Assembly (NCBI GenBank): GCA_022510585.1
Contig: JAFLTF010000016.1
Span: 1-35,952, forward strand
Reading direction: 5' to 3'
Source: Lachnospiraceae bacterium
Lineage (GTDB): Bacteria; Bacillota; Clostridia; Lachnospirales; Lachnospiraceae
Length of the DNA: 35,952 nt
How positions within the stretch are numbered: position 1 is the first letter of the stretch; every line of letters begins with the position of its first letter. The position numbers and the translations under genes were made by a program. Positions 1-35,952 of this stretch are shown here, in pieces. Under the pieces are notes generated by a model. That model saw nothing but the letters and a program-made list of their open reading frames with translations, was not told where the DNA came from and searched no databases.

Positions 1-35
1 ATATCATACTGTTTGGGATTTGTACAGTAGATATA

Positions 36-47
36 GAACATTTGTTC
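36..47. promoter_or_regulatory. Possible LexA (DinR-type) box
   Basis: The site reads GAACATTTGTTC, which fits the Gram-positive SOS operator pattern GAAC-N4-GTTC. One further base pair (A/T) extends the arms on each side. No gene inside the window lies directly downstream on either strand. If functional, it would control a gene beyond the left edge. A single short match in AT-rich DNA can arise by chance. Confidence 0.35.
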
Positions 48-108
48 TGATTTTTCTTTTGATAATCATTCATAGTTTGGGATGTAACATTTAAATATAA
101 ACACACAG

Positions 109-138
109 AAAAAATAGGGAGCCAAATAAAACTCCCTA
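109..138 (-). terminator. Intrinsic terminator of the accessory operon
   Basis: Read on the minus strand, a perfect 7-bp stem (TAGGGAG / CTCCCTA, 10-nt loop) is followed directly by a run of six T residues. It lies about 120 nt past the stop codon of the last gene of the eight-gene minus-strand unit. I see no further open reading frame between that stop and the hairpin. It is the natural end of the unit. Confidence 0.85.
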
Positions 139-258
139 CTTATTTCATCTTACATTAATTTGTCTGCACTTAATAATCGCAATACAACTAACTTGGATAA
201 AATACTCCTAAGTAAATCAGATAATTATTTCTTCTTACTTATCTTTTCATTTCCTTCC

Positions 259-1245
259 TTAATCAATCATTTTTGACAATAATTCTCTAGAATCATTGGA
301 TAATTCTCCTGATTCAGAAAGAATAGTCGTATCCAATACAGATTTAATAGAAGCAACAGTTGAAACCAAAGCCGCAATAGACTTCCTGCTCTCCGTACAA
401 TACTGAGAGTAATCTATACCTTCTTCTGAGATAATACGCTTCATTTTTTCATTAAGTGGATATAAATATGCATCTAATTTTGCCAGTAAAGAATAGAACA
501 TATAACTTCTACGTCTAATTGCAATACACTGTTCTGAAGCAGTCTGAAGTTCTTCGCAGATTTCATTTGCTTTTGCTTCATTTGCATATGCATCCTGAAG
601 AGACTTTCCAGCTTTTGCACTTGTAATAATCCCCATAACAAGAAGTGCCGGTCCTGCTACAAGCCCACCAAGAACGGCTGTACCTCCAGCCATTCCCAAT
701 CCTCCCGCAGCTAACGAACCACCTCCGAAAAATGCCAATGTGGCATTTGATGCAGCCGCTCCACTTAACGAAGCAATTGCTGTACCAGTAGAGGCTGTTG
801 CAAAAGTTGTTGCTGCACTATAAGCTCCAAATGCAGCAAGAGCTCCACCTGCCGCCCCTGTTATTCCGCCTTGCACTAATGAAAAAGAAAACTTAGTCAT
901 TTCTGCAAGTTCAGTAAATTCCTTCTGATCAAGATTAAGCCGTTTTAATTCCATAATTCCTTCCGACTCAGAAAAATCCACATTCTTAATTTTCTGAAAG
1001 TTTGTTATAAATTCATTTATTCCATTATTGAGAACAAACACTTTTTCTTCGCCAAGGCGCTGCAAAGAATCTCCACATTGCTTTCTAAGATGATCTAAAC
1101 GATTTGCTGCATTCTCTATTCTTTGATTTGCATCATCATTTATATTTTTTGCATGTGATTGATCTACACCTGCCTTAACAGTTGCACCCACACCCGTAGC
1201 CCCCGTAACTGCAGCTATTCCTATAAACACCAACGGTAATGGCAT
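259..1245 (-). CDS. Glycine-zipper membrane-active protein, uncharacterised (328 aa)
   Basis: Function unknown. The N-terminus (residues 1-25) is hydrophobic and rich in Gly, Ala and Val. Residues 30-120 are charged and helical. Residues 125-208 form a long Gly/Ala-rich hydrophobic stretch with GxxxG-like spacing (for example GGGSLAAGGLGMAGGTAVLG), typical of glycine zippers that insert into or pack within membranes. A charged helical tail follows. From memory, this central motif recurs in many uncharacterised bacterial proteins, but I cannot name a family. AGGAGG lies 8 nt before the ATG, supporting the start. It is the last gene of the eight-gene unit and follows the TerB-like gene by about 70 nt. 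A pore-forming or membrane-scaffolding role is inference only. Confidence 0.75.
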   Translation of the reverse strand: MPLPLVFIGIAAVTGATGVGATVKAGVDQSHAKNINDDANQRIENAANRLDHLRKQCGDSLQRLGEEKVFVLNNGINEFITNFQKIKNVDFSESEGIMELKRLNLDQKEFTELAEMTKFSFSLVQGGITGAAGGALAAFGAYSAATTFATASTGTAIASLSGAAASNATLAFFGGGSLAAGGLGMAGGTAVLGGLVAGPALLVMGIITSAKAGKSLQDAYANEAKANEICEELQTASEQCIAIRRRSYMFYSLLAKLDAYLYPLNEKMKRIISEEGIDYSQYCTESRKSIAALVSTVASIKSVLDTTILSESGELSNDSRELLSKMID

Positions 1246-1315
1246 ATCCCATACCTCCTAATCCGTTTCAAGATTCACAAGAAATTCCCTCTGAAATTCA
1301 AAACACCACGGATGT

Positions 1316-2092
1316 CTACTTAGTTACATCCTTTATTTTAGAAAAAAGTTTTCCAGCTCCTTCTTTAAGTCCAGTAGCTCCAGCCATTGCTTTTGCTCCC
1401 AGTTCTTTTGCCACCGGAGCCATAGATTCTCCAACCTTTTTACTTCCAGCTATCACAGAATCTCCAATTTTTTTACCCGTAGTTAGAACAACATTTTCTT
1501 TTTTCTCTTCCTCTTCAGTAACATCAATGACCATATCATCCGTTATAAGATATTTTGCTGCTTCAACTATTGTTTGCTGTCTTTTTTCAACCTCGTCAAT
1601 CAGAGGTCTTACTTCTGCATATGATCTTGTCGAATTCTCAAGAGTTTCTTTTTCCTCCTGCAAAGAATGCGCAACACTTATGAGATGCTTCATCTCTGCC
1701 AGCACACTTCTGTCAATCTGAAGAATTCTAGCCACATGATTTATCAATCTGTTTTCATTTTCAGAATAGTCAGAGTCACTGTGTGCTAAAGTAAGCATAT
1801 TCCAAATAAGCAATCTGGGAACAACTCCATCCTCAATTTCTTTAACCATTTCATTCAGGGCTTGATCAATTCCTTCCTGAATCACATCATATCTTTCATC
1901 ATCAACTTCGACAGCATCAATTACTTCCTCACACTCAGCAATAATTGTTTCTTTTATCTCTGAGAAGGTTTCACCTAATAACTCGATTCCTATTTCCTGA
2001 AATCGTTCCTGTTCAAATGTGGTAACTCCATCTACTGCCATTAAATAGTAGAATACTTTAAGGGCACCCTCTTTTGCAATCACTTTGATCAT
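1316..2092 (-). CDS. TerB-like domain protein with amphipathic tail
   Basis: Residues 1-140 form an all-helical region with TerB-like hallmarks: an early hydrophobic helix followed by AVDG and a conserved glutamate helix (FEQERFQEIG), then a second acidic turn near residues 104-113 (HSDSDYSENE) leading into another helix. TerB-family domains occur in tellurite-resistance clusters and in some phage-defence systems, where acidic residues may bind metal. Residues 200-258 carry short repeats rich in Gly, Ala and Lys (KKIGDSVIAGSKKVGESM) that would form an amphipathic, membrane-associating helix. AGGAGG precedes the ATG. The gene sits 14 nt after the 541-residue protein gene. The domain call is by eye and would need a profile search to confirm. 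Confidence 0.65.
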   Translation of the reverse strand: MIKVIAKEGALKVFYYLMAVDGVTTFEQERFQEIGIELLGETFSEIKETIIAECEEVIDAVEVDDERYDVIQEGIDQALNEMVKEIEDGVVPRLLIWNMLTLAHSDSDYSENENRLINHVARILQIDRSVLAEMKHLISVAHSLQEEKETLENSTRSYAEVRPLIDEVEKRQQTIVEAAKYLITDDMVIDVTEEEEKKENVVLTTGKKIGDSVIAGSKKVGESMAPVAKELGAKAMAGATGLKEGAGKLFSKIKDVTK

Positions 2093-2106
2093 AGTTATCC
2101 CCCCTC

Positions 2107-3732
2107 CTAAAAGTTCAATGTGTCTTCCACCATCATAAGATTATCAAACTCATCCATAGAGCCAAACATACTTTTTCCGGATAGTTCTGCTTGAATCATA
2201 TTATTTCCCATAATAAATGCCTCTACATCATTTTCAGTTATTGCCTGATCCATAGCGCAAAAGGCCTGTGTAAATACAGATATTTTATCAAAGAGATAAT
2301 TAGTGACCATATCTTCCATCTCTTTACGATTTTCTCGGATAATTTCTATCCTTGCAACACATTCCTGCTCAATGCGAATTCTCTCTTCTGTTGCAAGCTT
2401 CAAATCTGTAAGAGCCTTATTTATCTCATCGTAAACGCCGATTGTTGCAGCAATAAATCCAATTGGAGTCCCTATTTTAGCCACAGAAATGGCAGTCTCA
2501 ACTCCATATTTACCGGTATCCCAATCAGCCTGTCCATTCGGTAATTTTTCAATAATAAATCTCTTTTGCTTCTCAGCTGCGGCAAGGAATCCTTTCTGCA
2601 TTTTCTGCATCGCTAACATAAACTCCGAATTAGATGCTAATGCAAGACTTCCCACTCCCCAATAATTAATACCTTGCATAAAATCCAAAGCAAATCCACT
2701 TGGATTCTCCTTATTTTTCAGGGCAGCCTTAATTCCTGCGACAGACAAATCGATAGAAGTAAATGTGGATGTAGCAATCATTCTCATATGCCTAATTGTT
2801 TCATTCTTCCATGGTAAACACTTTGAAATATCAATCTGTTTCAAGTCATCCAAAGAATTAATTCCGCCTTCCTCAATCTGCATCATAAATCTTCTAACAG
2901 AATAAAAAGATGCAACAATAAGTTCATTTAATACAACCGGAATATATTGTTTATTCTTGATTGATTCATTTACAATTCCCAGCTCTGTTCTTAAATCAAA
3001 TCTGAGTTCCTGATGAAGCACCGGCTTGCCATTTTTATCATGCTCCCCAAGCAATGTGCCGTTAAACATTTTTGAACATATCACTGAAAATCGGTAATTC
3101 TCTTCCTTATTAGAAGATGCCTTGGGATCTGTTTTTCCAGCAATATTTCGAATGCCAGGAATAGAAGAAATCTCTTTTAAAAATGAAAGTAATGGTCCTG
3201 GCACCCCGGTTCCTTCCCTTTCCATTTTCCTAGTGCCACTTGATCCGGCAATATCACTGATTATATGGAATAACCATGCAACAGTACCTAAATAAACAGA
3301 ATCTATGAAGCTTTTAGGTTGCCATCCAGGCACATCATAAGAAACAAACTCACCATTCGTTTTTGTTCCATATCCCTTCCCGGTGAACTGCATCAATAAG
3401 GAAAACATCAGACCAACCGGCGTAGGATGATGAGAGAAATCTCTCAAATGATGCTGTGCTCCGCTTCCGAACTCTTTTGTCAGAAGATCACCGTCCATAG
3501 GAAAATCATCCTCAAGTTTCTTAATCGCTCCCGCAATATCATTTCCTTTGTATCCTTTTGACTTTGCAACCTTTTTCACAAAATCATCAACTTTGTCACT
3601 GCCCCATTCATGTGCATCAAAGAAGGATATATCGCCAACCCATAGAACATCCATGGCTGCAGTAAGCGCTCCACTAGAAATAGAAAGAGCAACATCATAT
3701 TTATCTAATTTTTGATCAATATCCTTCACCAT
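2107..3732 (-). CDS. Uncharacterised 541-aa protein with His/Asp clusters
   Basis: I recognise no named family, although similar sequences with an HHLRDFSHHPTP-type motif are familiar from uncharacterised bacterial proteins. Two motifs stand out: H94, H95, D98, H101 and H102 in one cluster, and H156 with D160 in HIISDIAGS. Their spacing and their setting in hydrophobic helices suggest a metal-binding site, perhaps hydrolytic, but no catalytic family is clear. Residues 100-170 include hydrophobic segments, and residues 410-435 (SVAKIGTPIGFIAATIGVY) look membrane-compatible. The C-terminal 100 residues are charged and helical. AGGAGAG lies 8 nt before the ATG. It follows the 58-residue gene by 48 nt and precedes the TerB-like gene by 14 nt. 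Confidence 0.7.
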   Translation of the reverse strand: MVKDIDQKLDKYDVALSISSGALTAAMDVLWVGDISFFDAHEWGSDKVDDFVKKVAKSKGYKGNDIAGAIKKLEDDFPMDGDLLTKEFGSGAQHHLRDFSHHPTPVGLMFSLLMQFTGKGYGTKTNGEFVSYDVPGWQPKSFIDSVYLGTVAWLFHIISDIAGSSGTRKMEREGTGVPGPLLSFLKEISSIPGIRNIAGKTDPKASSNKEENYRFSVICSKMFNGTLLGEHDKNGKPVLHQELRFDLRTELGIVNESIKNKQYIPVVLNELIVASFYSVRRFMMQIEEGGINSLDDLKQIDISKCLPWKNETIRHMRMIATSTFTSIDLSVAGIKAALKNKENPSGFALDFMQGINYWGVGSLALASNSEFMLAMQKMQKGFLAAAEKQKRFIIEKLPNGQADWDTGKYGVETAISVAKIGTPIGFIAATIGVYDEINKALTDLKLATEERIRIEQECVARIEIIRENRKEMEDMVTNYLFDKISVFTQAFCAMDQAITENDVEAFIMGNNMIQAELSGKSMFGSMDEFDNLMMVEDTLNF

Positions 3733-3780
3733 AAATTTTTCTCTCCTAAAATGATGGATTGCTATGAGTTAGCTTCTTCT

Positions 3781-3957
3781 TTATGAAATTAATTGATATC
3801 CGTCAGTTCTCGTCCCAGATGTTTTAACCATATACAACATATACAAAATGAAGCCTTTTTGATCATTTGATATGAAATCTACCTGTTGATAGTATTCTGA
3901 GATGTAAATAATCTCATTTTGAATATCAACGCGTTGAATAAACTTATCATCCATCAT
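3781..3957 (-). CDS. Small uncharacterised protein (58 aa)
   Basis: A short reading frame begins MMDDKFIQRVDIQNEIIYIS and ends TDGYQLIS. Its first ATG overlaps the TGA stop of the zinc-ribbon gene (ATGATG arrangement), a common sign of translational coupling. It fills most of the otherwise empty gap between that gene and the 541-residue gene. Its composition (Asp, Gln, Tyr, Ile) is like real protein rather than noise, and it has no hydrophobic segment long enough to cross a membrane. A second in-frame ATG follows immediately at 3954. Function unknown. It may assist one of its neighbours. Confidence 0.6.
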   Translation of the reverse strand: MMDDKFIQRVDIQNEIIYISEYYQQVDFISNDQKGFILYMLYMVKTSGTRTDGYQLIS

Positions 3958-5198
3958 TTTTTATCCTTAAATGTATGGTAACTGATAGCAATTTGCGCAT
4001 CAATTCTTATTTTATCAGTTTTTCTAAAATCTTTCTTACCATTAATGGTTAAAGAATCTACTGAATCTTCTTTTACAAGCCATCCTTTCTTCAAATCAGG
4101 AATTGCTATTTTATCAATATTGACAAACCCAGCATTAGTAAATTCCCAGACCACATCGCCTATATCCTTCTTTTTAGCCTCTCGTGATGTCAAAGGAGGA
4201 CTCTTTCTCCTCAGCATATGGTATGTTACTTCAATCTGTGAAGTATATGGAAATTGTGCATCAGTCTCGAATATATATATTCCATTAAATCCAACAGCCT
4301 CTACAATACCTTCCCTTGATTTTTCCTCAATTGTAAGGTCCTCTATGATGTTAGTAGAAATATTATAGAACTCCTGCCGTTCAAGCAAACGAACAACTTC
4401 TTTATAACCCATAGTCTTGCTTTGATCAGAAGAAAATCCTACCGTCTGCTTCTTACCTGTTAGCGTTCTCCATATTTTTTTATGACGTGCTTTTCTTTGC
4501 TCCGTCTTTTGTCTTCTTTCCTCTTCTTTTCTACGCTTTTTCTCTTGTTGTTGTTTTTCTTCTAGCTCCTTTTGAAGCATAAGAGCCATCATTCTTTGCT
4601 CGTATTCCTCGAAGTCAAAATAAGCTCCATTATCCTCTTCCTCATCATCGTCTTCATCGGATTCATAATACGATAAACCAATATCTTCGTCATCATCTCC
4701 ATCACTTAAATCTTCATCAGACCAGTCATTGTAATATCCACACTTTTCACATATATGAGTATTAAAATATTCATAAAAGCCACTTTGCTTATTCAATAGA
4801 CGACCACAGCCTTCACATCGACGTGGATTGCCGTACTGCCATTCATCACCATACCCAAATCCATCGTCATCACCTTCATCGTTAGAATTGTCTGAACAGC
4901 TTTTCTGGTATGCTTCTTCTGAATCATATATTTCCTCTTCTGAAATATTATTGACATGACCGCATTTCGTACATGTCCATGTACTGTACCAATCGGAAAA
5001 CCCGATTTGATTATTCAGGAAAGTACCACAAACATCACAAAACCAGTCCACCTCGGGAAATCGTGCATTCACATCTGAATCTTCCGGATTTGTTAAGAAT
5101 TGACCGCATTCTGTACATGTCCAATATCCGGCAGCCGGATCAAATCCTGGCTGATCTCCCAATTCTGCCTCACAATATGGGCAATAATAATCTCTCAT
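3954..5198 (-). CDS. Triple zinc-ribbon, PASTA-like repeat protein (414 aa)
   Basis: Three tandem zinc ribbons are visible: C6/C9-C28/C31, C54/C57-C76/C79 and C128/C131-C150/C153. Each has a QxGF-type motif between its Cys pairs, so they look like internal duplications. Residues 160-190 are almost wholly Asp and Glu, and residues 200-245 form a Glu/Lys/Arg-rich helix. Two repeats follow (about 264-327 and 345-408), each with a helix ending in GF or EF-x-NI and a strand ending in a YH motif (VTYH, ISYH). These resemble PASTA-like modules of Lachnospiraceae proteins. There is no signal peptide, so a cytosolic scaffold is likely, perhaps binding nucleic acid or protein. GAGG precedes the ATG. 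The gene overlaps the 58-residue gene downstream. Confidence 0.75.
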   Translation of the reverse strand: MRDYYCPYCEAELGDQPGFDPAAGYWTCTECGQFLTNPEDSDVNARFPEVDWFCDVCGTFLNNQIGFSDWYSTWTCTKCGHVNNISEEEIYDSEEAYQKSCSDNSNDEGDDDGFGYGDEWQYGNPRRCEGCGRLLNKQSGFYEYFNTHICEKCGYYNDWSDEDLSDGDDDEDIGLSYYESDEDDDEEEDNGAYFDFEEYEQRMMALMLQKELEEKQQQEKKRRKEEERRQKTEQRKARHKKIWRTLTGKKQTVGFSSDQSKTMGYKEVVRLLERQEFYNISTNIIEDLTIEEKSREGIVEAVGFNGIYIFETDAQFPYTSQIEVTYHMLRRKSPPLTSREAKKKDIGDVVWEFTNAGFVNIDKIAIPDLKKGWLVKEDSVDSLTINGKKDFRKTDKIRIDAQIAISYHTFKDKK

Positions 5199-5265
5199 CC
5201 TTCCGCCTCAACATCCGTGATCTATTCAGCAATAACAGTAATATCTTCACAACTCTTTTATAAAG

Positions 5266-6609
5266 TTAATTGATATTAGTAAACTCTTTTGTAATATCAT
5301 TCGTCAAATCGATTTGCTGACTATTACTCAGTTTATATGAGGTTCTCACAACCATTGTTCCTATAATAACGTAAGATCCAGAATATAAAACTGTGCCATC
5401 AAACTGAGATAGATAATCACATCTGTTAAGAGCGTATTCTAATGTTTCATACACCTCTATTGCACCACCAGCATCTGTTCCCTTATCTACAACAGAGCTC
5501 CCTTTTATCTTACTGGAATCGATACCCTTAACAGTAAAATATATACATGCTGTATATCCGCCTTCCTTTCCCAATAAACCATTAGGATCTTTGGACTTGG
5601 TTACAGCCTCTACTTCAGTAATGTCCTTCACTTTTTTCAGCTTATCTAATACCCACTGTTGTTCTGGATTCGTTATTTGCAATGCTATCAAATAATCACC
5701 TACTAAAACTTCAATTTCGGAAAGCATTGAATCTAATGAATTACACAACTCCCCTTCACTCATATTTTTCATGCTTTCAATATCCATTTCGTCTTTTACA
5801 AATGCTTTGTTTGTCATTCCATCAATAAAATTTACTGAAGTTCTTGTTACCAAATCATTATATTCTGTTGCAACAATATTGTAGTCCTCAATAACGCTGT
5901 TGTATGAAGCAAGACATACATCATAATACTTTTGATTAATATCACCCCTTTGCGATAAAACAGTATCTACATCATCTGCAAAATTATGAAGGGTATGCCA
6001 TTTCTCTAATATAGCCTTATTGTCCATCTTTATTTCTTCCAGCAATACAATGGCATCCGGAATATCTCCCACATTGTATGCAGCCATTTTTTCCAATAAA
6101 GAATTATATTGATTTGCAACTTCGTTATATGAATGAACCATAGTATTGTATTCATTCACACATATTTCATTATATTGAGCACAAAGACTATCTTTATCAG
6201 ATATACACTGACTTGCTTCTTGCAAAATTATACTTATATCCGCGCCATTAGCATAATAAGTCTCAAAGTCAGCAGAAACTTTTTGTTTCTTATCTGCTTT
6301 CTGTGGCAATTCACTATCAGATATCTGCTCAATATATGCTTGTAAACTATCAATTCTTTCAACCTCGGAATTGTATTCAGCAATAGCGGCATTATAAGAT
6401 TCAATAGCCGCATTATACTCATCCTGAAGCCTTTGTATTCTTCTAGAATTGTTACTATAAATCACAAGGGCAATTACTATACAGGCAACGCCAATTATTG
6501 CACAACCGATTAAAATACGATGCTTCCTAATCATTTCTTTAATTTGATTTTCTTTTTTTATTTCAGAATTATTCTCTGATGAATTGCTGGATATTTCTTT
6601 TGAGTTCAT
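5266..6609 (-). CDS. Single-pass membrane protein with YN-repeat coiled coil (447 aa)
   Basis: A charged 30-residue N-terminus is followed by one hydrophobic segment (about 31-51), so most of the protein should face outside the cell in type II fashion. Residues 60-270 are helical and repeat the pair Tyr-Asn in EYNAAIESYNAAIAEYN-like phrases many times, which suggests a long coiled coil. The C-terminal 130 residues form a separate domain with DPNGLLGKEGGYTACIYF and a DAGGAIEVYETLEYA motif, familiar from uncharacterised surface proteins but without a name I can give. The ATG is preceded by GGGAG at 6 nt and overlaps the end of the 115-residue gene by 41 nt. The role may be envelope anchoring of the system. 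Confidence 0.75.
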   Translation of the reverse strand: MNSKEISSNSSENNSEIKKENQIKEMIRKHRILIGCAIIGVACIVIALVIYSNNSRRIQRLQDEYNAAIESYNAAIAEYNSEVERIDSLQAYIEQISDSELPQKADKKQKVSADFETYYANGADISIILQEASQCISDKDSLCAQYNEICVNEYNTMVHSYNEVANQYNSLLEKMAAYNVGDIPDAIVLLEEIKMDNKAILEKWHTLHNFADDVDTVLSQRGDINQKYYDVCLASYNSVIEDYNIVATEYNDLVTRTSVNFIDGMTNKAFVKDEMDIESMKNMSEGELCNSLDSMLSEIEVLVGDYLIALQITNPEQQWVLDKLKKVKDITEVEAVTKSKDPNGLLGKEGGYTACIYFTVKGIDSSKIKGSSVVDKGTDAGGAIEVYETLEYALNRCDYLSQFDGTVLYSGSYVIIGTMVVRTSYKLSNSQQIDLTNDITKEFTNIN

Positions 6610-6916
6610 TTATCGCTCCCTCACATGTACGTTGTTTGATGATACCTTCGTCTGCATATGCTGCAACAAACATTTCCTTATCAAATAATTGCAAGGCAAC
6701 AACAGCATAATTTTTCTTAAAGAAACCTCCTGGAATAACAGCCACATATACCCTGTCTTCCAAAAATTCTCTTTGAATTTTTCCTATTTTGATTAATATA
6801 TCTCTTAGTTTTATTAAGGATAAGCCATCAACAGAAAACGACTGATTAACTATCTTTTTCTCTTCAACTGGCGCTGTATCCATCAATATTTGATTAAGGC
6901 TTATATACTTTTCCAT
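6569..6916 (-). CDS. Small alpha/beta protein, uncharacterised (115 aa)
   Basis: The protein has no signal peptide or membrane segment. Hydrophobic strands (VYVAVIPGGFF, YAVVALQLF, MFVAAYADEG) alternate with charged helices, suggesting a small cytosolic alpha/beta fold. The phrase AYADEGIIKQRTCEGAINELK is familiar from short uncharacterised proteins of gut Clostridia, but I know no function. The ATG overlaps the TGA stop of the preceding secreted protein (TGATG), and there is no strong nearby ribosome binding site, so translation is probably coupled. It overlaps the following membrane-protein gene by 41 nt, which argues for co-expression and possibly direct partnership. Confidence 0.65.
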   Translation of the reverse strand: MEKYISLNQILMDTAPVEEKKIVNQSFSVDGLSLIKLRDILIKIGKIQREFLEDRVYVAVIPGGFFKKNYAVVALQLFDKEMFVAAYADEGIIKQRTCEGAINELKRNIQQFIRE

Positions 6917-8502
6917 CAGTGAACAAATACAACTCCTTCCAATTCTTCCTTCAATGCTATACGCATTTCCTCTTCTGTAGGTGCTTCAATCTTTGCCCTT
7001 TTTGCTACTTCTGCTTCAAAAAGAGGCTCTAATGAATCCGTTGCAAATTTTTCACGGTCTTCACTTTGATACATATCTTTAAACATATCACTATTAAGAT
7101 TTTCACTGAATTGATTCACGATGTTCTGTGCTTCATTCTCATTAACCATATAATCCTCACATAACTGGGCAAATTGATTTTCCAGAATAGCATACATTTC
7201 TTCAGCATCGTCATCAGTAATATAATCTGCTATCTTATCCGCAAGTAATCCCCCTCCAAGGCCAAATAGTATGGATCCAACTATCGCCCCCGGGACAGTT
7301 CCAACACCAGGTACAACCAAATTTGCTAGCGCTCCACCTACTCCATATCCCGCTGTACCGGCAAAAACACTGACTGCTGTTACAGCAAAATTTTTTATAA
7401 ACTGCTTCTTTGAAATTCTTCCTCTAAATACATCTATCCCATCAGGAACGGAAAAAACAATCGTAGTAACAACTGCAACAAGGACTTCTGCCCTCAACAG
7501 TTGTGCTGCTTGTTTTGTTGCTGACTGAGCAACCGATTCCCCAGTATCCGCCAAAACTCTTTGCCCATATGCTTTTAACAGTACTTTGGAAAAGTCTTCT
7601 CCCAATGCTCTTGTAAGTGCTTCTGACGAAGGCTTAAAAACATTCATAATTCCAGTCTTTGTAAGCTGACTCGCAATAACTGAAGTAGCAAAAACGCCAA
7701 CACCAGTCCTCACTCCTTCAATTGCAGACACCTTTAGTGCTTTCTCTCTATCTTGTCCGTTTATTCTGCAAACCGCATAATTCAGAACAGTGCTAATTCC
7801 AAATGCCCCACCTGCTGATATCACTCCATGCGCTGCATCATAAGTTAAAGATTCTAAAGTCCCAGCCTTAGCAAGATTTTCTGCCTGCTTATAGGTAAGA
7901 TTTCCTTTACGAACCAAATTTTTAGCCTCTGCAGGATCTTCAACTCCAGGAACTTTACCCTCTATTATCTTTTGTTCCATTCTAGAAACAGCAGCTTCAT
8001 ACTGATCTTTAGGAACCTCAATTTGCATTAAGTTTCCATCGCCATCAATGTACCTAAATTTTCCAGAGGTGTCAAAACATGCATCAATACTTGCCGTAGC
8101 ATTATTATAGTACTTATCCTGAATACTTATAACTGTCCCATCCCTATTTATGATTAGGCGATCAGCTCCATTTTTTGCGTTGTCATCTCCAATAACAATA
8201 GTATTTTTTCCTTTTATCTTATCAATAAAATCATTGCCCTGCTCTGCTGCAAAAGAGTGACCATTACCCTTGTATGCAAACTTAATTTGTGATATTACGT
8301 CATTAACGGTTCTTATATTTGCAGCACTTGATTCAGCTCCAGCCGGTAATGTCTCGGGCAATATATTCTCACATATTGTTGTATCGATTCCGTCTTCCTC
8401 CTGTATTTCTTCTGCATAAGCAGTAAGTGGAATTGCTGAAATGATAATACTTATGCTTAATAAAACAGCAAGTATTCTATTAGTTATATTTCTCTTTCTC
8501 AT
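6916..8502 (-). CDS. Secreted glycine/alanine-rich membrane-active protein (528 aa)
   Basis: I chose the ATG at 8502 because a GGAGGGG lies 8 nt upstream and it begins a classic signal peptide (MRKRNITNRILAVLL, cleavage after AYA at residue 30). An in-frame ATG at 8547 would add 15 residues without a good site. Residues 65-215 hold a conserved soluble region with IVIGDDNAKNGADR and MQIEVPKDQY. Residues 215-430 alternate Gly/Ala-rich hydrophobic helices and end in a glycine zipper (GTAGYGVGGALANLVVPGVG). Residues 430-528 are acidic and helical. Similar sequences without a signal peptide come to mind from many bacteria, none with a known function. First gene of the eight-gene unit. A pore or channel is a guess. 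Confidence 0.75.
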   Translation of the reverse strand: MRKRNITNRILAVLLSISIIISAIPLTAYAEEIQEEDGIDTTICENILPETLPAGAESSAANIRTVNDVISQIKFAYKGNGHSFAAEQGNDFIDKIKGKNTIVIGDDNAKNGADRLIINRDGTVISIQDKYYNNATASIDACFDTSGKFRYIDGDGNLMQIEVPKDQYEAAVSRMEQKIIEGKVPGVEDPAEAKNLVRKGNLTYKQAENLAKAGTLESLTYDAAHGVISAGGAFGISTVLNYAVCRINGQDREKALKVSAIEGVRTGVGVFATSVIASQLTKTGIMNVFKPSSEALTRALGEDFSKVLLKAYGQRVLADTGESVAQSATKQAAQLLRAEVLVAVVTTIVFSVPDGIDVFRGRISKKQFIKNFAVTAVSVFAGTAGYGVGGALANLVVPGVGTVPGAIVGSILFGLGGGLLADKIADYITDDDAEEMYAILENQFAQLCEDYMVNENEAQNIVNQFSENLNSDMFKDMYQSEDREKFATDSLEPLFEAEVAKRAKIEAPTEEEMRIALKEELEGVVFVH

Positions 8503-8670
8503 CAAACGTACCCCTCCCTCACAATTATAGGTTTCATCATTTTGCAATAGTTTAGTTTACAAAACCTAAAGTTTAAAATCCAAATACCATTACCTTTACT
8601 TAGATTTACAAATCTGCATATCGTTAATCCAACCAAAATTAGCAGTCGAATCCCAAGACAAATTTTCTAT

Positions 8671-8714
8671 TTGTTGTATAAATCTATATTATCACAACAA
8701 TTATTAGTAAGAAA
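8671..8714 (-). promoter_or_regulatory. Candidate promoter and operator of the accessory operon
   Basis: The 300 nt between the secreted-protein gene and the next gene upstream contain no credible reading frame and are very AT-rich. On the minus strand, TTTCTT (8709-8714) and TAATAT (8686-8691) are separated by 17 nt and could be -35 and -10 elements. A 7-bp inverted repeat, TTGTTGT (8671-8677) and ACAACAA (8694-8700), surrounds the -10, as an operator might. The leader would be about 180 nt long. AT-rich sequence gives many chance matches, so this is tentative. Confidence 0.35.
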
Positions 8715-8803
8715 GACAAAATGTTTTATTATGTACTATATATATAATTTTAATAAATATTTTACAACAAACCATCCTACAGAAACTTTCTCCAATCCAT
8801 ATT

Positions 8804-9019
8804 TTATATCAACACTTTCCTCGCAAGATTAAAGCAGTCTTTTCCTATCGGCATCAGCAATATTGTTATGCAAAACACAATGCCCAAGAACGCCATTAGA
8901 ATTGCACACGGCAGCTTTATGCACAGCCAAAACAATATTGAAAACATTACACCGGTAATTTTGAAACAAAACCAAAATATAACCGTTAATAACCCTAAAC
9001 AAATAATAATTTCCAGCAT
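8804..9019 (-). CDS. Small two-helix membrane protein (71 aa)
   Basis: Nearly the whole protein is hydrophobic. Segments of about 20 residues each (IIICLGLLTVIFWFCFKITG and the stretch around CAILMAFLGIVFCITILLMP) should cross the membrane, joined by a turn with KLP. The ATG at 9019 is chosen because AAGGAGG lies 6 nt before it. An earlier TTG at 9037 would place that site inside the gene. Similar short proteins with KITG and KLP motifs are familiar from Lachnospiraceae, function unknown. It follows the exonuclease gene by 36 nt and may share its transcript. No intrinsic terminator is obvious after it. Confidence 0.65.
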   Translation of the reverse strand: MLEIIICLGLLTVIFWFCFKITGVMFSILFWLCIKLPCAILMAFLGIVFCITILLMPIGKDCFNLARKVLI

Positions 9020-9055
9020 AATTTTCCTCCTTACCAAAATTAGTCTAATTACTCA

Positions 9056-9712
9056 TCATCCAAACACAACGCTCAGTGCAGGACATATATCTCCGAGTGT
9101 AAACATTGCTGACTTTAAACCGTCTTCCCGACTCTTACGATAATATTCGTTCAAGATGAGAACCGGTTCCTTCTTCATTTTGATAAACAACATAGCAGTG
9201 TTTTTTGCATCAACTAATCCATCATGCAGATTTTCATCAAACATAATATCCGCTGCAATTAGTGCTTCTGATAATCTATATTGCTTTTTTCTATCCATTT
9301 TTTCTGAAAAGGTCTTTTGACAATCCTGCCAAGTTTCAAGCAGCATATTTAGTCTAGGAATGTTGATATGTTTTGCCTCTATTTCATGACAGATTTGCTT
9401 TTTATCGCTATTACTCCACGAAACACAGATGGCATCTTCCGGAACCCAATCTACAAACTGCTCTAATGCTTCTTTTACTTTAGAAGCGTCTTTTACATCA
9501 AACGATGAAATTCCCGTTAAATTTCTGATAAATCCATCAATCGCACCATACTCTGGATGCACATAGGTATTAAACTCATCGATAATTTCTAAATTCTCAT
9601 CAACTAACACAGCTCCTATCTGAATAGTTTCAGCTGACCAAGGATACCTATGGGTTCTGATTGGTTTTGGTACCATACACATTTCAAGATCAACTATTAC
9701 ATATTTACTCAT
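9056..9712 (-). CDS. DnaQ-like 3'-5' exonuclease (DEDDh)
   Basis: The protein should remove nucleotides from 3' ends of DNA or RNA in the cytosol using two metal ions. The DEDDh signature is visible: D8 and E10 in IVDLE (Exo I), a WSNSDKKQI region with D103 (Exo II), and H163 with D168 in HDGLVDAKNT (Exo III). At 218 residues it is a stand-alone exonuclease of the KapD/ERI-1-like kind and carries no polymerase or helicase domain. GGAGG lies 9 nt before the ATG. It sits in the AT-rich accessory block between a small membrane protein and a 54-residue protein. The substrate cannot be told from sequence, and a link to the eight-gene unit is unproven. Confidence 0.88.
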   Translation of the reverse strand: MSKYVIVDLEMCMVPKPIRTHRYPWSAETIQIGAVLVDENLEIIDEFNTYVHPEYGAIDGFIRNLTGISSFDVKDASKVKEALEQFVDWVPEDAICVSWSNSDKKQICHEIEAKHINIPRLNMLLETWQDCQKTFSEKMDRKKQYRLSEALIAADIMFDENLHDGLVDAKNTAMLFIKMKKEPVLILNEYYRKSREDGLKSAMFTLGDICPALSVVFG

Positions 9713-9776
9713 ATTAAATTTCCTCCAACTCGATTTATTACTTGTACATTTTCATTTTGTAAGCTAGGTATTTTGC

Positions 9777-9941
9777 TCAATCATTTAATTTCTTATTATC
9801 TCTTTTATTACCAAAACATTCATCAATCGGATTCCCATGAAATGTAGATTTATTTACTAATCCCAGCCTTTTACACAATTCTTTCTTACTTTCCATTTGA
9901 TTAATCAACTGGCACATTCTTACTCTCTCCTGAATACTCAT
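9777..9941 (-). CDS. Small hypothetical protein (54 aa)
   Basis: The start at 9941 has AGGAGG 6 nt upstream. A longer in-frame start at 9980 would put that site within the gene and add a Lys/Arg run. The protein begins MSIQERVRMCQLINQMESKK and ends in charged residues. It has a short helix, then LGLVNKSTFHG. Similar short proteins with an E-R-x-R-x-C-x-L-I helix and an S-T-F-H-G motif seem common next to XRE regulators in Lachnospiraceae, from memory. It is transcribed away from the XRE gene at 10130, with a candidate operator between them. Function unknown. Confidence 0.55.
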   Translation of the reverse strand: MSIQERVRMCQLINQMESKKELCKRLGLVNKSTFHGNPIDECFGNKRDNKKLND

Positions 9942-9979
9942 CCTACCCCTCCTTCTGTTTTTCTTTTTTATATGACTCA

Positions 9980-10017
9980 AGTATATCTTGAAACTATCAA
10001 CTAGAAAACATTGATAG
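9980..10017 (-). promoter_or_regulatory. Promoter with inverted repeat bracketing the -35
   Basis: On the minus strand, TTTTCT (10003-10008) and TATACT (9980-9985) are spaced by 17 nt and would drive the 54-residue gene. A perfect 7-bp inverted repeat, CTATCAA (9994-10000) and TTGATAG (10011-10017), is centred exactly on the -35 hexamer. This is the geometry of a repressor operator. The adjacent divergent XRE regulator is the obvious candidate to bind it. Confidence 0.5.
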
Positions 10018-10090
10018 GTGCGACATAGTCACTTCTATTTCACCTTTAATGGCAAAATAGATTTTTCTTTATTTGTCCATGGGTTCCATG

Positions 10091-10125
10091 TATAATAGTA
10101 AGTAGCAAAATGCCGATAAGGAGAG
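10091..10125 (+). promoter_or_regulatory. -10 element and RBS of the XRE gene
   Basis: A consensus TATAAT (10091-10096) lies about 34 nt before the ATG, and AAGGAGAG (10118-10125) gives a strong ribosome binding site. No good -35 is seen at 17 nt. TTGTCC at 10073 is too close (12 nt), so the promoter may need an activator or a different -35. Confidence 0.5.
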
Positions 10126-10129
10126 TTTT

Positions 10130-10639
10130 ATGGGGCGAAAATCTACAAAAGAAAACAAGAATATCTATCAGATTAGCCGAGAAAATGCTAATCTTACGAG
10201 AGAAGCTGCTGCTGAACAACTTGAATTTATATCTTCAGACCGAATTGAGAAAATCGAAAGTGAAAAGTCATATCCTCATCCGGATGAAATCCTAGCAATG
10301 GCAGACTGCTATAAGAATCCTTCTTTATGCAATTACTATTGTTCACACGAATGTTCCATTGGACGGGAGTATGTACCAGAGGTTACTGCAAAAGATCTTT
10401 CTATGGTTACGCTTGAAATGCTTTCAACATTAAATACACTTTCCAAAGAAAAAGATCTGATGATTGATATTGCTGCTGATGGGGAAGTTACAGAGGATGA
10501 AATGTCAGACTTTTTAAGAATCAGGAATACCCTTGAAGATATGTCATTATCTATTGAATCTTTAAAATTATGGTTTGAAAATGCAATTGCATCTGGAAGA
10601 ATAGATAAAAGTGTCTTAAACAAGCTCACACAAAAATAG
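10130..10639 (+). CDS. XRE-family HTH regulator with Cys cluster (169 aa)
   Basis: Residues 11-62 form a Cro/CI-type helix-turn-helix (NIYQISRENANLTREAAAEQ, then RIEKIE and PHPDEILAMADCY). It is followed by four cysteines, C60, C67, C71 and C75, in LCNYYCSHECSIG, which look like a metal or redox site. From memory, this LCNYYCSHEC phrase is conserved in a Lachnospiraceae group of XRE regulators. Residues 90-169 form acidic helices likely used for dimerisation. The gene is divergent from the 54-residue gene, and an inverted repeat lies between them. It may control that gene, the exonuclease or the accessory operon. The ligand is unknown. Confidence 0.8.
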   Translation: MGRKSTKENKNIYQISRENANLTREAAAEQLEFISSDRIEKIESEKSYPHPDEILAMADCYKNPSLCNYYCSHECSIGREYVPEVTAKDLSMVTLEMLSTLNTLSKEKDLMIDIAADGEVTEDEMSDFLRIRNTLEDMSLSIESLKLWFENAIASGRIDKSVLNKLTQK

Positions 10640-10752
10640 ATGTATTGTCAGAGATAAAAATTCCGGAATACTCTTCGTATTTTCAATCTCACTAATTAAT
10701 TTGTTCTGATAGATTATAACAAAATTTCAGCATGCTTTGATTATAACTTTTA
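10640..10752. other. AT-rich stretch without a gene
   Basis: I see no reading frame, RNA gene or strong terminator between the XRE stop codon and the decayed DUF3800 fragment. A weak hairpin (AATAC-TCTTC-GTATT) lies near 10660 and is followed by only a short T run, so it is a poor terminator candidate. Confidence 0.5.
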
Positions 10753-11014
10753 TTAACAATACATTTTAAAATAATTTTCTAACTCTTGTGGTTTATAAAA
10801 GAATTTCTCTTCCGACCTGCTTAATCGTTTCTCATCCTTCTTGATTTTTAGCAATTCCATAGAAGAGATAAAATCTGCCGCCTGTAACAATCTATATTTC
10901 TGTGGCTCTACCTTTCTAAATTCAACATCTTAAAATTGTATAAAAAACAACGTTCAGAATTATACTAAGTTCGCTTGGTTCATTATCACAATATACAATG
11001 ATTTTGTCATAGCA
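10753..11014 (-). pseudogene. Remnant of a DUF3800 protein gene
   Basis: On the minus strand, two frames that differ by one base together spell the C-terminal part of a DUF3800 domain. Positions 11014-10932 give YDKIIVYCDNEPSELSIILN, and positions 10929-10753 give DVEFRKVEPQKYRLLQAADF and then SRSEEKFFYKPQEL before a stop. DUF3800 proteins are often found on mobile elements and in defence islands and are thought to be nuclease-like. The N-terminal half, including the usual initial Asp motif, is missing, and no start codon or binding site is present. It is therefore a decayed fragment at the edge of the accessory DNA. Confidence 0.6.
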
Positions 11015-11084
11015 TCCTGTACAATAATTTTCCTCTTTCATCAATAGAATATTTTGCAAAAAATTCCTCTATATAACTGGAAAT

Positions 11085-11104
11085 GGCGGGAAATTCATCC
11101 CGCC
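11085..11104. repeat. Hairpin downstream of ctpA
   Basis: A perfect 7-bp inverted repeat, GGCGGGA / TCCCGCC with a 6-nt loop, lies about 40 nt past the ctpA stop codon. It lacks a T run on either strand, so it is at best a weak terminator or an mRNA-stabilising stem. It sits where AT-rich accessory DNA gives way to the more balanced core sequence. Confidence 0.55.
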
Positions 11105-11145
11105 TGCGGTGGTCCAAAGAGCTTACGCCCAGACCAAATTTGACA

Positions 11146-12471
11146 CTACTTCATCATCTTAAGGATTTCTTTCTTCGCTTCTTCCAACTGATTATCGATA
11201 CCCTCATCATAGTAAGCGTCCGCATCAAATACACATTCAATATCCGGCTTGATTCCGATGCCATGAATATTGTTCCCTTTCGGTGTATAATAGGCGCTTA
11301 CCGTCAGCTTTAATGCCGTTCCGTCTGTAAGCGGAAGGATTCTCTGCACAATGCCTTTCCCGAAAGTAGTCGTACCGATCAGAGTTCCTTTTCCGTAATC
11401 CTTAACAGCTCCCGCAAGGATCTCCGAGGCACTGGCGGAATTCCCGTTTACCAACACTACAAGAGGTATCTGTAATTCTTTCTTCCCGTCACAGCGGTAC
11501 TCTGTCCGTTCTCCGGCACGGTCTTCCGTATATACGATAAGTCCTTCCGGCAGAATCTGCCTTGCAATATCCACTACTACGGATAAGCTTCCGCCTGGAT
11601 TGCTCCTCAGATCAAGAATCAGACCGGCAGCGCCCGAACCCTTTATCACCGCCATTGCTTCCGTAAATTGCTCTATTGTAACTTCATCAAATTCCGTTAT
11701 CTGGATATAAGCGACTCCGTTATCCATCATTTCATAATTTACGGTAGGAGATTCGATCTGTCTTCTGACAACATCAATTTCCAGATAATCTGCCTCTCCT
11801 TCTCTGTATATTGTCAAATGTACTGTCGTTCCTTCTTCTCCCTTGATTCTGGCAACAATTTCAGATAATTCCAATCCCTGTGCGGATTCTCCGTCTACCT
11901 GATAAATAATATCATTTTCCCTAAGTCCTGCTTCCTGCGCGGGGGTGTTTGCAATGACTCCACTGATCTTGCCGTATCCGGTCCTTTGATCCAGACTCAC
12001 ATAAGCGCCAATACCGAAATAAATGCCTTCCGTATCTCTCATCAGGTCTTCCCATTCGTCTGCCGTATAATAAACAGAGTAGGGATCTCCCAAAGATGCC
12101 ACCAGTCCTTCATACATCCCCTCGATCATATCGTCTGTACTGATGTCTTCGTCTTGATAATAATATTCCTCAATAACTTCTTCGATCGATTTCAGCTTGG
12201 CAACGGAATCGTCATTCACAACACTGTCCGCAATCACTCCTTCCGCACTTGCCGGTCTGGCATTGTTACGCTGAAAATTGTCGGTAAGCTTGGTACCGAC
12301 ATAGATTGCGCTTGCTATAAGGGTACTGATTATCACGCCGCTAAACAGACCCACAAGGAACATCCCTTTTGTCTGATTTGATTCCCGCTGCGGTCCATCC
12401 TGATACAAATTATTAGTCGCTCCCTGATTCACTTCATTATTATTACTATATCCATAATTATCCAATATCAT
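11146..12471 (-). CDS. ctpA: CtpA-type S41 carboxy-terminal processing protease
   Basis: A membrane-anchored serine protease that cleaves extracytoplasmic proteins near their C-termini. The order is a cytosolic N-terminus, one membrane helix (about 37-60), an N-terminal helical region (FGDPYSVYY-type motif near 127-135), a PDZ domain (about 150-235) and the S41 core. The catalytic serine lies in GNSASASE (343-350) and the lysine is K372 in FGKG, so both residues of the Ser/Lys dyad are present. Length 441 is normal. It is the last gene of the ftsE-ftsX-pcsB-like run, 34 nt from the M23 hydrolase gene, suggesting that it processes division-linked wall enzymes. That functional link is inference. 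Confidence 0.92.
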   Translation of the reverse strand: MILDNYGYSNNNEVNQGATNNLYQDGPQRESNQTKGMFLVGLFSGVIISTLIASAIYVGTKLTDNFQRNNARPASAEGVIADSVVNDDSVAKLKSIEEVIEEYYYQDEDISTDDMIEGMYEGLVASLGDPYSVYYTADEWEDLMRDTEGIYFGIGAYVSLDQRTGYGKISGVIANTPAQEAGLRENDIIYQVDGESAQGLELSEIVARIKGEEGTTVHLTIYREGEADYLEIDVVRRQIESPTVNYEMMDNGVAYIQITEFDEVTIEQFTEAMAVIKGSGAAGLILDLRSNPGGSLSVVVDIARQILPEGLIVYTEDRAGERTEYRCDGKKELQIPLVVLVNGNSASASEILAGAVKDYGKGTLIGTTTFGKGIVQRILPLTDGTALKLTVSAYYTPKGNNIHGIGIKPDIECVFDADAYYDEGIDNQLEEAKKEILKMMK

Positions 12472-12505
12472 TCATCCCCGCTAAATAAATAATGATTTCC
12501 AGCTG

Positions 12506-13834
12506 TTACTTCTTTATATAATTCCAAGGGCTGACATAATTTCCGTTTAAGCGCACGCTGAAATGCAGATGATTCCCCGTAGATCGTCCGGTACTGCCCA
12601 CTGCTGCAATCTTTTCTCCTCTATAAACGGACTGCCCTTTCGACACATACAGGGCGGAAGCATGCATATAGATGGTATACAGACCGTCACCATGATCTAT
12701 CATGATATAATTTCCCATAGAGCTGCTGTAGTCTGCGGCTATGACATCTCCGTCATAGGCGGCAAGGATCGAAGATCCATAGGGAGCTGCCATATCTACA
12801 CCATTATGAAACTGCTCAACATTAAGTATGGGATGTATACGATACCCATACTCATCCGAAATTCTCGTAAAAGAAGGACAGGGCCATGTAAACATACCGC
12901 CGTCATAGATCCTGGTCTCCTCATTCGCCGCCGCAAGCCTTTCTTTTTCTTCCGCAACAGCTTTTTCCAATGCGGCGATCTCTGCATTCTGTGCTTCTAT
13001 CTCCTCTTCGTATTCCCTGATCGCTGCCTCCTTGTCAGAGATATCGGATGACACGGCCACGATCTGCGCTTCCTTCTCTCCAATCAGGGAGTTGATTGCA
13101 ACTTCTTCCTCCTGTACTGTCAGAAGTGCTTCATCCAGCACATCTTTCTGTGTCTCCAGGTCTTCCTTACAAAGTGTGATCAGTTCCGTAACCTTCACAT
13201 ATTCATCCAGTTGGTTTCTGTCATAGGCAGATAAAGCTTCTATGTAATCCGCTTTATTAATGACATCTGCAAAGCTTTCCGCAGAAAAAAGCAATTCCAA
13301 ATAGAGCGTATTTCCTTTTTCATACATGAATTTAATACGCTGTTTCATAGCCTCATATTGTTTTTCCTGTGTCCGGATAGAATCGTTCAATTCTTCGGTG
13401 GTCAGCTTTATTTCCAATTCTTTTCTGGAGATCAGCTCGTAATACTCGTCAATTTTCTCCTGAATATTCGCAAGTCTGGTATCCAGTTCCGTTACATAAT
13501 TTGTCAGGTTGTTTTTGTTTGTTTCCAACTCTTCTTTGATCTTTTCTACATCCGTCAGACCGGTTTTCAGGTTTTCGACTTCTTCTTTTGCCTGTGCGAT
13601 CTCTTTTTCTTTCTCCTTGATGCGCTCCTTGATCTCCTCAGTATCTTCGGCGTCCTCATCTTCTTCCGAGTCTTCCGAATCATCGGAATCGTCAGAACTA
13701 TCTTCCGTCTCGCTGTCTTCAGCATCAACAGTATCATCGTCCATCGCCGCAAAAGCCTGCGAAGGAAAAACAAATACAATACTTATACAGAGCAAAATAC
13801 ACAATATCCTTCTTAAATATTTCACTGTAACCAT
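12506..13834 (-). CDS. PcsB/EnvC-like M23 murein hydrolase (FtsEX partner)
   Basis: A secreted peptidoglycan hydrolase or amidase activator expected to be controlled by FtsEX during division. It has a signal peptide (1-29, SQAFA), a highly acidic Asp/Ser/Glu stretch (31-68), a long coiled coil (about 68-305) and a C-terminal M23 domain (about 315-442). Zinc ligands H343, D347 and H424 of HxxxD and HLH are present, along with H391, so the domain looks enzymatically active rather than degenerate. The start could be the ATG at 13834 or the in-frame GTG three codons later, which has better spacing from GGAAG. It lies immediately after ftsX, the usual arrangement for this regulatory pair. Confidence 0.9.
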   Translation of the reverse strand: MVTVKYLRRILCILLCISIVFVFPSQAFAAMDDDTVDAEDSETEDSSDDSDDSEDSEEDEDAEDTEEIKERIKEKEKEIAQAKEEVENLKTGLTDVEKIKEELETNKNNLTNYVTELDTRLANIQEKIDEYYELISRKELEIKLTTEELNDSIRTQEKQYEAMKQRIKFMYEKGNTLYLELLFSAESFADVINKADYIEALSAYDRNQLDEYVKVTELITLCKEDLETQKDVLDEALLTVQEEEVAINSLIGEKEAQIVAVSSDISDKEAAIREYEEEIEAQNAEIAALEKAVAEEKERLAAANEETRIYDGGMFTWPCPSFTRISDEYGYRIHPILNVEQFHNGVDMAAPYGSSILAAYDGDVIAADYSSSMGNYIMIDHGDGLYTIYMHASALYVSKGQSVYRGEKIAAVGSTGRSTGNHLHFSVRLNGNYVSPWNYIKK

Positions 13835-13843
13835 CTTCCTCTC

Positions 13844-14740
13844 TCAGACTCTAAGATGTTTTCTAACCGTAACAATACTTCCCAAAAAACCGATTCCTAC
13901 GCCGATCCCCAAAGAAACCGGAGTCAGCACATTAAATACTTCCTCCACGGTCAAAAACGCCAGCAGGCTCGCCAGTACAGAAAACCTTTCCAGAATATAT
14001 TCCATGACCGTATTATAAAGAATATAAATCAGCCCCAACGGAAGAGCCGCACCGATCAGACCTATCAGCATACCCTCTATGATAAAGGGGGAGCGGACAA
14101 AGAAATCCGTTGCTCCGATATATTTCATAATATTGATCTCTTCTTTTCTGACAGAAATACCGATCATTACCGTATTGCTGATCAGGAACACGGATACGGC
14201 AAGAAGGATCCCGATGATCCCTACGGAAACATAAGCAATCAATGCATTGACTCCCGTCAGAGTAGTTGCCATGATCGTTGAATAATTCAAATGATCGACT
14301 CCGGAAATGGATTCGATATATGTCACCAATGCGGACTGCATGGAAACATCGCTTAAATATACTTCATAGTGAGCGGAACTTTCCAGTGGATTCTCCGTAA
14401 ATCCATCCGCATATTCTTTTAAATAATCCTTTTTAAAACTTTCCCAAGCCTCATCTGCGGATACGAAATGAACCCTTGACACCTCGGTACGTTTGGCGAT
14501 CATGGTGCCGATCTCCTGTATTTTGGTATCCTCCAGTCCTTCTTCAAAGAAGACCGTCACCGCAACTCCCTCTTGCGCGGTCTTCACAATATGTTGAAAA
14601 TTAGAGACAATGGAATAAAACAGTCCAAACAGAAACAAACAGGCGCTGATTGTTGCAATCGAAGCAAGCGTAAACAATTTATTTCTGAAAATATTCCGAA
14701 ACCCCTGATGGAGCGTATAAAACAATGTACTAATCCTCAT
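13844..14740 (-). CDS. ftsX: Cell-division ABC transporter permease FtsX
   Basis: The membrane half of the FtsEX complex, which passes ATP-driven conformational change to an outside wall hydrolase. A first membrane helix (about 22-47) follows the short N-terminus with FRNIFRNKLFTLASI. An extracytoplasmic loop (about 50-165) has VAVTVFFEEGL and EVSRVHFVSADEAW, typical of FtsX. Three further helices complete the fold (around 170-190, 215-240 and 265-290). Length 298 is normal. GGGAGG lies 7 nt before the ATG, which overlaps the end of ftsE by 11 nt. Tight coupling to ftsE and the M23 gene downstream supports the assignment. Confidence 0.95.
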   Translation of the reverse strand: MRISTLFYTLHQGFRNIFRNKLFTLASIATISACLFLFGLFYSIVSNFQHIVKTAQEGVAVTVFFEEGLEDTKIQEIGTMIAKRTEVSRVHFVSADEAWESFKKDYLKEYADGFTENPLESSAHYEVYLSDVSMQSALVTYIESISGVDHLNYSTIMATTLTGVNALIAYVSVGIIGILLAVSVFLISNTVMIGISVRKEEINIMKYIGATDFFVRSPFIIEGMLIGLIGAALPLGLIYILYNTVMEYILERFSVLASLLAFLTVEEVFNVLTPVSLGIGVGIGFLGSIVTVRKHLRV

Positions 14741-15476
14741 CGATATACCCTCCCTTTTCTTCGTCGCTTACAATGACGCCCCTCTTTAGTGTAACCACCC
14801 TCTTCTGCATGGCGTTAACGATCTCCCGGTTATGAGTAACGACAAGAACTGTTGTCCCGTTTTCATTGATCTGCTCAAGCAGTTTCATGATCTCCCACGA
14901 ATTCTTGGGATCCAGATTACCGGTAGGCTCATCGGCCAGCAGGATGGACGGGTTATTGACTAAGGCCCTTGCCAATGCCACTCTCTGCTGTTCACCGCCG
15001 GAAAGCTGTCTGGGTTTTGCTTTATATTTTCCTGCAAGTCCGACAACGGCAAGAATGCTCGGTACATTCTTTCTGATCTCTTTGCTGGATTTCTGTATGA
15101 TCCTCTGCGCAAAAGCCACATTCTCATATACGTTCCGATCCTTCAACAGGCGAAAGTCCTGAAATACGATTCCGATATTTCGACGAAACTTCGGTATTTT
15201 ACGATGCCTTATCCTGGTCAGATCGTATCCCATGACATTGATGCTGCCGCTGGTGATCGTAAGCTCCCGCAGTAACAGCTTGATCAGCGTAGATTTTCCG
15301 GAACCGCTGTCTCCGACAATAAAGACAAATTCCCCTTTATTGATATGCAGATCGATCTCCTTCAATGCCGGCGCTCCCGTGGAATATGCCTTACTGACAT
15401 TGACTAAACTGATGATCTCTTTATTGTCTGCTGCGGATTTTTTCCTCTTCCTTACAGGTGCATCCATGATTCTCAC
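14730..15476 (-). CDS. ftsE: Cell-division ATP-binding protein FtsE
   Basis: The cytosolic ATPase of the FtsEX complex. Walker A is GDSGSGKS (55-62), the Q-loop lies in IGIVFQDFRLL, the signature is LSGGEQQR, Walker B is ILLADEP and the switch histidine is in VVTHNRE. The first 20 residues (basic, with KRKK) extend beyond the usual start. The GTG at 15476 is 4 nt from AAGGAG, while an in-frame ATG at 15467 is 13 nt away, so the exact start is uncertain. It is followed by ftsX with an overlap and preceded by a PucR-like regulator gene, from which it may be partly transcribed. Confidence 0.95.
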   Translation of the reverse strand: MRIMDAPVRKRKKSAADNKEIISLVNVSKAYSTGAPALKEIDLHINKGEFVFIVGDSGSGKSTLIKLLLRELTITSGSINVMGYDLTRIRHRKIPKFRRNIGIVFQDFRLLKDRNVYENVAFAQRIIQKSSKEIRKNVPSILAVVGLAGKYKAKPRQLSGGEQQRVALARALVNNPSILLADEPTGNLDPKNSWEIMKLLEQINENGTTVLVVTHNREIVNAMQKRVVTLKRGVIVSDEEKGGYIDED

Positions 15477-15518
15477 CTTGCTCCTTTCAAACCCTTGCTT
15501 ATTCTCAGCATGCGATGA

Positions 15519-16607
15519 TTAATATTCAAAACTTTCCATATACTTCATATATTTAACAACCATAAGTGCGATTTTAAACGTAATTGCGTCTTCAAATACT
15601 CTTAGATCCAGCCCTGTACTCTTCTGCAGTTTATCCAACCGGTATACCAAAGTATTTCTATGTATAAAAAGCTGTCTGGATGTCTCCGATACATTCAGGC
15701 TGTTTTCAAAAAATTTATTGATGGTTGCCAAGGTCTCTTCATCAAAATCATCAGGACTTTTACCGTCAAAAATTTCTTTGATAAACATTTTGCACAGCGG
15801 GATCGGCAGTTGGTAGATCAGACGTCCGATTCCCAATTCGCTGTAAGCCACGATGCTTCTTTCTCCAAAAAAGATCTTGCCCACATCCAATGCCATCTTC
15901 GCCTCTTTATAAGAACGGCTTACCTCTTTGATTTCGTTGACGGTTGTGCCGTAAGAGACTCTCACATGTTCCATATGTTCCTTTTTCAGAAAAGTTTCTA
16001 TACCCATTGCGGTTTTCTCAATTTCTCTGCTGCTTTCCCCTTCCGAAAGATCCTTTACAACGATTACATTGTGCTCATCTACCGCTGTAATAAAATCCTT
16101 GCTGTTAGCGCTAAAGTACGATCTCACCATCTCCAGCACATTACTTTCTTTCGCATTATCGGTCTCAACGATCAGCACCGCTCTTTTATTCTCTGTCTGA
16201 ATATGCAGTTTTTTCGCGCGGCTGTAGATATCAACAAGCAGCAGATTATCCAGCAAAAGATTTTTGATAAAATTATCCTTATCAAATCTTTCTTTGTATG
16301 CCACTAACAGATTCTGAATCTGGAAGGCGGACATTTTACCCACCATATAGACATCTTCCCCAATACCTGCAGCAATCAGGATATATTCCAACTGCTGTTC
16401 ATCGTATATCTTAAAAAACTGATATCCCTGGATCTCCTGAGAATCTGCAGGTGACTTGGCAAACTCTGCCGCAGACCTCCCGCATTCTTCCATCTCGTCT
16501 GCTGTAATGGCGACTGCCTTACCATCCGTATCCATAACACAAAGTTCTACACGCGTAATGGCTTTTAGGCCATCAATCGTGTTTTGCATGATCTGATTTG
16601 ATATCAT
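15519..16607 (-). CDS. PucR/CdaR-type HTH transcriptional regulator
   Basis: A cytosolic DNA-binding regulator. The C-terminus holds the PucR-type HTH (about 305-357): NVSETSRQLFIHRNTLVYRL, then DKLQKSTGLDLR and FEDAITFKIAL. The middle (about 120-260) resembles the GGDEF-like domain of CdaR proteins but has no GGDEF motif. The N-terminal 100 residues may sense a ligand, as in sugar-diacid regulators, but the signal is unknown. AGGGGTGG precedes the ATG. The gene lies 42 nt upstream of ftsE on the same strand, so it may regulate or simply be co-transcribed with the division genes. The family call is firm, the regulon is not. Confidence 0.85.
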   Translation of the reverse strand: MISNQIMQNTIDGLKAITRVELCVMDTDGKAVAITADEMEECGRSAAEFAKSPADSQEIQGYQFFKIYDEQQLEYILIAAGIGEDVYMVGKMSAFQIQNLLVAYKERFDKDNFIKNLLLDNLLLVDIYSRAKKLHIQTENKRAVLIVETDNAKESNVLEMVRSYFSANSKDFITAVDEHNVIVVKDLSEGESSREIEKTAMGIETFLKKEHMEHVRVSYGTTVNEIKEVSRSYKEAKMALDVGKIFFGERSIVAYSELGIGRLIYQLPIPLCKMFIKEIFDGKSPDDFDEETLATINKFFENSLNVSETSRQLFIHRNTLVYRLDKLQKSTGLDLRVFEDAITFKIALMVVKYMKYMESFEY

Positions 16608-16707
16608 TTTACATCCACCCCTTTTAAATGCTCAATAACCTTCTCATTATTGTTTAGCACATTTGTACAATAACCCGCACTATCTATTTCTGCAAAATAA
16701 AGCATCT

Positions 16708-16735
16708 ATTTTATTATTTTAATATATTTTAACAA
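16708..16735 (-). promoter_or_regulatory. Candidate promoter of the PucR-like gene
   Basis: On the minus strand, TTGTTA (16730-16735) and TAAAAT (16708-16713) are separated by 16 nt. The leader to the start codon would be about 95 nt. The region is very AT-rich, so chance matches are likely. Confidence 0.35.
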
Positions 16736-16822
16736 GAAAATCTACTGCAAAAGATGATTTTTTTGTGTATTTTTTAAATAAATTGTCAATTTCCCCCAAA
16801 AATCTATTTATACAAACTACAC

Positions 16823-16851
16823 AAAAAAGTAGAGGATCAAATACCTCTACT
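16823..16851 (-). terminator. Intrinsic terminator of the WecG/TagA-like gene
   Basis: On the minus strand an 8-bp perfect stem (AGTAGAGG / CCTCTACT, 8-nt loop) is followed by TTTTTTG. The TAG stop codon of the glycosyltransferase-like gene lies within the first arm, so termination is immediate. Confidence 0.85.
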
Positions 16852-17512
16852 CTTTATATTTACTGACCTGTCTGCTAAATAATACATTCAAAAGCTTATT
16901 TCCTATCTTCTTTATCGGTTTTTCCTTCTTCGGGATACAACTCAAGTGTTCCGGAAAACCGATCCAAATTCCGGTATTCAAATACTGTCTGCACTGTTCC
17001 AGCCATTCTCGCTGCAAAGAAAAGGACATTCTTGCCATGATGACATCCGGCGTGATCATGTTGATCTTATTGATGAGATCCTCCTGCGCCTGATAGGGAT
17101 CCGGAATCGCCATCGTTCCCGCTACCGTAATGTTATTCTGTATCTCGATCAGTTCCTGTTTCAGGATCTCGGCATTTTCCTCCGTATCCGAAAGTACCAG
17201 AATAGACTTATGGATCCTGGCCATCTTGCGCAGAAAAATTTTCAAAAACACATTCTCCTGCACTTCATGATATCTGCTTTTTACCGTAATCCCCGCAGCA
17301 TCTAAAATGTCGGTATCTCCCCATACAGTCAGCTCCGCAGCTTCAACCCATTCTTTTTCTTTCTCATCTTTCGCAGTTTCCAGAAGAACAGTGGGTGTCA
17401 GATATAAAATTGTATGAACCGCGCCTTCGCGAAGGAATTTTTCCGTTAATCCTACGGACTCCCTCACATAACGGTCTTGCAGTTTAATTCCTAATAAATT
17501 AATATTTTTCAT
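16847..17512 (-). CDS. Divergent WecG/TagA/CpsF-like glycosyltransferase
   Basis: Members of this family move N-acetylmannosamine or similar sugars onto lipid-linked acceptors for wall polymers. The match here is partial: TPTVLLETAKDEKEKEWVE resembles the early motif, AELTVWGDTDIL sits where the catalytic Asp region should be, and ITPDVIMARMSFSLQREWLE resembles the PD-ILVGLGxPKQE motif. In the last motif the usual glycine and PKQE residues are replaced. At 221 residues the length is near normal (about 240). Loss of consensus residues suggests a changed substrate or a non-catalytic role. It is a single gene with its own terminator, divergent from yjfB. Confidence 0.6.
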   Translation of the reverse strand: MKNINLLGIKLQDRYVRESVGLTEKFLREGAVHTILYLTPTVLLETAKDEKEKEWVEAAELTVWGDTDILDAAGITVKSRYHEVQENVFLKIFLRKMARIHKSILVLSDTEENAEILKQELIEIQNNITVAGTMAIPDPYQAQEDLINKINMITPDVIMARMSFSLQREWLEQCRQYLNTGIWIGFPEHLSCIPKKEKPIKKIGNKLLNVLFSRQVSKYKE

Positions 17513-17536
17513 ATGGTTTTCTCGCTACAAATATGT

Positions 17537-17542
17537 TAAAAT
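17537..17542 (+). promoter_or_regulatory. Extended -10 promoter of yjfB
   Basis: TAAAAT is preceded by TGT, giving an extended -10 (TGN-TAAAAT). The -35 at 17 nt (TGGTTT) is weak, which an extended -10 can compensate for. The start codon follows about 30 nt later. Confidence 0.45.
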
Positions 17543-17571
17543 AAAGTGAAAGGGAAAGGACGGTGGTAATT

Positions 17572-17763
17572 ATGACTATTGCAGGAATGCCTACAGCAGT
17601 ATCCGCTTCACAGGCAAGCACTGCTTTCAGCGTAGCAATGTTAAGTAAATCTTTGGATACCGCCTCATCTACCGGAGATCAGATCGTCAATATGATCGAC
17701 GCTGCCGCAATGGAACGCTCCGTCAATCCGGCTGTGGGCTCCAATTTTGATACTTACATTTGA
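17572..17763 (+). CDS. YjfB-family putative motility-associated small protein
   Basis: A 63-residue protein that starts MTIAGMPTAVSASQ and ends NPAVGSNFDTYI. The pattern of a small Ala/Ser-rich helix with a central DQIVNMIDAAAMERSVNP matches the YjfB family found in many flagellated Firmicutes. The family is annotated as possibly linked to motility, without a proven function. The ATG at 17572 is preferred. An in-frame GTG at 17563 lies too close to its AAAGGA site. A strong terminator follows, so it is a single-gene transcript. No flagellar genes are in the window. Confidence 0.8.
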   Translation: MTIAGMPTAVSASQASTAFSVAMLSKSLDTASSTGDQIVNMIDAAAMERSVNPAVGSNFDTYI

Positions 17764-17777
17764 TCACTGTAATACCC

Positions 17778-17813
17778 GAACGTCATCGGTTCTGCCGGTG
17801 GCGTTCCTTTTTT
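17778..17813 (+). terminator. Intrinsic terminator after yjfB
   Basis: A 12-bp imperfect stem (arms starting GAACG and ending CGTTC, with two G-T pairs) and a 5-nt loop is followed by CTTTTTT. It lies 15 nt past the yjfB stop codon and just before the convergent CPBP protease gene ends. Confidence 0.85.
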
Positions 17814-17831
17814 ACCGATCAATACTACACA

Positions 17832-18785
17832 TCAGGCCAGCCGGGTCATTACCACGTCCAGAATCATATATCCAAGGCTCAATATGATTGCAATAATCAG
17901 CGGAACGCTTACGAAACGTCCGCCTTTCATCTTACGTCCCTCCCATATGCTTCTTAATCTTTCTTTTCGATCTTCATTCCCTGCAAGCCATACAAGAACG
18001 CAGACCGCAAAGGATGTGGCCGCCACTGCCGCGATCAAATAAGGACCTATGACTGCAAGTAAGGTCTCTGTTGTCAGTCCTTCGCTTGCAGACGAAGCAC
18101 TGTAAGTATCCGGATAGATATAGCGGACCAAATACATCAGGCACACCTGCTCGGAATTAAAGATCATATGCGCAATCACCGAAGACCACAAACTGCCCGT
18201 TGCTTCCACCAGAAGCGCAAACATAATTCCGATGGCAATGGCATATGCAGCCTGATTAAAATTCATATGCATCAGCCCAAACAACAGGGCAGACCAGAAT
18301 ATTGACCATATTATCGGCCCGGAATTTTTATACCCTCTGTATATTATACCACGAAAAACAAATTCTTCACAGAACGGTCCGTAAATCCCTATCAGAAACA
18401 ACATCACGGGAAACGGCATTTTTAAAACATCATCGCTGATCGCCGACACCGCATTGTCAACAAACAGCATGGAAATAGCATTGATAGCAGTTGTCATAGG
18501 CATGATCAGAAACGTAAAAAGGATCACCATAAAAAACGAGGACAGCTTCATTTTACGAAATCCCAGCATTTCATTTAAGCCCACTGCTCCCGGTTTATTC
18601 CAGGATGTCAGCAGAAAAAGAAGCCCCGGTAAAAACAACATTAACTCGCTGAGAATGAAATTGGCGGCAATTCCGATGGATAACCCGGTTCCGAAAACAA
18701 CATAAGAAATGATCTGCAGCGCCAGCACGGACAGATCGACCATGATCAGACATAAAAACAGCCAATTTACTTTTTTATTATTCAT
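17832..18785 (-). CDS. CPBP-family intramembrane metalloprotease
   Basis: A multi-pass membrane protein of the CAAX protease/bacteriocin-processing (Abi) family. Conserved catalytic motifs are all present: E140, E141 and R145 in FCEEFVFRG, H173 in FGLMHMN, and H206 with N210 in the last motif (SVIAHMIFN). About seven or eight hydrophobic segments cover the protein. Substrates of most family members are unknown, with roles in self-immunity to bacteriocins and in protein maturation reported. The gene begins within the end of cvfB (8-nt overlap), so the two are translated together. Confidence 0.9.
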   Translation of the reverse strand: MNNKKVNWLFLCLIMVDLSVLALQIISYVVFGTGLSIGIAANFILSELMLFLPGLLFLLTSWNKPGAVGLNEMLGFRKMKLSSFFMVILFTFLIMPMTTAINAISMLFVDNAVSAISDDVLKMPFPVMLFLIGIYGPFCEEFVFRGIIYRGYKNSGPIIWSIFWSALLFGLMHMNFNQAAYAIAIGIMFALLVEATGSLWSSVIAHMIFNSEQVCLMYLVRYIYPDTYSASSASEGLTTETLLAVIGPYLIAAVAATSFAVCVLVWLAGNEDRKERLRSIWEGRKMKGGRFVSVPLIIAIILSLGYMILDVVMTRLA

Positions 18786-19644
18786 CTCTACCGTTTTCCC
18801 TTTCTATTACCGTTTCTTTGATGGTTATTTTTTTCTCTTTCAGAAGATGCCCCACGGCTCTTTTAAACTCGCTTTTACTCATGCCGGTTTCTTTTTTGAT
18901 CTTCTCCGGAGATGCCTTGTCGGTAAAAGGCAATATCCCACCAAAGCCGTCTATCATTTGTAGTATTTTTTCCGAGTCCTGCTCTATCTGTAAGTAGGCC
19001 TTTTCCCGAACACTCAGACTCAGTTTCCCATCCTCTTTTACATCGGTGACTCTTGCCGTAACAGTATTTCCGATTTGGATGTCTCCATACATCTCCTTCC
19101 GGGGAATCAGTCCGGAATATCTATCATCTACCGCCACAAATGCACCGAAATTGTCACTGATCTCATAAACGGTTCCGGTGACCCTGTCATCCTTTCGATA
19201 GGGACTGTCCTGTTGCAGATAATGATATATTTTCATTGTAGCACAGAGCCGGCTGCTCTTATCAACATAAAGGGACACAAGATACTCTTCCCCTTCCGCG
19301 ACCTTCTTCGTCTGTTCTTTGAAAGGAAGCAGCAAGTCTTTTTCCAGTCCCCAATCCAGAAATGCACCGATCTTACCGGTCTGCACTACACGCAGTTTCG
19401 CAGTGCCCCCTAAAGTAAGTTTGGGTTTATTGGTCGTAGCAATCAGACGGTCTTTCGAATCACGGTAAATAAACACTTCTACTTTATCGCCTGTTTCCGC
19501 ACCCTTTGGTACTTGTTTGGCAGGCAGCAGAACCTTGTCCGATTGCGAAGCATTCTCCCGATCCGCCAAATACACACCAAAATCTACTTTTTTTACAATT
19601 GTCAACGTTTGTATCTTTCCTAATTCTATCATCTTTTCTTCCAT
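18778..19644 (-). CDS. cvfB: CvfB-like S1-domain RNA-binding protein
   Basis: A cytosolic RNA-binding protein of the CvfB/YitL family, whose founding member affects virulence factor expression in Staphylococcus aureus. Tandem S1-like beta-barrels are visible (about 1-60, 63-135 and 145-215), with phrases such as GKIGAFLDWGLEKDLLLPF and DNFGAFVAVDDRYSGLIP. A winged-helix end follows (about 225-288, including FKRAVGHLLKEKKITI). Length 288 matches the family. It follows the acyl-ACP thioesterase gene by 20 nt and overlaps the CPBP gene. A Bacillota RNA-metabolism role is expected. The target RNA is unknown. Confidence 0.88.
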   Translation of the reverse strand: MEEKMIELGKIQTLTIVKKVDFGVYLADRENASQSDKVLLPAKQVPKGAETGDKVEVFIYRDSKDRLIATTNKPKLTLGGTAKLRVVQTGKIGAFLDWGLEKDLLLPFKEQTKKVAEGEEYLVSLYVDKSSRLCATMKIYHYLQQDSPYRKDDRVTGTVYEISDNFGAFVAVDDRYSGLIPRKEMYGDIQIGNTVTARVTDVKEDGKLSLSVREKAYLQIEQDSEKILQMIDGFGGILPFTDKASPEKIKKETGMSKSEFKRAVGHLLKEKKITIKETVIERENGRDE

Positions 19645-19664
19645 TCCGAAACAGAATACCGCTT

Positions 19665-20387
19665 CTACTTGCTGTGGCCTCCCATAAACTCAATGATGCT
19701 ATAGGGTCTGCCATCCTCTCCATTCAGAGAAATCGTATAAAGTGTCTGATCTTCACTGCTTGCCACAAGCGCACAAATGTTATCATCTAAAACCGCCGGT
19801 TTCTTATATTCTGCCCGCATCTGTCGAATCTGAAAATTCTTTGGGAGATATTCTGCCGCTATCCGTACATACTGTCCGTTATTCACATGCCCGTTTGTAT
19901 CCAAATGATGCATTTTGATTTGAATCTTTTCCTGCTCTATACCACCCTCTGGTATCACAATCTTCCTCGGCGCATAATCCATTGGCAGTTTTGGGGCCAG
20001 CGCATAACCTGTCAACATTTCTTCGGGCGGCTTTGCCGGTGTCATCTTATCCAAATCCATCAAACTCCAGATAGAATTGGCATAGGAAACTCTTTCTCCG
20101 GATTCCGTTTCCATCCAGAAGTTTCGATAACCGACAAACCCTTTAAATTCATAGGGAGCCGTGCTGATTATCACGTTTTCACACAGACCGGGATACCTCT
20201 CTACTACAATCTGCCAGGAAGACAATACCCACACCATATGTTTTTCTTTCAGATATTCTACTCCCAGACCGATATCTTCCGAATGAAATGTGGAACAGTC
20301 CTGATAGTAATCCAGTAAAGATTCCAAGGTAAGTCTGCCATCCAATCCGATTTCACTGTACCGTATCCTGCTTTGAAAACTATACAT
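19665..20387 (-). CDS. Acyl-ACP thioesterase
   Basis: The enzyme releases fatty acids from acyl carrier protein. Two hot-dog domains are visible. The N-terminal one has RIRYSEIGLDGRLTLESLL and WVLSSWQIVVERYP. The C-terminal one has MHHLDTNGHVNNGQYV with the Asn and His of the family's active-site region. Length 240 fits bacterial FatA/FatB-like proteins (PF01643). It is the first gene of the run with cvfB and the CPBP protease. No clear promoter is seen in the short gap after the tRNA terminator, so read-through from the tRNA may contribute. Confidence 0.92.
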   Translation of the reverse strand: MYSFQSRIRYSEIGLDGRLTLESLLDYYQDCSTFHSEDIGLGVEYLKEKHMVWVLSSWQIVVERYPGLCENVIISTAPYEFKGFVGYRNFWMETESGERVSYANSIWSLMDLDKMTPAKPPEEMLTGYALAPKLPMDYAPRKIVIPEGGIEQEKIQIKMHHLDTNGHVNNGQYVRIAAEYLPKNFQIRQMRAEYKKPAVLDDNICALVASSEDQTLYTISLNGEDGRPYSIIEFMGGHSK

Positions 20388-20413
20388 CTAAAAGCCTTCT
20401 TCCTCAATCAAGT

Positions 20414-20444
20414 AAAAGCCCCAGCGAATGAATTCACTGAGGCT
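20414..20444 (-). terminator. Intrinsic terminator after tRNA-Gln
   Basis: On the minus strand a GC-containing stem (AGCCTCAG ... CTGGGGCT with an inner GAAT/ATTC pairing) is followed by TTTT. It begins a few nucleotides after the tRNA 3' end and probably serves as its terminator, with some read-through possible into the thioesterase gene. Confidence 0.8.
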
Positions 20445-20448
20445 TCAG

Positions 20449-20520
20449 CTGGGCTACAAGGATTCGAACCTTGAAATGACGGAGTCAGAGTCCGTTGCCT
20501 TACCGTTTGGCGATAGCCCA
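20449..20520 (-). tRNA. tRNA-Gln(CTG)
   Basis: A complete cloverleaf is seen on the minus strand. The acceptor stem is TGGGCTA / TAGCCCA with G as discriminator base. The anticodon stem is ACGGA/TCCGT around loop CTCTGAC, giving anticodon CTG for CAG codons. The T-arm contains GGTTCGAATCC. CCA is not encoded. The anticodon and the discriminator G both fit glutamine. It has its own promoter and terminator. Confidence 0.95.
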
Positions 20521-20538
20521 TCGACGTTACATTTTGGT

Positions 20539-20567
20539 ATTATACAACATCTCCGTCGGTTTTGCAA
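20539..20567 (-). promoter_or_regulatory. Promoter of tRNA-Gln
   Basis: On the minus strand TTGCAA (20562-20567) and a perfect TATAAT (20539-20544) are separated by exactly 17 nt. The tRNA begins 18 nt after the -10. This is one of the strongest promoters in the window. Confidence 0.85.
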
Positions 20568-20606
20568 GCCCTAATTTAAAAATTCTCTTTTTCCTGAACC
20601 AAAGAA

Positions 20607-22718
20607 TCAAATTTCAAACATCAACTCACCATAGGTCGGAATCGGCCAAATATTTTTATCTACTATCATTTCCAGCTCATCTGCCGGTGTACGAAGTTTT
20701 TCCATGATCATTCTTACGGTATCTTTATAATAAAAAGCCTGTTCTTTGGCATCTCCTATTTTAGAAGCCTGTGCTTCTGCATCTTTCAGCTCTGTCAATG
20801 CCGACTGCATAGCCGCCAGTTTTTCGCAGACTGTACCAAGCAGTTCGGTTTGCATGGAAGCATCTGCGCCTGCCTCTTTCACTGCATTGATGGTATCCGC
20901 AAGCATCTTTGTATATTTCACAACGGCCGGAATGATTTGCTTTCCTGCCATATCAATCATGGTCAGGGCCTCAATATTGATTGTCTTTGCATAAGTTTCA
21001 TAAATGATCTCTTCGCGGGACTCCAGTTCCACCTTGGTAAAGATACCGAACCTCTCAAATAATTTTACCGCCTTCTCGGTCGTAATGGTTCCTGCAGCTT
21101 CGATCATGGACTTAATATTCGGAAGCCCTCTTCTTTTCGCTTCTTCTACCCAGGCATCGGAATAGCCGTCACCGTTGAAGATGATTCTCTGATGTTTGGT
21201 CATATATTCTTTGATTAAATCATGTATTGCGATTTCCAGATTATCTGCTTTCTCCAATCGATCCGCCGCCTCACAGAAAGCTTCCGCAACGATGGCATTC
21301 AATGTCGTATTGGGACTTGCAATGGAATCGGAAGAACCGACCATACGGAACTCAAATTTGTTTCCGGTAAAAGCAAAAGGTGAAGTTCTGTTTCTGTCCG
21401 TAGCGTCTTTCTGAAAATCCGGCAGTGTGGAAACACCCGTCAAAAGTTTGCCGCCCTCTTTTACGGAAGTTGCAACACCGGTTTCGATCAGCTGGTTTAC
21501 AACATCTTCCAGCTGCTCTCCTAAAAAGATGGAAATGATTGCCGGAGGCGCCTCATTTGCTCCTAATCTATGGTCATTTCCCACATCGGAAGCAGACTGG
21601 CGAAGCAGATCCGCATGGGTATCCACAGCTTTCATGATACAGGCAAGTACCAGCAGGAACTGTATATTTTCATTCGGCGTCTCACCCGGATCCAAAAGAT
21701 TCACGCCGTTGTCCGTTGTGATAGACCAGTTATTATGTTTGCCGGAACCGTTGACTCCCGCATAAGGTTTTTCATGGAGCAGACATCTCATACTATGTTT
21801 TACGGCAACTCTCTTCATGGTCTCCATCACGATCTGGTTATGGTCTACCGCAATATTGGCAGTCTCATAAATCGGCGCCAGCTCATGCTGTGCGGGCGCC
21901 ACTTCATTATGCTGTGTTTTCGCGGTAACACCCAGTTTCCAGAGTTCTTCGTTCAAGTCCTTCATATAAGCACCGACACGTTCCCTGATAACACCGAAGT
22001 AATGATCTTCCATCTCCTGACCTTTCGGTGCGGGAGCGCCGAACAAAGTACGTCCGGCAAACATCAGATCGGTTCTTTTCATATATAGGTCTTTATCCAC
22101 CAGAAAATATTCCTGCTCCGGTCCGACCGATGCTACAACTTTGGTTGCTTCTGTATTGCCGAACAATCGAACGATACGAAGCGCCTGCTGGCTCAATGCC
22201 TCCATGGATCGCAGAAGCGGTGTTTTCTTATCCAGCGCTTCACCTGTATAGGAACAGAAAGCGGTCGGAATACAAAGAATCGTTCCGCAAGTGGATTCTT
22301 TCAAAAAAGCCGGCGAAGTGATGTCCCATGCCGTATACCCTCTTGCCTCAAAGGTAGCCCGCAGACCGCCTGAAGGAAACGAGGAAGCATCCGGTTCGCC
22401 TTTGATCAGCTCTTTTCCGGAAAACTCTGTCAGCATCTTGCCTTCCTCATCAGGATGCGCAACAAAGGAATCATGTTTCTCGGCTGTAATACCGGTAAGC
22501 GGCTGGAACCAATGTGTAAAATGAGTTGCCCCATGCTCGACTGCCCAGTCTTTCATTTCCTTTGCGACAACATTTGCCGCATCCATGGAAAGCTCGCCGC
22601 CCTGGTCCATAACCTTTACAACTTCCTTATAAACATTTTTAGGCAAGCGCTCCTTCATCTTACTAAGGGTGAACAGATTCTGTCCGAAAATCTGCTCCAC
22701 ATTAAATACTTCACTCAT
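20607..22718 (-). CDS. glnN: Type III glutamine synthetase GlnN
   Basis: The enzyme makes glutamine from glutamate, ammonia and ATP and assembles as a dodecamer. Its length of 703 residues and the start ([14 protein letters not shown]) identify the GSIII class, not GSI. Seen motifs include [10 protein letters not shown] (metal-binding glutamates), [30 protein letters not shown] (the NGSGxHxNWS box with catalytic residues), and [11 protein letters not shown]. The C-terminal half carries the long helical region of the class. GGAGG precedes the ATG, and trhP ends 17 nt upstream, so glnN probably shares the long ireB-trhP transcript. I do not see a glutamine riboswitch or similar element before it. 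Confidence 0.96.
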
Positions 22719-22735
22719 AACACATCCTCCATTTT

Positions 22736-23968
22736 TTATATGACTTCATTTTTCACCCGCAGGATATCGTACTGTTCCGGGCTTAGGGACAGTTCCACAT
22801 CGATCACCTGCTTGGAATGCGGGCAGCTTTCTATCGGCTCCCCATCCTCATCATACATATGCAGCACTTTCACCGGTATATTGCTTCCATCCGGTTTCAT
22901 GATCTCTATTTCATCTCCTACACAGAATTTATTTCTCTGTTCGATCCGGGCCATTCCCGATGCATTGACAGACTCCACGGTCCCAAGATAAATATATTCA
23001 CTGACATAAGTACTGTTATCATAAATCTGCGTCGTTTCATCCGGTCTGCCAAAGTAGAAGCCCGTTGTAAACTGACGATAGGTGCATTTCGCAATCTCTT
23101 CCCGGTACCAGTCCATATTGGCACGATATTTTTCTTCCGATTCCAGACAATCATCTATTGCCTTCCGGTAAGTCCGTGCCACCGTGGCAACATAGAGCGC
23201 TGTCTTCATCCTGCCTTCGATCTTGAAGCTGTCGATTCCCGCGTCTATCATCTCCGGAATATATTCTATCATACAAAGATCTTTGGAGTTAAAAAGATAA
23301 GTTCCTCTCTCATTCTCATAGACAGGAAAATACTCGCCCGGCCTTTGCTCCTCCACTACCGCATACTTCCAACGACAGGGATGGGTACAGGCACCACGGT
23401 TTGCATCCCTACCCGTAAAAAAGCTGCTTAACAGACAGCGCCCCGAATAGGAAATACACATTGCCCCGTGAATGAAACTCTCAATTTCCAAATCCGCCGG
23501 AATATTGTCTCTGATCTCTTTGATTTCCCGCAAGGACAATTCTCTGGCAGACACTACCCGTTTAGCACCTTGCTCGTACCAGAAACGGTAAGTCATATAA
23601 TTTGTATTATTGGCCTGCGTGGAGATATGGAGATCTATCCCCGGACAGAACTCTTTAGCCAGCATGAACATCCCGGGATCTGCAATAATGAGTGCATCCG
23701 GCCCCATTTCCTTTAACGCACGAAAATATGCCGCAGCGCCTTCCAGATCATCATTATGCGCCAGAATATTCGCCGTCACGTGAACACGCACACCATGCTT
23801 ATGTGCAAAAGCGATTCCCTGCGCTATCTCGTCTATCGAAAAATTTTTTGCCTTGGCGCGAAGTCCAAAAGCTTCTCCGCCTATGTACACCGCATCTGCC
23901 CCAAAAATAACAGCTGTTTTTAATACTTCCAAACTGCTCGCCGGAATCAATAACTCTGGTTTTTTCAT
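22736..23968 (-). CDS. trhP: U32-family TrhP-like tRNA hydroxylation protein
   Basis: Proteins of this group help install 5-hydroxyuridine at the wobble position of certain tRNAs using prephenate. The U32 pattern is clear: [20 protein letters not shown] at the start, [18 protein letters not shown], and [20 protein letters not shown], with a cysteine-rich segment (MCISYSGRC ... ACTHPC) expected to hold an Fe-S cluster. Length 410 fits the short TrhP class. It starts one base from the end of the methyltransferase gene, which encodes the next step of the same pathway in Bacillus (TrmR). This makes the assignment stronger than the old label of peptidase. Confidence 0.85.
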
Positions 23969-23969
23969 A

Positions 23970-24611
23970 TTACACCTTCACACTCAACGTTAAACCGTCT
24001 CCCACAGGCAGAATTGCCGTCTTAAGCTGTGGGTGATGTTTCAACTCATACAGATAATCCCGCATGCGGGTATGTATGGTACGATTTCTTCTTGTTACCG
24101 CATAGCGGGACTGAATGACATCCCCATCCTGCAATACATTATCGGATAAAAGCAGTGATCCCTCTTTCATCAGGCGCAGGATGTCCGGTAAAAAGTTGAT
24201 ATATTGTCCCTTTGCCGCATCCATAAAAATAAAATCATAGGTACCGTCCAGTTTCTTCAGCCAGTCCTGTGCATCTCCTTCTAACAAGGTAATACAGTCC
24301 TCTTTTCCGGCACGTTTAAAATTCTCTTTCGCAATGGGAATCCTCTTTTCATATTTTTCGATGGTGGTTATTCTGCATCCTTCGGGAGCATACTCGCTCA
24401 TAAGCAACGTAGAAAAACCAATGGCGCATCCGATCTCCAGAATAGAGGCAGGTTTCTTCATTGCAAGAAGCAATTTGATGAAGCTCTGCATCTCCGTCCG
24501 GATGATCGGTACATTGGTTTCCTTCGCTTCTTTCTCTATTTCATTCAAGAACGGGGTATTCCCCGGATCAAGTGAATTGATAAACGCCACCGTGCGCTCA
24601 TCTACTATCAT
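23970..24611 (-). CDS. trmR: tRNA 5-hydroxyuridine methyltransferase TrmR
   Basis: An S-adenosylmethionine-dependent O-methyltransferase of the class annotated as caffeoyl-CoA-like but shown in Bacillus (YrrM/TrmR) to methylate 5-hydroxyuridine to 5-methoxyuridine at tRNA position 34. The SAM site is SILEIGCAIGFST. The metal and substrate region is YDFIFMDAAKGQY followed by SDNVLQDG. The ATG at 24611 is chosen because GGAGG lies 6 nt upstream. A longer frame from 24665 would add a Lys/Arg-rich leader unlike the family. It overlaps the MltG-like gene by 14 nt and is followed directly by trhP. Confidence 0.88.
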   Translation of the reverse strand: MIVDERTVAFINSLDPGNTPFLNEIEKEAKETNVPIIRTEMQSFIKLLLAMKKPASILEIGCAIGFSTLLMSEYAPEGCRITTIEKYEKRIPIAKENFKRAGKEDCITLLEGDAQDWLKKLDGTYDFIFMDAAKGQYINFLPDILRLMKEGSLLLSDNVLQDGDVIQSRYAVTRRNRTIHTRMRDYLYELKHHPQLKTAILPVGDGLTLSVKV

Positions 24612-24993
24612 CTTCTTCCTCCGTATCCGGCGCTTCCGCAGCCATGATCGCCAGCATTTCCTCACTGCTCATGGAAGTATTGAGGTCATAAATACCGGGT
24701 TGGATCTTTCCATGGTGTTCCGAGAGGAGTTCCTGTACAAAAAATAAGTTGCCATCCCGAATCAAACCCTTTCTCTCCAGATCGGCGCCCACATCCCTGA
24801 CAGACTCGTCTTCTTTCACATAAATACTGATTGTCCTGCCTTCTCCGACTGTCACGGGTTCTTCCGCAAAGACCCGATATCCGAAATCGTATGCTTCAAT
24901 TGCAGCATTATAAACAAACTTAATGATAAAGACTGCAATGACGACTTTGATGACAGTTTCCAAAACGGAAATCACCCATTGCTTTATGTCCAT
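24598..24993 (-). CDS. Shortened MltG/YceG-like membrane protein without catalytic domain
   Basis: The position between ylbF and trmR is that of mltG (yrrL) in related clusters. The protein has one membrane helix (about 8-27) and then a LysM-like subdomain (about 48-120) with RTISIYVKEDESVRDVGADL and ERKGLIRDGNLFFVQELL, as in the N-terminal part of MltG. At 131 residues it ends where the lytic transglycosylase domain should begin, so the catalytic glutamate is absent. The end is overlapped cleanly by trmR, and no MltG catalytic sequence follows, so this is probably a real short form rather than a recent frameshift. The role is likely structural or regulatory. Confidence 0.7.
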   Translation of the reverse strand: MDIKQWVISVLETVIKVVIAVFIIKFVYNAAIEAYDFGYRVFAEEPVTVGEGRTISIYVKEDESVRDVGADLERKGLIRDGNLFFVQELLSEHHGKIQPGIYDLNTSMSSEEMLAIMAAEAPDTEEEDDSR

Positions 24994-25029
24994 CCAAAAC
25001 CTCCTATTTCAAGTCACAGCTTCCGTATT

Positions 25030-25365
25030 TCATTCAAACTCAAGTTCTTCCGCAATCTGCACATTTACTTCCTGAATCATGCGGCAGAAAGCCAGTTCCG
25101 CCCGCAGGAAATCGTCCACTAACGGATTCTCCCGAAACTTCTCATATTCCTGTTCGAAAGCAACGATCTTATCAAACAGCTCGTCTCCCTGTGCCCCGGC
25201 TTGCAGTTCGAAATTTTCCTGTCTGTAATCCTGGATCTTTTCAAAAAGTTCCGGCTGTTTTTTAATTCTGGTTCTCTGATAATCATATTCTTTATAGATA
25301 TCCGATTCCCGGATTTCCTTGATAAAATGTTTTGTTGCTTCAGTCATTATGCTATCCATTGCCAC
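25030..25365 (-). CDS. YlbF-family regulator
   Basis: A small helical cytosolic protein. YlbF and its relatives YmcA and YaaT form a complex that in Bacillus steers RNase Y cleavage and affects competence, biofilm and sporulation. Visible features are an N-terminal helix, the DYQRTRIKKQPELFEKIQDY segment and the FRENPLVDDFLRAELAFCRM motif, matching the family in length (111) and layout. The start is uncertain: a GTG at 25365, an ATG at 25359 or an ATG at 25347 are all possible, and none has a clear GGAGG. It directly follows the ribonuclease J gene, which fits a shared RNA-decay theme. Confidence 0.85.
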   Translation of the reverse strand: MAMDSIMTEATKHFIKEIRESDIYKEYDYQRTRIKKQPELFEKIQDYRQENFELQAGAQGDELFDKIVAFEQEYEKFRENPLVDDFLRAELAFCRMIQEVNVQIAEELEFE

Positions 25366-25386
25366 CCTGCCTTTTATCTTTTAGTA

Positions 25387-27075
25387 TTAAACCTCCATGA
25401 TGATCGGAAGTATCATCGGACGTCTCTGGGTCTTCTTCCATACGAAATCGCCCAACACATCCTTAATTGTAGATTTCAGCTTACCCCAATCTGTCTGCCC
25501 TTTATCCAGGCAGCTCTCAACCGCATTATCCACTAAAAGCCTTGCCTCTTCCAAGAGTTCATCGGATTCCCTGACATAAACAAACCCTCTCGACACAATA
25601 TCAGGACCTGAAACAAGTTCACTATTATAAGAATCCAATGCCAACACCACGATGATAATACCGTCTTCGGCAAGATGCTGTCTGTCTCTTAATACAACAT
25701 TTCCGACATCGCCGACACCCAGGCCGTCCACCAGTATAGCTCCTACAGGCACCTTTCCGACTACTTCAGCCTTTTCCTCACTGATTTCCAGAATATCTCC
25801 CGAATGAAGAATAAATATGTTCTCCTTATCGATGCCCAATTCCCGCACAACCTTTGCCTGCGCTTTCAGATGTTTGTATTCTCCATGTACCGGAATTGCA
25901 TATTTAGGATGCAGCAATGTATAGAGCAGCTTGATTTCCTCCTGACAGGCATGTCCCGAAACATGGACATCCTGAAAAATAACGTCCGCACCCTTCATTA
26001 ATAATTCGTTGATGACATTGGTAACCGCCTTCTCATTTCCCGGTATCGGATTAGATGAAAAGATAACCGTATCCCCCGGCACTATAGAGATCTTTTTGTG
26101 CATGCCGCTTGCCATACGGCTTAAAGCAGCCATACTTTCCCCCTGACTGCCTGTTGTAATGATGACAGTCTTCTCATTCGGATAGTTCTTTAACTGTTCC
26201 ACATCGATCAAAGTCTGTTCCGGAATATTGAGATATCCAAGACCGGAAGCCGTTTCAATGATATTCACCATACTACGGCCTTCCACAACGACCTTTCTGC
26301 CGAACTTATCCGCTGAGTTGATGATCTGCTGCACCCTGTCCACATTGGAAGCAAAGGTTGCAATGATGATCCTTGTGTCCCTGTGTTCCGAAAAAAGAGA
26401 GTCAAAAGTCTTTCCAACCGTTCTCTCGGACTGTGTAAATCCGGGACGTTCCGCATTCGTACTGTCACACATCAGGGCAAGGACACCTTTTTTCCCTATT
26501 TCCGCAAATCGCTGCAGATCGATAGCGTCTCCAAAGACCGGCGTATAATCTACTTTGAAATCACCTGTATGCACCACAACGCCTGCAGGAGAATAAATAG
26601 CCAAAGCCGCAGCGTCCACAATGCTGTGATTGGTCTTGATAAACTCGATCCGAAATTTGCCCAAATTGATAGGCTGTCCATACTTCACTACTTTACGTTT
26701 TGTTGTATTGAGCAAATCATGCTCTTTTAATTTGTTTTCAATAATGCCCATTGTCAGTTTCGTTGTATAAACCGGCACATTGATATCTTTTAGCACATAA
26801 GGAAGGGCACCGATATGATCCTCATGCCCATGGGTGATCATAAATCCCTTAACCTTGTCAAGGTTGTCCCTCAAATAAGTAACATCCGGAATCACCAGAT
26901 CGATTCCCAACATCTCATCCTCCGGAAAGGACAATCCACAATCCACAACAATAATACTGTCCTCGTACTCAAAGGCAGTAATATTAAGTCCAATCTGCTC
27001 CAGGCCTCCCAAAGGAATGATCTTGAGCCCTGAAGCTTTTTCTTGTTCATTTTTTTTCAAGCAAAAATCCTCCAT
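25387..27075 (-). CDS. rnj: Ribonuclease J
   Basis: A metallo-beta-lactamase/beta-CASP ribonuclease with 5'-3' exonuclease and endonuclease activity in mRNA decay and rRNA processing. The zinc motif THGHEDHIG gives H82, H84, D86 and H87. TGDFKVDYTP, MCDSTNAERPGFT and HVSGHACQEE are the further family motifs. Residues 450-562 form the C-terminal domain. Length 562 is normal. The nominal ATG at 27075 lacks a good binding site. A TTG five codons later (27060) has GGAGG 8 nt upstream and may be the true start. It is preceded by the DUF1292 gene and followed by the ylbF-like gene. Confidence 0.95.
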   Translation of the reverse strand: MEDFCLKKNEQEKASGLKIIPLGGLEQIGLNITAFEYEDSIIVVDCGLSFPEDEMLGIDLVIPDVTYLRDNLDKVKGFMITHGHEDHIGALPYVLKDINVPVYTTKLTMGIIENKLKEHDLLNTTKRKVVKYGQPINLGKFRIEFIKTNHSIVDAAALAIYSPAGVVVHTGDFKVDYTPVFGDAIDLQRFAEIGKKGVLALMCDSTNAERPGFTQSERTVGKTFDSLFSEHRDTRIIIATFASNVDRVQQIINSADKFGRKVVVEGRSMVNIIETASGLGYLNIPEQTLIDVEQLKNYPNEKTVIITTGSQGESMAALSRMASGMHKKISIVPGDTVIFSSNPIPGNEKAVTNVINELLMKGADVIFQDVHVSGHACQEEIKLLYTLLHPKYAIPVHGEYKHLKAQAKVVRELGIDKENIFILHSGDILEISEEKAEVVGKVPVGAILVDGLGVGDVGNVVLRDRQHLAEDGIIIVVLALDSYNSELVSGPDIVSRGFVYVRESDELLEEARLLVDNAVESCLDKGQTDWGKLKSTIKDVLGDFVWKKTQRRPMILPIIMEV

Positions 27076-27087
27076 CCACCACTTTCT

Positions 27088-27342
27088 TTAAGATAGGTCA
27101 ATATCTTCTAACATACTCTCAAATACAGCCGCAACGGCATTCAATTCTTCATCCTCTGTCACGATCTCATACACCGCTTCCGTCTCTCCGGGTTGTGATA
27201 CATCCCGTAAAATCAGTGCCTCACCGTCATCCTCCTCTGTATCCGTTACCAGAATGTAATCGATACCTCCTATTCTTGTCTGTTCTAAAACAAAGAACTC
27301 CACCGGTTCTTCTCCATCCGTTTTAAAAGCAATCTTATCCAC
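27088..27342 (-). CDS. DUF1292 protein (YrzB-like)
   Basis: A small acidic cytosolic protein with the DUF1292 pattern: VEFFVLEQTRIGGIDYILVT, then EDDGEALILRDV and YEIVTEDEELNAVAAVFESM. Function unknown, but the gene is almost always placed between ruvX and downstream mltG or ribonuclease genes in Firmicutes. Length 84 is typical. Its ATG follows the ruvX stop codon directly, so translation is coupled. No hydrophobic or signal segments are present. Confidence 0.9.
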   Translation of the reverse strand: MDKIAFKTDGEEPVEFFVLEQTRIGGIDYILVTDTEEDDGEALILRDVSQPGETEAVYEIVTEDEELNAVAAVFESMLEDIDLS

Positions 27343-27777
27343 TTAACTCTTCTCCTTACCTGCAAGGTAATCCAGATATCCTTGTAAGATCAACACCGCC
27401 GCGATCTTGTCCACGTATTCCTTCCTGTGTTCCCGCCTGATACCGGCTTCCATCATGGTCTTATCCGCCGCTACCGTTGTCAGGCGTTCATCCCACATGA
27501 CTACAGGCAGCCCTGTCCTTCGCTCCAACTTCTCCTGAAACTCCAAGGCAAGTTCCGCTCTGTCTCCGATCGAGTCATTCATGTTTTTTGGAAAGCCCAG
27601 TACGATTTTTTCCACTTCATACTGAACGATCAATTCTTCAATACGTGCAAGTGTCTGCCGCAGCTTATTTTCATCTTTTCTTCGGATTATCTCAATTCCC
27701 TGCGCCGTGATCAGGAGCGGGTCGCTGATTGCCACTCCTACCGTCTTAGAGCCATAATCCAAGCCCATGATCCTCAT
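27343..27777 (-). CDS. ruvX: RuvX/YqgF Holliday-junction resolvase-like nuclease
   Basis: A putative RNase H-fold nuclease implicated in Holliday junction resolution and in 16S rRNA 5'-end processing. The first strand carries the catalytic Asp in [34 protein letters not shown] and [14 protein letters not shown] are the other family motifs, and the last Asp lies in the helix with [12 protein letters not shown]. Length 144 is normal. GAGGAAG precedes the ATG. It sits between ireB and DUF1292, the conserved order of Firmicutes. Confidence 0.95.
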
Positions 27778-27796
27778 ATTCTTCCTCAGCCTACGA

Positions 27797-28063
27797 TCAA
27801 CTTTTGTTTAGAGAGTTCTTGATATACTCTTTTAACATCTCTTCCACCAATTCATCCCGTTCCACCTTCATAATAAGGCTTCTTGCACTTTTATGGCTGG
27901 TGATATAGGTAGGGTCGCCGGACATGATATAGCCGACTATCTGATTGACCGGATTATAGCCTTTCTCCGTCAGTGCTTCATAAACAGTTGAAAGGACCAG
28001 CTTCACACCGGTCTCCGGTTCTGTCTCCACTTTAAAAAATTGTGTGTTTTCCAAATCCTGCAT
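27797..28063 (-). CDS. IreB-family regulatory phosphoprotein
   Basis: A small helical protein whose relative in Enterococcus faecalis is phosphorylated by the PASTA kinase IreK and affects cephalosporin resistance. Visible family features are [32 protein letters not shown] and [20 protein letters not shown]. Length 88 is typical. It is the first gene of the operon, behind a strong promoter, and is followed by ruvX after 19 nt. The phosphorylatable Thr residues near the N-terminus ([10 protein letters not shown]) may be present here (T7 and T14), which I infer from position only. Confidence 0.9.
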
Positions 28064-28131
28064 CTTTATAATATGCCCCCTTGAGATTCTTATCTATTGT
28101 TATGATCAAAATTGCTTCTGTTATTATTGGT

Positions 28132-28160
28132 ATCATACTCTATCTTGAGATAAAATTCAA
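28132..28160 (-). promoter_or_regulatory. Promoter of the ireB-glnN operon
   Basis: On the minus strand TTGAAT (28155-28160) and TATGAT (28132-28137) are separated by exactly 17 nt. The spacer contains a short inverted repeat (TATCT/AGATA). The leader to the ireB start is about 65 nt. This lies between the mtaB stop codon and ireB. Confidence 0.7.
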
Positions 28161-28178
28161 TCTTTTTAGTAAGTCCTT

Positions 28179-29528
28179 TTATCCGACTATCATGATATCC
28201 TCACACAAAAACCCTGTAACGAGTCCTTTCAAAATGCGGTTACTTAAATCTTCCTGCGTTGCTTTCGCCGCTTTTATATACTCTCTGGTATGACCGACCT
28301 GATAAATCCTGCCATCTATTTCCTTCGTTTCCTCAAACAACACTTCCGTTTCTTTCCCGACAAATGCCTGCCTGTACTCCTCAGACATCCGCTTCTCCAG
28401 CTGCATGAGTCTGTTGCTGCGCTCTGCTTTAACAGCTTCTAAGATCTGTCCTTCCATAGCTGCAGCCTTTGTTCCTTTTCTTTTGGAATACTTGAAAATG
28501 TGCATTTCGTAGAAATGTACTTTTTCCAAAAAATCCTCCGTATGAGCAAATTCTTCTTCCGTTTCCCCCGGAAATCCCACGATCACATCCGTTGTAATTG
28601 CAGGCATGTTAAAATATTTCCGTAATATTTCCACTTTTTCCAAGTATTCCCTTGTGGTGTAATGTCTATTCATCCGGCAAAGCGTCTCATCGCATCCGCT
28701 CTGCAGAGACAGATGAAAATGCGGACATATCTGCGGAAGAGTGCTGATCTTCTTAACAAACTCTTCCGTAATGATCCCCGGTTCCAACGAACCCAGCCGG
28801 ACCCGCGTAAGACCTTTCACCTTATCAAGCTCATAAAGCAGTTTAAGAAGTTCTGTTTGTCCTCTGTCTATGCCGTAGGAACTGATATGGATCCCGGTCA
28901 GGACGATTTCCTGATATCCCTGTTTTACAATTTCCGACACTTCTGTCAGAATATCTTCTTCTCTGCGGCTTCTTGCCCTGCCTCTTGCATAGGGAATGAT
29001 ACAATAGGAACAGAAACGATCGCAGCCATCCTGAATTTTGATATAGGCTCTTGTATGCTCTCTTGTAAGGGATCGCAGTGTTTTCGGAAAAGGCATCTCC
29101 TCATACTCGTCGGTATGGTTGATATCGATCACGGTACTATGATTCAGGGTCTTATCTGCGCCGGAAGACATTCCCTTTTCTTTTGCCGCCAGATATTCTT
29201 CCAAAATCTTAACCACATCTTTCTTACGGTTATTGCCGATCACCAGATCAATGGCGGGATCTTTTTCTATGGTATCCTCACCCGTCTGTACATAGCAGCC
29301 CATCGCTACCACGATCGCATTCGGATTCTTATTCTTCGCCCGGTGAAGCATCTGCCTGCTCTTCCTGTCTGCAATATTCGTTACCGTGCAGGTATTGATA
29401 ATATAGATATCGGCGGATTCATCAAATGATACAATTTTATAGCCCTTTTCCTGCAGCATTTGTTGCATAACTTCCATTTCATATGCGTTGACTTTACAGC
29501 CAAGATTATGTAGTGCTATACTTTTCAT
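28179..29528 (-). CDS. mtaB: tRNA t6A37 methylthiotransferase MtaB
   Basis: A radical-SAM enzyme that adds a methylthio group to t6A at position 37 of ANN-decoding tRNAs. The N-terminal UPF0004 domain has HNLGCKVNAYEMEVMQQML and further conserved cysteines for one Fe-S cluster. The radical-SAM motif CDRFCSYCIIPYARGR carries the CxxxCxxC cluster. A TRAM domain is present at the C-terminus. The NAYE pattern separates MtaB from MiaB and RimO. Length 449 is normal. CGGAG precedes the ATG. The gene ends just before the ireB promoter. Confidence 0.95.
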   Translation of the reverse strand: MKSIALHNLGCKVNAYEMEVMQQMLQEKGYKIVSFDESADIYIINTCTVTNIADRKSRQMLHRAKNKNPNAIVVAMGCYVQTGEDTIEKDPAIDLVIGNNRKKDVVKILEEYLAAKEKGMSSGADKTLNHSTVIDINHTDEYEEMPFPKTLRSLTREHTRAYIKIQDGCDRFCSYCIIPYARGRARSRREEDILTEVSEIVKQGYQEIVLTGIHISSYGIDRGQTELLKLLYELDKVKGLTRVRLGSLEPGIITEEFVKKISTLPQICPHFHLSLQSGCDETLCRMNRHYTTREYLEKVEILRKYFNMPAITTDVIVGFPGETEEEFAHTEDFLEKVHFYEMHIFKYSKRKGTKAAAMEGQILEAVKAERSNRLMQLEKRMSEEYRQAFVGKETEVLFEETKEIDGRIYQVGHTREYIKAAKATQEDLSNRILKGLVTGFLCEDIMIVG

Positions 29529-29561
29529 GGTAATCTCCGTATTTTTTGTGTTGATTTATCA

Positions 29562-29590
29562 TTGACTTTTGTCCTTCCAACATTTAGTAT
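29562..29590 (+). promoter_or_regulatory. Promoter of the HPr-like gene
   Basis: TTGACT (29562-29567) and TAGTAT (29585-29590) are separated by 17 nt. AAGGAGG (29609-29615) lies 9 nt before the ATG. The divergent mtaB gene starts 34 nt away, so the two promoters may overlap. Confidence 0.6.
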
Positions 29591-29624
29591 TATAGCAGAA
29601 GAATAAATAAGGAGGTAATTCGGA

Positions 29625-29855
29625 ATGAAGACAGTACAAATTTCTTTAAATTCTATCGATAAGGTTAAATCCTTCGTAAATGATATTACAAAATTTGATT
29701 ACGATTTCGATCTGGTATCCGGCAGATATGTCATTGATGCAAAATCCATCATGGGTATCTTCAGTCTGGATCTATCCAAACCTATCGATTTAAACATCCA
29801 TACAGAAGATGGCGCCGAAGAGATTATGAAAGCTTTAAAACCTTATCTTATATAG
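29625..29855 (+). CDS. HPr-like protein lacking the phosphoryl-accepting His
   Basis: The protein has the HPr fold pattern. KSIMGIFSLDLSK (40-52) contains Ser41 in the position of the regulatory Ser46, and the final helix AEEIMKALKPYL is typical. The segment that should hold His15 (GLHARPA in HPr) reads LNSIDKVKSF, so no phosphorylatable histidine is present. It cannot relay phosphate in the sugar PTS in the usual way and may act as a regulator, as Crh-type proteins do, through the serine. Such His-less HPr relatives are common in Clostridia. Length 76 is slightly short. It has its own promoter and terminator. Confidence 0.8.
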   Translation: MKTVQISLNSIDKVKSFVNDITKFDYDFDLVSGRYVIDAKSIMGIFSLDLSKPIDLNIHTEDGAEEIMKALKPYLI

Positions 29856-29875
29856 CAATATCTTATATAACAACG

Positions 29876-29908
29876 AAAAGAGTTGTCCCGGCGGTCAGCT
29901 CTTTTTTT
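29876..29908. terminator. Bidirectional terminator between the HPr-like gene and thiI
   Basis: A stem of about 10 bp (AAAAGAG / CTCTTTT extended inward by TG/CA with one G-T pair) is followed by a T run on the plus strand, and by TTTTC on the minus strand. It lies between two convergent genes and can serve both. Confidence 0.85.
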
Positions 29909-29916
29909 GTGCCGTT

Positions 29917-31095
29917 TCAGGAAACCACAACCACTTCTTCCGTTTCCAGTGCAGTCTGCACCAACTCGTCTATTTTTTCCGACAGATTCTGTTCATGCCT
30001 GTTGATGATCTTTACATTCGGCTTGGTAACGGGATGCTTGGCCACAAAAATGGTACAGCAGTCTTCATATGGCAGGATCGAAGTCTCATAAGTATCGATC
30101 TTCTCCGAAAGGGCCACAATATCCATCTTATCAAATCCGATAAGCGGTCTGTAGACGGGAAGTGTACACACTTCATTGGTCGCCATCAGACTGCGCATTG
30201 TCTGGGATGCTACCTGTCCGATGCTTTCTCCGGTGATCAACCCCAAGCATTCCGATTCCTTAGCAAGATGTTCGGCGATCCGCATCATATACCGGCGCAT
30301 GATGATCGTCAATTCATCATGCGGACATTTATCATAAATATATAATTGGATATCGGTAAAATTAATGATATGCAGACTGATCGGTCCCGTATACTGTGCA
30401 ACTTTCTTTGCCAGGTCGATCACTTTCTGCTTCGCACGTTCACTGGTATAAGGAGGCGCATGGAAATACACTGCGTCGATTTTAACGCCCCGCTTCGCAA
30501 TCATATAGCCTGCCACCGGAGAATCGATTCCACCGGATAACAAAAGCATGGCTTTTCCGCCGGTTCCGATCGGCATCCCATTCGGTCCCGGTATAATCTT
30601 GGAATAAATATAGATCTTATCCCGAATCTCAATATGCAGCATGATTTCCGGATCATGCACGTCAACAGACATTTCCGGATAGGCATCCAGAATGATGCCT
30701 CCCATTTCCGCGTTGATCTCCATGGAATCATAAGGATAATTCTTTCTCGCTCTTCTTGCCGATACTTTGAAGGTCTTATGCTTGTCCGGATAGACCTCAT
30801 CCAGATAACTTACCACCCTTTCCCCTAATTTCTCAAAGCCTTCATCTTCTACACAGACAACCGGACAGATACCGGAAATGCCAAATACTTTCTGCAGAGC
30901 AGCCACGGTTTCATCATAATCGAAATCCGACACCGCATCTACATAGATTCTTCCGTCTGTTTTATATACCCGGAAATCTCCGTCACATTTCTTCAGAGCA
31001 TAATTAATCTGCTTCACTAAGGCATCTTCAAAAAGATAGCGGTTTTTACCTTTGACACCTATTTCAGAATATTTGATCAAGAATGAGGTGAACAT
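29917..31095 (-). CDS. thiI: tRNA 4-thiouridine synthase ThiI (no rhodanese domain)
   Basis: The enzyme adenylates U8 of tRNAs and installs sulfur to give 4-thiouridine, and can also serve thiamine biosynthesis. The order is a ferredoxin-like and THUMP region (about 1-165), then a PP-loop ATPase with SGGIDSPVAGYMIAKRG. ITGESIGQVASQT and LPYEDCCTIFVAKHP are further conserved motifs. Length 392 is that of the short form without the C-terminal rhodanese domain, as in Bacillus, where a dedicated cysteine desulfurase (NifZ) supplies sulfur. A cysteine desulfurase gene lies directly upstream on the same strand. Confidence 0.95.
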   Translation of the reverse strand: MFTSFLIKYSEIGVKGKNRYLFEDALVKQINYALKKCDGDFRVYKTDGRIYVDAVSDFDYDETVAALQKVFGISGICPVVCVEDEGFEKLGERVVSYLDEVYPDKHKTFKVSARRARKNYPYDSMEINAEMGGIILDAYPEMSVDVHDPEIMLHIEIRDKIYIYSKIIPGPNGMPIGTGGKAMLLLSGGIDSPVAGYMIAKRGVKIDAVYFHAPPYTSERAKQKVIDLAKKVAQYTGPISLHIINFTDIQLYIYDKCPHDELTIIMRRYMMRIAEHLAKESECLGLITGESIGQVASQTMRSLMATNEVCTLPVYRPLIGFDKMDIVALSEKIDTYETSILPYEDCCTIFVAKHPVTKPNVKIINRHEQNLSEKIDELVQTALETEEVVVVS

Positions 31096-31125
31096 AATGT
31101 ATTCCTTTCTTTTGATAAAGTTATT

Positions 31126-31148
31126 GGGGGACTCCGAGAGGGTCCCCC
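31126..31148. repeat. Strong hairpin between the cysteine desulfurase gene and thiI
   Basis: A 9-bp stem (GGGGGACTC / GGGTCCCCC, loop CGAGA) fills the short intergenic space. On the minus strand it is not followed by a T run, so it is not a good terminator for the desulfurase. It may limit or stabilise the transcript between the two genes. Confidence 0.65.
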
Positions 31149-31154
31149 TCTTTC

Positions 31155-32309
31155 TTAATGTCTTGTGTATCGCCGCAGCGTTGGAATGATTTCGTGCAGT
31201 GCCTTCACCGTGTAGCGAATTTCGTCTTCCGTAGTAAAGATGGAAAAGCTGAAGCGTATCGTGGAATCCAACAGATCTTTTTCTATACCGATAGCCTTCA
31301 GAGTTTCGGAAGGCTGGGGTTTTCTTGCGGAGCAGGCGCTTCCGGCGGAAACATAAATGCCTTTGTCTTCCAAAGCATGCAGCAGCACTTCGCTCCGAAC
31401 ACCTCTGACGGACAGACTGACAATATGGGCTGCACTCTCATTTCCCATGCAGCCGTTTACTTTTACATGGTCAATCTGGGAAACACCCTGAATAAACATT
31501 TCTCTTAAGCCGTAAAGCCTTTCCATATCTTTATCCAGGTGTTTATACATAAGCTCTGCCGCTTTGGCAAGTCCTGCAATACCGGGAACATTTTCCGTAC
31601 CGGGACGCATCCCTTTCTGCTGACCGCCTCCATAAATGATCGGGTTGATTTTTATTTTATCATTGATATACAAAAAGCCTACACCTTTCGGTCCATGAAT
31701 TTTGTGTGCACTTACCGAAAGCAGATCGATCTTCATTCTGGAAGGATAAATACGGAATTTGCCAAAGCCCTGTACCGCATCCACATGAAAAACAGTTTTA
31801 GGATTCATGCGCTTGATCAGATCTCCCGCTTCTGCGATTGGCTCTATTGTACCGATCTCATTATTTGTGTGCATAATGGATACTAAGATCGTATCCCTGC
31901 CGATGGCATTCTGCAGATCATCCAGACGGATCCTGCCTTGCCTGTCTACCGGCAGATAAGTGACCCGAAATCCCTGCTCTTCCAAATAACGCATTGTTTT
32001 CATGATTGCCGGATGTTCAATCTGCGTCGTTATCAAATGCCTTCCTGCTCGATGATTTGCCATCGCCGTACCGATCAAGGCAATATTATCCGACTCGGTC
32101 CCTCCCGATGTAAAAAAAATCTCTTTCTCATTTACCTTAAGTATCCCTGCAAGTGTTTCTCTCGCATATCGTAAATAACGCTCTGCTTCCACGCCCTTAT
32201 GATGTATACTGGACGGATTTCCATAATCTTCGCACATAATGTTCGTCATAAGCTGCGCCACTTCATCAAAGCATCTGGTCGTAGCAGAATTATCCAAATA
32301 TACTTCCAT
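31155..32309 (-). CDS. Cysteine desulfurase (NifS/NifZ-like)
   Basis: A PLP enzyme that takes sulfur from cysteine and passes it on as a persulfide. Visible motifs are VYLDNSATTRCFDEV at the start, NEIGTIEPI, HVDAVQGFGK, the PLP lysine in SAHKIHGPKGVG, and the active-site cysteine in SAGSACSARKPQPSE. Length 384 is normal. The pairing with a rhodanese-free thiI suggests it supplies sulfur for 4-thiouridine, as NifZ does in Bacillus. A role in Fe-S cluster assembly cannot be excluded from sequence. A clear promoter lies upstream, so it may be expressed apart from prmA and rsmE. Confidence 0.93.
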   Translation of the reverse strand: MEVYLDNSATTRCFDEVAQLMTNIMCEDYGNPSSIHHKGVEAERYLRYARETLAGILKVNEKEIFFTSGGTESDNIALIGTAMANHRAGRHLITTQIEHPAIMKTMRYLEEQGFRVTYLPVDRQGRIRLDDLQNAIGRDTILVSIMHTNNEIGTIEPIAEAGDLIKRMNPKTVFHVDAVQGFGKFRIYPSRMKIDLLSVSAHKIHGPKGVGFLYINDKIKINPIIYGGGQQKGMRPGTENVPGIAGLAKAAELMYKHLDKDMERLYGLREMFIQGVSQIDHVKVNGCMGNESAAHIVSLSVRGVRSEVLLHALEDKGIYVSAGSACSARKPQPSETLKAIGIEKDLLDSTIRFSFSIFTTEDEIRYTVKALHEIIPTLRRYTRH

Positions 32310-32357
32310 AAAATAGCTCCTATTTTTGTCATATTTTATCTTTGCATCTCATAGTCT

Positions 32358-32387
32358 AGTATATGATGCATTTATGCTCTTTGACAA
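32358..32387 (-). promoter_or_regulatory. Promoter of the cysteine desulfurase-thiI pair
   Basis: On the minus strand TTGTCA (32382-32387) and TATACT (32358-32363) are separated by 18 nt. It lies in the 121-nt gap after rsmE and about 50 nt before the desulfurase start. Confidence 0.65.
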
Positions 32388-32430
32388 TCGGTTCCTAAAA
32401 ACGGCAATATGCTCTTTATTACATATATAT

Positions 32431-33171
32431 TTAAACTTCCAACCGATACACCAGCCACGACAAAACCGTTAATCCTGCTGTCTCCGTTCTGAGGATTCGT
32501 TTTCCAAGAGTGATCGGAACAATCCCCTTCTCAACTGCCGCCGCAATCTCTATCTCCTCAAATCCGCCTTCCGGGCCAATAAAAACCGCTACCGATTCTC
32601 CCGGTCTGATACCGGCTATCTGTTCTTTCGTTTTGGCCATATCTTCCGCCAACTCGTAAGGAATCAATCTCACATCCGCCGACTGTGCATAGATAACCGC
32701 TTCCTTCATGCTCATAACCTGCCGTACTTTCGGTATGATAGCCCTTTTGCTCTGCTTTGCCGCCGCCTCAGCGATGCCCTGCCATCTGATGGCTTTATTC
32801 TTTGCCTTTTTTTCATCCAGTCTGACAACCGATCTGCCGGCAGCGACCGGAATGATTTCATAGACACCGAGCTCTACGGCTTTCTGGATGATCAGTTCCA
32901 TTTTATCAGCCTTAGGCAGTCCCTGAAAAAGATAAATTTTAGAAGGAAGCTCCACGTCAGCATCTTTGACAGAACGCAGCGAGCAGAGGATCTCCTTTTC
33001 CGCAAATGTTTCAATGCTGCATCGGTATTCTTTTCCGTCAATGCCATTGCTGACTGCGATTTCTTCTCCGACCTTCATCCGAAGCACGTTTTTGATATGA
33101 TTTACATCACTGCCGGTTATGACGATTTTTTCGCCTTGTATTTGCGGCGGTTCGACAAAAAACTGATACAT
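32431..33171 (-). CDS. rsmE: 16S rRNA m3U1498 methyltransferase RsmE
   Basis: A SPOUT-class SAM-dependent enzyme that methylates U1498 of 16S rRNA in the small subunit. A PUA-like N-terminal domain (1-70: MYQFFVEPPQIQGEKIVITG, VNHIKNVLRMKVGEEI) is followed by the knotted SPOUT domain with KADKMELIIQKAVELGV, AAAKQSKRAIIPKV, IGPEGGFEEIEI and LGKRILRTETA. Length 246 is normal. AGGAG lies 7 nt before the ATG. The start lies inside the end of the VanZ-like gene (55-nt overlap in another frame). prmA, two genes upstream, also modifies the ribosome, and this prmA-rsmE order is common in Firmicutes. Confidence 0.95.
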   Translation of the reverse strand: MYQFFVEPPQIQGEKIVITGSDVNHIKNVLRMKVGEEIAVSNGIDGKEYRCSIETFAEKEILCSLRSVKDADVELPSKIYLFQGLPKADKMELIIQKAVELGVYEIIPVAAGRSVVRLDEKKAKNKAIRWQGIAEAAAKQSKRAIIPKVRQVMSMKEAVIYAQSADVRLIPYELAEDMAKTKEQIAGIRPGESVAVFIGPEGGFEEIEIAAAVEKGIVPITLGKRILRTETAGLTVLSWLVYRLEV

Positions 33172-33620
33172 TTTTTTACTCCTATGAATATGAATAAGCC
33201 AAGAACCGCACCCGCACTATCGATCAAAACATCGCTGAATTTTCCGGCACGCCCCGGCACAAAACGCTGATGGGTCTCATCGCTGGCTGCATAAAGTATG
33301 GATGTAAGCAGTGCCAAAAAACCCCTTTTCATAACCGGAAACTGCCACTTCCCAAGCCATACATACAATAGAATTACCAAGATCGCATACTCTGTCATAT
33401 GCGCGGCTTTCCTGACAGGTTTCTCAATTTTGGCGGCGATCCGGTGCAGTTCTTCCTCATCCAGATCCAGGTGGAAAAAGCTGCCGGCAGAGCTTATGAT
33501 CTGATAGCTGAGACCGCCGCTTACTTCACTCGACTCTTCACTCGGTTGTGCGGAAAAAGAAAAAATCACACACATCCAAACCAGAGCAAGGATTCCTGCA
33601 ATTGTTCTCTTCTTATCCAT
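33117..33620 (-). CDS. VanZ-family membrane protein
   Basis: A small integral membrane protein with four hydrophobic segments. The VanZ pattern is visible: ALVWMCVIFSFSAQPS at the start, KPVRKAAHMTEYAILVILLY, and SILYAASDETHQRFVPGRAG near 110-130. VanZ itself gives low-level teicoplanin resistance in enterococci by an unclear route, and most relatives are uncharacterised. Length 167 is typical. Its ATG overlaps the prmA stop codon (TAATG), and its last 55 nt overlap rsmE in a different frame, so the three genes are tightly coupled. Confidence 0.9.
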   Translation of the reverse strand: MDKKRTIAGILALVWMCVIFSFSAQPSEESSEVSGGLSYQIISSAGSFFHLDLDEEELHRIAAKIEKPVRKAAHMTEYAILVILLYVWLGKWQFPVMKRGFLALLTSILYAASDETHQRFVPGRAGKFSDVLIDSAGAVLGLFIFIGVKKCISFLSNRRKYKAKKSS

Positions 33621-34606
33621 TATGCTTTACGGGCAGTTACCGATACCCACTCTCCCTGATAGGTAATTTCCAGCACTTCAAGCCCTGCCTCTCTGACTGC
33701 TTTTACCACAGTCTCCTCTTTTTCCCGAATGATACCGGAAGTAATATAGATGCCACCCTTCTTCATTTGGTAAACGATCACAGGTGTCAGTTCTACCAAT
33801 ACGTCGGCAAGAATATTTGCCACAACGATATCATAACACGCATATCCTGCTTTGTCCTGTATTTCTTTCTCCGTAATAATATTTCCGATCATCATATGAA
33901 ATGCTTCTTCAGGTATATTGTTTGCTTCCATATTCTGGCGGACGGCTTCTACGGCGCAGGGATCAAGATCCGTCCCCACCGCATGCTTTGCCCCATACAT
34001 CAACGCTATGATTGCAAGGATACCGCTTCCGCATCCCACATCCAAAAGTTCTGTCTCCGGTGTCAGAAATTTTTTGATCTGGCGTATGCAAAGCTGTGTC
34101 GTCTCATGCATACCGGTGCCGAATGCCGTACCCGGATCGATATGCAGAATCTTTTTCCCGAAATCTTCTTCTTTCACTTCTTCCCATGAGGGGATGACCA
34201 ACAGATCATCGATATAGAACTGGTGAAAAAATTCTTTCCAGTTATTGATCCAGTCAATGTCCTGCGTCTCTTCTATGCTGATCGTACCTTCTCCGATATC
34301 CATAAAACTTCTTAAATCCGAAAGTTCTCGCTCCACTTGTTCTAAAATCGTTTCTTTATCCGTAAGTTCTCCGTTTATTTCCAGACTGCCGTCTTCTTTT
34401 TCCTCCACAAAAAAACTAAGGTACGCAATGCCGTCATCTTCAGCGTCCACAGGCGGAATGTCTACAAACATCTGCTCTTTTTCCCATGCGGTAAGAGGCA
34501 CCTTATCCTCAATCTGTGCGCCCTCCAGTCCGATATCATACAAAGTGCTGATAATGATATCTTCCGCCTCCGTCAAAGTCTTTATTTTAAATTTCATCCA
34601 TTTCAT
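33620..34606 (-). CDS. prmA: Ribosomal protein L11 methyltransferase PrmA
   Basis: The enzyme trimethylates ribosomal protein L11 using SAM. The N-terminal substrate-recognition domain is followed by the class I methyltransferase core: HIDPGTAFGTGMHETTQLCI, ELLDVGCGSGILAIIAL, GTDLDPCAVEAVRQNM, and YDIVVANILADVLVEL, which contains the NPPY-like NIL motif typical of PrmA. The ATG at 34606 (MKWMKFKIKT) matches the usual family start. A longer frame from 34645 would begin at or ahead of the likely transcription start. Length 328 from this start is normal for Clostridia. It heads the prmA-vanZ-rsmE run. Confidence 0.94.
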   Translation of the reverse strand: MKWMKFKIKTLTEAEDIIISTLYDIGLEGAQIEDKVPLTAWEKEQMFVDIPPVDAEDDGIAYLSFFVEEKEDGSLEINGELTDKETILEQVERELSDLRSFMDIGEGTISIEETQDIDWINNWKEFFHQFYIDDLLVIPSWEEVKEEDFGKKILHIDPGTAFGTGMHETTQLCIRQIKKFLTPETELLDVGCGSGILAIIALMYGAKHAVGTDLDPCAVEAVRQNMEANNIPEEAFHMMIGNIITEKEIQDKAGYACYDIVVANILADVLVELTPVIVYQMKKGGIYITSGIIREKEETVVKAVREAGLEVLEITYQGEWVSVTARKA

Positions 34607-34693
34607 ATCCTGTAAATCCTCTCTTTTTGTGATCCATGCGAACATTTTATCACATTTAAACTATATCTGGAAAGTATTTCGTGATTTATCCAG

Positions 34694-34722
34694 TGTACAT
34701 ATTTAAAATTATGCTGTATAAT
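34694..34722 (+). promoter_or_regulatory. Promoter of the DUF3048 lipoprotein gene
   Basis: A perfect TATAAT (34717-34722) lies 17 nt after TGTACA (34694-34699), about 40 nt before the chosen ATG. The divergent prmA promoter (on the minus strand, possibly TTTCCA with TAAAAT 18 nt away) occupies the same short region. Confidence 0.6.
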
Positions 34723-34763
34723 AAGTTCAGCAAAAAATACTGATGAGAGGAATGGAGGATAAA

Positions 34764-35945
34764 ATGCATAACAAAAAAATCACTTTACTTATGGCTTCCC
34801 TTCTGCTTACTTTTTCTTGTCTGACCGGATGCGGCAGCAAAGATGAACCGGAAGTTAAAAATGAGGTTGAAATTGTGGAAGAAGAACCGGTGGAAGAAGA
34901 ACCGGTAGAAGAACCGGCGGAAGAAGAACCCACCACAGCATATCCCGTGATTGGAGAAAGAGAAATCGTAAACGGACAAATGCAAAGTTATTTGACCGGT
35001 GAGTGGACAGACAAGGATGTTGCAACAAGAAGACCTATCGCCGTCATGATTCCCAACAACAAACCTGCAATGCCTCAATACGGTCTATCACAGGCAGGAA
35101 TCATATATGAAGCTCCCGTAGAAGGACGTATCACCAGATTGATGGCAGTTTTTGAGAACTTTGACGATCTGGACAGGATCGGTCCCGTCAGAAGTTCCAG
35201 AGACTATTTCCTTTATGTGGCACTAGGTTATGAAGCCATTTACTGTAACTGGGGTCTGGCAAGACCTTATGTGGAAGAATTGATCAATCGGGATAATGTA
35301 AATAATGTCAGCGCTGCCGTAGAAGGTATCTATCATCCGGCAGATGAGGCGTTCGGCAGAGTAAGCCGTCCCGGTTATGCTACGGAATTTACAGGCTACT
35401 TAAAAATTGATGGGCTGATGAAAGCTGTGGACAGGCTTGGTTACGACTGGAATTATGACGATGCGTATGTACGTCCTTTCCTGTTCGCTGCAGACGATGT
35501 AATTGCTGATTATGCCGATAACGCAGATGCCACAATGATCTATCCCGGCGGAAAATCCGGCGGCAATTCGGGTGGTTACGGATCCTATCATCCATACTTT
35601 GAATATCATGAAGATGACCATCTTTACTATCGTTATCAGGATGGTAACAAGCAGATAGATGAGTACAATAATGAGCAGCTGACTGTTTCAAACGTGATCT
35701 TCCAATATTGCCACGGCGAAGTCAGAGACTCTCACGATTACCTTGCCTTCGGTGTTCATGGAGAAGGCGATGCCATTATTTTTACAAACGGCAAAGTGAT
35801 CAAGGGTACCTGGTCTCGTTATGACGGAGACTTTACACCGGCTCACTTCTTCGATGAAAACGGCGATGAGATCATTGTAAATCAAGGTAAAACCTGGATC
35901 TGCAATATTTGGGAAGAATATGGCGAGTATGTGGAGTATGAATAA
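34764..35945 (+). CDS. DUF3048 (YerB-like) lipoprotein
   Basis: A secreted lipoprotein of unknown function related to Bacillus YerB. The start at 34764 is chosen because GGAGG lies 5 nt upstream and it opens a lipoprotein signal (MHNKKITLLMASLLLTF) with lipobox LTGC. An earlier in-frame ATG (34743) has no binding site. A Glu/Pro/Val-rich repetitive linker (EEEPVEEEPVEEPAEEEP) follows, then the two-part DUF3048 domain: RPIAVMIPNNKPAMPQYGLS, GIIYEAPVEGRITRLMAVF, and DRIGPVRSSRDYFLYVALG, and at the C-terminus YLAFGVHGEGDAIIFTNGKV and TWICNIWEE. Length 393 is normal. The gene ends just inside the right edge and appears complete. Confidence 0.92.
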   Translation: MHNKKITLLMASLLLTFSCLTGCGSKDEPEVKNEVEIVEEEPVEEEPVEEPAEEEPTTAYPVIGEREIVNGQMQSYLTGEWTDKDVATRRPIAVMIPNNKPAMPQYGLSQAGIIYEAPVEGRITRLMAVFENFDDLDRIGPVRSSRDYFLYVALGYEAIYCNWGLARPYVEELINRDNVNNVSAAVEGIYHPADEAFGRVSRPGYATEFTGYLKIDGLMKAVDRLGYDWNYDDAYVRPFLFAADDVIADYADNADATMIYPGGKSGGNSGGYGSYHPYFEYHEDDHLYYRYQDGNKQIDEYNNEQLTVSNVIFQYCHGEVRDSHDYLAFGVHGEGDAIIFTNGKVIKGTWSRYDGDFTPAHFFDENGDEIIVNQGKTWICNIWEEYGEYVEYE

Positions 35946-35952
35946 ATTGAAA

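Follow-up and report, generated by a model that had tools for sequence, protein, structure and literature searches.

The window, meaning the whole stretch of 35,952 nt that was analysed, contains between positions 259 and 8502 a minus-strand block of seven non-nested open reading frames of 115–541 amino acids, here called g1 to g7, and an eighth frame of 58 amino acids (Table 1). Neighbouring genes overlap by 1 nt (g1/g2), 41 nt (g2/g3) and 4 nt (g4/58-aa frame), or are separated by 67 nt (g3–g4), 48 nt (58-aa frame–g5), 14 nt (g5–g6) and 70 nt (g6–g7). The block ends in a terminator-like hairpin, which taken alone is weak evidence, because six such sites were found in 11.2 kb, versus 4.4 expected from shuffles. 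The GC content is 0.381 for positions 259–3732 and 0.359 for 3733–8502, as compared to 0.439 for 11146–35952, a stretch in which values for 34 equally sized windows (step 500) run from 0.425 to 0.451. The eight genes, the AT-rich composition and the single terminator described in an earlier note on this DNA are all present. In addition, a DUF3800-XI RNA at 11089–11136 is accompanied by a stretch with one stop-rich frame, in agreement with the DUF3800 remnant proposed earlier. Kyte-Doolittle analysis reveals three hydrophobic segments in g1, two in g7, one in g3, and none in g5 and g6, in line with the membrane segments claimed for the 528- and 328-aa products; the tail of the 258-aa product looks amphipathic by eye.

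Table 1. Genes and other features at the locus.
Feature	Position	Strand	Evidence
Terminator-like hairpin of the operon, 12 pairs	112..141	-	Stem search
g7, 328 aa, glycine-zipper membrane protein (PDC-M09A)	259..1245	-	PADLOC PDC-M09A 1.8e-36
g6, 258 aa, TerB-like, amphipathic-looking tail	1316..2092	-	Pfam TerB 2.8e-4, below cut-off
g5, 541 aa, BnzB-like effector candidate	2107..3732	-	PADLOC BnzB 1.2e-31
58-aa frame, eighth gene	3781..3957	-	ORF listing
g4, 414 aa, three zinc ribbons, charged linker, repeated C-terminal domain	3954..5198	-	Pfam, phrog_29396
g3, 447 aa, N-proximal membrane anchor, coiled coil	5266..6609	-	Kyte-Doolittle segment, homologue comparison
g2, 115 aa, partner of g1	6569..6916	-	Directly 3' of g1 in L146-L149, L203
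g1, 528 aa, YeeR-family core, glycine zipper	6916..8502	-	Alignment, tblastn, DNA relatives
Small membrane protein, 77 aa, weakly YccF-like, outside the operon	8804..9037	-	Pfam YccF 5.6e-4, below cut-off; shared flank
DEDDh exonuclease-like protein, 218 aa, shared flank	9056..9712	-	Pfam RNase_T 1.2e-16
Helix-turn-helix regulator, phage type, shared flank	10130..10639	+	phrog_6499 5.7e-44

Genes g5, g6 and g7 form a compact, conserved three-gene cassette, which is kin to known and candidate phage-defence systems. Relatives of g7 number 168 among the genome contigs, and the best 80 of these 168 were used for locus counts. Around these 80 homologues phmmer detects a g6 gene in 75 loci and a g5 gene in 74, and the order g5-g6-g7 is kept in 72 of the 80, with median gaps of 11 and 12 nt, in loci chosen via g7. 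The cassette loci are found mainly in Bacillota and Actinomycetota. Seventeen loci from other genomes, chosen via g5, contain a g6-type TerB gene in 3 cases and a g7-like match in 13. The two lists of loci are partly dependent, because some contigs were fetched twice (L066 equals G478:C2, and L037 and L121 are apparently one contig).

The similarity of g7 to PDC-M09A spans residues 31–308. Against TerB (PF05099) g6 reaches 21.6 bits, below the Pfam cut-off of 24.4, whereas TerB-like genes of four other loci score 27.4 (in the g6 slot of L038), 26.0 (in that of L037) and 26.6 bits, and, below the cut-off, 15.1 bits (in the g6 slot of L067); the earlier note had called the 258-aa product TerB-like. 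The match of g5 to the BnzB model comprises two stretches, the best of which aligns residues 7–188 with positions 158–352 of 504. Residues D28, E74, D82, HH94-95, D98, HH101-102, H156 and D160 are conserved among 54 members of the g5 family, and the BnzB-like domain with this His/Asp-rich pattern is probably a metal-dependent hydrolase. A search of solved structures gave nothing significant for the g5 and g1 profiles (best values 0.25 and 0.61) and no match for the g7 profile. A spore photoproduct lyase assignment for g5, with a Pfam value of 0.056 only, was dropped, and PHROGs matches of the zipper regions that would suggest a tape-measure or tail-lysin function (5e-5 and 1.4e-4 for g1, 0.0056 for g7) were taken as an effect of composition.

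Homologues of the cassette differ in the front part of their first protein, which is exchanged next to constant partners, and the C-terminal part of g5 is common to the other classes of its family. Effector classes A, B and C comprise 49, 16 and 7 of 81 rows, with 9 rows lacking a class, and the class changes 7 times on the g7 tree, for a minimum of 2. More than 200 additional N-terminal residues are present in 22 of 48 class-A proteins, all 22 of which contain an HExxH motif, and a Pfam M48 match is observed in 19 of the 54 g5-family members scanned. Both of the two class-B homologues of g5 that were tested match PDC-M09B.

The earlier statement that the operon matches no named system is wrong, because PADLOC relates g5 to BnzB and g7 to PDC-M09A; in addition it relates g1 to PDC-M09B (9.7e-8). 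Judged by these profile matches, the cassette is neither an exact Bunzi system, which requires BnzA, nor an exact PDC-M09 system, which requires an adjacent PDC-M09B. Bunzi, reportedly described by Millman et al. in 2022, shares a BnzB-like component with the cassette, although the match of g5 begins only at model position 158, and PADLOC finds no BnzA among the 10 window proteins scanned (a set without the 58-aa frame). The TerB-like and zipper parts are, moreover, separate genes in the window. In the table of one review Bunzi is listed with TerB (PMC10952713). The canonical Bunzi pair of a Vibrio plasmid (BnzA 3.8e-177, BnzB 7.6e-178) has a weak PDC-M09A-like zipper region in BnzA (1.4e-3), on account of which g6 and g7 may together be a split counterpart of BnzA. 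This idea rests on that one weak match and the domain order, since g6 and g7 have no BnzA match, their profiles do not reach Vibrio BnzA, and Pfam detects no TerB in the latter.

With respect to PDC-M09, g7 is the equivalent of PDC-M09A, but the slot of g5 holds a BnzB-like protein and a TerB-like gene lies between g5 and g7. No PDC-M09B is detected by PADLOC next to g7, with g5 and g6 both lacking a match, and the sole PDC-M09B-like protein of the window is g1, which is located six genes from g7 and matches only partially (best stretch 357–470). A literature search retrieved no title on the mechanism of Bunzi and no paper using the term PDC-M09. Shango, a three-gene anti-phage system with a TerB-like protein (PMC10250203), differs by its helicase and ATPase, neither of which Pfam finds in g1–g7. 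In g7-like and g1-like relatives the zipper regions weakly match LeoBC and LeoB (1.4e-6, 1.3e-4 and 8e-9), but the Pfam matches of g1–g7 include no GTPase akin to the dynamin-like Leo partners.

The five genes upstream of the cassette are a separate, exchangeable block. In the nearest relative both flanks are kept at 85–87% identity with unrelated genes between them, and the swap is clean at the start of g5, which supports the exchange by transfer suggested earlier. Within the block, residues 75–506 of g1 are ∼35% identical to Escherichia coli proteins (tblastn 2e-56). DNA relatives of the E. coli gene include genes annotated as YeeR, and in a record labelled K-12 MG1655 the relative spans only the first 60% of that E. 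coli gene. A long gene of the YeeR type, at least 80% covered, occurs in 1780 of 5426 genomes, and a literature search yielded no reported function for YeeR. Unlike these E. coli proteins, g1 has a different N-terminus and g2 as a partner. The core of g1 includes a nuclease-like motif, NGAD...IQxKY, conserved in a four-row alignment. Profile comparison of this region with Mrr_cat gives a probability of 1.9% and an E-value of 0.025, with the D and QxK aligned, versus 0.1% for each of five column shuffles and 0.5% for TerB, which is no more than suggestive of the PD-(D/E)XK type. SNIPE, a membrane-bound nuclease whose N-terminal anchors vary and are in part pleckstrin-like (PMC13190303), might work in a manner analogous to g1, in which Pfam (E up to 0.1) finds neither GIY-YIG nor DUF4041. 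The C-terminal domain of g3 occurs elsewhere in proteins with secretion-like N-termini. Gene g4 matches phrog_29396 in two stretches (1e-16). The triple zinc ribbons noted previously are visible by eye as three CxxC...CxxC pairs (DZR 25.8 bits for a cut-off of 27.3; 48.9 in one homologue), but the accompanying PASTA-like repeats are without a match in g4, with a single below-cut-off match in a homologue (19.3 versus 23.2 bits).

We consider it probable, if by no means assured, that g5-g6-g7 is a three-gene Bunzi-type anti-phage cassette and that the upstream genes share its hotspot but form a block of their own. The strongest competing view is that this block is a module for inter-bacterial competition unconnected to the cassette, with g1 as an exported nuclease-like toxin, whose zipper would allow membrane passage, and g2 as its immunity protein. 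The hydrophobic N-terminus of g1, signal-peptide-like by eye, and the position of g2 directly 3' of g1 in five loci are consistent with this. In the nearest relative this slot encodes products of 1268 aa (with a signal-peptide-like start), 758 aa (lipoprotein-like) and 146 aa, a layout which we take to resemble that of polymorphic toxins, and the related locus L037 encodes a non-specific DNA/RNA endonuclease whose N-terminus is secretion-like (Endonuclea_NS_2 4.6e-15). However, three homologues of g1 have a common alternative N-terminus, which is BnzA-like in L146, the one tested (8.3e-19), and those of E. coli and Klebsiella start with hydrophobic segments (by eye). Moreover, g2 is not found in 9 of 14 g1-like loci, and in two loci a 133-aa TerB-like gene precedes g1; a toxin–immunity pair is accordingly regarded as unlikely.

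A role of the cassette in phage defence is inferred from its family relationships and distribution. The presence of g5 is patchy within the host's family, where 16 of 200 genomes carry it, its own genome among them; homologues occur on 11 plasmid records, and one BnzB-like gene on the viral contig L248. By tblastn or pattern searches no g7 relatives were found in viral contigs, phages or plasmids; distant g7-like genes reside on a Latilactobacillus plasmid (L193) and on the viral-collection contig L250. For 121 near-flank proteins, the first 25 of the 181 PADLOC families with E-values to 1e-8 include WYL (5), AbiLi (3), type IV restriction (2) and DrmMII (1). Because defence families, e.g. SIR2 and PDC-S02, likewise occur among the 96 far-flank proteins (distance above 5 kb), the neighbourhood points to defence-rich islands rather than to a specific link, and the near–far comparison, made for the first 25 families with redundant models, shows no clean enrichment. 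A general envelope or metal stress function of the Ter type, suggested by the TerB family name and by the lipoprotein- or secretion-like gene starts in several operons (crude predictor), has somewhat poorer prospects than the toxin view, given the patchy presence, the effector exchange, the defence-family matches and the plasmid-borne BnzB branch.

Least probable of all is that the eight genes constitute one envelope-linked machine: a g1 homologue is followed two genes downstream by a full-length, 497-aa g4 homologue in L207, a g3 homologue immediately precedes g5 in L143, a g4-like gene lies near a g7-like gene in L153 and a g7-like gene adjoins g1-like genes in L250, but phmmer finds g1 and g2 in none, g3 in 1 and g4 in 5 of the 80 g7 loci, much of the g4 profile signal stems from the zinc ribbons, 9 of the 18 matches having a kinase motif (two of the nine, L037 and L121, apparently being one contig), and the upstream genes are replaced in the closest relative. 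Independent scattering of the families, which the earlier note had named as evidence against its own proposal, is seen for g1–g4 but not for g5, g6 and g7. The eight genes as a conserved unit are thereby largely refuted; what stands of the envelope-linked, possibly defensive machine are its membrane parts and its link to defence families.

In the Bunzi-type cassette that we favour, the glycine-zipper protein g7 would sit in, or insert into, the membrane, and g6, with its TerB-like domain and amphipathic tail, would bind g7 and serve as a sensor or adaptor. The effector would be carried by g5, and its domain would be released upon infection, most likely by phage DNA entry or by a membrane disturbance. 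In relatives a nuclease-like domain takes the place of this domain, or an M48 peptidase is added to it. The g1-g2 pair would belong to the same superfamily as a nuclease-like, membrane-associated module of the YeeR type, with g3 and g4 as accessory envelope and zinc-ribbon proteins.

More tentatively, and at less than even confidence, Bunzi, PDC-M09, the YeeR family and the Leo zipper parts may be branches of one superfamily, in which a membrane platform, consisting of a TerB-like or PH-like adaptor and a glycine-zipper protein, is combined with interchangeable effectors (BnzB metal-hydrolase-like, M48-extended or nuclease-like). The window would then hold two such effectors in one operon, a cytosolic one and one that is exported or anchored in the membrane, and would cleave or block entering phage DNA at the membrane. 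An eight-gene operon such as this should not be taken as a single system without neighbourhood data. The locus joins Bunzi and PDC-M09, which are listed apart in a defence database, with the widespread YeeR family of E. coli, and the notion that partners stay constant while the effector is swapped offers a testable idea.

The window constitutes the whole of contig C68 of a 2.53 Mb draft genome (80% complete), with 258 bases left between the end of the operon and that of the contig. The minus-strand, AT-rich layout of eight genes described in the earlier note is confirmed, with short gaps or overlaps between the ORFs, one terminator-like hairpin and a GC content of 0.36–0.38 versus 0.439. Its claim that the operon matches no named system does not hold. 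None of g1–g7 has a match above cut-off in Pfam or NCBIfam; PADLOC models identify g5 as BnzB (1.2e-31), g7 as PDC-M09A (1.8e-36) and g1, weakly, as PDC-M09B (9.7e-8), and the operon thus touches named defence families. Genes g5, g6 and g7 appear to form a new variant of the Bunzi-type cassette, with a presumed role in defence.

Features of the window and of homologous loci (L numbers) in other genomes or contigs
Feature	Source	Coordinates	Strand	Description
Operon	window	259-8502	-	eight ORFs, listed below in transcription order
g1	window		-	528 aa
g2	window		-	115 aa
g3	window		-	447 aa
g4	window		-	414 aa
58-aa ORF	window		-	58 aa
g5	window		-	541 aa
g6	window		-	258 aa
g7	window		-	328 aa
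Flank match	window	249-3722		87% DNA identity to L066
Flank match	window	8611-10640		85% DNA identity to L066
DUF3800-XI RNA	window	11089-11136	-	Rfam; adjoining stretch full of stops
Protease gene	window	11146-12471		presumably C-terminal processing protease
Lipoprotein-like protein	L066	4791-7067	+	758 aa; next gene encodes a cysteine-containing protein of 146 aa
PIN-type toxin-antitoxin-like pairs	L216	15116-16587	-	small genes, by eye; between regulator and protease gene
BnzB-like g5	L089	7185-9203		N-terminal MutT/NUDIX-like part, by eye
BnzB-like g5	L126	7170-9179		N-terminal MutT/NUDIX-like part, by eye
Zinc ribbon-kinase fusion	L036	1502-2584		kinase confirmed by Pfam
Gene row	L250	231-5993		regulator-like, g7-like, g1-C-like and YeeR-like genes, consecutive

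A scan of the g7 alignment against one genome per species (84,980 species) gave 168 relatives, and among the best 80, which were kept, the nearest are from Lachnospiraceae. In 72 of these 80 loci g6 and then g5 are the two nearest same-strand upstream genes, a count biased by selection through g7; median spacing is 11 nt between g5 and g6 and 12 nt between g6 and g7. One or both genes are missing or not recognised in the other eight (L075, L079, L082, L113, L116, L118, L129 and L138), some of which lie at contig ends. With the window included, the g7 tree of 81 rows contains 67 Bacillota, 8 Actinomycetota, 2 Spirochaetota, one MAG labelled Alphaproteobacteria and 3 rows without a group. In an even sample of 200 genomes across the family, g5 occurs in 16 (own genome counted), g4 in 10, g1 in 9 and g3 in 8. 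In 13 of the 17 g5 loci from the 15 other genomes of this set, either g5 or a gene next to it gives a g7-like match; a profile finds a fourteenth partner (L041), and a g6-type TerB gene is present in only three loci. In L031 and L032 a small cysteine-rich protein, in L031 a CxxCxxCC protein (Pfam), lies between g5 and g7. Zinc ribbons fused to a protein kinase are encoded around the cassettes in L036 and, with the kinase recognised by motif only, in L037 (= L121), L117 and L153.

A complete Bunzi pair is present on a Vibrio plasmid. The N-terminus of the g1 homologue in L146 likewise gives a hit to the BnzA model, and Vibrio BnzA contains a zipper region with weak similarity to PDC-M09A; on these grounds g6 and g7 together may be read as a split counterpart of BnzA. 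Comparison of the g6 and g7 profiles with BnzA reached no direct match, and a Pfam scan of Vibrio BnzA gave no TerB.

Homologues of g5 fall into three classes: class A, BnzB-like as in the window; class B, whose front part is nuclease-like with a QxK motif and of which both members tested match PDC-M09B; and class C (n = 7, including the 93-aa piece L135), short and consisting of the common C-terminal part alone. These labels require 7 changes on the g7 tree, against a minimum of 2 and a shuffled mean of 21.2; the effectors are therefore partly bound to the g7 lineage, yet were exchanged several times. More than 200 additional N-terminal residues with an HExxH motif occur in 22 of 48 class-A proteins, and Pfam finds a NUDIX domain in 2 of 54 scanned members of the g5 family; L089 and L126 are listed in the table. 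Across 54 class-A rows, D28 (52), E74 (49), D82 (49), H94 (49), H95 (50), D98 (42), H101 (50), H102 (41), H156 (49) and D160 (48) are conserved, and look like a putative metal-dependent active site.

The nearest relative, L066, has a g7 that is 95% identical and occupies the same genomic place, adjoining a homologue (81% identical) of the window protease gene; on the opposite side lies a gene with what we take to be a uvrB-like start. Between the matching flanks the DNA gives no match, the similarity breaking off at the g5 start, and the L066 slot holds genes for 1268, 758 and 146 aa. This comparison shows g1–g4 and the 58-aa ORF to be a cargo block sitting in a hotspot, in which the gap between regulator and protease gene looks like a second exchange point. 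The 758-aa protein has no Pfam match, and its layout with the 146-aa gene is reminiscent of a polymorphic toxin with its partner. The DUF3800-XI region of the window, probably a decayed DUF3800 element, corresponds in position to the PIN-type-like pairs of L216, also from the nearest relative.

Gene g2 lies directly 3′ of the g1 core in L203 and in four further genomes among the 200 (L146–L149, with g1 interrupted in L149), and was not found in 9 of 14 g1-like loci searched; in two loci a TerB-like gene precedes the g1 core. Protein g1 shows homology to the class-B g5 proteins, with values of 6e-95 to 2e-57 for the 18 long ones; these come from profile iteration, a procedure liable to drift where sequence is rich in glycine. 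Protein g1 is also homologous to E. coli proteins of the YeeR family. The long yeeR-type gene is covered to at least 80% in 1780 of 5426 E. coli genomes. In two listed yeeR-annotated records, of which one carries the label K-12 MG1655, the match is confined to the first 60% of this gene. The L250 contig, from a viral collection, may be a bacterial island, and in L249 a g1-like gene shares its contig with genes that, judged by eye, encode phage tail and lysis proteins. Because of its conserved NGAD...IQxKY motif g1 might be a nuclease; profile comparison with Mrr_cat is weak. For SNIPE, diverse N-terminal membrane anchors are described, pleckstrin-like ones among them (PMC13190303); SNIPE serves as a working analogue for g1, not as a relative.

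In the proposed mechanism, g7 together with g6 would form a membrane platform that holds the effector g5 and would fire upon infection. A Bunzi-type cassette is the ordinary part of this picture; the exchange of effectors and the tie to YeeR are the more interesting one.
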